Shown one piece after another: positions 1 to 64,000 of a stretch of 64,000 nucleotides of DNA. Within the stretch, counting starts at the first letter, position 1. Every line of letters begins with the position of its first letter. The notes beneath the pieces are model-generated. The model was not told the origin of the DNA and did no database searches. It saw only the letters and a list, made by a program, of their open reading frames with translations. The DNA comes from Azospira restricta (GTDB taxonomy: Bacteria > Pseudomonadota > Gammaproteobacteria > Burkholderiales > Rhodocyclaceae): assembly GCF_016858125.1 (NCBI RefSeq), contig NZ_CP064781.1:1807501-1871500 (forward strand), in the 5' to 3' direction. A program made the translations under genes and the position numbers.

Positions 1-2
1 TC

Positions 3-623
3 GCCCCGGCGCAGACCGTCTACGAGTCGAAAGGCGGGCAGGGCAAGGTCTATTCCGACCGGCCGACACCCGGCGCCAGGGCGGTCGAACTGCGGCCGCT
101 GACCGTCGTCGAGCCGGTACCGGTGGCACCGGCGGCGGCCGCCGAGCCGGCACGCGATGGCGGCCGGCAGCGTCAGGCGGCGGCGGCCCCCACGTACCAG
201 AGCCTGCGCGTGGTGTTTCCGGAGGAAGGCGGCAGCGTCGCCGCCAACAATGCGAGCTTCGAGGTCCGCCTGGCGGTCGATCCGCCGCTGCGCGTCGAGC
301 AGGGGCATGCCTTCGCGCTGCGTCTGGACGGCCGGCCGGTGCCGGGGCGCTTCACCGCGACCGAGATCATGGTGCCGCCGGAGTTCTTCGGCAACATTCC
401 GCCGAGCGGCGTGCAGCGCCACGTGCTCGAGGCGAGCATCGTCGATGCCGGCGGGCAGACCCTGCTCACGGCGCCACCGGTCGATTTCCAGACGCGCTTC
501 GTCACCGTCCTGCAGCGGCCGCACGGGCTGCGGCCGCGACCGGCGCCGCCACCGGCTCCGGTGCAGCCGCCGGCGCCGGCACTCGAACCGGCGCATCCGG
601 CCGGGCGCCGGCTCGACCGCTAG
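3..623 (+). CDS. DUF4124-domain protein, 5' end cut off by the window
   Basis: The reading frame is open from the first full codon at position 3, so the start and any signal peptide lie upstream. The visible N-terminal part reads YESKGGQGKVYSDRPTPGA, the pattern of the DUF4124 domain (aromatic residue, G-rich turn, YSDRP, PGA) seen in small periplasmic proteins. An Ala/Pro/Arg linker follows. The middle of the protein has a beta-rich look (FPEEGGSVAANNASFEVRLAV), compatible with an Ig-like fold, and the tail is Pro/Ala-rich. Function is unknown. The gene ends 7 bases before the convergent secreted protein and has no visible tie to the flagellar genes. Confidence 0.75.
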   Translation, partial: APAQTVYESKGGQGKVYSDRPTPGARAVELRPLTVVEPVPVAPAAAAEPARDGGRQRQAAAAPTYQSLRVVFPEEGGSVAANNASFEVRLAVDPPLRVEQGHAFALRLDGRPVPGRFTATEIMVPPEFFGNIPPSGVQRHVLEASIVDAGGQTLLTAPPVDFQTRFVTVLQRPHGLRPRPAPPPAPVQPPAPALEPAHPAGRRLDR

Positions 624-630
624 CGGCGGG

Positions 631-1239
631 CTAGGGTGCCGCGCTCCGCCTTGCCGGTACGGCCTTGCCCGCCGGCTTGATGGCGACGGCGACGGCGTCG
701 GTGTATTCGAGCTCGACCTGGTCGCCGATGCGCACCGCCGCCAGCAGCTTGCGCTTGCTGACGACGACGTCGACCACTTCGCCCTTCGTGCTTTTCAGCG
801 TCGCCTGTCCGGTCCGGTCGTCGATGGCGATGATGTCGGCGACGATCGTCCGCCGTACCCGGCCGTCGGCCATGCGCACCGGCGGCGGGGCGTTCTCGGC
901 GTCGTGTCGGGCGACTGCCGGCTTCTTCAGCGACAGCGCGCGGGCGTGACCATACTGGGCGACCACGATGTCGCCGACGCTGACCTGGGGAAGGTTGCGG
1001 ACGCGGCCGTCGGCGACCACGGTCAGCGTATTGCCGTCCTCGCGCTTGAGCGTCAGCGTACGGGTTGCATGGTCGACGGCGACGACTTCCGCGGCGGCCC
1101 GGATCAGCTCGCCGCCGGTGCGGCTGCTCCGTTTGCCCGGGGGCTGGCCGTTCGCGTCGGCGGCTGCGGCGCCGACGCTACCCAGCGACAGGGCCAGCAG
1201 CAGTGCGCCGAGGAGGGGGCGGGGTGTCGTTCGCTTCAT
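631..1239 (-). CDS. secreted protein with two tandem OB/SH3-like repeats, function unknown
   Basis: I chose the start that gives MKRTTPRPLLGALLLALSL, a clear signal peptide (cleavage near AAAADA), instead of the longer frame 63 bases upstream. The mature protein of roughly 175 residues holds two similar segments of about 55 residues (about 49-105 and 131-190). Each follows the pattern V-x-A-[IV]-D-x-x-T-x-x-x-T-L, a glycine turn, a V-x-V strand, then V-x-x-GD-x-V-x-x-x-Y-x-x-A. This looks like an internal duplication of a small beta domain. No catalytic residues are apparent. The repeat pattern is read directly from the sequence; any binding role would be a guess. Confidence 0.7.
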   Translation of the reverse strand: MKRTTPRPLLGALLLALSLGSVGAAAADANGQPPGKRSSRTGGELIRAAAEVVAVDHATRTLTLKREDGNTLTVVADGRVRNLPQVSVGDIVVAQYGHARALSLKKPAVARHDAENAPPPVRMADGRVRRTIVADIIAIDDRTGQATLKSTKGEVVDVVVSKRKLLAAVRIGDQVELEYTDAVAVAIKPAGKAVPARRSAAP

Positions 1240-1375
1240 CGTTCCGTGACTGTCGGGGCGGAAGGAAATCGCGGCGCGCCGTGGTCGGCGTCCGGCTTCC
1301 AAGGTTTCCGGCGGGAAGGTGGGCAGAGTCTACCGCAATTCGTCGTCGGTGCAGACCCGGGCCGGCGTTGGCGGC

Positions 1376-1978
1376 TCAGGTGACCAGCCGGGAATCGGCC
1401 GGCAGCAGGCTGACCAGGAAATCCATCTGGTCGACGAGGATGCGCCGGTTGCGCAGGATCAGTGCCTCGTAGAGGGACGGCGTGTAGGGAACGTAGAGCA
1501 TCATCATGCCGGCGCGCTCCGGCGTGCGCGCCCCCTTGCGCTGGTTGCACGGCTTGCAGGCGGTGACGACGTTCTTCCAGTGGTCGCGACCGCCGCGCGA
1601 GAGCGGCACGATGTGGTCGCGGGTCAGCAGTTCCGGCCGCTTCTGGCTGCCGCAGTAGCAGCACAGGTGGCGGTCGCGCTGGAACAGCAGCGGGTTGGTC
1701 AGTGCCGGCGACTGCGGCTGCCAGCCGCGCGGGTTGCGGCCGCGCAGCGCGAGGATGCTGCTCACGCTGAGGCTCGAGCGCTCGCCGGTGAGGCGGGAAT
1801 AGCCGCCGTGGAAGGTGAAGCGGAAATCGCCGAGTTCGCGGTCGACGCGCCCGGTCGCCTTGCAGGCGACGGCATCCTGCCACGTGATCCAGCCGCGCGG
1901 GGCGCCGGTGACGTCGACCGCCAGGATCAGGGGTCTGCCGTTCGGGCCGGTGCCGGCGAACGAGGGTTCCGCGTGCAT
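1376..1978 (-). CDS. HNH endonuclease family protein
   Basis: The C-terminal half carries a complete zinc-supported HNH nuclease motif: C106-x2-C109, D121-H122 in the run RDHIVPLSRGG, N136, and C141-x2-C144 followed by NQRKG. In this family the His and Asn side chains bind a divalent metal and cut DNA. The first 100 residues form a separate unrecognised domain that may select the substrate. The chromosomal HNH proteins of this shape have no firmly known role. The gene is divergent from the TonB-like gene and no methylase, integrase or phage gene is nearby, so a defence or mobile role is not supported by context. Confidence 0.85.
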   Translation of the reverse strand: MHAEPSFAGTGPNGRPLILAVDVTGAPRGWITWQDAVACKATGRVDRELGDFRFTFHGGYSRLTGERSSLSVSSILALRGRNPRGWQPQSPALTNPLLFQRDRHLCCYCGSQKRPELLTRDHIVPLSRGGRDHWKNVVTACKPCNQRKGARTPERAGMMMLYVPYTPSLYEALILRNRRILVDQMDFLVSLLPADSRLVT

Positions 1979-2040
1979 CGCTGTGCTTCCTCCGGGTGGG
2001 GATTGCTGGCGGACAGGTTAGCAAAGGACAGAAGGCTTTC

Positions 2041-2065
2041 CAATCGCGGCAAGCTGTCGCGATTG
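2041..2065. repeat. perfect 8-bp inverted repeat in the HNH/tonB divergent intergenic region
   Basis: CAATCGCG at 2041-2048 and CGCGATTG at 2058-2065 are exact reverse complements separated by 9 bases. The repeat sits in the roughly 110-bp gap between two divergent genes and ends 24 bases before the tonB-like ATG. It could be an operator for a dimeric regulator, or a hairpin in the 5' leader. No regulator was identified. Confidence 0.4.
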
Positions 2066-2089
2066 CGTTATCCTTGCGCGCTTCCGATC

Positions 2090-2788
2090 ATGACTTTAGA
2101 CCGCTCCCGGCGCCTTCTGTTCGGCGCTTTCCTCGTTTCGCTCGTTGCGCACCTGCTGGCCCTGTTCGGCTGGGGCTGGCCGCGACCTGCCCCGCCGGCG
2201 GCGCCGGTCGCGTTGCAGGCGGTGGTGACGGCGCGCCCGGCGACGCTCCCGGCCGCATCGTCGGTACCGGCGGCGTCGGCGGCACACCGTCCGCCGGCCG
2301 CCGCACGGCCGCGGCCGGTCGCGCTACCGGTCCCGACGCCGGCCTCGGCGCCAACGCCCGCGCCGACCGTCGCGCCTGCCGCAGCCGCGACGCCAGCCGC
2401 GGCGGATGCCGTGCCCGCTGCGCCTCTGCCAGGCACGGCTGCGACGGTGCCGGCCGCGGTCGCCGTTCCGGCGCCGGCGGCCGGGGTCAGCGCCGACGGC
2501 CTGCGCCAGTACCGCATCGATCTTGCCGTCGCCGCCCGCCGCTTCCGGGTCTATCCGGCGCTGGCGCGGTCGCGCGGCTGGGAAGGGGTGGCCGAGGTCG
2601 GCGTGACGGTGGCGGCCGGCGTGCCGTCGCCGAGCGTGCGGCTGCAGCGCTCGTCCGGGCACGCGCTGCTCGACGAGCAGGCGCTGCAGATGCTGGCGCG
2701 CGCGGTCGAGAGGACGCCGTTGCCCGACAGCCTGCGCGGGCAGAGTTTCGTCGTGCCGCTACCGGTCCGCTTCAGCCTGGAGGAGTAG
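2090..2788 (+). CDS. TonB-family energy transducer
   Basis: The protein is about 232 residues. It has one N-terminal membrane anchor (about 9-28, LLFGAFLVSLVAHLLALFGW), a long Pro/Ala linker that would span the periplasm (about 30-130), and a C-terminal TonB domain with the usual YPALARSRGWEGVAEV and a following LLDEQALQ helix. TonB proteins pass energy from the inner-membrane ExbB-ExbD motor to outer-membrane transporters. No exbB/exbD lies in the window. The ATG was chosen because the anchor follows at once, whereas the upstream part of the open frame runs antisense through the HNH gene. The last 17 bases overlap the convergent NUDIX gene. Confidence 0.8.
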   Translation: MTLDRSRRLLFGAFLVSLVAHLLALFGWGWPRPAPPAAPVALQAVVTARPATLPAASSVPAASAAHRPPAAARPRPVALPVPTPASAPTPAPTVAPAAAATPAAADAVPAAPLPGTAATVPAAVAVPAPAAGVSADGLRQYRIDLAVAARRFRVYPALARSRGWEGVAEVGVTVAAGVPSPSVRLQRSSGHALLDEQALQMLARAVERTPLPDSLRGQSFVVPLPVRFSLEE

Positions 2789-3344
2789 GGGGCGGCGGCG
2801 CCAGGTCGGTGGTATGCAGGCCGAAAACGCCGCGGCGGCGGTCGTCCAGCCAGGCGCGCAGCGCGAAGCTGACGCTGCGGAAGGCCATCTCCTGCCACGG
2901 AATCTCCGCTTCGGCGAACAGGCGGCTTTCCAGCGATTCGGCGCCGGCGCCGAAGCGGCCGCCGATCAGGCGCGCGGTGTAGAACAGGTGGACCTGATGG
3001 ATGTGCGGTACGTTGACCAGTGCAAACAGGCGGTCGATCTCGACTTCCGCGCAGGCTTCCTCGAGCGTTTCGCGGGCGGCGGCCTGGGCGGTCGTCTCGT
3101 TGTTCTCCATGAAGCCGGCGGGCAGCGTCCACAGGCCGAGGCGCGGCTCGATCGCGCGCCGGCAGAGCAGGATGCGCCCCTCCCATTCGGCGATGCAGCC
3201 GATCACCATGCGCGGGTTTTGATAGTGGATCGTGCCGCAGCGCCGGCAGACGTGCCGCGGCACGTTGTCGCCCGGCGGCACCGCTAGGTCGACCGGGGCG
3301 CCGCATTGGCTGCAGAAGTTCATCGGGAGGTGTTGGCCGCTCAT
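2772..3344 (-). CDS. NUDIX hydrolase with N-terminal zinc ribbon
   Basis: Residues 11-36 form a zinc ribbon (C11-x2-C14 and C33-x2-C36). The NUDIX box follows as G77-x5-E83-x7-R91-E92-x2-E95-E96, holding the metal-binding glutamates used to hydrolyse nucleoside diphosphates linked to another group. The usual glycine after EE is a cysteine here (C98). This zinc-ribbon type is related to NudC-like enzymes, but the NADH-pyrophosphatase SQPWPFPxS signature is absent, so the substrate is not assigned. Either M1 or M8 could be the start; M1 is given. The gene is convergent with tonB, overlapping by 17 bases. Confidence 0.85.
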   Translation of the reverse strand: MSGQHLPMNFCSQCGAPVDLAVPPGDNVPRHVCRRCGTIHYQNPRMVIGCIAEWEGRILLCRRAIEPRLGLWTLPAGFMENNETTAQAAARETLEEACAEVEIDRLFALVNVPHIHQVHLFYTARLIGGRFGAGAESLESRLFAEAEIPWQEMAFRSVSFALRAWLDDRRRGVFGLHTTDLAPPPPTPPG

Positions 3345-3448
3345 GCGCCAAGTTTACCCGAATGCGGGCGCCCGCCGCGGGCCTTGCCGCCTTCATAAAA
3401 TGTGGCGCGAGTGTGGCGCGGCCGGGCTCCGCTTTTCGCTGCGCTTTT

Positions 3449-3478
3449 TTGCTCGTAACGTGCGCATCTGGCTACAAT
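3449..3478 (+). promoter_or_regulatory. candidate sigma-70 promoter for motAB
   Basis: TTGCTC (3449-3454), an 18-base spacer and TACAAT (3473-3478) lie about 70 bases upstream of the motA start. No GG-N10-GC sigma-54 element or TAAA-N15-GCCGATAA sigma-28 element was seen in the same gap (3345-3548). The -35 box matches only in part. Confidence 0.4.
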
Positions 3479-3548
3479 AGCGCGACCTCCGAAAACGGGG
3501 GCGTGCCGGCCTGCGACGGGTGCACGGTCAGGGGTTTAAGGGGTAAGC

Positions 3549-4406
3549 ATGTTTCTCATCATCGGCTATGTCGTCATCCTGCTGGCGTCACTCGGTACCT
3601 ATGCGCTGCATGGCAACCTGCTGGCGCTGTGGGTGCCCGCCGAATACGTCGCGATCGTCGGCCTGACCGTCGGCGGCTTCCTCGCCGGCAACGACATCAA
3701 GATCATCAAGCGCACGGTCGGCGCGCTGCCCTCGGTGCTGAAGGGGTCGAAATTCACCAAGGCGCTCTACATCGACCTGCTGGCGATGCTCTACGAGATC
3801 CTCGCCAAGGTCCGGAAGGAAGGCCTGATGTCGATCGAGGCCGATGTCGAGGACCCGCATGCCAGCCCGATCTTCGGCAAGTACCCGACGCTGCAGAACG
3901 ACCACCACGTGATGGAGTTCATCACCGACTACCTGCGCATGATGGTCGGCGGCAACCTGAACACGGTCGAGATCGAGAGCCTGATGGACATGGAGATCGA
4001 GACCCACCACCACGAGGTCGAGGTGCCCGGGCACGTGATGGCGAAGACCGCCGACGGCCTGCCGGCGTTCGGTATCGTCGTCGCCGTGATGGGCGTGGTG
4101 AACGTGATGGGCTCGGTCGGCCAGCCGCCGGCGGTGCTCGGCAAGATGATCGGCGGCGCGCTGGTCGGCACCTTCCTCGGTATCCTGATCTCCTACGGCT
4201 TCGTCGCGCCGATCGCCACGCTGCTCGAGCAGAAGGCGCACGAGAGCGGCAAGATCTACCAGTGCATCAAGGTCGTGCTGCTGGCGTCGATGTCGGGCTA
4301 CGCGCCGCAGGTGGCCGTCGAATTCGGGCGCAAGGTGCTCGAATCGGGCGTGCGCCCGACCTTCATCGAACTCGAAACCGAACTCAAGGCGCGCAAGGGC
4401 AAGTAG
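3549..4406 (+). CDS. motA: flagellar motor stator protein MotA
   Basis: MotA forms the ion-channel ring of the flagellar stator with MotB in the inner membrane. At 285 residues it has family length. There are four membrane segments: two near the N terminus ([16 protein letters not shown] and the [14 protein letters not shown] stretch) and two in the C-terminal half ([16 protein letters not shown] and [17 protein letters not shown]). The cytoplasmic loop between them carries the charged region ([15 protein letters not shown]) that contacts FliG, and both functional prolines (in LPAFG and FVAPI) are present. It begins after GGGGTAAGC and is followed 26 bases later by motB, so the two form one unit. 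Confidence 0.97.
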
Positions 4407-4432
4407 CCCGCGGCTGACTGGAAGCAGCGACG

Positions 4433-5365
4433 ATGAGCGACGACTCGACCCGGCCGATAGTCATCAAGCGCAAGAAGGTGATGGCCGGCGCCCACCACGG
4501 CGGCGCCTGGAAGATCGCCTATGCCGACTTCGTCACGGCGATGATGGCCTTCTTCCTGCTGATGTGGCTGCTCGGCTCGACTGCCAAGGGCGATCTCAAC
4601 GGCATCGCCGAATACTTCCAGAACCCGCTGAAGGTCAGCTCGACCGGCGGCTCCGGGTCGGGCGACGCGTCGACGATCATCCCCGGCGGCGGCAAGGACC
4701 TGACGCGGACGACCGGCCAGCAGCAGCGCGGCGACCAGGAACGGCGGCGCAAGTCGACCAGCTCGCTCGACGAGGAGGCGCGCAAGCAGTTCGAGGCGAA
4801 AGAGAAGGCGATGCTGAACGAGCTGAAGAAGCGCATCGAGAGCGTGATCGAGACCAACCCGGCGCTGAAGCAGTTCAAGAACCAGCTGCTGCTCGACATC
4901 ACCAGCGAAGGGCTGCGCATCCAGATCGTCGACGAGCAGAACCGGCCGATGTTCGACCTTTCCAGCGCCGAGCTGAAGCCCTACACCAAGGAGATCCTGC
5001 GCGAGATCGGGACGGCGCTGAACAGCGTCAGCAACCGGATCACCGTCTCCGGCCACACCGATGCCGCGCAGTACGCGGCCGGCCAGAAGAGTTTCTCCAA
5101 CTGGGAACTGTCGGCGAACCGGGCGAACGCCTCGCGCCGCGAGCTGATCGCCGGCGGCATGGACGAGAACAAGGTGCTGCGCGTGCTCGGCATGTCGTCG
5201 ACGGTGCCGTTCGACAAGAGCGACCCGCTGAACCCGGTGAACCGCCGGATCAGCATCGTCGTCCTCAACAAGCGGACCGAAGAAGCCTTCCTCGGCGAGG
5301 CGGACGGCAGTGCCGGCCAGCCGGCGGACGATGCCGCCACCGAACCGCGGGAAACGGGCAGGTAG
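4433..5365 (+). CDS. motB: flagellar motor stator protein MotB
   Basis: MotB anchors the stator to peptidoglycan. A short cytoplasmic basic N terminus is followed by one membrane helix (about 27-48, [20 protein letters not shown]) that contains the proton-carrying aspartate D32. A charged linker (about 60-140) contains the plug region. The C-terminal OmpA-like domain (about 150-285) has [16 protein letters not shown] and NRRISIVVL, the peptidoglycan-binding pattern. The Asp-Phe-Val-Thr-Ala-Met-Met context fits a proton-driven motor, but this was not tested. It is the first of two MotB-type proteins in the window; the other is MotD at 30 kb. Confidence 0.97.
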
Positions 5366-5412
5366 CAAGCCGTGCGGGCCGGGCCCGGGCGGCATCAACG
5401 GACGGGGAAGCG

Positions 5413-6630
5413 ATGAGTGCGGGAAACCGGGTGAGAACGTTTGGCGTGCTGTGGCTGGCGGTGGTCGCCGGCGCGGCCGCGCTGCTTGAGCCGGCGCTGC
5501 GCAATGGCGTCTTTTTCGGCGCCGTCGGCCTGCTGCTGGTCGGCTGGTTGCTGATCGCCGGCTTCGCTGCCAGCGCGCCCGGCGAGGTGCCGGCAGCGGC
5601 TGCCGACATCCCGGAGCGCGAAGCGCTGCGCGAGACCGGGCAGGCGCTGGTCCGCTGCAGCGATGCCTTCTCCGCGCAGTTCGACACCACCCGCGGCGAA
5701 CTCGGCCGCGCGCAGCAGATCTTCTCCGACGCCATCGCCAAGCTGATCGGCAGCTTCCACGCGATGAGCGCGCAGGCGCAGCGGCAGCAGGAGCTCGGCC
5801 TGGCGATCATCCGCCAGCACGGTACCACCGTCGACGCCGACGGCAAGCGTGTCTCCGATTTCGAGCTGTTCGCGCGGCAGACCTCGGAGACGCTGCGCCG
5901 CTTCGTCGACAGCGTCGTCGAGAACTCCAAGCTGGCGATGGAGCTGGTCGAGATGACCGACCGCATCTCCTCGGAGATGCGCCAGATCCTCGGCATGCTC
6001 GGCGAGATCGACGGCATCTCGAAGCAGACCAACCTGCTCGCGCTCAACGCGGCGATCGAGGCGGCCCGCGCCGGCGAGGCCGGACGCGGCTTCGCCGTCG
6101 TCGCCGACGAGGTGCGCGACCTGTCCGGGCGCACCAGCCATTTCAGCCAGCAGATCCGCGGGCTGATGGAGAACATGCAGCGTTCGATCGGCGATACCGA
6201 GGCGGCGATCAACAAGATGGCGGCGCAGGACATGACCTTCGCGCTGCAATCGAAGCAGGACGTCGAGCAGGCGATGCACGACGTCGAGGACCTCAACCGC
6301 AGCACCAGCCATACCGTCACGGAACTCAACCAGATTGCCGCCGTCATGGAGTCGAGCGTCAACCAGGCGGTCGTCTCGCTGCAGTTCCAGGACATGGTGA
6401 CGCAGCTGATCAGCCACGTCGGCAACCGTCTCGGCGAACTGCAGTCGGTCGTCGCCGAGCTCGGCGGTGCCGGTGCCGCCGCCGGCGGCCGGCTGCAGGC
6501 GGAGGACCTGGCCCGCCTGCGCGGTCGGCTGGCGCAGGCGCTGGCGACGCTCGACGGCGTCCGCCATGCCGAGGACAACAACCCCGTGAAACAGCAGGGC
6601 TTCGCCAGCGGCGGAGTCGAATTGTTCTAA
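5413..6630 (+). CDS. methyl-accepting chemotaxis protein without a periplasmic domain
   Basis: This receptor of about 405 residues has two membrane helices (about 8-24 and 29-50) with only a few residues between them, so it has no periplasmic sensor. The rest is a cytoplasmic coiled coil. The conserved hairpin tip that binds CheA and CheW is at about 200-240 ([20 protein letters not shown]). No HAMP or PAS domain is obvious in residues 50-190, so the signal is unknown and may be sensed at the membrane or via a partner. The C terminus (VELF) lacks a CheR-docking pentapeptide. The ATG at 5413 follows GGGGAAGCG. It sits between motB and cheY. Confidence 0.93.
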
Positions 6631-6657
6631 CCGACCCACAGAAAAAAGGATATCTCC

Positions 6658-7023
6658 ATGGCAAAGACCGTTCTCTGCGTTGACGATTCTGCTTCGATCC
6701 GGCAGATGGTTGGCTTCACGCTGAAGAGCGCAGGCTACGAAGTGGTCGATGCCGTCGACGGGATGGACGGCCTGGACAAGGCCAAGTCGCGTGCGATCAA
6801 CCTCGTGCTCACCGACCAGAACATGCCGCGCATGGACGGCCTGACGCTGATCAAGAACCTGCGCGCGCTGCCGCAGTACAAGTCGGTGCCGATCCTGATG
6901 CTGACCACCGAGTCCTCGGACGCGATGAAGTCGCAGGGGCGCGCGGCGGGGGCGACCGGCTGGCTGGTCAAGCCCTTCGATCCGCAGAAACTGATCGAGG
7001 TGGTCAAGAAAGTCATCGGCTGA
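6658..7023 (+). CDS. cheY: CheY-type single-domain response regulator (first copy)
   Basis: At 121 residues this is a bare receiver domain. It has the acidic pair D9-D10, phospho-acceptor D53 (LTDQNMPRMDG), the switch threonine (MLTTES) and the lysine of LVKPFD. It is expected to be phosphorylated by the CheA encoded 61 bases downstream. Its sequence is clearly less like E. coli CheY than the second copy at 19.7 kb, so whether it binds FliM or works as a phosphate sink or adaptation regulator is open. A strong ribosome site (AAAAAAGGATATCTCC) precedes it. Confidence 0.92.
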   Translation: MAKTVLCVDDSASIRQMVGFTLKSAGYEVVDAVDGMDGLDKAKSRAINLVLTDQNMPRMDGLTLIKNLRALPQYKSVPILMLTTESSDAMKSQGRAAGATGWLVKPFDPQKLIEVVKKVIG

Positions 7024-7084
7024 TGCCGGTGCGCGGGGCCGCGCACGGCCCGCTTGCGGATGCAGATTGGCGCCGAGGGAAACC

Positions 7085-9289
7085 ATGACCATCGACATGA
7101 GCCAGTTCTACCAGGTCTTCTTCGAGGAGACCGCCGAGCATCTGGCGGAGATGGAATCGCTGCTGCTGGGCCTCGACGTCGCTGCCCCGGACGCCGAGCA
7201 GCTCAACGCGATCTTCCGCGCCGCGCATTCGATCAAGGGCTCCAGCGGCACCTTCGGCTTCACCGATCTGGCCGAGGTCACCCACATCCTGGAGAACCTG
7301 CTCGACCGCATCCGCAAGCACGAACTGGCGCTGCGCGACGACATGGTCGACGCCTTCCTCGCCGCCGGCGACACGCTGCAGGCGATGCTCGCCGCGCACC
7401 GGGGCGGCACGCCGGTCGCCGCGGACACGGTCGCCGGTGTCTGCGCGACGCTGCGGGCGCTGAGCGGCGCTGCCGGTGCGCCGGCGCACGACGCCGCCCC
7501 CGCACCGTCGCCGGCGCTGCCGGCAATGGCCTGCTATGCGCTCGAATTCGTGCCGACTCCCGAGGCGACGGCCGACCCGGCGGCGCTCGCCAACCTGCTC
7601 GACGAACTGCGCGCGCTGGGCGAACTGACGGTGCTGGAGCGGCCGGCGGACGGCGCGGCGGGCGGCTGGCGGCTGCAGCTGGCGACGGCCGCGCCGCCGG
7701 CGCAGATCGAGGACCTGCTCGCCTTCGTTGCCGCCGACGGCGCCTGGCGGGTGACGAGCGCTTCCGGCGAGGTGGTCGACGCCGGCGGCGCCTTCGGCCT
7801 GTTCGCGGAGGAGACGCCCGCCGACGAGGGCTACGGCTTCTTCGAACCGCTGCCGACGACGGCGTCGCCGGCGGCCGAGGAAGGCGACGGCTTCGGCTTC
7901 TTCGATCCCTTGCCGGTGCCCGAGGCGCCGCCGTCCGCCGAGGCGCCGCCGGCGATCGAGGAGGGCGACGGCTTCGGCCTGTTCCTGCCGTTGCCGGAAC
8001 CGCTGCCCGCGGCGGCCGAACCGGCGGCCGAACCGGCGGCCGCAGCGCCGGCCCCGGCCGGCCGCAAGGCGCGTCCGCTGCCGGCGGCTGCCGGCGAGTC
8101 GGCGTCGATCCGTGTCAGCGTCGAGCGTGCCGACCAGCTGATCAACCTGGTCGGTGAGCTGGTGATCACGCAGGCGATGCTGCTGCAGTGCGCGGCGCAG
8201 ATGAACGACGCGGCGCCGGAGGCGCTGCTCGGCGGCCTCGCCCAGCTCGAGCGCAATACCCGCGGGCTGCAGGAAGCGGTGATGTCGATCCGCATGATGC
8301 CGATCTCGTTTGTGTTTTCGCGCTTCCCGCGCGTCGTCCGCGACCTGTCGTCGAAGCTCGGCAAGCAGGTCGAGCTGAAGATGAGCGGCGAGTCGACCGA
8401 GCTCGACAAGGGGCTGATCGAGCGCATCGCCGACCCGCTGACGCACCTCATCCGCAACAGCCTGGACCACGGCATCGAGCCGCCGGAGCAGCGCCTCGCC
8501 GCCGGCAAGCCGGCGGCCGGCACGATCACGCTGAAGGCCGCGCACCAGGGCGGCAACATCGTCATCGAGGTCGGCGACGACGGCGCCGGGCTGAACCGCC
8601 AGAGGATCCTCGCCAAGGCGCGCGAGCGCGGCTTCGCGGTGTCCGATCAGATGCCCGACCAGGAGGTGTGGGCGCTGATCTTCGAGGCCGGCTTCTCCAC
8701 CGCCGACGTCGTCACCGACGTCTCCGGGCGTGGCGTCGGCATGGACGTCGTCCGCCGCAACATCCAGGCGATGGGCGGGCGCATCGAGATCGAGAGCATG
8801 CCCGGCATCGGCACCCGCATGACCGTCCGCCTGCCGCTGACGCTGGCCATCCTCGACGGCATGTCGGTCGCCGTCGGCGAGCATACCTACATCCTGCCGC
8901 TGTCCTATGTGATCGAGTCGCTGCAGCCGGCGGCCGGCGACGTCAAGACCGTCTCCAACCAGGGGCGGGTGATCCAGGTGCGCGGCGAGTACCTGCCGGT
9001 GGTCTCGCTGCAGGAGATGTTCCGCGTGCCCGGCGCCGAAACCGACTTCACGCGCGGCATCATGATCGTGCTCGACGCCGACGGCGCCAAGGCGGCGTTG
9101 TTCGTCGACGCGCTGGTCGGCCAGCACCAGGTGGTGATCAAGAGCCTGGAACAGAACTACCGCCGGGTGCCCGGCATTTCCGGGGCGACGATCATGGGGG
9201 ACGGGCGCGTCGCGCTGATCCTCGATGTGTCGGCGCTGATCGACGCCGCCCGCACGACGCCGCAGGCCGCGGAGGCGGTGCCTGCATGA
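7085..9289 (+). CDS. cheA: chemotaxis histidine kinase CheA (first copy, with P2-like domain and repeated linker motif)
   Basis: CheA autophosphorylates and passes phosphate to CheY and CheB. Domains in order: HPt P1 with H48 (AAHSIKGSSGTFGF); a region at about 140-235 (YALEFVPTPEATADPAAL) resembling the P2 CheY/CheB-docking fold; an Ala/Pro/Glu linker at about 236-335 holding three GFG[FL]F-x-PLP repeats; P3 dimerisation; P4 kinase (NSLDHGIE N box, EVGDDGAGL, GRGVGMDVV); and P5 CheW-like regulation at the C terminus. I chose ATG 7085, which follows GAGGGA, over a TTG 18 bases upstream. It starts a run of cheA, cheW, receptor, cheR, cheD, cheB. Confidence 0.96.
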   Translation: MTIDMSQFYQVFFEETAEHLAEMESLLLGLDVAAPDAEQLNAIFRAAHSIKGSSGTFGFTDLAEVTHILENLLDRIRKHELALRDDMVDAFLAAGDTLQAMLAAHRGGTPVAADTVAGVCATLRALSGAAGAPAHDAAPAPSPALPAMACYALEFVPTPEATADPAALANLLDELRALGELTVLERPADGAAGGWRLQLATAAPPAQIEDLLAFVAADGAWRVTSASGEVVDAGGAFGLFAEETPADEGYGFFEPLPTTASPAAEEGDGFGFFDPLPVPEAPPSAEAPPAIEEGDGFGLFLPLPEPLPAAAEPAAEPAAAAPAPAGRKARPLPAAAGESASIRVSVERADQLINLVGELVITQAMLLQCAAQMNDAAPEALLGGLAQLERNTRGLQEAVMSIRMMPISFVFSRFPRVVRDLSSKLGKQVELKMSGESTELDKGLIERIADPLTHLIRNSLDHGIEPPEQRLAAGKPAAGTITLKAAHQGGNIVIEVGDDGAGLNRQRILAKARERGFAVSDQMPDQEVWALIFEAGFSTADVVTDVSGRGVGMDVVRRNIQAMGGRIEIESMPGIGTRMTVRLPLTLAILDGMSVAVGEHTYILPLSYVIESLQPAAGDVKTVSNQGRVIQVRGEYLPVVSLQEMFRVPGAETDFTRGIMIVLDADGAKAALFVDALVGQHQVVIKSLEQNYRRVPGISGATIMGDGRVALILDVSALIDAARTTPQAAEAVPA

Positions 9290-9313
9290 CGCCTTAGCCA
9301 AGGGAGCCCAAGC

Positions 9314-9814
9314 ATGGAGATTGCCAGCCAGCCGATCGCCGTCGCCGACGACGGACAGATCGCCAGCGAATACCTGACCTTCCGCCTCGGTGCCGAGGAG
9401 TACGCGATCGACATCCTCAAGGTACAGGAGATCCGCGGCTACGAGCCGCCGACGGCGATCGCCTACGCGCCGCCGTTCATCAAGGGCGTGATCAACCTGC
9501 GCGGGATCATCGTCCCGATCGTCGATCTGCGCATCAAGTTCGGCCTCGGCACTGTCGACTACACGCCGTTTACGGTGGTGATCATCCTCAACGTGGCGCA
9601 GCGCGTGATCGGCATCGTCGTCGACAGCGTTTCCGACGTGACCTCGCTGAGCGGCGGCGAGATCCGGCCGGCACCGGATTTCGCCGCCAGCTTCGACACC
9701 AGGTACATCCTCGGGCTGGCCAGCGTCGACGAACGGATGCTGATCGTCACCGACATCGAGCGGCTGATGAGCAGCCGCGACATGGAGCTGATCGACGAGG
9801 CGGTGGCGGAATGA
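9314..9814 (+). CDS. cheW: chemotaxis coupling protein CheW
   Basis: CheW bridges receptors and CheA in the signalling array. The 166-residue protein is a single CheW domain: [19 protein letters not shown] at the N-terminal barrel, then [19 protein letters not shown], the most conserved segment, and IVVDSVSDV near the end. It is the only stand-alone CheW in the window although two CheA proteins are encoded, so it may serve both. The two CheV proteins provide further CheW domains. It begins 24 bases after cheA with a GGGAGCCC ribosome site. Confidence 0.96.
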
Positions 9815-9926
9815 GCACACGCGGCGGGCGGGCAACGCCAGCGATGACGGACAACGGGCGCGCGACCGGGGGCTTCCCGCCGGCCGGCAGCGGCCAGCAC
9901 AAGAAACGATAATCGGAGGAACGACG

Positions 9927-12782
9927 ATGCGCATCAACATGCCGGTAACCAACGTCGAGGTGGCCCTGAACGACGACACGCTGATCGTCTCGAAGACCGA
10001 CCTGAAGGGGCAGATCACCTACGTCAACAAGGACTTCCTCGACATCAGCGGCTTCTCCGAGGCCGAGCTGATCGGCACCTCGCACAACATCGTCCGCCAC
10101 CCGGACATGCCGGCCGAGGCCTTCGAGGATCTCTGGCGCGACCTGAAGGCCGGGCGGCCGTGGACCGGCTACGTCAAGAACCGCTGCAAGAACGGCGACT
10201 ACTACTGGGTGCTGGCGACGGCGACGCCGATCCGCGAGAACGGCCAGATCACCGGCTACATGTCGGTGCGGCGCAAGGCCGACCGCGACGCGATCGTCGC
10301 CGTCGACCGGGCTTACCGGATGTTCCGCGAGAAGGCCGCGGGCGGTGCGACGATCCGCCATGGCAAGGTGGTCAAGGGCGGCGAGGGCTTCGCCAACGTC
10401 ACCCTCAAGACGCGGCTGATCGCCGGCATGACCGCGATCATCGCGCTGGCGACGGTCGTCGGTGTCGTCGGCATGGTCGCCGTCGGCCAGTCCAACCAGG
10501 CGGTGGCCGATCTCTATGACAAGCGCCTGCAGCCGGTGCAGGCGCTGGCGCGGATCGGCAAGCTGATGGCCGACAACCGCAGCCAGGTGATGCTCGGCCT
10601 GCAGCATGCGCCGGAGATGCCGTCGGCGGCCCTGCACGACCATCCGGTCACGACGCACCTCGACGCGATCGAGAAAAATGCCGCCGAGATCACCGCGCAG
10701 TGGGAAGGCTACATGAAGGCGGTGACCGACGACGAGCACAAGCGGATGGCCGAGGACTACCGCGCCAAGCGGGCGCGCTACGTCGGCGAAGGGCTGCGTC
10801 CGGCGCGGGCGGCGATGGCCGAGGGGCGCTACGAGGAGGCGCAGACGATCCTGCTGCAGAAGGTGAATCCGCTGTACGTCGAGGCGGCGGCCGCGGCCGA
10901 TACGCTCTATCGCTACCAGCTGGAGCAGGCGAAGCTGCAGCTGCAGCAGGCCGAAAGCGAGGGCAGCCGGTCGCAGGGATGGGTCGTCGCGCTGCTGGCG
11001 CTGCTGGTCGCCGCCGGCGCGGCGATCGCGCTGCTGACGCTGCGCGCGATCGTCCGCCCGCTCCAGGAAATCACCGCCGGCTTCTTCGGCATCGCCGAGG
11101 GTAACTACCAGACGCCGGTCGACATCGCGCGCAACGACGAAGTCGGCAAGGTCATGCAGGGCCTGCAGTCGATGCAGATCCAGCTCGGCTTCAACGTCGC
11201 CGAGGCGAAGCGCGTCTCTGACGAGAACCTGCGCATCAAGATCGGCCTCGACAACGTCGCCACCAACGTCATGATCGCCGACCACACGCACAACATCATC
11301 TACATGAACGACGCGGTGCGCCGCATGTTCGAGGCCGCCGAGAGCGACATCCGCCGGGATCTGCCGAACTTCAGCGCGGCGGCGCTGCTCGGTTCGAACA
11401 TCGACGTCTTCCACAAGAACCCGGCGCACCAGCGCGGCATGCTCGACCGCCTGACCGGCTCGCACAAGGCGCAGATCGTCGTCGGCGGCCGCACCTTCGC
11501 GCTGACCGTGACACCGGTGCTCAACGGCCGCGGCGAGCGCCTCGGCACCGCCGTCGAATGGCTCGACCGCACCACGGAGGTGGCGGTCGAGAACGAGGTC
11601 GCCGAGATTGTCGGCGCCGCCGCCAACGGCGACTTCGGCAAGCGCGTCGAGGTCGCCGGCAAGCACGGCTTCTTCCTGCGCCTCGCCGAGGATCTCAACC
11701 GCCTGCTCGACACCGCCCAGCGCGGCCTCGACGACGTCGTGCTGATGCTCTCGGCGATGGCCGACGGCGACCTGACCAAGTCGATCAGCGCCGACTACGC
11801 CGGCACCTTCGGCCGGCTGAAGGACGACGCCAACACCACGGTCGCCCGCCTGCGCGAGATCGTCGGCCAGATCAAGCATGCGTCGGATGCGATCAACACC
11901 GCGTCGCAGGAGATCGCCGTCGGCAACCAGGACCTCTCGTCGCGCACCGAACAGCAGGCCTCCAGCCTCGAGGAAACGGCATCGAGCATGGAGCAGCTGA
12001 CCGGCACGGTGAAGCAGAACGCCGACAACGCGCGCCAGGCCAACGAACTCGCCAGCGGCGCGCAGCAGGTCGCGGAGAAGGGCGGCGCGGTCGTCGCCCA
12101 GGTGGTGCAGACGATGGGCGCGATCCACCACAGTTCGTCGAAGATCGCCGACATCATCGGCGTCATCGACGGCATCGCCTTCCAGACCAACATCCTCGCG
12201 CTCAACGCCGCCGTCGAGGCGGCGCGTGCCGGCGAGCAGGGGCGCGGCTTCGCGGTGGTGGCGACCGAGGTACGCAGCCTCGCGCAGCGCAGCGCGGCCG
12301 CCGCGAAAGAGATCAAGAGCCTGATCTCCGACTCGGTGGAGAAGGTCGAGAACGGCTCGAAGCTGGTCGACCAGGCCGGGCGCACGATGGAGGAGGTGGT
12401 CGCGGCGATCGGCCGCGTCGCGGCGATCATGACCGACATCGCCGAGGCGAGCCGTGAGCAGAGTTCGGGCATCGAGCAGGTCGGCCTGGCGGTGACGCAG
12501 ATGGACGAGGTGACGCAGCAGAATGCGGCGCTGGTCGAGGAGGCGGCGGCTGCCGCCGAAAGTCTCGAAGAGCAGGCGCGCTCGCTGCTGGAGGCGGTGT
12601 CGGTGTTCCAGCTCTCGGAAGCGCAGCGGCCGGTGCCGGCGCGTCCGGCACGGCCGGCGGCGTCGCGGCCGGCCCTGGCCGAGCCCGAGGCGCGCCGCGG
12701 GCGCTTCGTGCCACCCGCGTCCGCGCGCCCGGTGCCGTCCAAGCTGCCGGTGACGCTGGACGACGAGTGGGCGGAGTTCTGA
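9927..12782 (+). CDS. large PAS-containing methyl-accepting chemotaxis protein (Aer-like) with C-terminal CheR-docking peptide
   Basis: At 951 residues this receptor is unusually long. It begins with an Aer-type PAS domain (about 15-115; [14 protein letters not shown] and a following W[15 protein letters not shown] run typical of redox-sensing Aer). Next come a membrane helix (about 165-188), a helical periplasmic region (about 190-345), a second membrane helix (about 352-374) and a HAMP domain. A second PAS-like domain (about 435-545) and further HAMP-like helices lead to the signalling hairpin (tip at about 745-790, [20 protein letters not shown]). The protein ends in EWAEF after a Pro/Ala linker, matching the x-W-x-x-F tether bound by CheR and CheB. 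cheR follows directly. Confidence 0.94.
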
Positions 12783-12810
12783 CGCGCGCCGATGCAGGAA
12801 TGACCCAGGG

Positions 12811-13791
12811 ATGAGCTTCGACCCGAAACGCCCCGTGCCGCCGCGCGCGCCGGCGGCCCCTTCCTCGTCGCTGCGGCCGGCGGCCGCCGGCCGCCCGCCG
12901 CCCGCCGCGCCATCGCCGTCGCGGCCGGCACCGGCCGGCGCGCTGCCGTTCGCCAGCCGCGACGGCAGCCTGCGCGAATTCGAGTTCACCAGCGCCGATT
13001 TCGACCGCGTGCGCAAACTGATCTACCAGCATGCCGGCATCTCGCTGTCGCCGGCCAAGCAGGACATGGTCTATTCCCGCCTGGCGCGCCGCCTGCGGGC
13101 GACCGGCAAGGGCAGTTTCGCCGACTACCTGGCGCTGCTCGAACGCGGCGACGCGGAGGAATGGGAGCGCTTCGTCAATTCGCTGACGACCAACCTCACC
13201 TCGTTCTTCCGCGAGCCGCATCACTTCCCGATCTTCGGCGAGCACCTGAAGAAGCTCGGCGGTCGCAACCCGATCCGGGTCTGGTGCTGCGCGTCGTCGA
13301 CCGGCGAGGAACCCTATTCGATCGCGATGACCGTCGCCGAGACCTTCGGCGGCTTCTCGACGCCGGTCTCGATCATCGCCTCCGACCTCGACACCAACGT
13401 GCTGGCGACGGCGGACAAGGGCGTCTACCCGATCGAGCGTGTCGAGCGGCTGTCGCCCGAGCGGCTGAAGCGCTTCTTCCTGAGGGGCTCCGGCGCACAG
13501 GAAGGCAACGTCGCGGTGCGTCCGGAACTGCGGCGCATGGTCCAGTTCCAGCGCGTCAACCTGCTCGACCCGAGCTGGCCGGTGAAGGGAGCGCTCGACG
13601 TGATCTTCTGCCGCAACGTGATGATCTATTTCGACAAGCCGACGCAGTACCGGATCCTGTCGCGCTTTGCGCCGCTGCTGCAGGACGACGGGCTGCTCTT
13701 CGCCGGGCATTCGGAAAGCTTCCTGCACGCCGCCGACCTCTTCCGTTCGCTCGGCAAGACCGTCTATGAACTCTCCCGCCGCCGTCGTTGA
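12811..13791 (+). CDS. cheR: chemotaxis protein methyltransferase CheR
   Basis: CheR methylates receptor glutamates with S-adenosylmethionine. The catalytic part starts near residue 50 with the helical N-terminal domain ([18 protein letters not shown]) and SRLARRLR. The SAM-binding fold follows with [14 protein letters not shown], the IIASDLDT strand and [12 protein letters not shown]. Residues 1-48 form an extra tail made almost wholly of Pro, Ala, Ser and Arg, absent from short CheR proteins, with no recognised motif. Its end overlaps the cheD start by 26 bases, indicating coupled translation. Confidence 0.96.
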
Positions 13792-14428
13792 GCGCGAGGC
13801 CGACGCGGCCGCCTGTCCGTCCACCGAGCAGGGGTATGTCGAGGGCTTCGCCTCGAACATCTACCACGACCGGAACTTCGACACCGCGGCGGCCAAGATC
13901 CTGCCCGGCGAGTACTACGTCACCGGCAAGGAGATGGTGCTGGTAACCGTGCTCGGCTCCTGCGTCGCCGCCTGCATCCGCGACAGCGAGAACGGCATCG
14001 GCGGCATGAACCACTTCATGCTGCCGGACGAAGGCGGCAAGGACGTGCTCAGCAGCTCGACCCGCTACGGTACCTACGCGATGGAAGTGCTGATCAACCA
14101 CCTGCTCAAGTCGGGGGCGCGGCGGCATCGGCTGGAGGCCAAGGTGTTCGGCGGCGGCGCCGTGCTCGCCAGCCTCAGCTCGAGCAACATCGGTGCGCGC
14201 AACGCCGAGTTCGTGCTCGACTTCCTGCAGACCGAGAAGATTCCGGTGGTGGCCAAGGACCTGCTCGATTCGTATCCGCGCAAGGTTTATTACTTCCCGC
14301 GCAGCGGTCGCGTGCTGGTACGCAAGCTGCATCGCGTGCACAACGACACGCTGTTCGACCGCGAAAGGGAATATCGCTCCCGCCTGCAACGCTCCACCGT
14401 TGCCGGCGAGATCGAGCTCTTCATCTGA
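13766..14428 (+). CDS. cheD: chemoreceptor glutamine deamidase CheD
   Basis: CheD deamidates specific receptor glutamines. The active-site cysteine lies in LGSCVAACI, and the partner histidine is in GGMNHFMLP, followed by [12 protein letters not shown] and KVFGGGAVL, all characteristic. I chose ATG 13766 ([11 protein letters not shown]), which overlaps cheR; the frame remains open further upstream, but that part runs through cheR. The first 50 residues are variable. At about 220 residues it is slightly longer than compact CheD proteins. Placement between cheR and cheB is the usual one. Confidence 0.95.
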
Positions 14429-14463
14429 CGAGGCCAGGCCGCCGGCGGCTGCAAAGACGAACG

Positions 14464-15516
14464 ATGACGACAAAGGTGCTGGTGGTGGACGATTCGGCGG
14501 TGATGCGCAAGCTGCTCGCCGAGCTGATCAACGCCGCCCCCGATCTCGAGGTGGTGGGAGCGGCCCCCGACGCGCACGGGGCGCGCGAGCTGATCAAGTC
14601 GCTCAACCCGGACGTCGTCACGCTCGACGTGCAGATGCCGCGCATGGACGGGCTGGAGTTCCTCGAGCGCTTGATGCGCCTGCGGCCGACGCGGGTGGTG
14701 ATGGTCTCGGCCCATACCGAGGCCGGTTCGGAGACGACGCTGCGCGCGCTCGAGCTGGGGGCGGTCGATTTCATCGGCAAGCCGCGCGCCGACCAGCCGG
14801 CGGCGCTGATCGAGTACGCCGAGGAACTGACCGAAAAAATCCGCGGTGCGGCCGCGGCGCAGCTGCGGCGGCCGGCCGCCGCGCCCGCCGGCGAGGGGCC
14901 GGTGGCGCCGCTGCCCGCCACGGCGCGGAACGCCGCCAACGGCAACGTCATTTTCGTCGGCGCCTCGACCGGCGGTACCGAGGCGATCAAGGACCTGCTC
15001 CTCGGCTTCCCCGCCGACTGTCCGCCGACGCTGATCGTGCAGCACATGCCGGAGAACTTCACCGCCTCGTTCGCGCGGCGGCTGGACAGCCTGTGCGCGC
15101 CACGGGTGGTCGAGGCGCAGGGCGGCGAGCGGGTCGAGCCCGGCACCGTGTTCATCGCGCCGGGCCACTCGCACCTGCAGATCGTCCGCCAGGGCAGCGC
15201 CTGCGTCACGCGTCTGAGCGACGCGGCACCGGTCAACCGCCACCGGCCGTCGGTGGACGTGCTCTTCGATTCGGCGGCGGAGGCGGTCGGCGCCAAGGCG
15301 ATCGGCGTCATCCTGACCGGCATGGGCAAGGACGGGGCGCAGGGCCTGCTGCGCCTGCGCCAGGCCGGTGGGCGGACCTTCGGCCAGGACGAGGCGAGCT
15401 GCGCGGTCTACGGCATGCCGCGCGAGGCGGCGCTGGTCGGCGCGGTCGAGGAGGTCGTCAGTCTCGGCGAAATGGCGCGCCGCGTGCTCGCCACGGCCGC
15501 GCGGAGTGTGGCATAG
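14464..15516 (+). CDS. cheB: chemotaxis response regulator and protein-glutamate methylesterase CheB
   Basis: CheB removes receptor methyl groups once phosphorylated by CheA. The N-terminal receiver (1-120) has D9-D10, phospho-acceptor D55 ([12 protein letters not shown]) and SAHTEAG. A linker (about 125-160) joins it to the esterase domain with the catalytic serine in [11 protein letters not shown], the histidine in [13 protein letters not shown] and the aspartate in [11 protein letters not shown]. Length, at 350 residues, is normal. It follows cheD by 35 bases. Confidence 0.97.
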
Positions 15517-15554
15517 TGGGGCCGATAACACGAAAGTGATAAGCGGAGGAGGTC

Positions 15555-15860
15555 ATGCAGGTTAATGTCGTGAAGGAGTCCGGCCGGGTTGACCTGAAGT
15601 TGTCCGGCCGCTTCGACTTCAATTCGCATCGGGAATTCCGGAGTGCCTACGAGCCGGTAATGGCCGATGCGGAGGTGAAGCAGCTGAACATCGATCTGGC
15701 CGCCGTCGACTATCTCGACAGCTCCGCGCTTGGCATGCTGCTGATGCTGCGCGACAAGGCGGGGGCGGCGAACAAGACGTTGGCGCTGGTCAATGTGCGC
15801 GGCGCGGTGAAGCAGGTGCTCGAGATCGCCAATTTCGGCAAGCTGTTCAAGATCGCCTGA
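15555..15860 (+). CDS. STAS-domain protein (anti-sigma-factor-antagonist type)
   Basis: The 101-residue protein is a single STAS domain: VKESGRVDLKLSGRFDFNSH at the start, then the signature VDYLDSSALGMLLMLRDKA, in which the middle serine is the usual phosphorylation site. Such proteins act as partner-switch components with serine kinases and phosphatases. No anti-sigma kinase or PP2C phosphatase lies nearby; instead it sits between cheB and a receptor gene, so a role in the chemotaxis machinery is possible but unproven. The start follows AGCGGAGGAGGTC, an unusually complete ribosome site. Confidence 0.9.
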   Translation: MQVNVVKESGRVDLKLSGRFDFNSHREFRSAYEPVMADAEVKQLNIDLAAVDYLDSSALGMLLMLRDKAGAANKTLALVNVRGAVKQVLEIANFGKLFKIA

Positions 15861-15950
15861 CGTGCCGCAGACCACCCGCCGGGTGGTGGCGCAGGACGTT
15901 CGCGAGGGGGCCGCAGCGGCGGCGACAACAACAGGGGAGTGGTTGGCCGG

Positions 15951-17648
15951 ATGAGCAGTGTGGCGTGGAAGGTGCGGGGCGCGTTCGCGGTCATGGTCGT
16001 GGCGGCGGGCGTCCTGATGGGGGTCGGTCCGGCGGTTTTCGGCAGCGGCATGCAGGGGGTGGCGATCGGCGGCGGGTTGCTCGCGCTGCTCGGCGCCGGC
16101 CTGGCCGCCTTCGTCGAGGGCGGGCTGCTGCGGCGTCTCGGCGAGCTGCGCGCGGTGATCGAGCGCACCTACATGGACGGCGACCTGACGCGCCGCGCCG
16201 ATGAGCGCGGCAAGGACGAGGTCGCCGCGACGGCACTGGCCTACAACCGGCTGATGGCCAGCTTCCAGACGATCATCGGCAAGGTCTTCTTCAATTCGGT
16301 CGAGGTCGCGCGCGCTTCGGCGACGCTGATCGACGAGGCGAACACCGTCGCCGCGGGCTCCAACCGCCAGCACGACGCCGCGCAGTCGGCGGCGTCGGCG
16401 ATGAACCAGCTCACGGCCAACATGCACCAGGCGGCGCAGAACGCGTCGGAGACGGCGCAGATCGCCGAGTCGGCGAGCGGCCTGTCGGCCGAGGGGATGG
16501 GCATCGTCCGCGACGCGTCGGCCGAGATGGAACGGATCGCTGCCTCGGTGACCGAGTCCGCCGAGGTGGTCTATGCGCTCGGCGAGCGCTCGAAGGCGAT
16601 CAGCGGCATCGCCCAGACCATCCGCGAGATCGCCGACCAGACCAACCTGCTCGCGCTCAACGCCGCCATCGAGGCGGCGCGTGCCGGCGAGCAGGGGCGC
16701 GGCTTCGCGGTGGTCGCCGACGAGGTGCGCAAGCTGGCCGAGCGCACCTCGTCGGCGACCGGCGAGATCAGCAGCATGATCACCGCGATCCAGGGCGAGA
16801 CGCAGACCGCGATCGTCAGCATCGAGGCCGGCACCGGCCAGGCCCGGAGCGGTGCCGCGCTGGCGCAGCAGGCCGCCGATTCGCTCGACCGCATCAACCG
16901 CGGCGCGCGCGAGACGATGGAGAAGGTCGACGCGATCGCCGCCGTGATCGACGAACAGACCCGCTCCGGCAACGACATCGCCGCGCACGTGCGCAGCATC
17001 ATGTCGATGGCCGAGTCGAACAGCGCGGCGTCGGACAAGGCGCTGCGCGAGGCCGGCCAGCTCGAATACCTGGCCACCAATCTGAAGGAAATCGGCAACG
17101 TCTTCAAGCTCGGCGCCTCCGGTGAGCAGGCGGTGCAGACGCACGGCCGGATGCCTGCGATCGTGCAGCGGGCCGCCGCCGAGACCGGCCAGATCCTGGA
17201 GAAGGCGATCGACGCCGGCCGTCTCCGCCTGGAAGACCTGTTCGACGAGAGCTACCAGCCGATCCCGAACACCAAGCCGCAGAAGTTCAAGACCCGCTTC
17301 GACGCGCTCTGCGACCAGTTGCTGCCGCCGCTGCAGGAGGCGCTGCTCGAGCAGAACGGCTGGCTGGTCTATGCGATCGCCTGCGACCGCAAGGGCTACG
17401 TGCCGACGCACAACCGGCGCTTCGCGCAGCCGCTGACCGGTGACGAGAAGGTCGATTTCGTCAACAACCGCACCAAGCGGATCTTCGACGACCCGGTCGG
17501 CCGGCGTTGCGGCGACCATACGCAGCCCTTCCTGCTGCAGACCTATCGCCGCGACACCGGCGAGATCATGCACGACATCTCGGCGCCGGTGACGGTCAAG
17601 GGGCGCCACTGGGGAGGCTTCCGCATCGGCTACCGGACCGAGGCCTGA
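15951..17648 (+). CDS. methyl-accepting chemotaxis protein with C-terminal Cache-like sensor domain
   Basis: Two closely spaced N-terminal membrane helices (about 5-25 and 32-52) leave no periplasmic domain. A short HAMP-like region follows ([19 protein letters not shown]), then the signalling coiled coil with tip [20 protein letters not shown] at about 230-250. After the coil, residues about 425-565 form a separate domain with [36 protein letters not shown] and [10 protein letters not shown], a pattern seen at the C terminus of other receptors and resembling a cytoplasmic Cache/PAS-type sensor. ATG 15951 is used rather than a GTG at 15939 that overlaps the AGGGGAG ribosome site. Confidence 0.92.
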
Positions 17649-17665
17649 GCGCCGCCGCGACAAGG

Positions 17666-17690
17666 GGGCCGGTCGCCGTGGTGCCGGCCC
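17666..17690 (+). terminator. weak hairpin between the receptor gene and cheV
   Basis: GGGCCGG (17666-17672) pairs with CCGGCCC (17684-17690) across an 11-base loop, 18 bases after the receptor stop codon. There is no T-run after it, so it is a poor intrinsic terminator. It may instead be an attenuator or an RNA-stabilising stem inside the operon. Confidence 0.3.
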
Positions 17691-17747
17691 GGACGATGGG
17701 TTAACATACACGCTGCAAGACACCTCGCCAAAGAGGGGGATCGATTT

Positions 17748-18719
17748 ATGTCCGAACTGCTGAAAAGCATCGACGCGCGCACCAAGCTCGCGGGTACGAA
17801 CAAGCTGGAAATTCTGCTCTTCTTCCTCGGCCGCGACACGCGCACCGGGCGCAAGGAGACTTTCGGCATCAACGTCTTCAAGGTGCGCGAAGTGATGCGC
17901 ACGCCGCCGATCACCGCCGCGCCGGAAATGCCGTCGGCGGTCGAGGGCATGGTCAGCCTGCGCGGCGTGCTGGTGCCGGTGATCGACCTCGCCAAGTACG
18001 CCGGCGTGCACACCGAGACGCCGCGCGACATCATGATCGTCACCGAATACAACGGCCATACCCAGGGCTTCCTGGTCGAAGGGGTGGACACCATCCTGCG
18101 CCTCGACTGGAGCCAGATGCGCGTGCCGCCGGAGATGCTGATGGCGGAGATGGGCGGGCTGGTGACGGCGGTCACCGAGCTGCCGGACAACCGGCTGGTG
18201 ATGATGATGGACGTCGAGAAGGTGCTCGCCGAGACCGCCCGCTACGACGATGAGGCCGCCTACCGCAGCGTCGTGCCGCTGAACAAGCCGGACGCGATGG
18301 TGGTCTTCGCCGACGACTCGATCGTCGCCCGCAAGCAGATCGAGAAGACGCTGCAGCTGATGGGCGTGAAGTACGTGGGGGCGATGAACGGCCGCCTCGC
18401 CTGGGAGGAGCTGGAGAAGATCGCGACCTACGCCGACAGCACCAACAAGTCGGTGTCCGACCTGGTCAGCCTGGTGCTGACCGACATCGAGATGCCGGAG
18501 ATGGACGGCTACATCCTGACCAAGAAGATCAAGAGCGATCCGCGCTTTGCCGGCATTCCGGTGATCATGCATTCGTCGCTGTCGGGGATGTCGAACCAGC
18601 AGCTCGGCAAGTCGGTCGGCGTTGACGAATACGTCGCCAAGTTCGAGCCGCAGAAGCTGTCCGAATCCCTCGCCCGCCGGATCCTCGGCGAGTCGGCCAA
18701 CCTTCCCGTGCCGGCCTGA
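17748..18719 (+). CDS. cheV: CheV: CheW-receiver fusion (first of a tandem pair)
   Basis: CheV joins a CheW coupling domain (about 1-165; [15 protein letters not shown], then MVSLRGVLVPVIDLAKYAGV) to a response-regulator receiver (about 180-320; VFADDSIVARKQIEKTL, phospho-acceptor Asp in [15 protein letters not shown], and the conserved lysine in VAKFEPQKL). It acts in the receptor array, possibly as a phosphate sink or adaptation device. The next gene encodes a close paralogue after 26 bases. A GAGGGGG ribosome site precedes the ATG. Confidence 0.95.
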   Translation: MSELLKSIDARTKLAGTNKLEILLFFLGRDTRTGRKETFGINVFKVREVMRTPPITAAPEMPSAVEGMVSLRGVLVPVIDLAKYAGVHTETPRDIMIVTEYNGHTQGFLVEGVDTILRLDWSQMRVPPEMLMAEMGGLVTAVTELPDNRLVMMMDVEKVLAETARYDDEAAYRSVVPLNKPDAMVVFADDSIVARKQIEKTLQLMGVKYVGAMNGRLAWEELEKIATYADSTNKSVSDLVSLVLTDIEMPEMDGYILTKKIKSDPRFAGIPVIMHSSLSGMSNQQLGKSVGVDEYVAKFEPQKLSESLARRILGESANLPVPA

Positions 18720-18745
18720 CCGGGACCGTTCGCAGGAGCAAAACC

Positions 18746-19687
18746 ATGGATCTGTCAGAGAAGAAGAACCTGCTCGAGAGCGTCGACGCCCGCACGCGGC
18801 TCGCCGGCTCGAACATGATGGAAATCCTGTTGTTCTCGCTGGGCACGCGCGAGACCTTCGGCATCAACGTCTTCAAGGTCCGTGAGGTGGGGCGGACGCC
18901 GCACATCACGCGCACCCCGAACATGCCGCGCGGCGTCGAGGGGCTGATTTCGCTGCGCGGCAACGTCATCCCGGTGCTGTCGCTATCGTCCTTCCTCGAC
19001 CTCGAGGGCGGCCCGCCGCCCGGACTGGGCAAGTCGATGATGGTCGCCGAATACTCGAAGCGCACGCTCGGCTTCCTGGTGCACGAGGTCGACCGCATCA
19101 TCCGCGTCGACTGGGAGCGGGTGAAGGCGCCTGAAACGGTGCTGGCCTCGAACCAGGGGCTGATCACCGCGGTGATCGAGCTCGAGGGCGGCCGCCTGGT
19201 GTCGATCCTCGACGTCGAGCAGATCCTCGCCAACGCCTTCGGCGAGGCGGTGATCGTCGACGTGCCGCCGGTACGCGTCGCCGAGGATGTCAGCATCTTC
19301 TTCTGCGACGACTCGATCGTCGCCCGCCGCAAGATCACCGAGGTGCTCGACAAGCTGGGCGTCAAGCACAAGCACGCGACCAACGGCGCCGAGGCGTGGA
19401 CCCGCCTGCAGGCGATCGCCGCGCATGCGACGCAGATGGGCAAGCCGGTGCGCGAGGAAATCCGCGTGATCATGGTCGATGCCGAGATGCCGGAGATGGA
19501 CGGCTACGTGCTGACCAAGAACATCAAGAGCGACGCCCGCTTCAACGGGGTGCCGGTGATCATGCATTCCTCGCTGTCGTCGGAAGCCAACCGGGCGATG
19601 GGCAAGGCCGTCGGTGTCGACGGCTACGTCGCCAAGTTCGACGCCGAGGTGCTTGCCGACACGCTGCGCCCGCTGCTCGAACGCTAG
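18746..19687 (+). CDS. cheV: CheV: CheW-receiver fusion (second of a tandem pair)
   Basis: It has the same architecture as the preceding CheV and the same opening pattern ([19 protein letters not shown] against SIDARTKLAGTNKLEILLF), so the pair arose by duplication. The CheW domain shows [15 protein letters not shown] and [15 protein letters not shown]. The receiver shows [13 protein letters not shown], phospho-acceptor Asp in [11 protein letters not shown] and VAKFDAEVL. The two copies differ over much of their length, especially the CheW-receiver linker, consistent with distinct receptor partners. It is 17 bases from cheY. Confidence 0.95.
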
Positions 19688-19704
19688 GAACGGGAGTCCG
19701 AAGC

Positions 19705-20100
19705 ATGCCGGATCCGAAGATCAAGTTCCTGGTCGTCGACGATTTCTCGACGATGCGGCGCATCGTCCGCAACCTGCTGAAGGAGCTCGGATTCACCAAC
19801 GTCGACGAGGCCGAGGACGGCGCCATCGCGCTGCAGAAGCTGCAGGCGGGCGGCTTCGACTTCGTCGTTTCGGACTGGAACATGCCGAACATGGACGGCC
19901 TGACGCTGCTGCAGACGATCCGCGCGACGCCGGCGCTGAAGCACCTGCCGGTGCTGATGATCACCGCCGAGGCGAAGAAGGAGAACATCATCGCGGCGGC
20001 ACAGGCGGGGGCCAGCGGCTACATCGTCAAGCCGTTCACGTCGGCGACGCTGGCCGAGAAGCTGCAGAAGATCTTCGAGAAGATGGAAAAGGGCGCATGA
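19705..20100 (+). CDS. cheY: chemotaxis response regulator CheY (second copy, E. coli-like)
   Basis: This 131-residue receiver closely follows enterobacterial Che[18 protein letters not shown], then D57 in [13 protein letters not shown], with D12-D13, the switch Thr in MITAEA and lysine in YIVKPF. CheY-P binds FliM and changes the direction of motor rotation. Its place directly before cheZ and a cheA, and its match to classic CheY, make it the most likely motor-binding CheY here. The start follows GGGAGTCCGAAGC. Confidence 0.96.
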
Positions 20101-20128
20101 AGGGCGCACACAGGACAGAGGAAAGACA

Positions 20129-20983
20129 ATGAGCAGCGATTCCGCAGAACTCGAGGCACTCTTTGACAGCATCGCCGCCGGCAAGGCGCCGGCTGCGGCG
20201 CCCGCTGCCGCGCCGGCGGCTCCGGTTGCACCGGCGGCGCCTGCGGCCGTTCCGGCTGCTGCGGCGGCGCGCGAAGTCGGCGATTCCGACGAGCTGCAGG
20301 CGCTGTTCGATTCGATCGCCGACACCCAGACCGCGGCAGCGGCGCCGGCGGCAGCCGTCGACGAGGAGTGGGAAGGCCAGGAGAAGGTTTTCCGCCGCGT
20401 CGGCCAGATGGCCCGCCAGCTGCACGACACGCTGCGCGAGCTCGGCTACGACAAGCTGATCGCGCAGACCGTCGAGGCCCTGCCCGATGCCAAGGACCGC
20501 CTTGCCTACATCGCCAACCTGACCGAGCAGGCCGCCTGCAAGGTGCTGAACGCCACCGACGTCGCCAATCCGCTGGTCGAGTCGCTGGAAAGCGGCGCGC
20601 AGGGGCTGGCGGCGCGCTGGGACCGCGTGTACGCGAACCAGATGGGCGTCGAGGACTTCAAGCAGCTCGCCGCCGACACGCGCGCCTTCCTGAAGGAACA
20701 GGTGCCGCAGAAGACCGCCGGGACCAAGGCGCAGCTGATGGAAATCATGATGGCGCAGGATTTCCAGGACCTCACCGGCCAGGTGATCAAGAAGGTGGTG
20801 ACGCTGGCGCAGGACCTCGAGTCGCAGCTGATGAACGCGCTGATCGAGGTCATGCCCGAGGAGCACAAGACGGATTCGGTCGCCAGCCTGCTCAACGGGC
20901 CGGTGATCAATGCCGAAGGCCGCACCGACGTCGTCGTCGACCAGCAGCAGGTCGACGACCTGCTCGACAGCCTCGGCTTCTAG
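20129..20983 (+). CDS. cheZ: CheY-P phosphatase CheZ with duplicated N-terminal motif
   Basis: CheZ dephosphorylates CheY-P. The core (about 80-240) has the long helical hairpin with the catalytic glutamine in MAQDFQDLTGQVIKK. The C terminus ends in QVDDLLDSLGF, the CheY-binding helix also found at the end of E. coli CheZ. At 284 residues it is longer than E. coli CheZ because of an N-terminal Ala/Pro extension of about 75 residues. That extension contains two near-identical segments, ELEALFDSIA (7-16) and ELQALFDSIA (55-64), which resemble the C-terminal helix. It lies between cheY and the second cheA. Confidence 0.95.
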   Translation: MSSDSAELEALFDSIAAGKAPAAAPAAAPAAPVAPAAPAAVPAAAAAREVGDSDELQALFDSIADTQTAAAAPAAAVDEEWEGQEKVFRRVGQMARQLHDTLRELGYDKLIAQTVEALPDAKDRLAYIANLTEQAACKVLNATDVANPLVESLESGAQGLAARWDRVYANQMGVEDFKQLAADTRAFLKEQVPQKTAGTKAQLMEIMMAQDFQDLTGQVIKKVVTLAQDLESQLMNALIEVMPEEHKTDSVASLLNGPVINAEGRTDVVVDQQQVDDLLDSLGF

Positions 20984-20992
20984 GAGAACAAC

Positions 20993-22861
20993 ATGAGCGA
21001 TTTCGCCGGGATGGAAGATCTGCTGCAGGATTTCCTGCAGGAGGCGCACGATCTCTTGTCGGACGTCGACAACAAGCTGGTCGATCTGGAAAAGATGCCG
21101 GACGACCGCGGCCTGTTGAACGACATCTTCCGCGGCTTCCACACGGTCAAGGGGGGCGCCGGCTTCCTCAACGCGACCGAGCTGGTCACCCTCTGCCACC
21201 TCACCGAGAACCTGTTCGACCGCCTGCGCAACGGCGAGATGGACCTGACGCCCGAGCTGATGGACATCATCATGGCGGCGACCAAGGGGGTCCGCGACAT
21301 GTTCGGCGAGCTCGGGCAGGGCGTGCAGCCGCGTCCGGCGCCCGACGACGTGCTCGCCGGCTTGCGCCACGCGCTCGAGGCCGGAGCCGAAGCCGAAGTC
21401 GAAGCGCCCGCGGCACCGGCCGCCGCCGCTCCGGCCGCTGCCGCCGGCGGGCCCGACTGGAAGCAGCTGCACGCCGCCGTTACCGGGCAGGCGGTGGCGA
21501 GCGCCAGCGAAGTGATTCCGAAGTCCGAGGCGACGCCGGCCGCCGCTTCGCCGCCGCCCTACGGCCGCCGCGCGACCGACAAGCCGGGCTCGCCGACGCC
21601 GGCCGGCGCCGGCCGCCGCGCCGAGGAGCGCACCGCGGCGCGCGAGAACACGATCCGCGTCGATACCGCGCGCCTCGATCAGGTGCTCAACCTATCGGGC
21701 GAGATCGGGCTGATGAAGAACCGGTTGACCAGCCTCAGGGCCGACATCCTCGCCGGCAAGACCGATTCCGACACGCTGCACGCGCTCGACCAGGCGGTTT
21801 CGCAGCTCGACCTGCTGGTCTCCGATCTGCAGAACTCGGTCATGAAGACGCGCATGCAGCCGATCGGGCGCCTCTTCCAGAAGTATCCGCGCATCGCCCG
21901 CGACCTTGCCCGCCAGCTCGGCAAGGACGTCGAGCTGGTGCTCGCCGGCGAGGAGACCGAGGTCGACAAGACGATGATCGAGGATCTCGCCGACCCGCTG
22001 ATCCACCTCATCCGCAACGCTGTCGACCACGGCGTCGAGGGGCCGGAGGAGCGGCTCGCCTGCGGCAAGCCGACGAAGTCGGTGGTGCGCCTGGAGGCGC
22101 GCCAGGAAGGCGACCACATCGTGCTGATCATCGCCGACGACGGCCGCGGCATGAGCGCCGAGCGCATCCGCGCCAAGGCCATCGAGAAGGGACTGATCTC
22201 CGAGGAGGAGGCCAATACCCTCGACGAGCGGCAGAGCCTGCACCTGATCTTCCTGCCGGGCTTCTCGACCAAGACGCAGATTTCCGACGTTTCCGGCCGC
22301 GGCGTCGGCATGGACGTGGTCAAGACCAACATCCAGAAGCTCAACGGCACCGTGGACATCCGCTCCGAGCCGGGCAAGGGCAGCGTCTTCATCATCTCGC
22401 TGCCGCTGACGCTGGCCATCCTGCCGGTGCTGCTGGTGCTGCTCGGCGACCAGCCGTTCGCGCTGCCGCTGTCGCTGGTGCGCGAGATCCTGCCGATCGA
22501 GCACGGCAAGCTGCAGGAAGTCGGCGGCAAGGCGACGCTGGTCGTGCGCGGCGAGATCCTGCCGGTGGTGTCGCTGGCCAAGCTGCTCGGCTGGCCGCAG
22601 GACCATCCGCCCGAGTACGGCGTGCTGATGCAGACCGCCGAGCGCAGTTTCATCCTTGCCGTGGACAACTTCGCCGGCCGCGACGACGCGGTGATCAAGT
22701 CGCTCGAGGACTTCCGTCCGCGCGGCGTGGCCGGGGTGACGACGCTGTCGAACGGCCAGATCGTGCTGATCCTCGACATGAAGGAGCTGCTCTCCGACCT
22801 CGGCCAGCATCTGGACATGGATGCCCGCGGCAGCAGCATGCGCGCGCTCGAGTTCGGCTAA
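20993..22861 (+). CDS. cheA: chemotaxis histidine kinase CheA (second copy, apparently lacking P2)
   Basis: Domains in order: HPt P1 with H50 (RGFHTVKGGAGFLNATEL); a Pro/Ala/Gly linker of about 100 residues where no CheY-docking P2 fold is visible; P3 dimerisation (LDQVLNLSGEIGLMKNRL); P4 kinase (HLIRNAVDHGVEGPEER, IADDGRGM, GRGVGMDVVKTN); and P5 (FALPLSLVREILPI). With cheY-cheZ before it, this looks like the kinase of the motor-control system, as in the cheY-cheZ-cheA order of pseudomonads. It is only about 33% identical-looking by eye to the first CheA in the variable parts, so the two are not a recent duplication. A terminator follows 22 bases downstream. Confidence 0.96.
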   Translation: MSDFAGMEDLLQDFLQEAHDLLSDVDNKLVDLEKMPDDRGLLNDIFRGFHTVKGGAGFLNATELVTLCHLTENLFDRLRNGEMDLTPELMDIIMAATKGVRDMFGELGQGVQPRPAPDDVLAGLRHALEAGAEAEVEAPAAPAAAAPAAAAGGPDWKQLHAAVTGQAVASASEVIPKSEATPAAASPPPYGRRATDKPGSPTPAGAGRRAEERTAARENTIRVDTARLDQVLNLSGEIGLMKNRLTSLRADILAGKTDSDTLHALDQAVSQLDLLVSDLQNSVMKTRMQPIGRLFQKYPRIARDLARQLGKDVELVLAGEETEVDKTMIEDLADPLIHLIRNAVDHGVEGPEERLACGKPTKSVVRLEARQEGDHIVLIIADDGRGMSAERIRAKAIEKGLISEEEANTLDERQSLHLIFLPGFSTKTQISDVSGRGVGMDVVKTNIQKLNGTVDIRSEPGKGSVFIISLPLTLAILPVLLVLLGDQPFALPLSLVREILPIEHGKLQEVGGKATLVVRGEILPVVSLAKLLGWPQDHPPEYGVLMQTAERSFILAVDNFAGRDDAVIKSLEDFRPRGVAGVTTLSNGQIVLILDMKELLSDLGQHLDMDARGSSMRALEFG

Positions 22862-22883
22862 AGGTCAACGAATTCAAGCGCTT

Positions 22884-22908
22884 GAAAAGGGGGCTCGGCC
22901 CCCTTTTC
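22884..22908 (+). terminator. strong Rho-independent terminator after the chemotaxis operon
   Basis: GAAAAGGGGG (22884-22893), loop CTCGG, then CCCCCTTTTC (22899-22908) gives a perfect 10-bp stem whose 3' arm ends in a T-run. It lies 22 bases after the second cheA and separates the chemotaxis genes from the flhB operon. Confidence 0.85.
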
Positions 22909-23006
22909 TGCGTCTACGATCCGCAACACCCGGTTGCTTTTTTGCAACGAGCCTAGAATCGTTAACAAAAAACCTCCATACCTCTTTAATTTTTATTGTT
23001 TTTTCC

Positions 23007-23040
23007 TATAATACCCGGAACCAAATCAGGCACCGGGTAT
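23007..23040 (+). promoter_or_regulatory. flhB promoter -10 box overlapped by an inverted repeat reaching the start codon
   Basis: TATAAT is at 23007-23012. ATACCCGG (23011-23018) and CCGGGTAT (23033-23040) are perfect 8-bp inverted copies. The left arm overlaps the -10 box and the right arm overlaps the first two bases of the flhB ATG. No good -35 box was found. The region just upstream (22913-23006) is unusually AT-rich for this window and holds a second small inverted repeat (GTTGC, six T, GCAAC at 22933-22948). No clear Shine-Dalgarno precedes flhB. Confidence 0.4.
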
Positions 23041-24178
23041 GGCCGAAGAAAGCGACCTCGAACGAACAGAACCTGCCTCAGCCCGACGGCTGGAACAGGC
23101 ACGCGAAGAAGGGCAGGTCCCCCATTCGCGGGAGTTGGGCGCTTTCCTGATCCTGATCGCCGCGGCCGGCACCCTCTGGCTGCTGGGCGGTTGGCTGGCA
23201 CAACGCACCGCCGCGATGTTCCGCCGCGGACTGACGCTGGACGAAAAGTTGGTCCGGGAACCGGATCAGATGCTTGTCCGGTTTGCTGATCTCTCCATCG
23301 ACGTGCTGATCACCTATTCCCCGCTGCTCGGCGTGCTGATGGTCGCCGCGGCTGCCGGTCCGTTCTTCCTGAACTCGTTCATCTTCTCGCCGAAGGCGGT
23401 GTTGCCGAAGTTGTCGCGGATGGACCCGATCCAGGGGCTGAAGCGGATCATTTCCTGGTCCGGCGTCGTCGACATGCTGAAGGCCGTGGCCAAGGCCGGC
23501 CTCATCGGCGGCATCGCCGCCTGGGTGATCTGGAGCGAGCGCAACGAGATCGTCGGCCTGCTCGCGCTGCCGGTCGAAAGCGGGCTGGCCGCCGTCGGCC
23601 ACCTGGTCGCCTTCAGCTTCCTGGTGATCGTCTCGGCGATGCTGCTGATCGTCGCCCTCGACGTGCCCTTCCAGCTCTGGCACTACCACGACAAGCTGAA
23701 GATGACGCGCGAGGAGTTGCGCCAGGAAGCCAAGGAAATGGAGGGCGACCCGCACGTCAAGGGCCGTATCCGCAGCCTGCAGCGCGAGGCTGCGCGCCGC
23801 CGGATGATGGCGGCCGTGCCGCAGGCCGACGTGATCGTCACCAACCCGACGCATTTCGCGGTCGCGCTCGCCTACAAGAGCGGCATGGGCGCGCCGAAGG
23901 TCGTTGCCAAGGGTACCGGCGAGGTCGCCCGCCGCATCCGCGAGCTCGGCGCCGAGCATGGCGTGCCGCTGCTCGAGGCGCCGCCGCTGGCGCGCGCGCT
24001 GCATCGCCACGTCGAGCTCGACCAGGAGATTCCCGGCACGCTCTACGCTGCGGTCGCCGAGGCGCTGGCCTGGGTTTACCAGCTGAGCAACTGGCGCCGT
24101 GCCGGCGGCCAGTACCCGGTGCCGCCGCGCGACCTGCAGGTGCCGCCCGAACTCGTGCCGGAGGCGGTGAATGGCTAG
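23039..24178 (+). CDS. flhB: flagellar type III export switch protein FlhB
   Basis: FlhB is part of the export gate and switches substrate specificity from hook to filament. There are four membrane helices in the N-terminal two thirds (about 32-55, 85-110, 140-165 and 185-210). The cytoplasmic domain carries the self-cleaving motif N269-P270-T271-H272 (VTNPTHFAVALAY). Length, at 379 residues, is typical. Its last 8 bases overlap flhA. It opens the operon flhB-flhA-flhF-flhG-fliA-motC-motD. Confidence 0.97.
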   Translation: MAEESDLERTEPASARRLEQAREEGQVPHSRELGAFLILIAAAGTLWLLGGWLAQRTAAMFRRGLTLDEKLVREPDQMLVRFADLSIDVLITYSPLLGVLMVAAAAGPFFLNSFIFSPKAVLPKLSRMDPIQGLKRIISWSGVVDMLKAVAKAGLIGGIAAWVIWSERNEIVGLLALPVESGLAAVGHLVAFSFLVIVSAMLLIVALDVPFQLWHYHDKLKMTREELRQEAKEMEGDPHVKGRIRSLQREAARRRMMAAVPQADVIVTNPTHFAVALAYKSGMGAPKVVAKGTGEVARRIRELGAEHGVPLLEAPPLARALHRHVELDQEIPGTLYAAVAEALAWVYQLSNWRRAGGQYPVPPRDLQVPPELVPEAVNG

Positions 24179-26255
24179 CCCGGCGCTGACCATGCAGGGC
24201 TTGCTCGGCCGCATCGGCTACCAGCAGCTGGCGGCGCCGGTGCTGATCGTCATGATCCTGGCGATGATGGTGCTGCCGCTGCCGCCGTTCATGCTCGACC
24301 TGCTGTTCACGTTCAACATCGCGATCTCGGTGATCGTCATGCTGGTCGCGATCTACACGCTGAAGCCGCTCGACTTCTCGATCTTCCCGACCATCCTGCT
24401 GGTCACCACGCTGCTGCGGCTGTCGCTCAACGTCGCCTCGACCCGCGTCGTGCTGCTCCACGGCCACAGCGGGCCGGACGCCGCCGGCAAGGTGATCGAG
24501 GCCTTCGGCCACTTCCTGGTCGGCGGCAACTACGCGGTCGGCATCGTCGTCTTCGCGATCCTGGTGATCATCAACTTCGTCGTCATCACCAAGGGCGCCG
24601 GCCGCGTCGCCGAAGTGTCGGCACGCTTCACGCTGGACGCGATGCCAGGCAAGCAGATGGCGATCGATGCCGACCTGAACGCCGGCCTGATCGGCGAGGA
24701 CGAGGCCAGGAAGCGGCGTGCGACGATCGCGCAGGAAGCCGAGTTCTACGGCTCGATGGACGGTGCCTCGAAGTTCGTGCGCGGCGATGCCGTCGCCGGC
24801 ATCATCATCATGCTGATCAACATCATCGGCGGCCTCTTCGTCGGCGTGCTCCAGCACAACATGGACGTCGGTTCGGCGGCCAAGGCCTACACGCTGCTGA
24901 CCATCGGCGACGGTCTGGTCGCGCAGATCCCGGCGCTGATCATCTCGATCGCCGCCGGCATGGTCGTCACCCGCGTCGGCGACGACGGCGACATCTCGCA
25001 GCAGTTCATCGCGCAGATGTTCAGCAAGCCGCGCGTGCTCGCCATCACCGGCGGCATCCTCGGCACGCTGGGCCTGATCCCGGGCATGCCCAACTTCGTC
25101 TTCCTGCTGCTCGGCGGCGGCCTCGGCTGGCTTGCCTGGCACCTGAGCAAGCGGGCGGAAATCCAGCGTCCGGCGCCGCTGCCGGTGGCGCCGGCGGTGC
25201 CGGTCGAGGCGCAGGAGGCGAGCTGGGCCGACGTCGCGCCGCTCGACGTGCTCGGCCTGGAAGTCGGCTACCGCCTGATCCCGCTCGTCGACAAGGCGCA
25301 GGACGGCGAGCTGCTGCGCCGCATCCGCGGCATCCGCAAGAAGTTCGCGCAGGAAGTCGGCTACCTGGTGTCGCCGGTGCATATCCGCGACAACCTCGAA
25401 CTCAAGCCGAACGCCTACCGCATCCTGCTGAAGGGGGTCGAGATCGGCCAGGGCGAGGCCTTCCCCGGCCAGCTGCTGGCGATCAATCCGGGCCGCGTGG
25501 TGAGCACGCTGCCGGGCACGCCGACCAAGGATCCGGCCTTCGGCCTGCCGGCGGTCTGGGTCGACGCGGCGCTGCGCGACCAGGCGCAGGCCTACGGCTA
25601 CACCGTCGTCGATTCGAGCACGGTGGTGGCGACACACCTCAACCACCTGATCCTGTCGAACGCCGCCGAACTGCTCGGCCGCCAGGAGACGCAGGCGTTG
25701 CTCGACCACCTGGCGAAGGACATGCCGAAGCTGATCGAGGACCTGGTGCCGAAGGTCCTGCCGCTCGGCACCGTGCAGAAGGTGCTGCAGAACCTGCTCG
25801 AGGAAGGTGTGCCGATCCGCGACATGCGCACCATCGTCGAGACGCTGGCCGAGCAGGCGACGCGTACGCAGGATCCGGAGATCCTCACCGCGCAGGTGCG
25901 CAACGCGCTCGGCCGCGCGATCGTGCAGCAGCTCTACGCCGGCAGTGCCGAGATGCAGGTCATGTCGCTCGACCCGCAACTCGAACGCATCCTGGTCCAG
26001 GCCGTCTCCGGCAGCGGCGACGGCGCGGCGATCGAGCCGGGCATGGCCGACACGCTGATGCGCGAATCGGCGGCCGCCGCGCAGCGCCAGGAAGAGCTCG
26101 GCCTGCCGGCCGTGCTGCTGGTCCCCGCCAACCTGAGAACCCTGCTGTCGCGCTTCCTGCGCCGCAGCATCCCGCAACTGAAGGTGCTTGCCCACAGCGA
26201 AGTGCCTGACAACAAGATCATCAAGGTCACCTCGATCATCGGAGGTAGAGCATGA
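24171..26255 (+). CDS. flhA: flagellar type III export gate protein FlhA
   Basis: FlhA forms the nonameric export gate. The N-terminal 330 residues contain about eight membrane helices and the FHIPEP-family signature region (RVAEVSARFTLDAMPGKQMA). The C-terminal cytoplasmic part (about 350-694) binds chaperone-substrate complexes. At 694 residues it has full family length and no damage is seen. Start and stop overlap flhB (8 bases) and flhF (4 bases, ATGA), showing translational coupling. Confidence 0.97.
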   Translation: MASPALTMQGLLGRIGYQQLAAPVLIVMILAMMVLPLPPFMLDLLFTFNIAISVIVMLVAIYTLKPLDFSIFPTILLVTTLLRLSLNVASTRVVLLHGHSGPDAAGKVIEAFGHFLVGGNYAVGIVVFAILVIINFVVITKGAGRVAEVSARFTLDAMPGKQMAIDADLNAGLIGEDEARKRRATIAQEAEFYGSMDGASKFVRGDAVAGIIIMLINIIGGLFVGVLQHNMDVGSAAKAYTLLTIGDGLVAQIPALIISIAAGMVVTRVGDDGDISQQFIAQMFSKPRVLAITGGILGTLGLIPGMPNFVFLLLGGGLGWLAWHLSKRAEIQRPAPLPVAPAVPVEAQEASWADVAPLDVLGLEVGYRLIPLVDKAQDGELLRRIRGIRKKFAQEVGYLVSPVHIRDNLELKPNAYRILLKGVEIGQGEAFPGQLLAINPGRVVSTLPGTPTKDPAFGLPAVWVDAALRDQAQAYGYTVVDSSTVVATHLNHLILSNAAELLGRQETQALLDHLAKDMPKLIEDLVPKVLPLGTVQKVLQNLLEEGVPIRDMRTIVETLAEQATRTQDPEILTAQVRNALGRAIVQQLYAGSAEMQVMSLDPQLERILVQAVSGSGDGAAIEPGMADTLMRESAAAAQRQEELGLPAVLLVPANLRTLLSRFLRRSIPQLKVLAHSEVPDNKIIKVTSIIGGRA

Positions 26256-27676
26256 ACGTCAAAAAATTCGTCGCCCTCACCGCACGCGATGCGCTGCGCA
26301 AAGTAAAGGAAGTCCTCGGGCCGGACGCCATCATCCTCTCCAATCGGGGTCTGCCCGGCGGCGGCGTCGAGATCATGGCGGTCGCCTCGCGCGACATGGC
26401 GGCGATCGCGCCGGCACCGACGCCGGTGCGCGACATCGCGCCGCGCATCGAGACGCCGCGTCCCGCCCCGGTCGCCGCATCGCCGACCGACGACGACTAC
26501 ACCGTCAGCCTCTCCTCCGCGCGCGGCAGCGTGCCGCCTGCCGCTGCCGCGCCGGTCGCGAAGCCCTTCGTGCCGCCGGTCGCCGAGCGCGCGCCGGCCG
26601 CCGAACGGACCGTCGCCATGCCGCCCGCCGCACCGCGCCCGGCCGTGGCGCCGATCGCCTCGCGCCCGATGCCGCGCCTCGAGACGCCGCCGCCGGCGGC
26701 GCCCGAGCCGCGCGCCGAGGCCGAGGTGGTGCCGGCCTCGGTGATGGCCGAGATCCGTGCGCTGCGCCAGATCGTCGAGCAGCACCTGGCCGGCTTCGCC
26801 TGGGGCGAGACCGCGCGCAGCGAGCCGGTGAAGACCGAGGTGCTGCGCCAGATGCTCGATTCCGGCTTCTCGCCGCAGCTGGCGCGCGAACTGCTCGACG
26901 ACCTGCCGAGCGAGCTCGACGCCCGCCAGGCGCAGGCCTGGGTCAAGGGCGCCGCCGACCGCGCGCTGCGCACGCTCGGCAGCGACCACGACATCATCGA
27001 GCGCGGCGGCGTCTTCGCGCTGGTCGGCCCGACCGGCGTCGGCAAGACGACCACCACCGCCAAGCTCGCCGCCCGCTGCGTGCTGCGCCACGGCGCCAGC
27101 AAGCTGGCGCTGGTGACCACCGACGGTTACCGGATCGGCGCCCACGAGCAGCTGCGCATCTACGGCCGCATCCTCGGTGTCTCGGTGCATCTGGTGAAGG
27201 ACGGCGACGACCTGCGGCAGACGCTCGCCGAGCTGTCGCACAAGCACATGGTGCTGGTCGACACGATGGGCATGAGCCAGCGCGACCGCATGGTCACCGA
27301 CCAGATCGGCATGCTCGCCGAGTGCGGCGTGCAGCGCCTGCTGCTGATCAACGCCACCGCCCGCGGCGACACGATGGACGACGTCGTCCGCGCCTACCGC
27401 GGCGCCGACCTCGCCGGCTGCATCCTGACCAAGGTCGACGAGGCCGCCAGCCTGGCGCCGGCGCTCGACGTCGCGATGCGCCACAACCTCAAGCTGCACT
27501 ACATCTCCAACGGCCAGCGCGTCCCGGAGGATCTGCACCTGCCGAACCGCGCCTACCTGCTGCACCGTGCCTTCAAGGATGCGCCGGAGGCCTCGCCGCA
27601 CCGCTTCGCCGGCGTCGAGCCGGGGCTGGTGATGGCCAATGCCGGCGTCGCCGCGATGGGTGGGCGTCGTGGCTGA
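26252..27676 (+). CDS. flhF: SRP-type GTPase FlhF, flagellar placement
   Basis: FlhF recruits early flagellar parts to the cell pole. The N-terminal B domain starts MNVKKFVALTARDALRKVKE and is followed by a Pro/Ala-rich linker (about 60-150). The NG domain then shows the G1 P-loop VGPTGVGKTTTTAKLAAR (about 257-274), the TTDGYRIGAHEQL insertion-box region, VDTMGMSQRD in place of the usual DTAG, and LTKVDEAASL. The DTMG variant of the G3 motif is a small departure from DTAG. It starts within the flhA stop and overlaps flhG by 8 bases. Confidence 0.95.
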   Translation: MNVKKFVALTARDALRKVKEVLGPDAIILSNRGLPGGGVEIMAVASRDMAAIAPAPTPVRDIAPRIETPRPAPVAASPTDDDYTVSLSSARGSVPPAAAAPVAKPFVPPVAERAPAAERTVAMPPAAPRPAVAPIASRPMPRLETPPPAAPEPRAEAEVVPASVMAEIRALRQIVEQHLAGFAWGETARSEPVKTEVLRQMLDSGFSPQLARELLDDLPSELDARQAQAWVKGAADRALRTLGSDHDIIERGGVFALVGPTGVGKTTTTAKLAARCVLRHGASKLALVTTDGYRIGAHEQLRIYGRILGVSVHLVKDGDDLRQTLAELSHKHMVLVDTMGMSQRDRMVTDQIGMLAECGVQRLLLINATARGDTMDDVVRAYRGADLAGCILTKVDEAASLAPALDVAMRHNLKLHYISNGQRVPEDLHLPNRAYLLHRAFKDAPEASPHRFAGVEPGLVMANAGVAAMGGRRG

Positions 27677-28556
27677 ATATCACGCTGACCAGGCGGCCGG
27701 CCTGCGCCGCCTGTTCGGCCAGGAGGGCCTGCGCGTGATCACCTTCGCCGCCGGCAGCGAAGGCGTCGGCAAGACGATCGCCGTCGCCAACGTCGCCGCG
27801 GCGATGGCGCGCCAGGGCAAGGAGGTGCTGGTGCTCGACGAGAACACCGCCGGCAACGTCGCCGCCGTCTTCGGCGCCGCCGCCAAGCACGACCTCTACC
27901 ACGTCATCAAGCGCGACAAGCGGCTCGCCGAGGTGCTGGTCAACGTCGCCCCCGGCGTCCGTGTGCTGCCTGCCGCGCGCGCGGTGAAGAAGCTCGGCAA
28001 GCTCGCCCGCGGCGAGCAGGAGGCGCTGATCGAGTCGCTCGGCGCGATGGAGCATCCGGCCGACGTGATCCTCGTCGACGCCTCGACCGACCATCCGCTC
28101 GGCTTCTCGCCGCTAGGGCTGGCGACGCAGGAGACGGTGGTCGTCGCCGCCGCCAGCGGCGCGGCGATCACCGAGGCCTACGCGCTGATCAAGAAGGTCA
28201 GCCTCGGCTACGAGCGCCGCCACTTCCGCATCCTGGTGAACAAGGTGAAGAGCGCCGCCGACGGCGAAGCGATCCACGCCAACCTCGCGCAGCTTGCGCG
28301 GACGCGCGGCGTCGCGCTGCTAGACTACGTCGGCCACGTGCCGCTCGATGATGCGCTGCGCCACGCCGCCCGGCTGTGCCAGCCGGTCGTCGCCGCCTAT
28401 CCGGAATCGGCGGCCGCCAGCGCGCTGCGCGCGATTGCCAACGACATGTTGCACTGGCCGCCGGCGGAAGCCGAGGCCGGCGGCCTCGAACAATTCGTCC
28501 AGCAGCTGCTACACTTGAGCCAACGCATAGACCCGGTCACCATCCACGCCGGATAA
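27669..28556 (+). CDS. flhG: MinD-like ATPase FlhG (FleN/YlxH), flagellar number regulator
   Basis: FlhG limits flagellar number and stimulates the FlhF GTPase. I chose the GTG at 27669, which overlaps the flhF stop by 8 bases and leaves the FlhF-activating motif DQAAGLRRLF near the N terminus. An ATG 30 bases upstream is possible. The P-loop reads AAGSEGVGKTIA. The signature lysine of MinD-type ATPases (GKGGVGKT) is replaced by serine, while the second lysine remains. The next motif is VLVLDENTAGN where classical members have D-A-D. ATP binding is plausible but the dimer mechanism may differ. Confidence 0.9.
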   Translation: MAEYHADQAAGLRRLFGQEGLRVITFAAGSEGVGKTIAVANVAAAMARQGKEVLVLDENTAGNVAAVFGAAAKHDLYHVIKRDKRLAEVLVNVAPGVRVLPAARAVKKLGKLARGEQEALIESLGAMEHPADVILVDASTDHPLGFSPLGLATQETVVVAAASGAAITEAYALIKKVSLGYERRHFRILVNKVKSAADGEAIHANLAQLARTRGVALLDYVGHVPLDDALRHAARLCQPVVAAYPESAAASALRAIANDMLHWPPAEAEAGGLEQFVQQLLHLSQRIDPVTIHAG

Positions 28557-28568
28557 CACCTCAGACTC

Positions 28569-29324
28569 ATGTATACCGCTGCAGGGCAGCTCGACAAAGA
28601 GCAACTGGTGCAGCGCTTCGCGCCCCTCGTCAAGCGCATCGCCTTCCACCTGATGAGCCGTCTGCCGTCCAGCGTGCAGGCGGACGACCTCGTGCAGAAC
28701 GGCATGATCGGTCTGCTCGACGCGATCGACCGCTTCGAGGCCGGCATGGGCGCCCAGTTCGAAACCTATGCCACGCAGCGGGTACGCGGCGCGATGCTCG
28801 ACGGACTGCGTGACAACGACTGGCTGCCGCGCAGCCTGCGCCGCGAGATGCGGCGCATCGAGGCGGCGATCCACCTGCTCGAACAGCAGGTCGGCCGGCC
28901 GCCGAGCGAGCGCGAGCTCGCCGATTCGCTGGGCATGCCCCTTGCCGACTACCAGAAGATGCTGCAGGATGCCCGAGGGCATCAGCTGGTCTATTTCGAG
29001 GACCTTGCCGGTGACGGCGACGAGGATTTCCTCGAGCGGCACTTCACCGACGACGCCGCCGATCCGGCGCGGCTGCTCGAGGACCAGGACATCCGCCGCC
29101 ACCTGGTGGCGGCGATCGACGCGCTGCCGGAGCGGGAAAAGCTGATGATGGGGCTGTACTACGAGCAGGAGCTCAACCTGCGCGAAATCGGAGAAGTCAT
29201 GGGGGTGACCGAATCCCGCGTCTGCCAGCTGCACAGCCAGGCGATCGCCCGCCTGCGCTCCCGCCTGTTCGGCGAGGGCGCGCCGGTGGCGCCGAAGAAG
29301 CGGGGACGTCCGCGCCGTGGATAA
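28569..29324 (+). CDS. fliA: RNA polymerase sigma-28 factor FliA
   Basis: FliA directs transcription of late flagellar genes and is held back by FlgM. Region 2 reads LPSSVQADDLVQNGMIGLLDAIDRF with FETYATQRVRGAMLD, region 3 is PPSERELADSLGM, and region 4 has the helix-turn-helix NLREIGEVMGVTESRVCQLHSQA. Length, at 251 residues, is normal apart from a basic tail (PKKRGRPRRG). Promoters of the sigma-28 type were found upstream of flgM and flgK. The stop codon overlaps the GTG of motC by 8 bases. Confidence 0.97.
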   Translation: MYTAAGQLDKEQLVQRFAPLVKRIAFHLMSRLPSSVQADDLVQNGMIGLLDAIDRFEAGMGAQFETYATQRVRGAMLDGLRDNDWLPRSLRREMRRIEAAIHLLEQQVGRPPSERELADSLGMPLADYQKMLQDARGHQLVYFEDLAGDGDEDFLERHFTDDAADPARLLEDQDIRRHLVAAIDALPEREKLMMGLYYEQELNLREIGEVMGVTESRVCQLHSQAIARLRSRLFGEGAPVAPKKRGRPRRG

Positions 29325-30057
29325 GATCAGCATCGCCGGCCTGATCCTCGGCCTCGTCGCCATCGTCGGCGGCCAGCTGCTCGAAGGCGGCCACGTCGGT
29401 TCGCTGGTGCAGCCGACGGCGCTCCTGATCGTCGGCGGCGGCACGCTCGGCGCGGTGATGTTGCAAAGCCCGTTTTCGACCTTCAGCCTCGGCTTCCGCA
29501 TGGCGAAGTGGGTGTGGTTCCCGCCGGTGATCGACTACGGCAAGCTGATCCAGCAGGTCGCCAACTGGAGCCACGTCTCGCGCCGCGAAGGCTTGCTCGC
29601 GCTCGAGGGCTTCATCGGCCCGATGAAGGACGAGTTCGCCAGGAAGGGCCTGCAGCTGCTGGTCGACGGCGTCGAGCCGGAGCGCCTGCGCGAGGTGCTC
29701 GAGGTGCAGATCAACACCTACGAGGACGAGCTGCGCCAGGGCGCCCGCATCTGGGAGGCGGCCGGCGGCTATTCGCCGACGATCGGCATCCTCGGCGCGG
29801 TGATGGGGCTGATCCACGTCATGGAGAACCTCTCCGATCCCTCGCGCCTCGGCGCCGGCATCGCCGTCGCCTTCGTCGCCACGATCTACGGCGTCGGCCT
29901 GGCCAACCTGGTCTACCTGCCGATGGCCAACAAGCTCAAGGCGCAGGTCGCGCGCCACGTCACCTACCGCGAGATGCTGGTCGACGGACTGATCGGCATC
30001 GCCAACGGCGACAACCCGCGCATCATCGAAAACCGCCTGCGCGGCTACTACAGCTGA
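29317..30057 (+). CDS. motC: second flagellar stator channel protein MotC (MotA family)
   Basis: A MotA/PomA-type channel protein of 246 residues. It starts at GTG 29317 inside the fliA end. Membrane segments: ISIAGLILGLVAIVGGQLLE, then PTALLIVGGGTLGAVMLQSP, and later YSPTIGILGAVMGLIHVM and GIAVAFVATIYGVGLANLVY, holding the conserved prolines and glycines. It is shorter and distinct from MotA at 3.5 kb. With MotD it forms a second stator, as MotCD does in Pseudomonas, where it supports swarming. That role here is an inference. Confidence 0.94.
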   Translation: MDKISIAGLILGLVAIVGGQLLEGGHVGSLVQPTALLIVGGGTLGAVMLQSPFSTFSLGFRMAKWVWFPPVIDYGKLIQQVANWSHVSRREGLLALEGFIGPMKDEFARKGLQLLVDGVEPERLREVLEVQINTYEDELRQGARIWEAAGGYSPTIGILGAVMGLIHVMENLSDPSRLGAGIAVAFVATIYGVGLANLVYLPMANKLKAQVARHVTYREMLVDGLIGIANGDNPRIIENRLRGYYS

Positions 30058-30064
30058 GGTCGCC

Positions 30065-30862
30065 GTGGCCCGCCGCAAGCGCCCGGAAGAGCACGACAAC
30101 CACGAACGCTGGCTGGTTTCCTACGCCGATTTCATCACGCTGCTGTTCGCCTTCTTCGTCGTCATGTACGCGCTGTCGTCGATCAACGAGGGCAAGTACA
30201 AGATCCTGTCCAACTCGCTGACGCAAGCCTTCCGCAATGTCACCGTCAACGCCAGCGGGCAGGTGATCATCCCGCAGGCGGCGATGCCGACGCCGCCGAG
30301 CGTGGTCGCGCCGCCGAAACCGAGCCAGGCCGACGCGGCCAAGCAGAAGCAGCGCGAGCGCATGCGCAACATGGCCAAGGACATCATGGAGGCGCTGGCG
30401 CCGCTGGTGCGCGAGGGCAAGGTGCGGCTGCTCGAGACCAGCCGCGGCGTGACCATCGAGATCGCCGACTCGGCGCTGTTCGCGGTCGGCCAGGCGGTGC
30501 TCAACACCGAGTCGAGCCGGGCGCTGCGCGCCGTCGCCGACGTCATCGCCACCGCCGACTTTCCGGTGACGATCGAGGGCCACACCGACAACGTGCCGAT
30601 CAAGACCGTGCAGTTCCCGTCGAACTGGGAACTGTCGGCGGTGCGCGCGACCACCGTGCTGCGCATCTTCGCCGAGGCCGGCGTTCCCGCCGACCGGCTG
30701 ACCGCGATCGGCTACGGCGAGACGCGGCCGGTGGAAAGCAACGAGACGATCGAAGGGCGCGCCCGCAACCGCCGGGTGTCGATCCAGATCGATTCGGCGC
30801 TGCCGGAGAAGCCGACCGAAGTGCCGGTGGAAATCCCGACGAACGCTGCCGTCCGTCCCTGA
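30065..30862 (+). CDS. motD: second flagellar stator anchor protein MotD (MotB family)
   Basis: The single membrane helix starts WLVSYADFITLLFAFFVVMY and contains the ion-binding aspartate (SYADF). The OmpA-like domain carries TIEGHTDNVPI, NWELSAVRAT and NRRVSIQI. At 265 residues it is shorter than MotB, mainly in the linker. It starts with GTG 7 bases after motC. The absence of MotB's extra N-terminal basic stretch fits the MotD/PomB-like subtype. The operon ends here, convergent with the phasin gene. Confidence 0.94.
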   Translation: MARRKRPEEHDNHERWLVSYADFITLLFAFFVVMYALSSINEGKYKILSNSLTQAFRNVTVNASGQVIIPQAAMPTPPSVVAPPKPSQADAAKQKQRERMRNMAKDIMEALAPLVREGKVRLLETSRGVTIEIADSALFAVGQAVLNTESSRALRAVADVIATADFPVTIEGHTDNVPIKTVQFPSNWELSAVRATTVLRIFAEAGVPADRLTAIGYGETRPVESNETIEGRARNRRVSIQIDSALPEKPTEVPVEIPTNAAVRP

Positions 30863-30879
30863 CGGCGGCCCTTTCTTTC

Positions 30880-31401
30880 CTAGGCGGCCTTGCGCCGCGC
30901 GCCTGCCGCCGGATGAGCGCTTGCGGCGTCGCTGCCCTGCGCGGTGCGGCGCCGGTCCGCAAAAGCGATGACGCGGGCGGCGACGCGCCGCTCGACGAAC
31001 GCTTCCGCAGCCGGGTCGTCGGCGCCGGCTGCCGCTGCCGGGGGGGCGAAACCGGCAAGCGAGGAGGTCAGCAATTGCGCCGTCAACTGGTTCAGCTGGC
31101 GGATGCTGTGCGCCGCGAGTTCGAAGCCGTTGTGCGTCAGCGCGCTGTAGCGCTGCAGCTTCCGCTCGTAAAGCTGCGGCCAGCCGGCGAGCGCATCGCC
31201 GCCGGTCGCTGCGTTTTCCAGCGTGGTCTTCGCCTGCTGCGTGTTTTCCGCCAGCGCCGCCTCCATCGCCTCGATCTGCAACGCCCACCAGCGCCGGTTG
31301 GCTTCGATTACGGCAAGGGCGAGGTCTTCGGGGCGGCAGGTCGCGTCCGCGTCGGCGGGCAGTGATGGTCGGCGGGAAGGGGGATGCTGACGATTGGGCA
31401 T
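30880..31401 (-). CDS. phasin-family protein (polyhydroxyalkanoate granule-associated)
   Basis: A helical protein of about 173 residues with a phasin-like core (AVIEANRRWWALQIEAMEAA, then WPQLYERKLQRYSALTHNGFELAAHSIRQL). Phasins coat storage granules of polyhydroxyalkanoate. The start at 31401 is supported by AGGAGAATTGCC just before it; the longer open frame upstream is not. The tail is Ala/Arg-rich. It lies between motD and flgN with no evident functional link, and the 281-base gap behind it (31402-31682) contains only unremarkable sequence and presumably its promoter. Confidence 0.75.
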   Translation of the reverse strand: MPNRQHPPSRRPSLPADADATCRPEDLALAVIEANRRWWALQIEAMEAALAENTQQAKTTLENAATGGDALAGWPQLYERKLQRYSALTHNGFELAAHSIRQLNQLTAQLLTSSLAGFAPPAAAAGADDPAAEAFVERRVAARVIAFADRRRTAQGSDAASAHPAAGARRKAA

Positions 31402-31682
31402 GGCAATTCTCCTGGCAGTGAGTACGTGCTTCGTGACGGAGGAGGGGCGCCGATCCGGGACGGGCATCGCATCGCCTTCGACAGCCATGGGCGTCGTCGC
31501 GGTGGTGTCGCCAGGGTCGGCGTCCACGCCGCAGCGCAGCCTCGCGGTGGTGTCGCGAGGAACGGTCGTGAAATTGCTCCGGGCCGGGATGCGCTCCGGG
31601 TGGACTACGCAGCATAGTTCACCGTCCGCCGTTGTCACGGTCGGCGTTGCCGGTGTGTGCGGCGACTTCGCGGGAGGGGCGC

Positions 31683-32147
31683 TCAGGCCGAGTCGATGAT
31701 GCGCCGGGGCGCGGCCTGGGTGGCCTGGCCGTCGGCGCCGTAGAGATCCTGTCGTTGCGATGCGGCGAGCAGGGTTTCGAGGGCCTGCGCGTTGTTGTGC
31801 ATGCGCAGCCGGATCAGTTCGCCGTTGACCCGGTTGAGCTCCCTGGCTTCGGCGGCGAGCGCCTGCAGCTTCTGCCACTGCTGGCGGACGTTGCGGTCGC
31901 CGGGGTTTTTCGCCAGCCAGGCGTCGATGCCCGGGCGGTCGGCGGCGAAGCCGGCGCGGGCGAGTTCGCCGTTGCGGGCCGCGGTCAGGGGTGCGAGCTG
32001 CTGCACCGTCGCGGTCTTGCGGTCGACCAGCGCGGGCAGTGCGTCGGCGCTACCGGTCTTGAGGACTTCCTGTTCTTCCTTGAGCAGGGCGACGAAGGCC
32101 GACACCACGTCGGCTTCCGCCGCGATGACGTCGGCCAGGGCAGGCAT
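31683..32147 (-). CDS. flgN: FlgN, export chaperone for FlgK and FlgL
   Basis: FlgN binds the hook-filament junction proteins FlgK and FlgL before export. The 154-residue protein is almost wholly helical, with LLKEEQEVLKTGSADALPAL and LVDRKTATVQQLA at the start and the conserved ELNRVNGELIRLRMHNNAQA near the end, as usual for the family. It follows flgM by 11 bases, so the two are co-transcribed. Confidence 0.9.
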   Translation of the reverse strand: MPALADVIAAEADVVSAFVALLKEEQEVLKTGSADALPALVDRKTATVQQLAPLTAARNGELARAGFAADRPGIDAWLAKNPGDRNVRQQWQKLQALAAEARELNRVNGELIRLRMHNNAQALETLLAASQRQDLYGADGQATQAAPRRIIDSA

Positions 32148-32158
32148 GGGCGGGCGGT

Positions 32159-32449
32159 TCAGGCCTTGCGCTGCGAGTTGAGCAGGTCGCGCGCGGTGGC
32201 GATCAGGCCGTCGGCGATCGCCTCGGCGTTGATCTGGAAGCGCCCTTCGGCGATGGCCTGCTTGATCTCGGCGATGCGCGCACCGTCGACCGGGGCGCCG
32301 CTGCTGGCGCCGGCGAGCTGCGCCGACGCCGTGCTGATCTTCACCTCGGCCGCAGGGGCGTCTGCGCGCGCGCCGGCCGATTCCGCCTTGGGGCGGCTGC
32401 CGCTGACGCTGCCGGAACCTACCGGCTTGAAATTGCTGTCGATTTTCAC
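32159..32449 (-). CDS. flgM: anti-sigma-28 factor FlgM
   Basis: FlgM binds FliA and is exported once the hook is finished, releasing late gene expression. The 96-residue protein starts with GTG (MKIDSNFKPVGSG), has a disordered middle rich in Ser/Ala/Gly, and ends with the FliA-binding helices (VDGARIAEIKQAIAEGRFQI, then NAEAIADGLIATARDLL). The GTG is preceded by AGGATCACATC. A sigma-28 promoter lies 32 bases upstream, so FliA drives its own inhibitor. Confidence 0.95.
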   Translation of the reverse strand: MKIDSNFKPVGSGSVSGSRPKAESAGARADAPAAEVKISTASAQLAGASSGAPVDGARIAEIKQAIAEGRFQINAEAIADGLIATARDLLNSQRKA

Positions 32450-32480
32450 GATGTGATCCTTGCGCGGGTTTTCAAGGGAA

Positions 32481-32507
32481 GTAACGGCATCATCGGCAAA
32501 AACTTTA
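32481..32507 (-). promoter_or_regulatory. sigma-28 (FliA) promoter of flgM
   Basis: Read on the - strand: TAAA (32507-32504), exactly 15 bases, then GCCGTTAC (32488-32481). The consensus is TAAA-N15-GCCGATAA, so six of eight -10 bases match. A second GCCGATGA octamer lies inside the spacer at the wrong distance. The -10 box ends 31 bases before the flgM GTG. Confidence 0.7.
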
Positions 32508-32572
32508 GCAGAAAGTGCTGCATTTCCTTCCGGTCGGGATTCTAGCCCGAGCCGGGGTGTCGCGGTGCGGCG

Positions 32573-32719
32573 TCAGGGCGCACCCCAAGGGCACTTCTTC
32601 GCAGAGCGCGAAGCGCTCTGCTCAGGGCGTACCCCAGGAGTACTTCCTCGCGATGCGCAGCGCGCATCGCTCAGGGCGCACCCCAAGAGTACTTCTTCGC
32701 AGAGCGCAAAGCGCTCTGC
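32573..32719 (-). repeat. three tandem 49-bp repeats, each with a 9-bp hairpin, between flgA and flgM
   Basis: Units at 32573-32621, 32622-32670 and 32671-32719 are each 49 bases and directly abut; a 9-base start of a fourth unit overlaps the flgA stop. On the - strand each unit begins with a stem-loop and ends with CGCCCTGA, the same bases as the flgA 3' end. The stem is GCAGAGCGC/GCGCTCTGC in units 1 and 3, and GCGATGCGC/GCGCATCGC in unit 2. All three changed positions are matched on the other arm, so pairing is kept. The loop is three bases. Confidence 0.9.
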
Positions 32720-33412
32720 TCAGGGCGCGATCTCGATGATGCCGCCGGGGCGCGCGATGCCGCTGACCGTCTGCCCGCTGGCCGTGCGGGCGCGGGCGAC
32801 CTGGCCGTCGGCGGCGTTGTTGAGCGCCTTGCCTTCGTTGCTGACGGCGAAGCCGGGGCCCTTCGAGATCAGGCGCACGTCCTGCCCCTGCTGGACGACG
32901 AAGGGCGCGATCAGCATGTCGCTGCGCAGCGGCTGGCCGCCGCCGAGGCCGTTCTTCAGGGTCTTGCCGACCGCCTGCTCGCGCTCGGTGAGGATGCCCG
33001 TCGGCAGCGCCGTCAGGTCGCCGCTGCGCAGCGCGAGGTCGCCGGCGTCGAGCGGCTGGCCGGGGTTGAGGGCGCGGGCGGTGACCACGTAGTTGCCGCT
33101 GACGCGGACCTGAACCGGCACGTAGACCGTCCAGCTGGCCGGGCCGAGGCAGCGCACGCCGACCGTCGCCTTGCCCCACAGCCGCGTGCCCGGCGGCGTA
33201 AACGGCTCGTGCGCGGAGCAGGGCGCGAGCTGGGTGCGTGGGTCGAGCTGGCCGACGCTGACGTCCACCTTGCCGGGCAGGCCCCGCGTCTGTGTCTGCA
33301 GGTACTGCTCGACGGTGGCGGCGAGCAGTTCGCGCGCTGTCGCCGGCGGGCTGGTCAGCGTCGCCGTGGCGGCGAGCAGCGCGGCGGCGATGAGGAGGCG
33401 GGGTCCGTTCAT
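32720..33412 (-). CDS. flgA: FlgA, chaperone for flagellar P-ring assembly
   Basis: FlgA is a periplasmic protein that helps FlgI form the P ring. The start at 33412 gives the signal peptide MNGPRLLIAAALLAATATL (cleavage after ATA); the longer open frame would lack one. The mature part has the SAF domain region (LNPGQPLDAGDLALRSGDLT, LPTGILTEREQAVGKTLKN) and a C-terminal part ending ARPGGIIEIAP. At about 230 residues it is of normal size. It is divergent from flgB, and the tandem repeats begin directly at its stop codon. Confidence 0.93.
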   Translation of the reverse strand: MNGPRLLIAAALLAATATLTSPPATARELLAATVEQYLQTQTRGLPGKVDVSVGQLDPRTQLAPCSAHEPFTPPGTRLWGKATVGVRCLGPASWTVYVPVQVRVSGNYVVTARALNPGQPLDAGDLALRSGDLTALPTGILTEREQAVGKTLKNGLGGGQPLRSDMLIAPFVVQQGQDVRLISKGPGFAVSNEGKALNNAADGQVARARTASGQTVSGIARPGGIIEIAP

Positions 33413-33526
33413 GGCCCGTATTCTGCCTGATGCGCCGCTGCCGCGGAACCGGCAGGACTCGGCAATTATTGCCGGAGCGCCGCGTCGGCAAGGCTGCCGG
33501 CAGGCCGAAACAGGGGCTGTGGACGC

Positions 33527-33543
33527 TTGGCATGCTTTTCGCT
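33527..33543 (+). promoter_or_regulatory. candidate sigma-54 promoter of the flgB operon
   Basis: TTGGCATGCTTTTCGCT matches the sigma-54 consensus YTGGCACGRNNNTTGCW at the invariant GG (-24) and GC (-12) with correct spacing, and at most other positions (mismatches at C7, R9 and T14). It lies 35 bases before the flgB ATG, leaving room for a start site and the ACGGAG ribosome site. Confidence 0.65.
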
Positions 33544-33578
33544 GTAAGGCTGGCAGCTTACGCAAACGGAGTCCCGGC

Positions 33579-33983
33579 ATGGCCACCAAACTCGACGATC
33601 TGCTGTCCTACCAGCATCAGGCGCTCAGCCTGCGTGCGCACCGGCAGCAGATCCTGGCGGCGAACATCGCCAACGCCGACACACCGAACTACAAGGCGCG
33701 CGACATCGACTTCACCGCCGCGCTGAAGAACGCGATGGCCGGCCGCAGCGATGGCCTCGAGCTGGCGCGCACCGCGCCCGGCCACCTCGCCGGCGGCGCC
33801 GGTGCCGGACCGGCACCGCTGCTCTATCGCAAGAACACGCAGTCGGCGGTCGACGGCAACACCGTCGACATGGACGTCGAGCGCTCGCAGTTCGCCGAGA
33901 ACGCGGTCCACTACGAGGCCGGCATCACCTTCATCACCGGCCGCCTGAAGACGATGCTGTCGGCCATCCAGGGTAACCAGTAA
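33579..33983 (+). CDS. flgB: flagellar proximal rod protein FlgB
   Basis: FlgB forms part of the proximal rod. The 134-residue protein shows the rod/hook N-terminal signature ILAANIANADTPNYKARDIDF and a C-terminal amphipathic helix (VHYEAGITFITGRLKTMLSA). The ATG at 33579 follows ACGGAGTCCCGGC. It is the first gene of flgBCDEFGHIJ, downstream of a sigma-54-type promoter and 2 bases before flgC. Confidence 0.96.
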   Translation: MATKLDDLLSYQHQALSLRAHRQQILAANIANADTPNYKARDIDFTAALKNAMAGRSDGLELARTAPGHLAGGAGAGPAPLLYRKNTQSAVDGNTVDMDVERSQFAENAVHYEAGITFITGRLKTMLSAIQGNQ

Positions 33984-33985
33984 TC

Positions 33986-34390
33986 ATGAGCGTCTTCAAC
34001 GTCTTCCATATCGCCGGCAGTGCGCTGACGGCGCAGGCGGCGCGCCTCAACGCGGTTGCCTCGAACATGGCCAACGCCGACAGCGTCGCCGGCGCCGACG
34101 GCAAGCCGTACCGCGCCAAGCAGGTGGTGTTCGAGGCGACGCCGATGGGCAACGCCGGCGCGCAGGGCGTGCGCGTGCGCCAGGTGGTCGAGGACGCGTC
34201 GCCGGCGCGCATGGTCTACGACCCGCGCAACCCGGCGGCGAACGAACAGGGCTATGTCGCGATGTCGAACGTGAATGCGGTCGAGGAGATGGTCAACATG
34301 ATCTCCGCGTCGCGTTCCTACCAGACCAACGCCGACGTGATGAATACCGCCAAGACGCTGCTGCTGCGCACGCTGTCGCTTGGCCAGTAA
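33986..34390 (+). CDS. flgC: flagellar proximal rod protein FlgC
   Basis: FlgC is the second proximal rod protein. The N terminus has the family signature region LNAVASNMANADSVAGADGK, and the C terminus is MSNVNAVEEMVNMISASRSY with TNADVMNTAKTLLLRTL, the paired helices that pack in the rod core. It is 134 residues, of normal size, and starts 2 bases after flgB, so the two are translated together. Confidence 0.96.
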   Translation: MSVFNVFHIAGSALTAQAARLNAVASNMANADSVAGADGKPYRAKQVVFEATPMGNAGAQGVRVRQVVEDASPARMVYDPRNPAANEQGYVAMSNVNAVEEMVNMISASRSYQTNADVMNTAKTLLLRTLSLGQ

Positions 34391-34403
34391 AAGGAGCTAG
34401 ACC

Positions 34404-35081
34404 ATGGCAACCGTGAATTCGACCACCAACTCCGGCAGCGACGTCTTCGCCGCGCTCGGCGCGAGCACGAAGAAGAGCGGCGGCAGCCAGGCGGACCAGA
34501 TCCAGGACCGCTTCCTGACGCTGCTGGTGACGCAGCTGAAGAACCAGGATCCGCTGAATCCGATGGACAACGCGCAGATGACCAGCCAGCTGGCACAGAT
34601 CAACACCATCAGCGGCATCGAGAAGCTGAACACGACGCTGAGCCAGATGCTCGGCGTCTACAACGAAGGGCAGGCGATGCAGGCGGCCGGCATGGTCGGC
34701 AAATATGTGCTGGTCGCCGGCAATTCCTTGCCGCTCGCCGGCGGCCAGGCGATCGGTGGCGCCACGCTGGCCGGCCCGGCCGACCAGGTCACGATCAGCA
34801 TCTACGATTCGGCCGGCAACCTGGTGCAGTCGCAGAAGCTCGGTGCCGCCGAGGCCGGCAACCTGAACTTCACCTGGGACGGCAAGAAGAGCGACGGCAG
34901 CAAGGCGGCGGACGGCACCTACACCTTCAAGGTCGCCGCGGTGCGCGGCAACGACAAGGTCGAGGCGAGCGCGCTGCAGCTTGGCATGGTTAATGCTGTC
35001 GTTCGCAGCAAGGACGGATTCCTCCTTGACCTCGGGCCGCAGGGCACGATGGCGTTCAAGGACGTGCAGCAGATTCTCTAA
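34404..35081 (+). CDS. flgD: flagellar hook assembly scaffold protein FlgD
   Basis: FlgD caps the growing hook and is later lost. The N-terminal half has the conserved QDRFLTLLVTQLKNQDPLNP with MDNAQMTSQLAQINTISGIE. The C-terminal half has the FlgD Ig-like and tudor-like pattern (VTISIYDSAGNLVQSQ, TFTWDGK-like NLNFTWDGKKSDGSKAADG). At 225 residues it is of family length. It is followed at once by its substrate gene flgE. Confidence 0.96.
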   Translation: MATVNSTTNSGSDVFAALGASTKKSGGSQADQIQDRFLTLLVTQLKNQDPLNPMDNAQMTSQLAQINTISGIEKLNTTLSQMLGVYNEGQAMQAAGMVGKYVLVAGNSLPLAGGQAIGGATLAGPADQVTISIYDSAGNLVQSQKLGAAEAGNLNFTWDGKKSDGSKAADGTYTFKVAAVRGNDKVEASALQLGMVNAVVRSKDGFLLDLGPQGTMAFKDVQQIL

Positions 35082-35096
35082 GGCAGGAGACAGGAC

Positions 35097-36422
35097 ATGG
35101 CATTCCAGCAAGGTTTGAGCGGCCTCAACAGTTCGTCGAAGGCGCTCGACGTGATCAGCAACAACGTCGCCAACTCCGGCACGGTCGGCTTCAAGGCCGC
35201 CGGCGCGCACTTCGGCGACGTCTATGCCGCGTCGCTGACCGGCGCCGGCGCGTCGCAGATCGGCATCGGCACCAGCCTCACCGCGGTCGTCCAGCAATTC
35301 ACGCAGGGCAACATCACCACCACCAACAACCCGCTCGATGTCTCGATCAACGGCGGCGGCTTTTTCCGGATGAGCCAGAACGGCGCGATCACCTTCACCC
35401 GCAACGGCCAGTTCCATTTGGACAAGAGCGGCTTCATCGTGAACGACGCCAACCTGCGTCTGACCGGCTACGCCGCCGACGGCTCCGGCCTGATCGTGCC
35501 GTCGACGCCGGTCGAGCTGCAGCTGTCGTCGGCCGACCAGCCGCCGGTCGCCACCGGCGCCAGCGTCGGCGCCTTCCAGGGCGTGCGCGGCAACCTCAAT
35601 CTCGACTCGCGCGAGACTGTGCCGAGCACCGCCTGGACGTCGGGGCCGGCGGTTGCGGCAGCGCCGGCGACGACGCTGTGGTCGCCGAACCCGGCGAGCT
35701 ACAACTACTCGACCGCGCTCTCGGTCTACGACACCCTCGGCAACGCGCACACGCTGACCTACTACTTCGTGAAGACGGCGACCTCCGGCCAGTGGCAGGT
35801 CTACGCCAACGTCGATGGCACCACCAACCAGACGGTCAACCTCGGCGCCGGCGCCGGCAACCCGGCGACTCTGCAGTTCAATTCGAGCGGGGTGCTGCAG
35901 ACGGCGATGCCGCTGTCGATCAGCATCGACCTCAACGGCGTCGTGCAGGCCACCGGCAGCACCAACAATGCGGGCAGTCCGCTGGCCTTCAACGTCGACT
36001 TCACCGGCAGCACGCAGTTCGGTTCGCCCTTCGGTACCAACCGCCTGGAGCAGGACGGCTACACCTCGGGTCGCCTGTCCGGCCTCACCGTCGGCGCCGA
36101 CGGTGTCATCCAGGGGCGCTACAGCAACGGCCAGGCACGCAACCTCGGGCAGATCGTCCTCGCCAACTTCACCAACCCGAACGGGTTGATCAACCTTGGC
36201 GGCAACGTCTGGTCGGAAAGCTCGGTCTCCGGCTCGCCGACGGTCGGCGCGCCGAACTCGGGCAGTCTGGGCGTATTGCAGTCGGCGGCGATCGAGGAGT
36301 CGAACGTCGACCTCACCGCCGAACTGGTCAACATGATCACGCAGCAGCGCAACTACCAGGCCAACGCGCAGTCGATCAAGACGCAGGACTCGATCATGCA
36401 GACGCTGGTCAACCTGCGCTGA
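35097..36422 (+). CDS. flgE: flagellar hook protein FlgE
   Basis: FlgE polymerises into the hook. The N-terminal rod-like part reads GLSGLNSSSKALDVISNNVA, with NSGTVGFKAAGAHFGDVYA after it. The middle (about 130-330) is the variable surface domain. The C-terminal part has SNVDLTAELVNMITQQRNYQ with ANAQSIKTQDSIMQTLVNLR, the D0 helix. At 441 residues it is of average size. It begins 15 bases after flgD with AGGAGACAGGAC as the ribosome site. Confidence 0.97.
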   Translation: MAFQQGLSGLNSSSKALDVISNNVANSGTVGFKAAGAHFGDVYAASLTGAGASQIGIGTSLTAVVQQFTQGNITTTNNPLDVSINGGGFFRMSQNGAITFTRNGQFHLDKSGFIVNDANLRLTGYAADGSGLIVPSTPVELQLSSADQPPVATGASVGAFQGVRGNLNLDSRETVPSTAWTSGPAVAAAPATTLWSPNPASYNYSTALSVYDTLGNAHTLTYYFVKTATSGQWQVYANVDGTTNQTVNLGAGAGNPATLQFNSSGVLQTAMPLSISIDLNGVVQATGSTNNAGSPLAFNVDFTGSTQFGSPFGTNRLEQDGYTSGRLSGLTVGADGVIQGRYSNGQARNLGQIVLANFTNPNGLINLGGNVWSESSVSGSPTVGAPNSGSLGVLQSAAIEESNVDLTAELVNMITQQRNYQANAQSIKTQDSIMQTLVNLR

Positions 36423-36451
36423 TCCTGAGCTAGACGACACGGGCGAGGAAC

Positions 36452-37195
36452 ATGGATCGGCTGATCTACACGGCGATGAGCGGCGCCAAGCAGGCCTTCC
36501 TGCAGCAGGCCGGCGTCGCCAACAACCTCGCCAACGCGGCGAGCACAGGCTACCGCGCGGTGGAGCACAAGTTCCGCGCGGTGCAGGTGCAGGGCGGCGA
36601 GCTGCCGACGCGCGCGTTCACGGTGAATGCCTCGGTCGCCGACACCTTCGACCAGGGGCCGCTGATGGCCACCGGCCGCCCGCTCGACGTCGCCGTGCAG
36701 GGCGCCGGCTGGATCGCCGTCGAAACCCCGGACGGCGGCGAGGCCTATACGCGCAACGGCGCGCTGCAGGTCAATGCCGCCGGCCAGCTGCAGACCGCGA
36801 ACGGCATGAACGTGCTCGGCGACGGCGGCCCGATCGCGATCCCGCCCGACAACCGCATCAGCATCGCGCCCGACGGCACGGTGTCGGTGGTGCCGCTGTT
36901 CGGCACGCCGAACAACTCCAACCCGGTCGGCCGCATCAAGCTCGTCAATCCGCCGGAGAACGAGTTGGCGCGCGGCGCCGACGGCCTGTTCCGGCTGCGC
37001 AGCGGGCAGCCCGCGGACGTCGATGCCAACGTCAAGCTGGCGCCGGCGACGCTCGAAGGCAGCAACGTGAACAGCGTCGATGCGATGGTCAACCTGATCT
37101 CGCTTTCACGCCAGTTCGAAATGCAGGTGAAGATGCTGCAGACGGCGGACGCCAACGCCCGCTCCGCGGCGCAGATCCTGACGATGAACCGATGA
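36452..37195 (+). CDS. flgF: flagellar proximal rod protein FlgF
   Basis: FlgF is a rod subunit between FlgC and FlgG. It starts MDRLIYTAMSGAKQAFLQQA, followed by VANNLANAASTGYRA, the rod signature with the FlgF-type MDRLIY opening. The C terminus is SNVNSVDAMVNLISLSRQFE with MQVKMLQTADANARSAAQIL. The 247-residue length fits. It lies 29 bases after flgE and 10 bases before flgG. Confidence 0.96.
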   Translation: MDRLIYTAMSGAKQAFLQQAGVANNLANAASTGYRAVEHKFRAVQVQGGELPTRAFTVNASVADTFDQGPLMATGRPLDVAVQGAGWIAVETPDGGEAYTRNGALQVNAAGQLQTANGMNVLGDGGPIAIPPDNRISIAPDGTVSVVPLFGTPNNSNPVGRIKLVNPPENELARGADGLFRLRSGQPADVDANVKLAPATLEGSNVNSVDAMVNLISLSRQFEMQVKMLQTADANARSAAQILTMNR

Positions 37196-37205
37196 GGAAC
37201 CCTGA

Positions 37206-37988
37206 ATGATCCGCTCCCTCTGGATCGCGCGCACCGGCCTCGATGCGCAGCAGACGCAGCTCGACGTGATCGCCAACAACCTGGCGAACGTCTCCACCAA
37301 CGGCTTCAAGCGCGGCCGCGCGGTGTTCGAGGATCTGCTCTACCAGACGCTGCGGCAGCCGGGCGCGCAGTCCTCGCAGCAGACGCAGATCCCGTCGGGC
37401 CTGCAGCTCGGCACCGGCGTGCGGCCGGTGACGACGGCGCGCATCCACACCCAGGGCAACCTGCAGCAGACCGGCAACGGCCTCGACATCGGCATCAACG
37501 GCGCCGGCTTCTTCCAGATCACGCTGCCCGACGGCACCATCGCCTACACCCGCGACGGCTCGTTCCAGAAGGACAACCAGGGGCAGATCGTCAATTCCAA
37601 CGGCTATCCGCTGCAGCCGGCGGTGACCATTCCCGCCGACGCGCTGACGCTGACGATCTCCAGCGACGGCGTGGTCAGCGTGACGCAGCCGGGCAACGCC
37701 GCGGCGACGCAGGTCGGCACCATCCAGGTGGCGACCTTCATCAACCCGGGCGGCCTGCAGAGCATCGGCGAGAACCTCTACCTGGAAACCGCCGCCAGCG
37801 GCGCGCCGACGCCGAACACGCCGGGCCTCAACGGCGCCGGCGTGCTCAACCAGTTCTACGTCGAGACCTCGAACGTGAACGTCGCCGAGGAGCTGGTGTC
37901 GATGATCCAGACGCAGCGCGCCTACGAGCTGAACTCGAAGGTGGTGTCGACCTCCGACCAGATGCTCGGCCGGCTGACGCAACTCTGA
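37206..37988 (+). CDS. flgG: flagellar distal rod protein FlgG
   Basis: FlgG makes the distal rod that crosses the outer membrane. It begins [20 protein letters not shown], then [20 protein letters not shown] and [20 protein letters not shown], the FlgG-specific region that stiffens the rod compared with the hook. It ends with the [20 protein letters not shown] helix. It is 260 residues, the standard length. A GATGAGGAACCCTGA ribosome region precedes the ATG. Confidence 0.97.
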
Positions 37989-38003
37989 GGAAGGAGTCGC
38001 GTG

Positions 38004-38675
38004 ATGATCAACCGCACCCTGACTGCCCTGCTGGCGCTGCTCGCCGCCGTGCTCGCGGGCTGCCAGTCGGTGCCGCCGACCAACGTGCACCAGCCGATGA
38101 CGGCGCGGCCGACGCCGCGCGCGGAAAACCCGTATGCCAACGGCTCGATCTTCAACGCCGGCAGCGCCCGTCCGCTGTTCGAGGACCGGCGCGCGCGCTA
38201 CGTCGGCGACACGCTGACCATCTCCATCGTCGAAAATACCTCGGCCTCGACCAGCTCGAGCAGTTCGGCGAACCGGACCTCGAGCATCTCGGCCTCGGTG
38301 CCGACCATCACCGGGCTGCCCGGCCGCAACTTCCAGGGCATGGGGCTGTCGGCGGAGACCGAGAACGACTTCGCCGGCAAGGGCGCCGCCGCGGCCAAGA
38401 ACGTGTTCACCGGTGCGATCACGGTGACCGTGATCGAGGTGCTGGAGAACGGCAACCTGCTCGTCTCCGGCGAGAAGCAGGTGGCGATCGGCCACGGCCA
38501 GGAGTACATCCGCCTGTCCGGCGTCGTCAATCCGAGTTTCATCGCCGCCGACAACACCATCGCCTCGTCGCGCGTCGCCGACGCCCGCGTCGAGTACAAG
38601 GAGAGCGGCTACATCAGCGAGGCGCAGGTCATGGGCTGGCTGGCACGATTCTTCCTTAGCTTCCTGCCGTTCTGA
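38004..38675 (+). CDS. flgH: flagellar L-ring lipoprotein FlgH
   Basis: FlgH forms the outer-membrane L ring. The N terminus is a lipoprotein signal (LTALLALLAAVLAGCQS) with the lipobox LAGC. The mature protein has NPYANGSIFNAGSARPLFED, RYVGDTLTISIVENTSAS and the C-terminal DARVEYKESGYISEAQVMGW. I chose ATG 38004 rather than the GTG just before it because AAGGAG is then 7 bases away. At about 223 residues it is of normal size. Confidence 0.96.
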   Translation: MINRTLTALLALLAAVLAGCQSVPPTNVHQPMTARPTPRAENPYANGSIFNAGSARPLFEDRRARYVGDTLTISIVENTSASTSSSSSANRTSSISASVPTITGLPGRNFQGMGLSAETENDFAGKGAAAAKNVFTGAITVTVIEVLENGNLLVSGEKQVAIGHGQEYIRLSGVVNPSFIAADNTIASSRVADARVEYKESGYISEAQVMGWLARFFLSFLPF

Positions 38676-38699
38676 CAGAAATCGCGATGGAGACGGCAA

Positions 38700-39836
38700 A
38701 TGGACGGATTCGGCAGGCTGACCGGCAAAATACTTCGCCAGGCGGCAATCCTTGCCTGCGCGGCGCTCGCCGCCGCTAGCCCGTCCGCCCACGCCGAGCG
38801 GATCAAGGACCTGGCCTCGATCCAGGGCGTCCGCCAGAACCAGCTGATCGGCTACGGCCTGGTGGTCGGCCTCGACGGCAGCGGCGACCAGACGACGCAG
38901 ACCCCGTTCACCACGCAGGCGACGCTGAACATGCTGTCGCAACTCGGCGCCAACCTGCCGCTCGACAAGGCGAGCACGATCCAGCTGAAGAACGTCGCCG
39001 CGGTGGTCGTCACCGCCAGCCTGCCGGCCTTCGCCCGCCCGGGACAGGCGATCGACATCACCGTGTCGTCGATCGGCAACGCCAAGAGCCTGCGCGGCGG
39101 CACGCTGCTGATGACGCCGCTGAAGGGCGCCGACGGGCAGATCTACGCGATGGCGCAGGGCAACGTGCTGGTCGGCGGCGCCGGCGCATCCGCCGGCGGT
39201 AGCAAGGCGCAGGTCAACCATCTCTCCGCCGGCCGCATCGCCGCCGGCGCCACCGTCGAGCGCGCGGTGCCGACCTCGGTCGGCCAGGGGCCCTACGTCA
39301 GCTACGAACTGAACCAGACCGACTTCGGCACCGCCAAGCGCGTGGTCGAGGTCATCAACCGCGAGATGGGGCCGGTTGCCGAGGCGCTCGACGGCCGCCA
39401 GATCCGCGTGCTGGCGCCGGACGCGCCGGACGCCCGCGTCGCCTTCATCGGCCGCATCGAGAACCTCGAAGTGCGGCCGATGCAGACGGTGGCCAAGGTC
39501 ATCGTCAATCCGCGCACCGGCTCGGTGGTGATGAACCAGGCGGTGACCATCGACAACTGCGCGGTCGCGCACGGCAACCTTTCGGTGACGGTCAGCAGCG
39601 AGCCCGGCGTCAGCCAGCCGGCGCCGCTGTCCGGCGGGCAGACGGTGGTGACCGAGCGCGCCGACATCCAGATCCGGCAGGACGCCGGTGCGCTGATGAA
39701 CGTCAAGGCCGGCGCCAACCTCGCCGACGTGGTCAAGGCACTGAATGCGCTCGGCGCCAATCCGCAGGACCTGCTCGCCATCCTGCAGGCGATGAAGGCC
39801 GCCGGCGCGCTGCGCGCCGAGCTGGAAATCATCTGA
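38700..39836 (+). CDS. flgI: flagellar P-ring protein FlgI
   Basis: FlgI forms the periplasmic P ring. It has a signal peptide ([16 protein letters not shown], cleavage before ERIKDL). The conserved start of the mature protein, [20 protein letters not shown] with [19 protein letters not shown], follows, and near the end [20 protein letters not shown] with [14 protein letters not shown]. At 378 residues it has family length. It needs FlgA from the divergent operon for assembly. Confidence 0.97.
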
Positions 39837-39858
39837 GTCCGCCGCCGGGGTACCGCCG

Positions 39859-40815
39859 ATGAAGCCGGAAGACATCGCCAGCCAGCGCTTCGTGCTCGAC
39901 CTGAAGTCCACGCAGGACCTGCGCGCGAAGATCCAGCAGGATCCGAAGGCCGGCCTCAAGCAGGCGGCGCAGCAGTTCGAGGGCATGTTCCTGCAGATGG
40001 TGATGAAGAGCATGCGCGACGCGACGCCGTCCGACGGTCTCTTCAACAGCGATGCCACGCGCTTCTACACCAGCGTGCTCGACCAGCAGCTGGCGCAGCA
40101 GCTCGGTGCCAGCGGCCAGGTCGGCTTCGCCCGTCTGATCGAGGCCCAGCTCGGGCGCACGCTCGGCGTGACGTCCGCCGACGCCGTTCCGCAAGCGGCC
40201 GCGGTCGACGGCCTGCGCGCGTTTTCGGGGCGGGCGGCGATTCCCGCCGGGGCGATCGTCGGCGCGGAAAGAGTTGCCGGTCGCGTTGCCGGCGAGGCGG
40301 CCGCGGCTGCGGCGACCTTGCCGGTCGCGCCGGGGCCGCTGTCGCAGGGCGCCCGCGACTTCGTCAATCGCGTCTGGCCGCACGCCGTCGAGGCCAGCCG
40401 CAGCACCGGCGTGCCGGCGCATTTCCTGGTTGCGCACGCGGCGCTGGAGTCAGGCTGGGGCAAGAGCGAAATCCGCCGCGGCGACGGCTCGAGCAGCCAC
40501 AACCTGTTCGGGATCAAGGCCGGCAGGAGCTGGCAGGGCGAGTCGGTCGAGGCGGCGACCACCGAATACGTGAACGGCGTCGCCCAACCGGCGCGCGAGA
40601 AGTTCCGCGCCTACGGCTCGTACGCCGAGGCCTTCCGCGACTACGCGACCCTGCTTTCGGGCAACCCGCGCTTCGCCGGCGTGCTCGGCCAGCAGGATGG
40701 CACGGCCTTTGCACGTTCGTTGCAGCAGGCCGGTTACGCGACCGATCCGATGTACGCGGACAAGCTGTCCCGGATCATCAACGGCAGCACGCTGCGCCAG
40801 GCGCTGGTCGGCTGA
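39859..40815 (+). CDS. flgJ: FlgJ, rod cap and peptidoglycan hydrolase
   Basis: This is the two-domain form of FlgJ. Residues about 25-110 are the rod-cap domain (KQAAQQFEGMFLQMVMKSMR). An Ala-rich linker follows at about 130-165. The C-terminal glucosaminidase-type domain (about 170-318) shows VPAHFLVAHAALESGWGKSE with the catalytic glutamate in ALESGWG, then NLFGIKAG and FRAYGSYAEAFRDYATLL. It opens the cell wall for the rod. It ends the flgB-J run; a sigma-28 promoter follows for flgK. Confidence 0.96.
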   Translation: MKPEDIASQRFVLDLKSTQDLRAKIQQDPKAGLKQAAQQFEGMFLQMVMKSMRDATPSDGLFNSDATRFYTSVLDQQLAQQLGASGQVGFARLIEAQLGRTLGVTSADAVPQAAAVDGLRAFSGRAAIPAGAIVGAERVAGRVAGEAAAAAATLPVAPGPLSQGARDFVNRVWPHAVEASRSTGVPAHFLVAHAALESGWGKSEIRRGDGSSSHNLFGIKAGRSWQGESVEAATTEYVNGVAQPAREKFRAYGSYAEAFRDYATLLSGNPRFAGVLGQQDGTAFARSLQQAGYATDPMYADKLSRIINGSTLRQALVG

Positions 40816-40838
40816 GCGCCGGGACTGTTCGCTGCGGC

Positions 40839-40865
40839 TAAACAATACGGCGCGGATGCCGTTAA
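40839..40865 (+). promoter_or_regulatory. sigma-28 (FliA) promoter of flgKL
   Basis: TAAA (40839-40842), exactly 15 bases, then GCCGTTAA (40858-40865) matches TAAA-N15-GCCGATAA with a single change (A to T at the fifth -10 base). The same change is seen in the flgM promoter. The -10 box ends 21 bases before the flgK ATG. This separates flgKL, as late genes, from flgB-J. Confidence 0.8.
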
Positions 40866-40886
40866 ACATGGAAATCGAGGTCATCC

Positions 40887-42920
40887 ATGAGCACAGGAAT
40901 TTTCAGCATCGGTATTTCCGGCATCAGGGCGGCGCAGCTGGGCCTGCTGACGACCGAGCACAACATCGCCAATGCCAGTACCGAGGGGTATTCACGACAG
41001 CGCATCATCCAGACGACGAACATCCCGGTCGCCACCGGCTCCGGCTTCGTCGGCCAGGGAACGAGCGTCTCGGCGATCGAGCGCCTGTACAGCCAGACGC
41101 TGGTCAACCAGGTGAATACGGCGCAGAGCTCGGTCAGCGAACTGGACGCCTACTACGCGCAGATCAAGCAGATCGACAACATGCTGGCTGACCAGAGCGC
41201 CGGCCTGTCGCCGGCGTTGCAGGACTATTTCCGCGGCATTCAGGACGTCGCCGCCAATCCGGCTTCGCTGGCCGCACGGCAGTCGATGGTTTCGTCGGCG
41301 GAAGCACTCGTTTCGCGCTTCCAGAGCATGGAAGCGCGGCTGGTTGAGCTGCGCGAAGGGGTGGGTACCGAGATCACGGCGACCGTCGCCTCGATCAACT
41401 CGTATGCGCGGCAGATCGGCGAACTCAACCAGCGCATCGTGCTGGCGCAAGCCACGACGCTGGCGCCGGCGAACGACCTGCTCGACCAGCGCGATCATCT
41501 GATGAGCCAACTGAACGAGCTGGTCGAGGTGCGCTCCACCGTCAATAGCGACGGTACCTACAACGTCTTTTTCGGCACCGGGCAGCAACTGGTGGTCGGC
41601 ACCCAGGTCACCGAACTGGTCGCGCAGGCGGCGTACGCCGACATTTCGCGCATCGTTGTCGGCATCAAGACCGCCGGCGCGGTGCAGGAACTCCCGGAAA
41701 ATCTGATCACCGGCGGTGCGCTCGCCGGCCTGCTCAATTTCCGCAGTGAAACGCTGGATCGCGCCACCAACGACCTCGGCCGCATCGCAGCGACGCTGGC
41801 GCAGACGATGAACGCCCAGCATGCGCTGGGCCAGAACCTGCTCGGCCAGGCAGTGGGAGAGGGCTCGTTCGTCGGCGACCTTTTCAGCTTTTCGGGGCCG
41901 AAGGTGGTTGCCAACTCCAGGAATGCGAGCGGTTCGGCGACGGTGTCGGCCGACTTTACCAGCCCGCCGCCGTTCAACGGCAGCAACTTCTATACGGACC
42001 TGACGGGCAGCGACTATCAGCTGACCTACAATGCGGGGACGCTCACGCTGACCCGCCTCTCCGACAACAAGACCTGGTCGGGGGGCAGCATCGCCGCCAT
42101 CAACACCGCCCTGGCGACGGATCCGCAGGGATTCACGCTGAGCGACGACGGCGCCGGCTACAGCACCGGCGACAGCTATCTGATCCAGCCGACCCGCGAT
42201 GTGGCCAGGAACATCCTCGTCAATACGTCGATCGCCGCCGATCCGCGGCTGATCGCCGCCGCGCTGCCGATTCGCACAACCACGGATGCCGGGAACACGG
42301 GGAGTGCCCAGATTTCTGCCGGCACCATCACCCCTGATCCGACGCTGGCGCCGAACCTGTATTCGCTTGCCAGCCTGCCGATAAGCATTGACTACAACGG
42401 CGGCAATTTGGCGAATTTCCCGAATGGCCCGGTCACCGTCACCGTCAACGGCGTGACGACCTCCTATACGATCACGGCGCCGACGGATACCGTTCCCTAT
42501 ACTTCCGGAGCGACCGTAACGCTTTCCGGCCTGAGCTTCACCATCTCCGGAACGCCGAACAACGGCGATTCCTTCAACATCCTGCGCAACAGCGCGGGCG
42601 TTTCCGACAGCCGTAACGCCCTTGCACTGGGGCAACTGCAGACGCAGGGAACGGTCGCCGGCGGCACCGCCAATTACCAGGTGGCGTATTCTCGTCTGGT
42701 CAGCGACGCCGGCAACAAGACCCGGGAAATCCAGGTGACAGCGGAGGCGCAGTCGGCGCTTCTCAAGCAGGCGCAGAATTCCCGCGATGCGCTGTCGGGA
42801 GTGAACCTCGACGAAGAAGCGGCGAACCTGTTGCGCTTCCAGCAGGCCTATCAGGCCTCGGCGAAAGTCATCGACATCGGCAGCCGGCTCTTCGACGTGA
42901 TCCTGTCGATCCGCGCCTGA
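40887..42920 (+). CDS. flgK: hook-filament junction protein 1, FlgK
   Basis: FlgK joins hook and filament. The N terminus is GISGIRAAQLGLLTTEHNIA with NASTEGYSRQRIIQ, typical of FlgK, followed by the coiled region with LVNQVNTAQSSVSELDAYYA. The centre (about 330-600) is long and variable, with repeated Ser/Thr-rich beta segments. The C terminus is NLDEEAANLLRFQQAYQASA with KVIDIGSRLFDVIL. At 677 residues it is longer than E. coli FlgK (547), due to the centre. The gene uses more A/T-ending codons than flgB-J. Confidence 0.96.
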   Translation: MSTGIFSIGISGIRAAQLGLLTTEHNIANASTEGYSRQRIIQTTNIPVATGSGFVGQGTSVSAIERLYSQTLVNQVNTAQSSVSELDAYYAQIKQIDNMLADQSAGLSPALQDYFRGIQDVAANPASLAARQSMVSSAEALVSRFQSMEARLVELREGVGTEITATVASINSYARQIGELNQRIVLAQATTLAPANDLLDQRDHLMSQLNELVEVRSTVNSDGTYNVFFGTGQQLVVGTQVTELVAQAAYADISRIVVGIKTAGAVQELPENLITGGALAGLLNFRSETLDRATNDLGRIAATLAQTMNAQHALGQNLLGQAVGEGSFVGDLFSFSGPKVVANSRNASGSATVSADFTSPPPFNGSNFYTDLTGSDYQLTYNAGTLTLTRLSDNKTWSGGSIAAINTALATDPQGFTLSDDGAGYSTGDSYLIQPTRDVARNILVNTSIAADPRLIAAALPIRTTTDAGNTGSAQISAGTITPDPTLAPNLYSLASLPISIDYNGGNLANFPNGPVTVTVNGVTTSYTITAPTDTVPYTSGATVTLSGLSFTISGTPNNGDSFNILRNSAGVSDSRNALALGQLQTQGTVAGGTANYQVAYSRLVSDAGNKTREIQVTAEAQSALLKQAQNSRDALSGVNLDEEAANLLRFQQAYQASAKVIDIGSRLFDVILSIRA

Positions 42921-42933
42921 ACGGAGAAGCACC

Positions 42934-44199
42934 ATGCGAATCAGTACCAGCCAGATCTATGACGCGGGGGTTCTCGGCATCCAGCGCAACCAGCAGGGGC
43001 TGTACACCCTGCAGAACCAACTATCGACCGGGCGCCGGGTGCTGACGCCGCAGGATGACCCGGTGGCGGCGGCGCAGGCGCTGGTGCTTTCGCAAACGAA
43101 GGAAATCGGTGGCCAATACATCGACAATCAGGGCAACGCGCGCGCGCAGCTGAACATCGTCGAAGCCAATCTGGAATCGTTGGGGAACGTGCTGCAGAGC
43201 GTCCGGGAAAGGATCATTCAGGCCGGGAATACCGTCCTCACCGACGCCGAGCGCGGCTTCTTCGCCGAGGAACTGGAAATCCGGCTCGACGAACTGCTCG
43301 GCATTGCGAATACCGCCGACGGCAGCGGCCAGTTTTTGTTCTCCGGCTACCAGGGAATGACCCGACCGTTCTCGATCAACGGATCGTCGCCACCGGTACC
43401 GCCGGCGACCCAGCCGCCGGTGGCCTATTCCGGCGACGAGGGGGAGCGCCTGCTGCAGGTCGGCGCCTCTCGCCTGATGCCGACCAATGTCTCCGGCGCC
43501 AATCTTTTCATGGACGTGCGTACCGGCAACGGGACCTTCGTTACCGGCGTCGGCGGCAACGGCGCCCTGATCAACCAGGGTACCGGCGTCATCGATGCGG
43601 GCTCCGTGCTCGACCCCACCGCATGGGCGGCTGGCGTCAACGCCGAGGGCGGTGCCGGCTTCCGCGTCGAGTTCCTGGCCGGCGGGGGCTATCAGGTCGT
43701 CGGCGTGACGACCGCGGCCGTCTATGCCAGCTCGCCGACCTTTGCGCCGGGGCAGGCGATTTCCTTTTCCGGGGCGCAGGTCGTGATCCGGGGAACGCCG
43801 GCCGTCGGGGATACCTTCACCGTCGACCCGAGCGCTTCGCAGAGCATTTTTTCGACGATGCAGAATCTCGTTGCCGCGCTGCGCACGCCGGTCGGTACGG
43901 CGTCCTACTCGGTAACCGAGTTCAGCAACCGGATGGCGGCCGAGCACCTGAACCTCGACCGGATGCTCGACAACGTCAGCCGCATACGCGCTGACGTCGG
44001 TTCCCGCCTCCGCGAGCTGGAATCGCTGACGAACACCTCCCAGGACATCGATCTGCAGTACGCCACCGCGCTTTCCGACCTCCAGGATCTCGACTATGCG
44101 GAGGCAATCTCGAAATTCACGCAACAGCAGACGCAGCTGGAAGCGGCGCAGAAGTCCTTCGCCCAGATCTCGGGCATGAGCCTGTTCAGCATCCTATGA
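42934..44199 (+). CDS. flgL: hook-filament junction protein 3, FlgL
   Basis: FlgL is the second junction protein and is related to flagellin. The N terminus is MRISTSQIYDAGVLGIQRNQ with QNQLSTGRRVLTPQDDPVAA, and the C terminus is DLDYAEAISKFTQQQTQLEA with AQKSFAQISGMSLFSIL. The middle is variable. At 421 residues it is longer than the enteric protein. It follows flgK by 13 bases, and its stop overlaps the start of the following lipoprotein gene as ATGA. Confidence 0.96.
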   Translation: MRISTSQIYDAGVLGIQRNQQGLYTLQNQLSTGRRVLTPQDDPVAAAQALVLSQTKEIGGQYIDNQGNARAQLNIVEANLESLGNVLQSVRERIIQAGNTVLTDAERGFFAEELEIRLDELLGIANTADGSGQFLFSGYQGMTRPFSINGSSPPVPPATQPPVAYSGDEGERLLQVGASRLMPTNVSGANLFMDVRTGNGTFVTGVGGNGALINQGTGVIDAGSVLDPTAWAAGVNAEGGAGFRVEFLAGGGYQVVGVTTAAVYASSPTFAPGQAISFSGAQVVIRGTPAVGDTFTVDPSASQSIFSTMQNLVAALRTPVGTASYSVTEFSNRMAAEHLNLDRMLDNVSRIRADVGSRLRELESLTNTSQDIDLQYATALSDLQDLDYAEAISKFTQQQTQLEAAQKSFAQISGMSLFSIL

Positions 44200-44732
44200 G
44201 CCTCACCCGCGCCCTGCTGCTGGCGGGCGGCGTCGTCGCCGCGGCGGCCGGCTGCTCGTCGGTGCCGAACGTGCCGCCGAGCGGCTCGGTGGTGCCGAGC
44301 GAGGGCAAGGTGCAAGTGGCGTCGAGCCTGTCCTACACCTACGAGGAACTGATCGCGGCGCCGGCCGTCGCCTGGTCGCTGAAGGGCATCCTCGACAATT
44401 CGCTCGACCAGCTGCCGATCCTGCGGACGCCGCTGGTGCTGTACTTCGTCTACCAGCCCTTCGCGCCGAACTGGAGCGTCGAGGAGGCGCAGCTCGACGG
44501 CGAAACCTACTACGTGCGCCTGCTCGCCAAGCGCTTCCGCGTCGGCGGCGACGGCGAGGCGATGAACGTGCTCAAGCGGCGCGCGGTACAGCTGCAGTAC
44601 GAACGCGGCTACGCCGGCTACCGCATTGTCGACTACAGCGAGGGGATCGAGTCGAGCACGCCGGTCGCCCAGCGCTACTCGCACGGCATCGTCCAGCTGG
44701 TGCGCGCAGAGACGGCGCCCGGCCGCCGTTAG
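44196..44732 (+). CDS. small lipoprotein of unknown function, coupled to flgL
   Basis: The N terminus is a lipoprotein signal (LLLAGGVVAAAAGCSS) with the lipobox AAGC and Cys20. The mature protein of about 158 residues has no domain I recognise. Notable segments are SYTYEELIAAPAVAWSLKGI, PLVLYFVYQPFAPNWSVEEA and RRAVQLQYERGYAGYRIVDY, suggesting a compact alpha/beta fold. Its ATG overlaps the flgL TGA, so it is translated with a FliA-controlled operon. This context suggests, but does not prove, a cell-envelope role in motility. It is convergent with fliR, overlapping by 4 bases. Confidence 0.8.
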   Translation: MSLTRALLLAGGVVAAAAGCSSVPNVPPSGSVVPSEGKVQVASSLSYTYEELIAAPAVAWSLKGILDNSLDQLPILRTPLVLYFVYQPFAPNWSVEEAQLDGETYYVRLLAKRFRVGGDGEAMNVLKRRAVQLQYERGYAGYRIVDYSEGIESSTPVAQRYSHGIVQLVRAETAPGRR

Positions 44733-45511
44733 CGGGCGGGAACGAAATGCCCGAGCATGGCCTGCAGGCCGTGCTCGAACAGCTGCGTCAGCGGTGCCGC
44801 GAGATAGCCGAGGCTGAGGATCAGCATCACGAAACCGCCGATCAACGTGATCGGGAAACCGACGGCGAACAGGTTGAGCTGCGGCGCCGCGCGCGTCAGC
44901 ACGCCGAGCGCGATGTTGACGATCAGCAGCGCGGCGACCGCCGGCAGCGCGAGCATCAGGCCGGAAGCGAAGACGACCGCACCGGCGTGGGCGAGGTTCG
45001 ACCAGGTGGCGGCGGCGAGCGTGGTGGCGCCGATCGGCAGCGCGACGAAGCTCTGCGCCAGCGTCGCCAGGATCATCAGGTGGCCGTTGATCGAGAGCAG
45101 CACGAGGATGCCGAGCATGGCGATGAATTCGGCGAGCACCGGCGTCTGCGAGGCGCTGTCCGGATCGTAGAAGGTGGCGAAGCCGAGGCCCATCTGCAGG
45201 CCGATGACTTCGCCGGCGAAGTCGATCGCCGCGACCACCAGGCGCATTGCGTAACCCATCGCGAAGCCGATCAGCATCTGCTGGGCGAGGATCGCCAGCC
45301 CGGCGCCGGAGCCGGGCGGCACCGGCGGGATCGGCGGCAGCGCCGGCGCCAGTGCCAGCGTGATCGCCAGGCCGAGGATCAGGCGTACGCGGCGCGGCAA
45401 AGCGGCGTTGGAGAACGGCGGCGCGGCGGCGAGCAGGGCCAGGATGCGGGCGAGCGGGAAAAAGTAGGCCGCGATCCAGGCGTCGAGCTGCGCGCTGGTC
45501 AGCGAGATCAT
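44729..45511 (-). CDS. fliR: flagellar export gate protein FliR
   Basis: FliR is an export-gate membrane protein. The start at 45511 gives [20 protein letters not shown] and an ATGA overlap with the end of fliQ. The longer open frame upstream runs through fliQ and is discarded. About five to six hydrophobic segments follow, including ILALLAAAPPFSNAALPRRV and GFPITLIGGFVMLILSLGYL. At about 260 residues it has the standard length. It is the last gene of fliK-L-M-N-O-P-Q-R. Confidence 0.95.
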   Translation of the reverse strand: MISLTSAQLDAWIAAYFFPLARILALLAAAPPFSNAALPRRVRLILGLAITLALAPALPPIPPVPPGSGAGLAILAQQMLIGFAMGYAMRLVVAAIDFAGEVIGLQMGLGFATFYDPDSASQTPVLAEFIAMLGILVLLSINGHLMILATLAQSFVALPIGATTLAAATWSNLAHAGAVVFASGLMLALPAVAALLIVNIALGVLTRAAPQLNLFAVGFPITLIGGFVMLILSLGYLAAPLTQLFEHGLQAMLGHFVPAR

Positions 45512-45777
45512 CCGACGAGGCCGGGAATGCTGTCGAACAGCCGGCGGATGTAGTCGATCAGCAACTGCAGCATCCACGGTCCGGCGAAGATCAGCGTGAT
45601 GAACATCACCACCAGGCGCGGGATGAACGACAGCGTCGATTCGTTGATCTGCGTCGCCGCCTGGAAGATGCTGATGATCAGGCCGGTGACCAGCGCCGCC
45701 ATGAGCAGCGGCGCCGACACCAGCAGCGTGATCTCGAGCGCCTGGCGGCCGATTTCCATGACCGTCTGCGGCGTCAT
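45508..45777 (-). CDS. fliQ: flagellar export gate protein FliQ
   Basis: FliQ is a small gate component with two membrane helices: [20 protein letters not shown] and [20 protein letters not shown]. The N-terminal [12 protein letters not shown] and the middle [20 protein letters not shown] are strongly conserved in the family. At 89 residues it is exactly family length. Its ends overlap fliP and fliR by 4 bases each. Confidence 0.97.
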
Positions 45778-46517
45778 GTGGCGAAGCTCTGCACCAGGGA
45801 GCCGACGACCAGGTGCCAGCCGTCGACGAGCACGAACAACATCAGCTTCATCGGCAGCGCCACCATCACCGGCGACATCATCATCATGCCCATCGACATC
45901 AGCGTGCTGGCGACAACCATGTCGATCACCAGGAAGGGGATGAAGATGATGAAGCCGATCTGGAACGCGGTCTTCAGCTCGCTGGTGACAAAGGCCGGGA
46001 TCAGCACGCGCATCGGCGTGTCCTCCGGCTTCTCGATCTTCTCGATGCGCGCGAGGCGGGCGAAGAGACCGATGTCGGCCTCGCGCGTCTGCTTCAGCAT
46101 GAAGCCCCGCAGCGGCACCGCGGCGCGGTCCGCGGCCTGCTGCAGGCTGATCCGGTTCTCGGACAGCGGCAGGTAGGCCTCGCTGTAGATGCGGTCGGCG
46201 ACCGGCGCCATGACGAAGAAGGTGAGGAACAGCGACAGCCCGACCAGCACCTGGTTCGGCGGCGAGGTCTGCGTGCCGAGCGCGTGCCGCAGCAGCGAGA
46301 AGACGATGATGATGCGCGTGAAGCCGGTCATCATCAGCAGCGCCGCCGGGATGAAGGTCAGCGCGGTCAGCGTCAGCAGCGTCTGGATCGACAGCGACCA
46401 GGTGGTGGCGCCGCCGGGGCCGGGGGTGCTGGTCAGCGCCGGCAGCGCCTGTGCCAGCGCGTCGAGCGGGGCCGCGGCGAGCAGCGCCGGCAGCAGCGGC
46501 AGCAGGCGTCGCCGCAT
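45774..46517 (-). CDS. fliP: flagellar export gate protein FliP
   Basis: FliP forms the core of the export gate with FliQ and FliR. The protein has an N-terminal signal ([20 protein letters not shown]), then about four membrane helices, among them [20 protein letters not shown] and the [20 protein letters not shown] segment with the conserved [21 protein letters not shown] use the ATG at 46517, which has AAGGA 8 bases before it. An ATG 18 bases upstream is the alternative, overlapping fliO. Confidence 0.95.
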
Positions 46518-46521
46518 CGCA

Positions 46522-46980
46522 TCAGTCCTTCGCATCGTGGGGGGGATTCCGAAAGTGCTTGAGCCACTGGCCGAACTGGCCGTCGCCGACGGTCGCCGGT
46601 GGCGGCAGGCTGCCCTTCGGCAGCGTGTGCAGTGTGCGCATCTGGCCGGGGGCGATGCCGATCACCAGCCAGGTGTCCTCGACCTCGACCAGCAGGATGC
46701 GTTCGCGCGGTCCGAGTGCCAGCGCGCCGACGATGCGCAGCGGTCCCTGGCCGCCGATCAGGCCGCGGCCGCCGTTGAGCCGCCTGGTCAGCCAGGCGGC
46801 GCCGACGAACAGCGCGAGCAGCAGCGCGAGCATGGCGAAGGTCTGCAGCATCGTGCCCGCCGAGACGCCGGGCGCCGCGGCCTCGGCGGCGGCGACGGAC
46901 AAGGCCGGCACGCCGGCGGCGAGCGCGGCGAGGCGGCCGCAGCGGACGGTCGGAAAGCGGGGCGGGGGCAGGGAGGTCAC
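46522..46980 (-). CDS. fliO: flagellar biosynthesis protein FliO
   Basis: FliO helps assemble the FliP ring. It has an N-terminal signal-like stretch and one membrane helix ([20 protein letters not shown]). The cytoplasmic part has [20 protein letters not shown] and [20 protein letters not shown], the family's beta-rich pattern. At 152 residues it is longer than the enteric protein. It is the least conserved of the fli genes here, and the gap of 59 bases before it (46981-47039) contains only its leader. Confidence 0.9.
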
Positions 46981-47039
46981 GGGGGCCTATCTTAATGCAA
47001 GGCGCCCCGCGGCGAAACCGGCAACGGCGGCCGGCCGGC

Positions 47040-47483
47040 TCAGCGGCCGAGTTTGCGCATGCGCTCGGCGGGGGTGATGATGTCGGTCAGGCGGATGCCG
47101 AACTTCTCGTTCACGACGACGACCTCGCCCTGTGCGATCAGCGTGCCGTTGACCAGCACGTCGAGCGGCTCGCCGGCCATTGCGTCGAGTTCGACCACCG
47201 AGCCGTGCGCGAGCTGCAGCAGGTTCTTGATCGTCAGCTTGGTGCGGCCGAGCTCGACGGTGATATGGACCGGGATGTCCAGGATCAGCTCGAGTTCGTT
47301 CATCACCGAGCCCTTGCCCGGCTCGCCGCCGAAGTTCTGGAAGATCTGCGCCGGTGCGGCAGCCTGCTGGGCCGCCGCGGCGCCGGACTCGGCGATCGCC
47401 TGCTCGGCCATCGCGGCCGCCCAGTCGTCCTCGCTGATCGCGTCTTCCGCGCCGCCGGCGAGGTTCTCGGTATCCTCAGACAT
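47040..47483 (-). CDS. fliN: flagellar motor switch protein FliN
   Basis: FliN forms the bottom of the C ring. The C-terminal 80 residues are the SpoA domain (ELELILDIPVHITVELGRTK, GSVVELDAMAGEPLDVLVNG, TLIAQGEVVVVNEKFGIRLT). The N-terminal 60 residues are an acidic/Ala-rich tail with SEDDWAAAMAEQAIAE. The start overlaps the fliM end by 8 bases. At 147 residues it is similar to E. coli FliN (137). Confidence 0.97.
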   Translation of the reverse strand: MSEDTENLAGGAEDAISEDDWAAAMAEQAIAESGAAAAQQAAAPAQIFQNFGGEPGKGSVMNELELILDIPVHITVELGRTKLTIKNLLQLAHGSVVELDAMAGEPLDVLVNGTLIAQGEVVVVNEKFGIRLTDIITPAERMRKLGR

Positions 47484-48480
47484 GCTGTTCCCCTTGCGTC
47501 GATTCCTGCTTCTCGGAAGCGATGAAGCGTTCCACCTTGATCGCGTATTGACCCTGCTGCTGGCCGAAAGTGCATTCCAGCAGCGGCACGCTATCCACCT
47601 TGGCGATGATCGTGTCCGGGATGGCGACCGGAATCACGTCGCCGACCTTCATTTTCTGGATCTGCCCCAGCGTCAGCGTGGCATGGGTCAGTTCCGCCGT
47701 GATCTCCACCTCGGCGCTCTGCAGCTGCTTCCGGAGCGTGGTGATCCAGCGCTTGTCGGTCGACAGCTGGTCGCTCTGCATGCTGCTGTAGAGCAGGTCG
47801 CGGATCGGCTCGAGCATCGAGTACGGGAAGCAGATGTGCATTTCCGCCGCGGCGCCGCCGAACTCGATCGAGAAGGTCGTCGATACGACGATTTCCGACG
47901 GCGTCGCGATGTTCGCGAACTGCGAATTCATCTCGGAGCGGATGTACTCGAACTTGAGGTCGTGCACCGGCTTCCACGAGCGCCCGTATTCGGCGAAGAC
48001 GACGTCGAGCATGCCCTGGATGATGCGCTGCTCGGTCATCGTGAAGTCGCGGCCTTCGACGCGGGTGTGGAAGCGGCCGTCGCCGCCGAACATGTTGTCG
48101 ACGACGAGGAAGACCAGGTTCGGGTCGAAGATGAACAGGCTGGTGCCGCGCAGCGGCTTTGCCGCAACCAGGTTGAGGTTGGTCGGGACCACCAGGTTGC
48201 GGATGAACTCGCTGTACTTCTGCACCTTGATCGGCCCCACCGAGATCTCGGCGTTGCGGTGCATGTAGTTGAACAGGCCGATGCGCAGATAACGGGCGAA
48301 GCGCTCGTTGATCAGCTCCATCGTGGGCATGCGCCCGCGGACGATCCTTTCCTGCGTGCCGAGGTTGTAGTTGCGCGGGCCGCTGCCTTCCTCGGCCTGC
48401 GCTTCCGGCTCGTCGGTTTCCCCGGTGACGCCCTTGAGCAGGGCGTCGACTTCTTCCTGGGAAAGAAAGTCCTGGGCCAT
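47476..48480 (-). CDS. fliM: flagellar motor switch protein FliM
   Basis: FliM is the CheY-P receptor of the motor. Residues about 5-16 (FLSQEEVDALLKG) are the CheY-binding peptide. The middle domain begins near residue 45 (IVRGRMPTMELINERFARYL) and carries the GGDGR motif used for FliG binding (NMFGGDGRFH). The SpoA-type C-terminal domain binds FliN. At 334 residues it has family length. It lies 3 bases after fliL. Confidence 0.97.
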   Translation of the reverse strand: MAQDFLSQEEVDALLKGVTGETDEPEAQAEEGSGPRNYNLGTQERIVRGRMPTMELINERFARYLRIGLFNYMHRNAEISVGPIKVQKYSEFIRNLVVPTNLNLVAAKPLRGTSLFIFDPNLVFLVVDNMFGGDGRFHTRVEGRDFTMTEQRIIQGMLDVVFAEYGRSWKPVHDLKFEYIRSEMNSQFANIATPSEIVVSTTFSIEFGGAAAEMHICFPYSMLEPIRDLLYSSMQSDQLSTDKRWITTLRKQLQSAEVEITAELTHATLTLGQIQKMKVGDVIPVAIPDTIIAKVDSVPLLECTFGQQQGQYAIKVERFIASEKQESTQGEQHV

Positions 48481-48483
48481 GGC

Positions 48484-49029
48484 TTACTGGATGATGAAGG
48501 TGGTGAACAACACCGCGCGCACCGCGCCTTCGCTCGCCTTGCCCTTCGCCGGCTCGACGTCGACGATGCCGTTGATCGTTGCCTTGATCTCGTCCGCAAG
48601 CAGCTTCTTGCCATCGCGCGTGGCGATCTCGGAAGGCTTCTTCGACGACAGGATGTTCATGATCTCATGGCGCAGCTTCGGCATGTACTGCTTGAGCTTC
48701 TCGGCGACCGCGGCGTCCTCCGCCTCGACGCTGATGGTGACCTGCAGGTACTGCTCGCCGGTCTCCGGGACCAGATTGACGGTGAACGGCTCCATCGGAA
48801 TATAGACCGGCGGTGCCTCCTTTTCCGCTTTCTTCTTCTTGCCCTTGTCGGTTTCGGCGGCGACCTCGTCGCCTTCGGCCGCGTCGCCGCTCTTCTTCAG
48901 CAGCAGGAAGGCGGCACCGCCGCCGATCAGGACGAGCAGCAGCACCGCGGCGACGATGATGATGAGCAGCTTCTTGCTCTTCTTCGGCGGTGCGTCAGCG
49001 GTGTCGGCGGCTTTTTCTTCTTTGGCCAT
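48484..49029 (-). CDS. fliL: flagellar basal body-associated protein FliL
   Basis: FliL surrounds and supports the stator. A Lys-rich cytoplasmic start leads into one membrane helix (about 20-43, LLIIIVAAVLLLVLIGGGAA). The periplasmic stomatin-like domain has PVYIPMEPFTVNLVPETGEQ, YLQVTISVEAEDAAVAEKLK and the C-terminal VLFTTFIIQ. At 181 residues it is of usual size. The fliL-fliK gap (49030-49138) has a TACAAT box at about 49056-49061 on this strand that could be a weak promoter. The AGAGGGA ribosome site is clear. Confidence 0.95.
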   Translation of the reverse strand: MAKEEKAADTADAPPKKSKKLLIIIVAAVLLLVLIGGGAAFLLLKKSGDAAEGDEVAAETDKGKKKKAEKEAPPVYIPMEPFTVNLVPETGEQYLQVTISVEAEDAAVAEKLKQYMPKLRHEIMNILSSKKPSEIATRDGKKLLADEIKATINGIVDVEPAKGKASEGAVRAVLFTTFIIQ

Positions 49030-49138
49030 TGCAAATCCCTCTAGTGTTTCGCGCGCATTGTAGCGCGCCCCCTACCCGGATGCCCGGCCGCAGGTTCGCG
49101 GCGGCCGGCATGCCGTCCCCTTCACGTGTGCTGCGTCG

Positions 49139-50185
49139 TCAGGCGAACGTATCGACCAGGCCGTTGCCGGCACGGAGCGCAGCGCGCGTCGCCCCGCTTC
49201 CGGCGTCCATCCTGCCGCTGTGGCCCTCGTCGTGCCCGCCGCTAGTGCCGGCGGTGCCGCGCTCACCTGCGAACTGCTGCTGCGCCTGGCGGAAGGACTC
49301 GGCGCTGACGTTGGCCTGTCCCAGCTCGACGCCGACGCCGGCCAGCATTTCCCGCAGCCGCGGCAGCGCGGCTTCGATCACCTCGCGCACCTCGGCGTTG
49401 GCCGAGACGAAGACCGCGCTCGCCTGGTCGTTCTTCACGCTCAACGATATTTCTATCGGCCCCATTTGCGGCGGGTTGAGGGTGATTTGGGCATTTTGCC
49501 GGTCCTGCGTCGCCATCCAGACGATCTTCTGGCTGAATTCGCCGGGCCAAGCCGGATCCCGTACTGGCGTTGCCAGCTGCAGCGCGTCGGCGCCGGTGCG
49601 CGTCGGCGCGTGCGGCGTCGCCGGCGTCGGCACGGCGTGCGTCGGCGCTTCGGCAATCGCCGCCGTCGATTCGGCAAGCTTTTGCTCGACGGCGGCAAAG
49701 TTTGCCGGCGCCTGCGCTGCGGCTGTGGCGGCGAATGGCGCTGGCTTGCCGTCGTCGCCTGTCGGGGCGGCGGCTGCGGCCGTCGGTGTGGCCGGAGTCG
49801 CTGCCGATAGCTCGGCAGCTGCCGTGGATTGCGTCAGGTTCGCCGCGGCGAGCGGTGGCGGGCTCCCGCCGTTGGTGCTCGGGGCACCGCCGGCTTGCGG
49901 CGCGCGCGGGTCGAGGACCAGTCCCATCGCCGCCAGCAGTAGCGTCGGATCGCCGGCGCCGGCCATGTCGGTGCCGGCGGTATCGGAACTGGCCTCGGCG
50001 GGCAGCGTGGCGTCCGTGCCATCGATTGCGCTTGCCGGCAGAATCTGCTTGGCGATGTCGCCGGCCAACTGGCCGAGCAGCAGCGCCGCAAAATCGACAC
50101 CGGCGGCGTCCGCGCCGCTTCCTGTCGATGCAGCGATGGCAGTGGGCAGGCCCGGCAACGGGATAGCGGCGACGGCAGTTGGCAT
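49139..50185 (-). CDS. fliK: flagellar hook-length control protein FliK
   Basis: FliK measures hook length and triggers the export switch in FlhB. Its N-terminal two thirds are Ala/Pro/Thr-rich and disordered. The C-terminal domain has NPPQMGPIEISLSVKNDQAS with FVSANAEVREVIEAALPRLR and MLAGVGVELGQANVSAESFR, the FliK signature. The start at 50185 has TGGAG 8 bases upstream. A possible ATG at 50221 lies at the edge of the sigma-54 promoter, upstream of its predicted start site, and is rejected. It opens fliKLMNOPQR. Confidence 0.92.
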   Translation of the reverse strand: MPTAVAAIPLPGLPTAIAASTGSGADAAGVDFAALLLGQLAGDIAKQILPASAIDGTDATLPAEASSDTAGTDMAGAGDPTLLLAAMGLVLDPRAPQAGGAPSTNGGSPPPLAAANLTQSTAAAELSAATPATPTAAAAAPTGDDGKPAPFAATAAAQAPANFAAVEQKLAESTAAIAEAPTHAVPTPATPHAPTRTGADALQLATPVRDPAWPGEFSQKIVWMATQDRQNAQITLNPPQMGPIEISLSVKNDQASAVFVSANAEVREVIEAALPRLREMLAGVGVELGQANVSAESFRQAQQQFAGERGTAGTSGGHDEGHSGRMDAGSGATRAALRAGNGLVDTFA

Positions 50186-50222
50186 TGCGGTGACTCCACG
50201 GACGAAGGTTCGCTTCGCCATC

Positions 50223-50239
50223 AGCAAACGCCGTGCCAG
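50223..50239 (-). promoter_or_regulatory. sigma-54 promoter of the fliK operon
   Basis: On the - strand CTGGCACGGCGTTTGCT matches the sigma-54 consensus YTGGCACGRNNNTTGCW at every defined position. The GG and GC cores are 10 bases apart. It lies just after the fliJ stop codon and about 38 bases before the chosen fliK start. Confidence 0.85.
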
Positions 50240-50244
50240 CGTCG

Positions 50245-50688
50245 TCAGGTGTCCTCTTTGAGGTGCTTGCGGGCCGCGAACTCGTCGATGGCCTTCTGCT
50301 CGCGCCGGTTCTCCTTCGCCTCCTCGGCGCGGGAGTGGCGGACCGACAGCGTGTCGATGGCCTTCAGGCGGACCCGCTGCGCCTGCCAGTGCGCCTGGCC
50401 GGCGGTGGTCTTGTGGCGGGACTGGATCACCGCCTGCTGCTGCTGTGCGATGGCGTCGTCGAGACGGGCGAGGAAATCCTGGAAGTTCTTCCATTGCAGC
50501 GGCGCCATGCCGGCCTGCGCCGACGCCTGGAAGCGGCCGGCGTATTCCTCGCGGTACTGGCAGAGGAGGTCGAGCTTGGCCTTCGCGTCCTGTTCGGCGG
50601 CGATCAGGCGCGCCAGCTGCTGCGTGGCGTCGTCGGCGCGACGCTGCATCAGTTCGAGCACGGTCTGCAGGGCGAAGGGTTTGCTCAT
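50245..50688 (-). CDS. fliJ: flagellar export chaperone/stalk protein FliJ
   Basis: FliJ is the coiled-coil stalk of the FliI export ATPase. The 147-residue protein is helical throughout, with LIAAEQDAKAKLDLLCQYRE and the C-terminal RAEEAKENRREQKAIDEFAA. Charged heptads fit the long two-helix coil. It is the last gene of the fliF-G-H-I-J run and lies 81 bases after fliI. Confidence 0.93.
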   Translation of the reverse strand: MSKPFALQTVLELMQRRADDATQQLARLIAAEQDAKAKLDLLCQYREEYAGRFQASAQAGMAPLQWKNFQDFLARLDDAIAQQQQAVIQSRHKTTAGQAHWQAQRVRLKAIDTLSVRHSRAEEAKENRREQKAIDEFAARKHLKEDT

Positions 50689-50769
50689 CGGGAAGGGCCG
50701 TCTGGATGTCTCATTTTAGAACTGCGACGCCGACATTGCCTGCGCGGATTGCGTCGTGTCCGGCGGGCC

Positions 50770-52185
50770 TCAGGCGGCGAGACCGAACAGCTGGCGCAGG
50801 CCGCCGACACTGTCGGCGCTGGCCGACTGCTCGGACAGGTTCTGCTGCAGGAAACGCTCGAACAGCGGGTACTGCGCGATCGCCTGGTCGAGCAGCGGGT
50901 CGCTGCCGGCGACGTAGGCGCCGACGCTGATCAGGTCGCGCGAGCGCTGGTAGCGCGAATAGAGCTGCTTGAAGCGGCGGATCGCGTCGAGGTGGCCGTC
51001 GTCGATCAGGTTCACCATCGCCCGCGAGATCGACTGTTCGATGTCGATCGCCGGGTAGTGGCCGGCGTCGGCGAGCGTGCGCGAGAGCACGATGTGGCCG
51101 TCGAGGATCGCGCGCGCGGAGTCGGCGATCGGGTCCTGCTGGTCGTCGCCTTCGGCAAGCACGGTGTAGAAGGCGGTGATCGAGCCGCCGCCCTCGGGGC
51201 CGTTGCCGGCGCGCTCGACCAGCTGCGGCAGGCGGGCGAAGACCGACGGTGGATAGCCGCGGGTCACCGGCGGCTCGCCGACGGCGAGCGCGATCTCGCG
51301 CTGCGCCATCGCGTAGCGGGTCAGCGAATCCATGATCAGCAGCACCTGCCGGCCCTGGTCGCGGAAATACTCGGCGATGCTGGTGGCGTAGGCGGCGCCC
51401 TGCAGCCGCATCAGCGGGCTGACGTCGGCCGGCGCGGCGACGACGACGGCGCGGCGCAGGCCCTCCTCGCCGAGGATCTGCTCGATGAATTCCTTCACCT
51501 CGCGCCCCCGTTCGCCGATCAGGCCGACGACGATCACTTCCGCCTCGGTGTAGCGCGCCATCATCCCGAGCAGCACCGACTTGCCGACGCCGGAACCGGC
51601 GAACAGGCCCATGCGCTGGCCGCGGCCGACGGTCAGCAGCGCGTTGATGGCGCGGACGCCGACGTCCAGCGTCTGCGTGATCGGTGCCCGCGACATCGGG
51701 TTGATCGGCCGGCTCTGCAGCGGGCGCAGCGTGTCGGTATGGAGCGGGCCGTGCTGGTCGAGCGGGCGGCCGGCGGCGTCGACGATGCGCCCGAGCAGCG
51801 CGTCGCCGACCGGCATCAGCTTGGCGCGGTCGATGATCCGCCGCCGCTGCAGCCGCGGCCTGCCGATCTTCGGCAGCGGCGTGCGCGTCTCGTAGGCGGT
51901 GACGCGAGCGCCGGGGGAGAGACCGTAGACGTCCTCGGACGGCATCAGGAACAGCTTCTCGCCGGCGAAGCCGACCACCTCCGCCTCGACCGGCGTGCCG
52001 CCGATCGGGGTGATGCGGCAGGAACTGCCGAGCGGCAGCTTGAGGCCGCTCGCCTCCATGACCAGGCCGTTGATCCGCGTCAGGTGGCCGCTGCTGAGGA
52101 TGGGGCTGGCGTCTTCCGCTGCGCCGCGGCACTGTTCGAGGAAGTCGCGCCAGCCGGCGGCGTGGTTGGGCAGCCCGTCGCTCAC
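50770..52185 (-). CDS. fliI: flagellum-specific export ATPase FliI
   Basis: FliI is an F1-like ATPase that feeds substrates into the export gate. The Walker A is AGSGVGKS (196-203), and [20 protein letters not shown] with the Walker B strand [20 protein letters not shown] follows. The C-terminal part has [20 protein letters not shown]. At 471 residues it has family length. The gap to fliH (52186-52264) is GC-rich and holds no obvious signal. Confidence 0.97.
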
Positions 52186-52264
52186 CGGGCCCTCCGCCTG
52201 CCGTCCTGCGCCATCCTCGCCGCGGGCCGATGGGCTCGCCCGGCGGGCGGCCGAGCCGGCGCGC

Positions 52265-52951
52265 TCACGGTTTTGGCTCCAGCCATTCGCCGCTGGTGCC
52301 GATCGCCTCGAGGACGCGCCGCCAGCGCGTTTCCAGCGTTGCGTCGACTTCGCTGGCGCCGGCCTCGACGCGGCAGCCGCCGGCGGTGATGCTGCCGTCC
52401 TCGATGATGCGCCAGCCGTTGTGCGCCAGCTGCTCGCCGAGGTGCGTGCGCACCAGCGCGGCGTCGGCGGGATTCAGGTAGAGCGCCGGGTGGCCGTTGT
52501 GCAGTGACATTGCCGCCAGCGCCTCGCGCACGATCGGCAGCAGCAGCTCCGGGCGCACGCGCAGGCTTTGCCGAAGTACCTGCGCAGCGATCTCGACGGC
52601 GACCGCGAGCAGCGTCTCGCCGACCTGCTGGTCGAACTGCTGCAGCTGCTGCCGCAGGTTGTCGCCGAGCGCGGCGATCTGCGCGGCTTCCGCCTGTGCC
52701 AGCGCGAGACCCTCGGCGTGGCCGGCGGCGCGGCCGGCCTCCAGTCCGGCGGCGTGGCCGCTGGCGTAGGCCTCGTTGTGGATGCGCTCGACGTCCTCCG
52801 CGGTCGGCAGCGCAATCGCCGGCGCTTCGTCGGCGGGCGGTGCTTCGCCGGCCGGCGGCACCAGTCCGCCCGGCTTGCCGTCGTCGAAGGCGCCGAGTTC
52901 CCAGCGCTCGTAGGCGGAGAGCTTTTCCTTGGGGATGAAGCCGGAGGACAT
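52265..52951 (-). CDS. fliH: flagellar export ATPase regulator FliH
   Basis: FliH holds FliI in check and docks it to the C ring. The N terminus ([20 protein letters not shown]) has the Trp/aromatic pattern used for FlhA/FliN binding. The central coil has G/A-x3-G repeats ([20 protein letters not shown]) that are typical of FliH. The C-terminal part reads [19 protein letters not shown] with [12 protein letters not shown]. At 228 residues it fits. It starts 10 bases after the end of fliG. Confidence 0.95.
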
Positions 52952-52961
52952 GAACTGCAGC

Positions 52962-53960
52962 TTAGATCATCTGCTCGCCGCCGGCACCGCCGAGGACGAT
53001 CTGCCCCTCGTCGGCGAGGCGGCGGACGATCTTGAGGATTTCCTTCTGCTCCGCCTCGACCTCGGAGACGCGCACCGGGCCGCGTGCTTCGAGGTCCTCG
53101 CGCAGCATCTCGGCGGCGCGCTGCGACATGTTCTTGAAGATCTTCTCGCGCAGCTCGGGCGAGGCGCCCTTCATCGCCAGGATCAGCGAATCGGACTGGA
53201 TCTCGCGCAGCAGCAGCTGGATCGAACGGTCTTCCAGGTCGAGCAGGTTCTCGAAGACGAACATCTCGTCGAGGATCTTCTGCGCGAGGTCGGGGTCGTA
53301 TTCGCGGATCGCGTCGAGCACCGAGGTCTCGTTGGCGGTGCCCATGAAGTTGAGGATCTCGGCGACCGGCCGTACGCCGCCCATCGCCGCCTTCTTCAGG
53401 TTCGACGAGCCGGAGAGGATGCGCAGCATGACCTCGTTCAGCTCCTTCAGCGCCGTCGGCTGGATGCCCTCGAGCGTCGCGATGCGGAGGACGACGTCGT
53501 TCCTCAGGCGCTCGGTGAACTGGTTGAGGATCTCGCTGGAATGGTCGTGCTCGAGGTGCACGAGGATGGTGGCGATGATCTGCGGGTGCTCGTTCTTGAT
53601 CAGGTCGGCCACCGTCGGCGCATCCATCCACTTCAGGCCCTCGATGCCGGCGGTATCGCCGCCCTGCAGGATGCGCGAGATCAGGTTGGAGGCCTTGTCG
53701 TCGCCGAGCGCCTTGGTCAGCACCGAGCGGATGTAGGCGTCGGTATCGATATGCACCGCCGCCGATTCGCCGGCGGATTTGTGGAAGTCGTCGAGCACCG
53801 TCTCGACGCGGGTGCGCGGCACCGAGCGCAGCGCCGCCATGGCGTGGCCGATCTTCTGCACCTCGCGCGGACCGAGGTGCTTGAGCACTTCCGCCGCCCG
53901 TTCCTCGCCCAGCGAGATGAGCAGGATCGCGGCCTTTTCGATGCCTTCGTCAGCTGGCAT
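52962..53960 (-). CDS. fliG: flagellar motor switch protein FliG
   Basis: FliG is the torque-generating C-ring protein. The EHPQ motif of the middle domain is present (LIKNEHPQIIATIL). The C-terminal torque helix has LLDLEDRSIQLLLREIQSDS with conserved charges that meet MotA. At 332 residues it is normal. Its first 11 bases overlap fliF, which fits the direct FliF-FliG contact in the motor. Confidence 0.97.
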   Translation of the reverse strand: MPADEGIEKAAILLISLGEERAAEVLKHLGPREVQKIGHAMAALRSVPRTRVETVLDDFHKSAGESAAVHIDTDAYIRSVLTKALGDDKASNLISRILQGGDTAGIEGLKWMDAPTVADLIKNEHPQIIATILVHLEHDHSSEILNQFTERLRNDVVLRIATLEGIQPTALKELNEVMLRILSGSSNLKKAAMGGVRPVAEILNFMGTANETSVLDAIREYDPDLAQKILDEMFVFENLLDLEDRSIQLLLREIQSDSLILAMKGASPELREKIFKNMSQRAAEMLREDLEARGPVRVSEVEAEQKEILKIVRRLADEGQIVLGGAGGEQMI

Positions 53961-55671
53961 TGGAGCCGGTCCAATCCTTGATGATGTTGGCGACGACCTT
54001 CGGGTCCTGCTCGGCGACGCCGCGCGCCCGGTCCAGCTTGTCTTCGAACGGCGTCGGTCCGCCTTCTCCCGCTTCCTCGGCCATCGCGCCGTAGGCGGCG
54101 GCGCCGCGGGCGGCGTGCTCGCCCGGGCGCGGCGTCAGCATCAGCGTGATCAGCGGCTTCACCACCTTGAGCAGCAGGTAGGCGATGATGCCGGCGATCG
54201 CGCCGTACTTGATCAGGTCCTTGAGCAGCGACAGCAGGTCCGGATCCTTCCACAGCGGCAGGCCGTCGTCGGCGCGCTCGACGGCGGTGAACGACGCGTT
54301 CGCTACCGACAGCGTGTCGCCGCGGTCCTTGCTGAAGCCCATCGCCTCGCGCGCGAGGTCGTTGATCTGCTTCAGCTCGTTGTCGGTAAGCGGCTTCGTC
54401 GCCGGCTTGCCGTCCTTGCCGATCTCCTTGCGGTGATTCACCACCACCGCCGCCGACAGCCGGCGGACGACGCCGGCCGACTGCTTGGTGTGGCGGATCG
54501 TGCGGTCGACCTCGTAGTTGATCGTCGCGTTCTTGGTGGTCGCGACCGGCTGGCCGATGCTGGCGATCGGCGCCTGCACGCCGGCGGCGTTGATCTGGCC
54601 CGGCGCGCCGAGGTTGGCCGTCGCCCCTGCCGGTGCCGCACCGGGTACGGCCGGCTGCGTCAGCGGCGCAGTGGCCGGTACCGGCGGCTGGTTGGAGAGG
54701 GCGCCCGGGACGCCGACTGCCGGCGTCGAGGTGCCGCTCGCCGTCTCCGCGGTCTGCTGGCTGCGGACGACGATGTCCGGCGGCGTCGTGTTCGGCTTGT
54801 GCGTTTCTGCCGTCTGCTCGCTCTGCGAGAAGTCGATGTCGGCGGCGACCTGCACCTTGGCGTTGCCGGGGCCGACGATCGGCGTCAGGATGTCCTCGAT
54901 GCGCTTGATCACCGCGCTTTCGACTTCGTGGACGTACTTCACCTGGGTCGGGTCGAGGCCGGCATCCATCAGCTTGCTCTTCAGCTGCGACAGCACCGCG
55001 CCGCTCTGGTCGAGGACGGCGACGTTGGCGGTCGGCATCTGCGGCACGCTGGAGGCGACCAGGTTCTGGATGCCGGCGATCTGCGCCGGCTCCAGCGCGC
55101 GGCCCGGGTAGAGGCTGAGCAGCACCGAGGCCGAGGGCTTCTGTTCCTCGCGCACGAAGACAGTCGGCTTGGGAATCGCCAGATGCACGCGCGCGCCCTG
55201 GACCGCGGCGATCGACTGGATCGTCCGCGACAGTTCGCCTTCCAGCGCGCGCTGGTAGTTCACCTGCTCGGCGAACTGGCTGATGCCGAATTTCTGGTTC
55301 TCCATCAGCTCGAAGCCGACTGAGCCGCCTTTCGGCAGTCCCTGCGAGGCGAGCCGCAGGCGCACCTCGTGCACGCGGTTGCTCGGCACCAGGATGGCGC
55401 CGCCGCCTTCGGAGAACTTGTAGGGAACGTTGAGCTGTTCGAGCGCGGTGATGATCGCGCCGCCGTCGCGTTCGGAAATGTTCGAGAAAAGGACGCGGAA
55501 ATCGGATTGCCTGAACCACAGCACGCTGCCGACCAAAAGGGCGATCACCGCGGCGATCGACACCATCAACATCAATTTCTGCTGGTTATCCAGGCGGGAA
55601 AATGCCTGCTGCAGACGGCCGGTGCTGCCTGCCGCTCCTGCGCCCGCGATGGATTCCGGTGTTGCCGCCAT
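53950..55671 (-). CDS. fliF: flagellar MS-ring protein FliF
   Basis: FliF forms the MS ring in the inner membrane. The first membrane helix is at about 34-53 (LMLMVSIAAVIALLVGSVLW) and the second at about 485-505 (LIKYGAIAGIIAYLLLKVV). The periplasmic ring-building domains begin FRVLFSNISERDGGAIITAL. An Ala/Pro/Thr segment (about 300-370) is the variable part of the collar. The C-terminal tail (DPKVVANIIKDWTGSNAS) is the FliG-binding peptide. Length is 573 residues. It heads fliFGHIJ, divergent from fleS across 94 bases. Confidence 0.97.
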   Translation of the reverse strand: MAATPESIAGAGAAGSTGRLQQAFSRLDNQQKLMLMVSIAAVIALLVGSVLWFRQSDFRVLFSNISERDGGAIITALEQLNVPYKFSEGGGAILVPSNRVHEVRLRLASQGLPKGGSVGFELMENQKFGISQFAEQVNYQRALEGELSRTIQSIAAVQGARVHLAIPKPTVFVREEQKPSASVLLSLYPGRALEPAQIAGIQNLVASSVPQMPTANVAVLDQSGAVLSQLKSKLMDAGLDPTQVKYVHEVESAVIKRIEDILTPIVGPGNAKVQVAADIDFSQSEQTAETHKPNTTPPDIVVRSQQTAETASGTSTPAVGVPGALSNQPPVPATAPLTQPAVPGAAPAGATANLGAPGQINAAGVQAPIASIGQPVATTKNATINYEVDRTIRHTKQSAGVVRRLSAAVVVNHRKEIGKDGKPATKPLTDNELKQINDLAREAMGFSKDRGDTLSVANASFTAVERADDGLPLWKDPDLLSLLKDLIKYGAIAGIIAYLLLKVVKPLITLMLTPRPGEHAARGAAAYGAMAEEAGEGGPTPFEDKLDRARGVAEQDPKVVANIIKDWTGSNAS

Positions 55672-55765
55672 GCCGTCCTTTATTCCCGATTAATCAAGCA
55701 AAAAGCGCAAAGTTCTGAGAAATATTCTACTATTGTAGCCGCAATCTGCATGGGATTCTCCCCGA
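55672..55765. promoter_or_regulatory. AT-rich divergent fliF/fleS intergenic region
   Basis: This 94-base gap must hold the promoters of fliF (- strand) and fleS (+ strand). It is clearly richer in A/T than its surroundings. A small inverted repeat CTAC-TATT-GTAG is present at 55727-55738. On the - strand TACAAT (about 55736-55731) resembles a -10 box without a good -35. No consensus sigma-54 or sigma-28 promoter was found on either strand. Confidence 0.35.
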
Positions 55766-56935
55766 ATGACCGATTCCTCGCAATTAGAGAAGGCGCAGGA
55801 CCTGCAGCGCGCTTTCGACGTCTTCAACCAGGTGTCGCACGAACTGACGCAGGCCTATGCCGGGCTGCAGGCGCGCGTGCAGTCGCTGACCGACGAGCTG
55901 GCCGTGGCCAACGGCGAGCTGCGTCGCCAGTACGAGGAAAAGGAAGCGCTTTCCGAACGTTTGGGCCTGCTGCTCGACGCGCTGCCGGCAGGGGTCGTCG
56001 TCGTCGACGCGGCGGGCGCCGTCAGCGAGGCCAACCCGGCGGCGCGGGCGATGCTCGGCGAGGATCTGTGCGGGCGGGCGTGGCAGGGCGTGGCCGGCGC
56101 GCTGCAGCCGGTGGCGCCGCCGGACGAATTCGCGATCGGCGGCCGCCGCGTGTCGCTTGCCGAGAGCGCGCTGGCCTCTGCCGGCGGCCGCATCATCCTG
56201 ATCCACGACATCAGCGCGGCGCACGAGATGAAGGCGAACCTCGAACGCAGCCAGCGGCTGGCGGCGATGGGCGAGATGGCGGCGTCGCTGGCGCACCAGT
56301 TGCGCACGCCGCTCGCCACCGCGCTGCTGTACAGCGCCAATCTCGCCAAGCCGGACCTTGCCGACGACGCGCGCGCGCGCTTTGCCGAGAAGGCGAGCGA
56401 GCAGCTGCGTCGGCTCGAGCGCCTGATCCAGGACGTGCTGCTGTTCGCCCGCGGCGAGCAGATAGGGCGCGAGGTGATCCCGCTCGGCGAACTGCTCGCC
56501 GAGGCGGCGCAGACGATGGAGCCGCAGTGCGCGCTGCGCGGCGTGACGCTGCGCCGGGACGGCGAGGCCGGCGCGGCTATAATCGTCGGCGGCCGCAAGC
56601 CGCTCGCCGGCGCGCTGCTCAACCTGCTGGAGAACGCGCTGCAGGTCTGCGAGCCGGGCGGGACGGTCGGCCTCGGTGTCGAAGTGCTCGGCAAACGGGT
56701 GCGCATCCGCGTCCGCGACACCGGCCCCGGCATCCCGCCGGAGCAGCAGGAGCGGATCTTCGAGCCTTTCTTCACGACCAAGGCGCACGGCACCGGCCTC
56801 GGGCTGGCGATCGCGCAGGGCGTGGCGCGGGCGCACGGCGGCGGCATTGCGGTGTCGTCGCGCGCCGGCGACGGCGCCGAATTCGTCATCGACCTGCCGG
56901 TGGGCACGGTCGCCGATATTCAGGAACAAGGATGA
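55766..56935 (+). CDS. fleS: flagellar sensor histidine kinase, FleS/FlrB type
   Basis: This cytoplasmic kinase phosphorylates the FleR-like regulator encoded next. It has no membrane helix. The N-terminal 70 residues form a coiled coil (GELRRQYEEKEALSERLG). A small PAS-like domain follows (LLDALPAGVVVVDAAGAVSE). The HisKA helix holds phospho-acceptor H177 (SLAHQLRTPLATALLYSANL). The ATPase domain has NLLENALQVCEPGG, RVRDTGPGIPPEQQERIFEP and TGLGLAIAQGVARAHGG. At 389 residues it fits FleS. Its stop overlaps the fleR start by 4 bases. Confidence 0.93.
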   Translation: MTDSSQLEKAQDLQRAFDVFNQVSHELTQAYAGLQARVQSLTDELAVANGELRRQYEEKEALSERLGLLLDALPAGVVVVDAAGAVSEANPAARAMLGEDLCGRAWQGVAGALQPVAPPDEFAIGGRRVSLAESALASAGGRIILIHDISAAHEMKANLERSQRLAAMGEMAASLAHQLRTPLATALLYSANLAKPDLADDARARFAEKASEQLRRLERLIQDVLLFARGEQIGREVIPLGELLAEAAQTMEPQCALRGVTLRRDGEAGAAIIVGGRKPLAGALLNLLENALQVCEPGGTVGLGVEVLGKRVRIRVRDTGPGIPPEQQERIFEPFFTTKAHGTGLGLAIAQGVARAHGGGIAVSSRAGDGAEFVIDLPVGTVADIQEQG

Positions 56936-58272
56936 ACCAGGAACTGCCGATACTCGTCGTCGAGGACGACCCCAACCTGCGCGAGGCGATCTGCGACACG
57001 CTGCTGCTCGCCGGCAAGACGGTGCTGTCGGCGCCGGGCGGGCACGAGGCGCTGGCGATCCTCTCGGGACGCGCGGTGTCGCTGGTGGTCAGCGACGTGC
57101 GCATGATGCCGATGGACGGCATCGCGCTGCTGAAGGAGATCCGCACGCACTGGCCGCACCTGCCGGTGGTGCTGATGACCGCCTACGCCGATGTCGACCG
57201 CGCGGTCGAAGCGATGCGCGCCGGCGCCTGCGACTTCCTGCTGAAGCCCTTCGAGCCGCCGGCCTTGCTCGCGCACGTCGAGAAGTACAAGCTGCCGGAG
57301 GCGGAGGACGACGCCGGCGTGGTCGCCTTCGATACCGCCAGCCGCAACCTGTTCTCGCTGGCGGCGCGCGTCGCGCAGACCGACGCGACGGTGCTGCTCA
57401 CCGGCGAATCGGGCGTCGGCAAGGAAGTGGTCGCCCGCTACATCCATCAGCACTCGGCGCGCCGCCACGGGCCGTTCGTCGCCATCAACTGTGCGGCGAT
57501 TCCGGACACGCTGCTCGAGGCGACGCTGTTCGGCTACGAGAAGGGCGCCTTCACCGGCGCCCAGCAGGCGCAGGCCGGCAAGTTCGAGCAGGCGCAGGAC
57601 GGCACGCTGCTGCTCGACGAGGTCACCGAGATGCCGCTGTCGCTGCAGGCCAAGCTCCTGCGCGTGCTGCAGGAGCGCGAGGTGGAGCGGGTCGGCGGCA
57701 AGAAGCCGGTGGCGCTGAACATCCGCATCGTCGCCACCTCCAACCGCGACATGGCCGAGGCGGTGCAGCGCGGCGTCTTTCGCGAGGACCTCTACTACCG
57801 CCTGAACGTCTTCCCGCTGCCGATCCCGGCGCTGCGCCAGCGGCCGGACGACATCGTGCCGCTCGCCCGCCATTTCCTCGCTGCGCACGGCGGCACCGTC
57901 GGCCGCGCCGGCCTGGTGCTGTCGCCGGCGGCGGAGGCGGCGCTGTGCGCGCACGCCTGGCCGGGCAACGTGCGCGAGTTGGAGAACGTGATCCAGCGCG
58001 CGATGATCCTGGCTCCCGGCGACGTCGTCGAGCCGGCGCACCTGCATCTGCTCGCCGCGCCGCGACCGGCGGCGGCCGAGCCGACGGAGCCGGCGCGGGG
58101 CGAGCCGGCGAAGGCCGACAGCATCCGCGACCTGGAGCGCGAGCACATCCTGGAGACGCTGGCGGCGGTCGGCGGCTCGCGCAAGCTGGCGATCGAGCGC
58201 CTCGGCATTTCGGAACGGACCTTGCGTTACAAGCTCAAACAGTACAAGGACGAGGGCTTCTTCCAGGAATGA
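56932..58272 (+). CDS. fleR: sigma-54-dependent response regulator, FleR/FlrC type
   Basis: FleR-type regulators activate sigma-54 promoters of middle flagellar genes. The receiver (1-120) has D12-D13 and phospho-acceptor D55 (VVSDVRMMPMDGIAL). The AAA+ domain (about 145-375) has Walker A TGESGVGKE, the sigma-54 contact loop GAFTGA (in EKGAFTGAQQ), Walker B GTLLLDEVTEM and the arginine-finger region NIRIVATSNRDM. The C-terminal Fis-type helix-turn-helix is LAIERLGISERTLRYKLKQY. The ATG at 56932 overlaps fleS; the long open frame upstream is not coding. fliE, with a perfect sigma-54 site, is next. Confidence 0.95.
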   Translation: MNQELPILVVEDDPNLREAICDTLLLAGKTVLSAPGGHEALAILSGRAVSLVVSDVRMMPMDGIALLKEIRTHWPHLPVVLMTAYADVDRAVEAMRAGACDFLLKPFEPPALLAHVEKYKLPEAEDDAGVVAFDTASRNLFSLAARVAQTDATVLLTGESGVGKEVVARYIHQHSARRHGPFVAINCAAIPDTLLEATLFGYEKGAFTGAQQAQAGKFEQAQDGTLLLDEVTEMPLSLQAKLLRVLQEREVERVGGKKPVALNIRIVATSNRDMAEAVQRGVFREDLYYRLNVFPLPIPALRQRPDDIVPLARHFLAAHGGTVGRAGLVLSPAAEAALCAHAWPGNVRELENVIQRAMILAPGDVVEPAHLHLLAAPRPAAAEPTEPARGEPAKADSIRDLEREHILETLAAVGGSRKLAIERLGISERTLRYKLKQYKDEGFFQE

Positions 58273-58280
58273 GTGCTGGA

Positions 58281-58296
58281 TGGCACGATGCTTGCT
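58281..58296 (+). promoter_or_regulatory. sigma-54 promoter of fliE
   Basis: TGGCACGATGCTTGCT matches the sigma-54 consensus TGGCACGRNNNTTGCW at every defined position, with GG at 58282-58283 and GC at 58294-58295. It begins 8 bases after the fleR stop and 48 bases before the fliE ATG. FleR, encoded just upstream, is the obvious candidate activator. Confidence 0.88.
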
Positions 58297-58328
58297 GCAG
58301 TTCTGCCTGAATTGAACGGAGCCGGAAC

Positions 58329-58649
58329 ATGGACACCAAGGGTATCGACCAGATGTTGAGCGTGCTGCGGGCGACGGCCACGCAGGCCGCCGGGAAACCG
58401 CAGGAGGCGCAGGCCCCGGCGGGGGGCGTCGACTTCGCGACGGTGCTGAAGAATTCGATCGAGCAGGTGAACCAGACGCAGCAGCAGGCGGAAACCTTGG
58501 CGGCAAATTTTGCCGCCGGCGACGGCAATGCCAACCTGCACGACGTGATGATCGCGCTGCAGAAGGCCAACGTCTCGTTCCAGGAGATGGTGCAGGTGCG
58601 CAACCGGCTGGTGTCGGCCTACCAGGACGTGATGAACATCCAGGTCTGA
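58329..58649 (+). CDS. fliE: MS-ring/rod junction protein FliE
   Basis: FliE joins the MS ring to the rod. The 106-residue protein has a disordered start, GVDFATVLKNSIEQVNQTQQ in the middle, and the conserved C-terminal helices NLHDVMIALQKANVSFQEMV and QVRNRLVSAYQDVMNIQV. It stands alone here, away from fliF, with its own sigma-54 promoter and a terminator 22 bases downstream. The ribosome site is ACGGAG. Confidence 0.96.
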   Translation: MDTKGIDQMLSVLRATATQAAGKPQEAQAPAGGVDFATVLKNSIEQVNQTQQQAETLAANFAAGDGNANLHDVMIALQKANVSFQEMVQVRNRLVSAYQDVMNIQV

Positions 58650-58671
58650 CGGCGTCTGGCGGCAGCCAACT

Positions 58672-58698
58672 GAAAGGGCCGGTCTTGCCGGCCCTTTC
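58672..58698. terminator. bidirectional terminator between fliE and ycgR
   Basis: GAAAGGGCCGG (58672-58682), loop TCTTG, CCGGCCCTTTC (58688-58698) gives a perfect 11-bp stem. It lies 22 bases after fliE and 3 bases before the convergent ycgR stop. A-rich and T-rich arm ends on both sides make it suitable for either strand. Confidence 0.85.
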
Positions 58699-58701
58699 GC
58701 T

Positions 58702-59505
58702 TTATTCCATGCCCGACAGCCGGGCCTTGCGCTCGCGCTCGACGCGGGTGATGTAGCGCTGGATCATCGTCAGCCGCGTGCCCGGCAGGTCCTCGTATTC
58801 GCAGCCGACGCGCAGGTGCTGGTTGCCGCTCTTGGTGGTGACGTCGAAGGCGTTGCGCACGACCAGGTTGCAGACCAGCACGCCTTCCTCGGGAAGTTCG
58901 ATGCGGCAGTCGCGGAAGCCGGTGCCGACCAGGAAGTCCTCCTTGAACTCCGGCTTGACCATCAGCCCGACGCCGCCGCCGCTGATGTCGAGCAGCGGCA
59001 GTTCCATCGGCACCGTCGCGCCGTCCGGCCGCTTCACCGTCAGCTTGCAGCGGACCGGATTGGCGACCGGCGTCGTCAGCCGGTAGTATTCGCGGCGCTG
59101 CAGGCGCAGCACGCTCTCCGGAATGATGCCGCGCAGCGCCGGCCGGTTGGCGTGCTTGACCAGTTCCAGCCGCTTCAGGCTGAACTGCACTTTGACCTTG
59201 TCGAGCGAGGTGGTGAATACGAAGCGGTCGGCCTTCAGCGCGCGGTTGTTCATCTCCTCGTCGCTGCCCATGTCGAAGGTCAGCGTGCCGCGCTCGGCGT
59301 CGACGTCGAGCAGCGAGGTCAGCAGGAAGGAGCGGCCCTGGTCGAAATAGACGGTGATCAGGCTGCTTTTCTGCAGCACGGCCCGCAGCACGAAGATGAT
59401 TTCGGTTCGGGAATGCAGCAGGTACTTGCCGTAGATGCCTTCCTGTTCCAGCTCCAGCTTGCTGGATGCCGAGGACGTTCCCGACGGGACTTCGTTTTCC
59501 GACAT
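58702..59505 (-). CDS. ycgR: c-di-GMP-binding flagellar brake protein YcgR
   Basis: YcgR slows the motor when cyclic di-GMP is high. The N-terminal YcgR domain (about 20-125) has LLHSRTEIIFVLRAVLQKSS and FDMGSDEEMNNRALKADRFV. The PilZ domain (about 130-255) has both nucleotide-binding motifs: R-E-Y-Y-R in LQRREYYRLTTPV, and D-I-S-G-G-G in LLDISGGGVGLMV. At 267 residues it is similar to E. coli YcgR. Upstream (59506-59614) a TTAAA box is seen, but its expected GCCGATAA partner is poor. Confidence 0.94.
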   Translation of the reverse strand: MSENEVPSGTSSASSKLELEQEGIYGKYLLHSRTEIIFVLRAVLQKSSLITVYFDQGRSFLLTSLLDVDAERGTLTFDMGSDEEMNNRALKADRFVFTTSLDKVKVQFSLKRLELVKHANRPALRGIIPESVLRLQRREYYRLTTPVANPVRCKLTVKRPDGATVPMELPLLDISGGGVGLMVKPEFKEDFLVGTGFRDCRIELPEEGVLVCNLVVRNAFDVTTKSGNQHLRVGCEYEDLPGTRLTMIQRYITRVERERKARLSGME

Positions 59506-59614
59506 GTATTTGTTTCCGAATCGTGTATTGCGTGCGGGTGACCCGGGAGTTTAATGCAAAACAACGAGGCGGAGAACGGAAACGCCCGTCGGCGGCTGCG
59601 GCGTGCCGCGGTGC

Positions 59615-59926
59615 TCAGGGCGGTGGGGGCAGCGTCAGGTCGGGGGGCGGCGCGTTCTCCCCGCGCTCGATGCGGTACAGCCAGGCGAGCAGCTCGGCGA
59701 CGGCGACGTAGAGCTGCGGCGGAATGCGCTGGTCGAGGTCGATCTGCAGCAACAGCGAGACCAGCTCCGGCGATTCGTGGACATAGACCCCGTGTTCCTT
59801 GGCGCGGGCGATGATCTCTTCGGCGATCAGGCCGCGGCCCTTGGCGACGACGCGCGGCGCCGCGTCGGTCTCGCGGTAGGCGAGCGCGACCGCGGTGCGT
59901 AGCGAGTCATTCCGGTCGGGGTTCAT
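59615..59926 (-). CDS. FlhB cytoplasmic-domain homologue (EscU/YscU/FhlB-like), without membrane part
   Basis: This 103-residue protein matches only the C-terminal domain of FlhB (TAVALAYRETDAAPRVVAKG, IIARAKEHGVYVHESPELVS, LYVAVAELLAWLYRIE). It has no membrane helix and the auto-cleavage motif NPTH is missing; MNPDRNDSLR stands at that place. Such stand-alone versions occur in other flagellated bacteria and may assist or compete with FlhB in the export switch. The ATG at 59926 lies within the end of the FliK-like gene, so the pair is co-translated. Confidence 0.88.
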   Translation of the reverse strand: MNPDRNDSLRTAVALAYRETDAAPRVVAKGRGLIAEEIIARAKEHGVYVHESPELVSLLLQIDLDQRIPPQLYVAVAELLAWLYRIERGENAPPPDLTLPPPP

Positions 59927-61050
59927 GGTGTCCCACGGTGAATCCGCCGAGCGCGAGTCCCGCCGCCGCCAGCTGGCCGCGCAGCGCATCGCCGCCGTTC
60001 GCCAGGCGCATCGCGGCGTCGCCGGAGGCGGCCGAGATCGACAGCGTCAGTTCGCCGCCGGCGATGCGCAGCGCGGCACGCACCTCGCCCAGTTGCGGCA
60101 TGGTCAGCGTCAGCCGCGTCTGCCAGGGGGGGGGCTTCCGCTTCGCCGTCCGCCTGCCGGCCGCCGTCCTCCTCGACGATTTCCCATTGCATCGGTTGTC
60201 CGGGCCAGGCCTGGCCCTGCCAGACGTAGGTTTGCGTGGCCAGCGCTTCCAGCTGTTGCTGGACGATCGGCAGCAGGTCCGGGGCCACCGGCTGTCCGGG
60301 GGGCAGCGGCGCTTGCTGCGGTGCTGCGGCGAGCGCCCGCGGCGCCGTGTCCGCAGCGGTTGCTTCCTGTATCGCTGGCGTCGCCGCTGTCGCCGTCGTG
60401 GCTGTCGGTGTTGGCGACGGTCGGAAATCCTGGGTCGGCGGCACCGGGCCGGCGAGCGCCGAATGCCGCCCCTGCGGCTGGCTGAGCAGGGTTTCCAGCG
60501 GCCGTGCGTTGAGCACCCACTGCGATTGATGCGCTTCGTAGAACATGCCGCTCTGCGTGATCGCCTGGCGGAGCAGCGGCACCAGTTCCGCGGCGCTGGC
60601 CGGCGGCTTGCCGGCGATCGGCTGGTTGGCGTTGAGCGGCGCCGGCTGCGCCTGCTCGCCGCGTTCGCGGCGCGGCAGCAGTTCGGCGATGAAGCTCGCC
60701 GTGCGCGACAGCGAGGTCTCGACCGCCGGCCGCTCGCCGCCGGCGGCGGCCTCGCCCTGGCCTCCGCGGCGGGCGACCAGCGCCAGCGCGAGGCGGCCGT
60801 CGTTGTCGACGACTTCCAGTTCGAGCGTGTCGCCGGCCTTGGCCGAGAACGGCAGCGCCAGCGTCACGTCGCGCTGGTTGACCAGCGCCCGGTAGGCGCC
60901 GTTCGGCAGCAGGGCCTGGATCTCGGCGAGCACCCGCTGCCCGGGAACGAGGTCGGCGAGCGCGTCGGAAACCTGCTGCGCCGTCGGGACGCGGGGAACG
61001 GCGGCGTCGGTCGTCAGCTGCAGGCGACTGGCGATTTCCGATGGGATCAT
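59907..61050 (-). CDS. second FliK-domain hook-length control-like protein, frameshifted at a 9-base G/C run
   Basis: From the start MIPSEIASRLQLTTDAAVPR the frame codes for a Pro/Gln/Ala-rich protein up to about residue 308. At 60126-60134 there is a run of nine G (nine C on the coding strand). Past it, the original frame becomes Arg-rich nonsense and ends at 59923. The frame reached by dropping one C reads WQTRLTLTMPQLGEVRAALR, LTLSISAASGDAAMRLANGG and LRGQLAAAGLALGGF, the FliK C-terminal signature, ending at 59907. The gene is thus either broken, phase-variable, read by slippage, or a sequencing error. Full length would be about 380 residues. Confidence 0.8.
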
Positions 61051-61109
61051 CTCAACTAAGGCCTATCGGCTGCGTCCCTCTGTTCGCGGAAGGCAAGGAG
61101 CGCTATCCG

Positions 61110-61427
61110 TTACGGGGTCGAATCTGTCGTCGGTGTGGTGCGGTTCTGCGCGAAGCAGTCCAGCATCGGCTGTACCTGTGCCATCCACGGTTTGATCCTG
61201 GCCGCCATTGTCTGCTGCGCTGCAAGGATCTCTTCCATGAGGAGGCGGGCTTCACCCCGTTGTTCCGTCGTAAGTGACGCGACCGAACAGTTCTGGAGAT
61301 CCGCGAACAGCCTTTCGGCGTTCTGCCATTCGATCAGTACGCTATCCCAATCTAGCGTTTCGGCTTGTGCAGTCAGGCGCCGATGGCAGTCTGTCAGTTG
61401 ACGCAGGGCTGCCAACATGTCGGTCAT
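61110..61427 (-). CDS. fliT: FliT-family flagellar export chaperone
   Basis: A helical 105-residue protein between fliS and the FliK-like gene. It has LRQLTDCHRRLTAQAETLDW, LIEWQNAERLFADLQ and ARLLMEEILAAQQTMAARIK, the helical pattern of FliT, which keeps FliD soluble before export. FliT proteins vary strongly, so the call rests on length, helicity and position in fliC-flaG-fliD-fliS-fliT. The start overlaps the fliS stop by 4 bases. Confidence 0.8.
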   Translation of the reverse strand: MTDMLAALRQLTDCHRRLTAQAETLDWDSVLIEWQNAERLFADLQNCSVASLTTEQRGEARLLMEEILAAQQTMAARIKPWMAQVQPMLDCFAQNRTTPTTDSTP

Positions 61428-61858
61428 GCTGCCGTGCCCGTTGCCTTGTTGGCGGCAGTCCCCTCGACCTCGTCGCGGATTTCGATCCAGGCCCCTTGGA
61501 TTTCGGTGAGCAGCCCGAGCACCTCATCGAGTGCCGCCGGGTCGTTATGGAGGTTGGCGTGCAAGAGGCGGCGCCCCATGTAGTCGTACAGCGCGTAAAG
61601 ATTCTTCGCCAGTTCGCCGCCGTCCTCGGTGTTGAGACTGACCCGCAGGCCGTTCAGGATGATGTCGATCGCCTTTGAGATGGCGAGGCCTTTCTCTCCG
61701 ACCTCGCCGTTCCGCAAGTGCGCCTGGGCGATGATGATCGCCTGCTTGGCGCCTTCGAACAGCAGGATGATCAACTGGTGCGGGCTGGCGCCCTGCACTG
61801 CCGTTTCGATGCCGACGGTCTTGTAGGCGTTGACCGGGTTGGTGGGTGAGCCGAACAT
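61424..61858 (-). CDS. fliS: flagellin export chaperone FliS
   Basis: FliS binds the C-terminal helices of flagellin and prevents early polymerisation. The 144-residue protein begins NPVNAYKTVGIETAVQGASP with HQLIILLFEGAKQAIIIAQA, the FliS signature. It continues with LSLNTEDGG-type VSLNTEDGGELAKNLYALYD and YMGRRLLHANLHNDPAALDE. It follows fliD by 24 bases. Confidence 0.97.
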   Translation of the reverse strand: MFGSPTNPVNAYKTVGIETAVQGASPHQLIILLFEGAKQAIIIAQAHLRNGEVGEKGLAISKAIDIILNGLRVSLNTEDGGELAKNLYALYDYMGRRLLHANLHNDPAALDEVLGLLTEIQGAWIEIRDEVEGTAANKATGTAA

Positions 61859-61882
61859 AAATTCCTTCCCTTTTGCGGCGAC

Positions 61883-63250
61883 TTAGAAGCTCAACGAAGC
61901 AAGTTGCTGCGAGAGATAGCTGGAGGTTGTCTGCATTTTTCCCATCAAGGCATCGAGCGCGGAAAACTGCGCGCGATAGCGCTTCTCGACTGCTTCGAGG
62001 CGGCGGGATAGCTCGTCCGAGCGGCTTTCCAGAATCTTGATGTTTGCGTTGATGCCGTCGGAGCGTGACGTGACGATGCCGTCGGTGGCATTCATTGCCG
62101 TCGTCAACGTGTCGAATTTTGTGCCGTAGGCGGCCACGGTCGTTGCCACCGAAGACCAGTTTTTCGTGATCGCCGATTGCAGCACCGTCGAATCGATCTT
62201 CAGCGACCCGTCGGTCTGGAAGCTGATGCCGAGGTCGGCCAGGCGCTGGTATTCGCTGCTGGCGCCCGACGGCACGTTGTAGAGCGCGTCCCGGAGCTGG
62301 CTGAGCACGCTGCTGACCATCGAGTCGCCGTTGAGGATGCCCGCCTTTTTGGTCGTCGCGTCGTACTTGGTGAGGTCCTTGGCCGTGGTGTTCAGCTCGT
62401 TGAAGGCCTTCACGAACGCCTCGACCTTGCTCGTCAGGTTTGCGGTGTCGTTGCTGATGGTCAGTTGGGTCGGGGAGCCGAGGTTCGTCTTGGTCAGGTT
62501 CAAGGTGACGCCGGTAATGGCATCGGTGACCGTGTTCGACGTGGTGTCCTTGATCAGGATGCCGTCGATGCGGACGATCGCATCCTGGCCGGCATCCTTC
62601 TGCGTCAGGCCCCCGCTTCCGGCAACCGGGTCGAAACTGAAACTGCCGAGGCCGGCGGACGCGGTAATGCGCACCTGCCCGGTCTCGCCGGAGAATTTGC
62701 TGGTGACCACCAGTTGCGCGCCGCTGGCGCCGTTGACGATGGTTGCGGTGGCGTTTGCGCCGGAGCTGTTGATGGCATCGCGCACCTGCGACAGCGTGGC
62801 GCCGGCACTGACCGTAACCGCCACCGCCGAGGTGCCGCTCTTTGCCGTGAAGACGCCGCCGACGGTGCTGCCGACCTCAATGGTCAGCGTGCCTCCGGAC
62901 GAAGTGTCGGGCGACGTCGACGACAGCAGCTTGTGGGTGCCGGCAAGTCGTTCGACCTCCAGACTGTAGACGCCGGCCGCAGCGCTGCTGGTGGTTGTCG
63001 CGGAAGCGATCGTCGTGTCGGCGACGACCCCTTTGAATGAATAAAGCTTGCTGGTGGTCGACATCGCCGAGGCTGCCGACTGCAGCGCGGCGATTGCGCT
63101 CTTGATTTTTCCGACCGCCGACAGCTTGTTGTTGAATTCGGTCTGCCGGGTCTGCAGCGCCGTCAGCGGCTGACGTTCCAACGCCATCAGCTTGGTGACG
63201 ATGCCTTCAGCGTCGATTCCGGAGCCGACGCCCAGTGAGGTAATGGCCAT
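61883..63250 (-). CDS. fliD: filament cap protein FliD
   Basis: FliD caps the filament and folds incoming flagellin. The N terminus is SLGVGSGIDAEGIVTKLMAL with ERQPLTALQTRQTEFNNKLS, and the C terminus is NIKILESRSDELSRRLEAVE with MGKMQTTSSYLSQQLASLSF. The Thr/Ser/Ala-rich middle is the variable domain. At 455 residues it has average length. Codon use is less G/C-biased than in the basal-body genes, as in flgK and flgL. Confidence 0.97.
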   Translation of the reverse strand: MAITSLGVGSGIDAEGIVTKLMALERQPLTALQTRQTEFNNKLSAVGKIKSAIAALQSAASAMSTTSKLYSFKGVVADTTIASATTTSSAAAGVYSLEVERLAGTHKLLSSTSPDTSSGGTLTIEVGSTVGGVFTAKSGTSAVAVTVSAGATLSQVRDAINSSGANATATIVNGASGAQLVVTSKFSGETGQVRITASAGLGSFSFDPVAGSGGLTQKDAGQDAIVRIDGILIKDTTSNTVTDAITGVTLNLTKTNLGSPTQLTISNDTANLTSKVEAFVKAFNELNTTAKDLTKYDATTKKAGILNGDSMVSSVLSQLRDALYNVPSGASSEYQRLADLGISFQTDGSLKIDSTVLQSAITKNWSSVATTVAAYGTKFDTLTTAMNATDGIVTSRSDGINANIKILESRSDELSRRLEAVEKRYRAQFSALDALMGKMQTTSSYLSQQLASLSF

Positions 63251-63279
63251 GATTCACTCCTTGCTGCTGCGAGTGGAGT

Positions 63280-63672
63280 TCAGGCTTGTTGCTTGACCAG
63301 AAGTCCCTGCAGTTTGTCCAGTGCCTTGGCGATTTCCAGCATCTCTTCCGACGGGATTTGGCGGATTACTTCCTTTGTTCCCCGGTCGATGACCTTGACC
63401 ACCGTGACGCCGATGTCTTCGTCAATCGAAAACTGGATATCGGCAGCTTTTGCGCTGACGAAATTCTGCACCTTTTTGACCGCCGATTCTACTTCCGTCG
63501 TGCTCGGCTGCGCGCTTTTCGAGGTTTCCGCAACCGGCGCGACCGCGGTCTGCGTCAGTACGGCAGTGGGCGGTGCTTCGTTGCCTGCGGATTTTCCGGC
63601 TTGCGCGGGGAGGGGGGAGGGCAGAGTGGCTGCCGAGCCGGGTTGAGGGCCGCCGAGCGAAGAAATTGACAT
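63280..63672 (-). CDS. flaG: FlaG-family protein, filament length control
   Basis: FlaG proteins influence filament length in polar flagellates. The N-terminal 60 residues are disordered (Pro/Ser/Ala). The conserved domain follows: VKKVQNFVSAKAADIQFSID, then EDIGVTVVKVIDRGTKEVIR and QIPSEEMLEIAKALDKLQGL. At 130 residues it has family length. It lies between fliC and fliD, as in Pseudomonas and Vibrio. AAGGAGAAG precedes the ATG. Confidence 0.94.
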   Translation of the reverse strand: MSISSLGGPQPGSAATLPSPLPAQAGKSAGNEAPPTAVLTQTAVAPVAETSKSAQPSTTEVESAVKKVQNFVSAKAADIQFSIDEDIGVTVVKVIDRGTKEVIRQIPSEEMLEIAKALDKLQGLLVKQQA

Positions 63673-63698
63673 GATCTTCTCCTTCTCTTCCTGTGACA

Positions 63699-63728
63699 GA
63701 GCCGGCGCGGGAGATCCCGCGCCGGCTC
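63699..63728 (-). terminator. strong hairpin after fliC
   Basis: GAGCCGGCGCGGGA (63699-63712) pairs perfectly with TCCCGCGCCGGCTC (63715-63728), giving a stem of 13-14 bp with a very short loop. It lies 26 bases after the fliC stop codon and 26 bases before flaG. No T-run follows on the - strand, so it may limit read-through into flaG or protect the flagellin mRNA end instead of acting as a full terminator. Confidence 0.6.
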
Positions 63729-63754
63729 CACCTATACAGGATCAATCCCGCGGT

Positions 63755-64000
63755 TTAACGGAGCAGCGACAGCACGTTCTGCGGGATCGCGTTGGCTTGC
63801 GAGACCATCGCCGTACCCGCTTGCTGCAGAATCTGGGCGCGCGCGAGGTTGGCGGTTTCGGCCGCGAAGTCGGCGTCCATGATGCGGCTCCGTGCAGCAG
63901 TCTGGTTTTCGACGGCGCCCTGCAGGTAGCTGATGGTGAAGCTCAGCCGGCTCTGCGTGCCGCCGACCGATGCGCGGTTGGTGGCGACGCTGCCCAGCCA
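63755..64000 (-). CDS. fliC: flagellin FliC, 3' end only
   Basis: The frame runs from the window edge to a TAA at 63755-63757 and gives 81 residues. They form the conserved C-terminal D1/D0 helices of flagellin: [60 protein letters not shown] and [18 protein letters not shown]. This ending (NVLSLLR) is the classic flagellin C terminus, needed for polymerisation and FliS binding. The start and its expected sigma-28 promoter lie beyond the window. Confidence 0.96.

Follow-up and report, generated by a model that had tools for sequence, protein, structure and literature searches.

Two conserved N-terminal motif copies in the chemotaxis phosphatase CheZ of Azospira restricta, plausible extra sites for a CheY-like partner

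The chemotaxis genes and the CheZ extension

The window, i.e. the whole stretch of DNA that was analysed, comprises 64,000 nucleotides of the Azospira restricta contig NZ_CP064781.1, from an organism of the order Burkholderiales and the class Gammaproteobacteria in GTDB. Its forward strand carries the gene order cheV-cheV-cheY-cheZ-cheA (17748-22861), and we assume this and the related clusters discussed below to belong to the F6/F7 class of chemotaxis clusters. The features are:

6658-7023: receiver-only, CheY-like protein, below the NCBIfam cut-off (79.6 against 189 bits)
17748-18719, + strand: cheV, first of two, CheW and receiver domains; rival partner
18746-19687, + strand: cheV, second of two, CheW and receiver domains; rival partner
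19705-20100, + strand: cheY, presumed partner; NCBIfam PRK10610.1 236.1 bits (cut-off 189), PF00072
20129-20983, + strand: cheZ, 284 aa; PF04344 247.4 bits over residues 86-284, NCBIfam PRK11166.1 295.6 bits (cut-off 257)
20141-20176, + strand: CheZ motif copy 1, SAELEALFDSIA, residues 5-16; direct and scripted reading, family conservation
20177-20284, + strand: CheZ Ala/Pro-rich linker, residues 17-52; 20 Ala and 7 Pro in 36 residues
20285-20320, + strand: CheZ motif copy 2, SDELQALFDSIA, residues 53-64; direct and scripted reading, family conservation
20750-20782, + strand: CheZ catalytic segment MAQDFQDLTGQ (DxxxQ), by sequence reading
20948-20980, + strand: CheZ C-terminal CheY-binding tail QVDDLLDSLGF, residues 274-284, by sequence reading; role by E. 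coli CheZ
20993-22861, + strand: cheA without recognised P2; Hpt, H-kinase_dim, HATPase_c and CheW matches
48430-48462, - strand: FliM N-terminal CheY-binding peptide SQEEVDALLKG, for comparison (FliM is G000:C1:1855291-1855869:-)

The two CheY and two CheV proteins counted in the sequence-only reading are thus present, the more distant CheY-like receiver with a score below the family cut-off. CheZ matches PF04344 over profile columns 2-203 of 203, far above the cut-off of 30.7 bits, which identifies it as a CheZ phosphatase, and it has both the DxxxQ segment (QDFQDLTGQ) and the tail, whose CheY-binding role is known from E. coli CheZ. The substrate of CheZ is CheY and, judged by family match, catalytic segment and tail, the protein of the window is predicted to be a CheY-P phosphatase. 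PMC7750401 gives DxxxQ as the CheZ phosphatase motif and describes the N-terminal helix of E. coli CheZ as of unknown function.

Residues 1-85 form an extension ahead of the PF04344 core. Within it, ELEALFDSIA (residues 7-16) and ELQALFDSIA (residues 55-64) stand at an offset of 48; this pair on its Ala/Pro linker had been described before, and direct and scripted reading agree on it. The two copies have 10 of 12 residues in common and 3 of 12 codons (24 of 36 bases); selection thus acts on the protein. The few common codons and the retention of both copies across the family led us to reject a recent DNA duplication or a low-complexity artefact. The consensus is D-[SN]-x-[DE]-L-Q-A-L-F-D-S-[IV], with GDSDELQALFDSIA as a peptide of this type. 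A motif profile search of the own genome, with E values up to 10 allowed, returned the two CheZ places only (5.2e-9 and 1.5e-8), and among solved structures the motif found no convincing relative (best E 0.23).

Conservation in the family and spread beyond it

CheZ matches occur in 129 of 150 genomes of the family. We read 131 of the 133 listed full-length matches, the one of the window included and the second copies in G080 and G121 left out: two motif copies are present in 115 of these proteins, three in six, one in five and none in five. Four of the five loci without motif are second CheZ genes (L129-L132), with the motif present in the other CheZ there, and the fifth is L014. Loss of the motifs in close relatives with normal chemotaxis had been named beforehand as a result that would speak against their proposed role; among the CheZ read in the family, 126 of the 131 loci keep at least one copy. 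The spacing between copies ranges from 25 to 64 residues (median 35).

Positions 0 (Leu), +3 (Leu or Ile) and +4 (Phe) are fixed by the search pattern, so these columns are no evidence of conservation. Asp at -4, a position free or nearly free in the pattern, is retained in copy 1 of 124 out of 125 proteins and in copy 2 of 120 out of 121; for Asp at +5 the figures are 123 and 117, and for Ala at +2 they are 106 and 100, of the same totals. The flanking columns drop to about 1-2 bits. Position +7 holds Ile in 115 of 125 copies 1 and Val in 104 of 121 copies 2, which makes the duplication older than the family sample; copy 2 of the window has Ile there, unlike the majority of the family. Judged by these alignments the CheZ motifs are genuine and old and have been retained by selection, and the observation of the pair is confirmed, more strongly than reading a single sequence could tell.

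In the order, 97 of 200 sampled genomes gave a motif match at E up to 0.1 (profile of 20 columns, 50 rows), and 118 of the 127 listed matches adjoin CheZ. This and the lack of further places in the own genome speak against the motif being a common feature of other proteins. Motif-bearing CheZ is found in 95 of the 128 genomes with full CheZ, six of these 128 from the window's own family; a single copy is present at 80 of 96 motif-bearing CheZ places, and the overall range is one to four. Named relatives include Zoogloea, Azoarcus, Aromatoleum and Propionivibrio. The class sample of 276 genomes contains 118 with a CheZ match, some of them weak, 115 of which lie outside the order. A motif match was obtained in 12 of the 276, own genome included. 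That genome aside, a single match fell below 0.01 (L164); it is not in CheZ, its reading frame has no CheZ likeness, and we attribute it to chance. The CheZ places of the 115 from outside the order, weak CheZ matches included, gave no motif match. With 95 of 128 inside the order against 0 of 115 outside, the motif is the mark of a single CheZ lineage within the order.

A number of variants were read individually. Leu replaces Phe, as in FliM, in the intermediate forms PEVEALLDSIA (third copy in L145) and LEALLDSIV (L337). Three CheZ without adjoining cheV have the degenerate N-terminal forms DIDSLFDAVA (L334), DMDALFEAAA (L336) and DLDALFEHTA (L359), which are closer to FliM EIDALL.

Likeness to CheY ligands, a repeat in CheA and predicted structure

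The FliM N-terminal peptide is described as binding alpha4-beta5-alpha5 of CheY (PMC11528121), and FliM and CheZ are reported on the same CheY face (PMC3774744). We compared ten-column profiles of both CheZ motif copies, 30 FliM N-termini, 131 CheZ tails, 42 copies of a CheA repeat (see below) and 16 tails of a short CheZ-like protein, scoring each consensus against 17,261 decamers of the window and against shuffles of its own letters. For the known pair, the FliM profile on the CheZ tail left one decamer as high, and the tail profile on FliM three. The FliM profile left one decamer as high as the copy-2 consensus (shuffles 0.0007) and 75 as high as that of copy 1 (0.0054), and the motif profiles on FliM left 46 and 31 (0.004). 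With nine columns the FliM profile left 19 for copy 2 and 90 for copy 1, of 17,316. With fifteen columns the motif profile left 66 of 16,986 as high as the window FliM site and 37 as high as the CheZ tail, and the best place in CheZ for the FliM scan is the tail, not the N-terminal motifs. Between motif and tail, 102-159 of the 17,261 decamers are as high in either direction (102 and 159 for the tail profile on the two motif consensuses) and shuffles reach 0.05-0.08, i.e. near the composition background. Of the likeness to CheY ligands proposed earlier, that to FliM is real but modest and varies with the choice of columns; that to the CheZ tail is weak, close to the level set by composition.

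An alignment of the consensus is possible with FliM E-E-V-D-A-L-L-K-G-V and with the CheZ tail Q-V-D-D-L-L-D-S-L; neither of them offers an equivalent of the Asp that is almost always found at -4. Motif and FliM peptide have in common an acidic character and the core [E]-[VIL]-x-A-L-[LF]; the FliM peptide is helical, and for the motifs a helix is predicted. In contrast to the motifs, the FliM peptide is present in one copy, has LSQ ahead of the core and K-G behind it, and carries Leu, not Phe, at +4. The CheZ motifs, for their part, are candidate CheY ligands.

A short CheZ-like protein was noticed in the own genome at L002 (C1:2537316-2540423, minus strand, about 1395-1994, with a second CheY at 2010-2390). 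It has 199 aa, scores 24.6 bits against PF04344 (35.2 with neighbours), adjoins this second CheY (229 bits to the CheY of the window) and ends in the FliM-type motif RLSQSEIDGLLNDL. The tails of all 16 such proteins read in the family are variants of the FliM-type LSQxEVDxLL, so that motifs of this type occur on other phosphatases too; CheY lies within the fetched stretch at 6 of the 16 loci.

The best match of the CheZ motif, ahead of FliM and the CheZ tail, is a repeat in CheA outside the order. Here P2-less CheA, adjoining motif-less cheZ, carries, between P1 and P3, a linker with the repeat DEFEALLDELHG. Scored by the CheZ motif profiles, the consensus of this repeat reaches 12.5 bits, a level equalled by 2 of 17,261 decamers (shuffles 0.002). 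The pattern [ITS]-[DE]-[DE]-E-F-E-A-L-L-D-[EQ]-L-H-G is found in 26 of 27 CheA, in one to three copies; the one without it, L233, breaks off in the linker, and L230 has four copies on reading. In the CheA reading frames beside cheZ at L205-L233 the repeat takes the form ITDDEFEALLDELHG. It has in common with the CheZ motifs the core x-E-[FL]-[EQ]-A-L-[LF]-D-x-[LI], the Ala/Pro linkers and a number of one to three copies by pattern, and differs in its place on CheA instead of CheZ and in its longer start (ITDDE). This match and the FliM likeness suggest that motifs of this kind are present on kinase, phosphatase and motor, which are the three proteins handling CheY. No Pfam P2 was found in the three repeat-bearing CheA examined (L207, L209, L212), and a likeness of the repeat to SHOCT is weak and below the cut-off. 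Within the order the repeat is present in 0 of 147 CheA, an absence resting on the about 127 of them with complete linkers (complete linkers: family 117 of 123, other order 10 of 24, other class 23 of 27 loci). CheA of the order has a single linker motif of its own, GPDWxxLHxAVTG, in the window at 21446-21487; the PDW pattern is present in 116 of 147, some of them incomplete sequences. A literature search, with most subscription journals outside its scope, found neither the CheA linker repeat nor the four motif strings or the CheZ N-terminal extension.

AlphaFold2 was run on a chain from a genome of the same genus (L118; 34 rows) in which cheY naturally reads on into the N-terminus of cheZ. 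Both motifs are predicted as helices, at 143-156 and 181-194, and with the CheZ N-terminus alone helices are predicted at 12-25 and 50-65. The pLDDT of the ten-residue motif blocks is 67/61 and 79/59 with CheY, against 82/71 and 88/67 alone. Since confidence at the motifs did not rise with CheY in the chain, these values lend docking no support, without amounting to a negative result. When the read-through model was compared with the PDB, the 50 rows listed by each program were CheY, with PleD in the last VIA row, so that the N-terminal part was barely tested by this comparison; identity between the L118 CheY and the listed CheY structures is 76-79 percent. Among solved structures, the search with the window CheZ gave one strong match, PDB 1KMI chain Z (residues 86-284, E 3.2e-52), with which the window CheZ shares the core, the catalytic segment and the CheY-binding tail. 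In contrast to the window protein, 1kmi_Z has only 15 residues ahead of the aligned core, which leaves no room for two such motifs.

Candidate partners and the role of the motifs

Our best reading of the candidate receiver partners ranks CheY first and CheV second. We tentatively favour, at a little under an even chance, a role of the motifs as short helices on which a CheY-type receiver docks, CheY-P being the likeliest. Docking on CheY is supported by the conservation of both copies despite variable linkers, by the FliM profile match of copy 2, by the match to the CheA linker repeat, by the FliM-type tails of the short CheZ-like proteins, by the CheY face reported for both FliM and CheZ, and by the neighbouring CheY, the C-terminal half of which is nearly identical, in an alignment, to a CheY of known structure (2fka). 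That half forms the FliM/CheZ-binding face. The same reading is weakened by the missing docking signal from AlphaFold2, the background-level tail likeness, a FliM likeness that shrinks with other columns, the Asp at -4 without counterpart, and a tight link to cheV that fits another partner as well. The earlier description as CheY-binding-like motifs is partly supported: the motifs are conserved, predicted helical elements on a CheY phosphatase, and the resemblance to the tail is weaker than proposed. The C-terminal tail of CheZ is one binding site for CheY-P. With one to four more on a flexible Ala/Pro linker, additional CheY-P would be caught close to the dimer's active sites, which might raise capture or make dephosphorylation steeper with the CheY-P level. 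That the partner is a receiver, and that it is CheY-P rather than the receiver of CheV, we infer in both cases.

Alternatively, the partner might be CheV, with the motifs docking on its receiver or elsewhere on it and so recruiting CheZ to the receptor array, where the phosphatase would sit at the place in which CheY-P is made. In E. coli, a short form of CheA brings CheZ to the array. We regard CheV as the less likely partner, but the gene module makes its receivers a serious rival. In the family, cheV adjoins cheZ at 125 of 126 motif loci and at none of the five motif-less ones. For family and order together (131 family loci unselected, 24 order loci picked for the motif, and 40 other order loci nearly all picked for having no profile match, L367 having a weak one), motif and cheV coincide at 150 loci, neither is present at 42, cheV only at two and the motif only at one. 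In these loci cheV adjoins 150 of 151 motif-bearing CheZ and 2 of 44 motif-less ones, and the two exceptions, L337 and L340, have degenerate motifs on reading. Outside the order, cheV stands beside cheZ at 0 of the 29 best-scoring CheZ loci. The named relatives without cheV, L295 and L298, have under 600 bases ahead of the match, and at L401, upstream of cheZ, the place of the two cheV genes of relatives is taken by a single open frame of 674 codons that matches CheV and may be a fusion. Against CheV as partner, the association is one among gene neighbours of a single lineage and may reflect shared ancestry, and on sequence reading the C-terminal part of the CheV receiver is without most Lys of the CheY face. 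Motif number, furthermore, does not track cheV number: two cheV genes are usual whatever the number of motifs (one to four), by which we also rejected a scheme of one motif copy per CheV.

An improbable alternative is that the motifs bind a non-receiver protein of the pole or the array, such as a segment of CheA or some anchor, and so place CheZ in the cell. It would agree with the Azorhizobium CheZ, the N-terminal region of which suffices for polar localisation according to PMC7750401, and with the Vibrio CheA-LID, which binds ParP (PMC5706961). The latter is an interaction segment in CheA of ParC/ParP systems, and is different in having ParP as its partner. The pairing of P2-bearing CheA with motif-less CheZ, given next, also speaks for this reading. 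Neither PF09078 nor PF07194 has a Pfam match in the window's CheZ or neighbouring CheA at E 0.001, nor in the first 496 residues of this CheA at E 0.5. Among the 200 order genomes, PF09078 is present in 29 and PF07194 in none. Of the CheZ-bearing ones, P2 is found in 10 of 95 with the motif and in 19 of 33 without it (Fisher 1.9e-7, shared ancestry ignored), and 15 of 16 pairs of P2-bearing CheA and CheZ within 20 kb involve motif-less CheZ, G320 being the exception (33 CheZ places of P2-bearing genomes, with a few second copies far from the P2 gene, by their listed places, left out). We know of no anchor for CheZ here, and the absence of the motif from CheZ outside the order speaks against this role. 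Still less probable is that the helices fold back on the bundle or tail of CheZ and regulate it with no outside partner. They are predicted with good confidence on their own (best blocks 82 and 88), but a spacing of 25-64 residues and one to four copies suit tethered docking better than packing.

Returning to docking on CheY, the motif/P2 split may simply reflect two classes of chemotaxis system (compare PMC7184735). It also fits differently placed docking sites in P2-less systems. P2 (PF09078, PF07194) gives a chemotaxis enzyme an additional docking site for CheY, the role proposed for the motif; in contrast to the short motif of CheZ, it is a folded domain. PMC10782961 describes P2 as missing from over half of CheA and an extended unstructured region in its place in P2-less CheA. 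It is possible, if rather doubtful, that the CheY-docking motif is a movable part: where CheA lacks P2, tandem copies would be placed on the CheA linker (outside the order) and at the N-terminal end of CheZ (within the window's order, in its cheV-cheV-cheY-cheZ module), with kinase, phosphatase and motor competing for the CheY face and the number of sites tuned by duplication.

For the two extra motif copies at the front end of CheZ, binding of a CheY-like partner is a plausible role. In the usual view, CheZ holds CheY-P by one tail per subunit. If the extra sites are true, the rate, steepness or place of signal removal would be set by short motifs, one to four in number, that can be added or dropped. 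Likewise, the parallel repeat in P2-less CheA would offer a testable answer to the question how the more than half of CheA without P2 (PMC10782961) hold CheY.

Follow-up and report, generated by a model that had tools for sequence, protein, structure and literature searches.

Three tandem copies of a hairpin-bearing unit lie between flgA and flgM in the 64,000-nucleotide stretch of Azospira restricta DNA analysed here (the window), raising the question of whether they act on these two genes or belong to something more widely spread. A first-pass annotation had described three contiguous 49-base units, each with a 9-bp stem and a 3-base loop, filling the gap between the genes. Coordinates bear out the units and their hairpins (array span 32573-32727; TRF score 217) and place the array in the gap, but it does not fill it, ~123 bp with a sigma-28-type promoter remaining before flgM. 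On the flgA strand each unit is composed of a hairpin with a variable stem (HP1), a linker, a conserved and G-U-rich hairpin (HP2), and a copy of the flgA end, CGCCCTGA, in the following arrangement:

32720..33412, minus strand: flgA, the host gene (ORF; tblastn finds 37 relatives in Rhodocyclaceae and others)
32720..32727, minus strand: last 8 nt of flgA, CGCCCTGA, with stop TGA; the target duplicated in every unit
32671..32719, minus strand: unit 1, adjoining flgA (covariance-model match of 69.1 bits at G000:C1:1840172-1840219)
32699-32719, 32693-32698, 32678-32692 and 32671-32677, minus strand: HP1, linker GAAGAA, HP2 and gene-end copy GCCCTGA of unit 1
32622..32670, minus strand: unit 2 (covariance-model match of 69.9 bits)
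32650-32670, 32644-32649, 32629-32643 and 32622-32628, minus strand: HP1 (a different, fully compensated stem), linker, HP2 and gene-end copy of unit 2
32573..32621, minus strand: unit 3 (covariance-model match of 66.3 bits)
32601-32621, 32595-32600, 32580-32594 and 32573-32579, minus strand: HP1, linker, HP2 and gene-end copy of unit 3
32481..32507, minus strand: sigma-28-type promoter of flgM, TAAAGTTT-N11-GCCGTTAC, outside the repeat (sequence motif)
32159..32449, minus strand: flgM, the downstream gene (ORF)

Folding of the flgA-flgM array

Read in the flgA sense, the end of flgA is thus followed by three repetitions of a 21-nt HP1, GAAGAA or GAGGAA, HP2 (GTACTC-TTG-GGGTGC) and GCCCTGA, and the 8 nt common to the units, TCAGGGCG at 32720-32727, are those of the flgA end. 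HP1 forms a 9-bp stem with a 3-nt loop in each unit, and the three positions changed in the middle stem are all compensated on the opposite arm, as the annotation had noted. HP2 pairs completely on the flgA-sense strand only. A free energy of -94.2 kcal/mol is computed for the flgA-strand RNA of the array, shuffled sequences giving -66.2 +/- 3.9 (z = -7.1), and the transcript of this strand folds better than that of the opposite one.

A genome-wide family with covarying stems

The possibility that the unit occurs nowhere else fell away on searching the whole genome and its relatives. A covariance model, built from 34 units and leaving only its weakest few matches doubtful, finds ~100 units in 63 arrays across the 3.98-Mb genome, and BLAST with the flgA array alone already reaches 38 places. 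Single units make up 37 of these arrays, the others being double (14), triple (10) or quadruple (2), and all multi-unit arrays run strictly head to tail. Among congeners the repeat is carried by G002 and G003, both copy-rich, by G004 and G005 with few copies, and by G006 with about one, and it is missing (zero copies) from G001. A few copies occur in other Rhodocyclaceae genera, and a unit of the same plan is found in another bacterial family (L258 in G285). There, far outside the genus, L258/L263 hold two units of the form CGCCCTGA - hairpin GGACCAACGGAGTTGGTTC - GAGGAAGTACTCTTGGGGTGC - GCCCTGA, adjoining a masked stretch. Rfam gave no match over the repeats at the gathering score, plasmid and phage records held nothing matching the flgA array, and viral contigs nothing matching the repeat core. 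The open-access literature yielded no description of the repeat, most subscription papers lying outside that search.

Pairing was compared over 125 distinct units fitted to the covariance model, a MAFFT alignment (A1) giving the same picture. In HP1, 96.9% of cells are paired, with 195 two-sided changes affecting 9 of the 9 pairs, while slid partners reach at most 62% and shuffles likewise come nowhere near 96.9%. With ~100 copies and covariation of this strength, the suggestion of selection on structure or of descent from a structured mobile repeat is upheld. HP1 is nearly unique to each locus (72 distinct sequences among 85), and the linker and HP2 are conserved. Identical HP1 sequences are shared by 11 of 47 pairs within arrays versus 4 of 3523 between arrays and, since identity is concentrated within arrays, these grow partly by tandem duplication; mixed-HP1 arrays, that at flgA being an example, suggest re-insertion or conversion besides. 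G-U pairs outnumber A-C mismatches both in HP1 (21 vs 8) and in HP2 (182 vs 9, an excess owed partly to shared ancestry), a balance that favours the sense strand, whether RNA or single-stranded DNA, as the one that folds.

Several related arrangements were encountered. A variant, GGGGCCCATGGCTCAAGT(ACTCCTGGGG), replaces HP1 at L015 (G005), L105 (G030) and L142 (G000), that is, in three genomes of two genera, and could mark an older or different subtype. An HP1-core unit lies inside a larger interspersed repeat ending CTTTCTTTTGGCGAAGCAAAAGAAAGT at L093, L094, L095 and L102 (G057, G159, G124). Without HP1, the HP2 core GGAAGTACYCYTGGGGTGC turns up at L226 (G000:C1:2413767), L252, L253, L267 and L270 and at L255-L281 in G060, mostly after CGCCCCG(A/C)AG and inside other repeats, where it sits at the apex of dRS3-like GTCATTCCCGCG..GCGGGAATCCAG hairpins and also in a different G060 repeat. 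HP2-only matches at 2413765 and 3911025 were considered as ends of an autonomous element and rejected, these cores lying in another repeat or in intergenic DNA.

Placement behind stop codons

An in-frame TGA, closing an ORF with the GC3 signature of coding sequence, immediately precedes at least 51 of the 63 arrays (52 on admitting an ORF of 79 codons); this count and the following ones are approximate, as gene calls were made by a simple GC3 method. Stop-adjoining arrays always lie on the sense strand of the gene and always follow TGA, which is preceded by C in 50 of 51 cases, while 155 control gene ends include 106 with TGA and 72 with CTGA (46%), an excess of CTGA at arrays with p = 6e-16. 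The sequence target is not confined to stops: G(N)1-2CTGA sites in sampled DNA number 189 between genes vs 92 at stops, and against this ratio the arrays, 51 at stops vs at most 12 elsewhere, are strongly skewed (p = 3e-12). The preference for stops exceeds what a sequence target and neutral intergenic survival would give and, therefore, selection or a link with transcription or translation must also act. Array-bearing gene ends are co-directional with the next gene in 21 cases and convergent in 20, controls giving 103:52 (p = 0.10).

Along the chromosome, arrays appear concentrated near the contig ends; dnaA lies at 672 kb, and clustering related to the origin was rejected, the distance to dnaA being uniform and the arrays lacking strand bias (33 of 63 leading-sense). 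The array at G000:C1:458471 has a 6S RNA gene nearby (L007, 31-210).

Duplication of the gene end and empty sites

The first unit of an array ends in the same 6-8 nt as the gene that it follows. The suffix shared by gene end and first unit averages 7.24 nt, against 5.83 +/- 0.16 after permutation (0 of 20,000 as high), and the ten genes whose ends differ from GCCTGA (GCACTGA, GCCCTGA, GACTGA, GACCTGA) all have unit ends to match. The copy starts at the G after the final C of HP2, its length of 6-8 nt varying with the target. The ending that the annotation had read in each flgA unit is thus a general rule of the genome-wide family and not a peculiarity of flgA.

Orthologous sites were found empty. 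Queried with joined flanks, G003 reads GCCGACTGA-AGGAGAA where G000 reads GCCGACTGA-(47 nt ending CGACTGA)-CGGAGAA. Similarly, G005 reads CCGCACTGA, with GCACTGA and no unit, where the G000 orthologue holds three units, the first two ending in GCACTGA and the last diverged. Empty relatives also exist for the L124, L129, L132 and relA loci. At flgA itself the array is missing in five congeners that have the gene, a single native CCCTGA end being read in G001 (GCGCCCTGA), G002 (ACGCCCTGA) and G003 (CCCCCTGA), and it is also missing from every further flgA locus inspected, in Rhodocyclaceae and others. The flgA array consequently arrived in this lineage. Of the two origins offered by the annotation, insertion at the flgA stop accords with these empty sites, and spread of the element from flgA finds no support, flgA being one of 63 sites and its array lineage-specific. 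Since empty orthologous sites hold the target once, the gene end was there first and was copied on insertion, apparently as a target-site duplication.

By its identical flgA end G003 corresponds to the MAG JACPEH01, and the host belongs to the Rhodocyclaceae, at no great distance from Accumulibacter. The stop of a relA-like gene is occupied in five species (L144 in G000, L228 in G003, L211 in G002, L205 in G004 and L207 in G005), with five HP1 stems that are all different and all paired, and it is empty in G001. Some insertions are old, as the relA and L132 loci are occupied in orthologues. In the middle of L105 (G030), a lysS-like reading frame seems to run on through tandem core units whose gene-end copy is GCGCCCCGAA, possibly acquiring a new C-terminal tail.

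A probable mobile repeat aimed at gene ends

The comparisons above demonstrate the family, its position and orientation, the gene-end duplication, the empty sites, the growth of arrays and the conservation of pairing. We consider, with a probability of about 0.7, that they reflect a structured mobile repeat, non-autonomous, whose insertion 3' of CTGA stops duplicates the gene end and is followed by tandem growth; we infer that the folded strand is recognised by an enzyme which cuts behind CTGA. The flgA array would then be a single location among those occupied, throughout the genus, by a family of non-autonomous mobile repeats ~41 nt long, each copy folding into two hairpins when read in the sense of its host gene. 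A candidate enzyme of some other type than those searched for would recognise the folded strand and cleave 3' of CTGA; insertion would take place exactly behind the CTGA whose TGA is the host stop codon, and the far side would receive a second copy of the 6-8 nt that close the gene (G..CTGA). Since every copy ends in the same target, the array could lengthen head to tail, either through re-insertion or through slippage or recombination between identical gene-end copies. Placement behind the stop would leave the protein intact, the resulting 3'-UTR hairpins being at least tolerated and possibly useful for mRNA 3' ends.

Against such mobility stands the outcome of the searches of the own genome for a mover, Y1/RAYT transposase or reverse transcriptase. 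The complete own genome contains no PF01797 (Y1/RAYT), and G002 and G003 (88% complete) gave none either, an E. coli control being positive. PF00078 (RVT_1) was not found in G000, G002, G004 or G005; it is present in G003 and in G001, the latter devoid of repeat copies, and does not track copy number. The unit ends, GCGATG.. and ..GGGTGC, show no visible terminal inverted repeats. The age of some insertions (relA, L132) and the part of the stop preference that sequence target and neutral survival leave over weigh on the same side. A duplication length varying over 6-8 nt is unusual for DDE transposases, and lagging-strand Y1 insertion might be expected to give a replication-strand bias, of which the arrays show none. 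Mobility aimed at stop codons that does without a RAYT, a reverse transcriptase and terminal inverted repeats would amount either to an undescribed insertion chemistry or to a replication-based process coupled to gene ends, a proposal that we put forward tentatively.

Competing explanations

One alternative, plausible although we would not bet on it, is that the units are functional 3'-UTR RNA elements, protecting mRNA 3' ends or insulating the next gene, that are selected at stops, mobility having merely supplied them. Their sense orientation behind stops, the favouring of stops over intergenic sites, the excess of G-U over A-C and the pairing kept in 97% of cells agree with such a role. However, close relatives lack the array at the same gene, no terminator-like tail is present, the HP2 G-U pairs partly reflect shared ancestry, and folding needed for mobility would account for the pairing equally. 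A 3'-UTR role may add to retention at stops and is compatible with mobility, so the readings set out here overlap and their confidences may total more than one.

The main rival to the action of a putative enzyme, somewhat doubtful in our estimation, is that template switching during replication spreads the unit without a transposase. A nascent strand would stall at a gene end, its CTGA would pair with the CTGA of an array, one unit would be copied, and return to the gene end at CG/G microhomology would leave that end copied twice, intrastrand switching at HP1 keeping the palindrome perfect. Such a process fits (i) the variable length of the duplication and its start at the G beside the final C of HP2, (ii) HP1 stems that are nearly unique per locus yet paired, and (iii) an own genome without Y1 transposase or reverse transcriptase. 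It leaves unexplained the strong preference for stops over other intergenic CTGA sites, and neither strand nor replication bias is seen.

Movement as a REP/BIME family by a RAYT transposase (IS200/IS605-type Y1) is improbable and already largely refuted. The likeness to REPs, BIMEs and REPINs lies in short extragenic palindromes, ~100 copies, arrays and a fixed tetranucleotide beside the hairpin (PMC2817692, PMC3733652, PMC3116915), at least 51 of the 63 arrays standing directly behind genes, and four BIMEs have taken up the end of the rayt gene beside them (PMC2817692). On the contrary, the tag here is CTGA, which precedes HP1 in practically all first units, instead of GTAG/CGTC; the two hairpins are dissimilar; units are only head to tail, with none of the inverted or alternating orientation of BIMEs; arrays are placed at stops; PF01797 is missing from the complete own genome and from copy-rich relatives; and the gene end is duplicated, whereas IS200/IS605 elements make no duplication (PMC2817692).

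Also improbable is the attenuator that the annotation had proposed, an array of intrinsic terminators uncoupling flgM from flgA. Strong hairpins do lie between two co-directional genes, but a search for G+C-rich hairpins with a U-tract gave 0 matches in 32100-33000, and arrays are as frequent at convergent ends as within possible operons. Moreover, five congeners and the relatives of several other insertion sites are array-less, and flgM has its own conserved promoter, as the annotation had read, the sigma-28-type motif recurring upstream of most flgM orthologues, which lack the array. Because this promoter is conserved independently of an array that is lineage-specific, the array is not needed for flgM expression. 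Finally, local tandem duplication confined to flgA, consistent with the head-to-tail structure, is refuted by the ~100 units elsewhere in the genome and the many in congeners.

Relation to other known repeats

The units share traits with further small repeats as well. Staphylococcal STAR elements are likewise interspersed intergenic direct repeats with copy number variable per locus; their consensus, T(G/A/T)TGTTG(G/T)GGCCC(C/A), is unrelated to the units when compared by eye, and stop placement and gene-end copies are not described in the part of the source consulted (PMC3532100). MITEs and other small non-autonomous elements are also tiny and non-coding and duplicate their target on insertion, as the gene-end copies and empty sites indicate here, but the present units have no visible TIRs, a duplication of variable length (6-8 nt) and no parent transposon found (PMC2229807). 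The TAACTGA repeats of Beggiatoaceae resemble them as CTGA-containing direct repeats between genes at many loci, and differ in being heptamers, mostly just upstream of start codons, without conserved-hairpin units (PMC4679880). The family has traits common to REPs, STARs and MITEs, yet defining features of each are absent or not evident. What sets it apart among small mobile palindromic repeats is that, at the stop codon, the end of the host gene is copied.

Significance

Small palindromic repeats are common in bacteria, and their spread is mostly unexplained except for the RAYT-linked REPs. In the present family each site keeps readable marks, namely the exact stop position, the target copy, the empty orthologous sites and the head-to-tail growth, and the insertion chemistry is therefore testable by comparison of strains. 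Its covariation, moreover, does not have to indicate an RNA regulator, a warning to those who seek RNAs by structure. About 50 genes of this bacterium carry, right behind the stop codon, a folded repeat together with a copy of their own last letters, resembling a mobile element aimed at gene ends.
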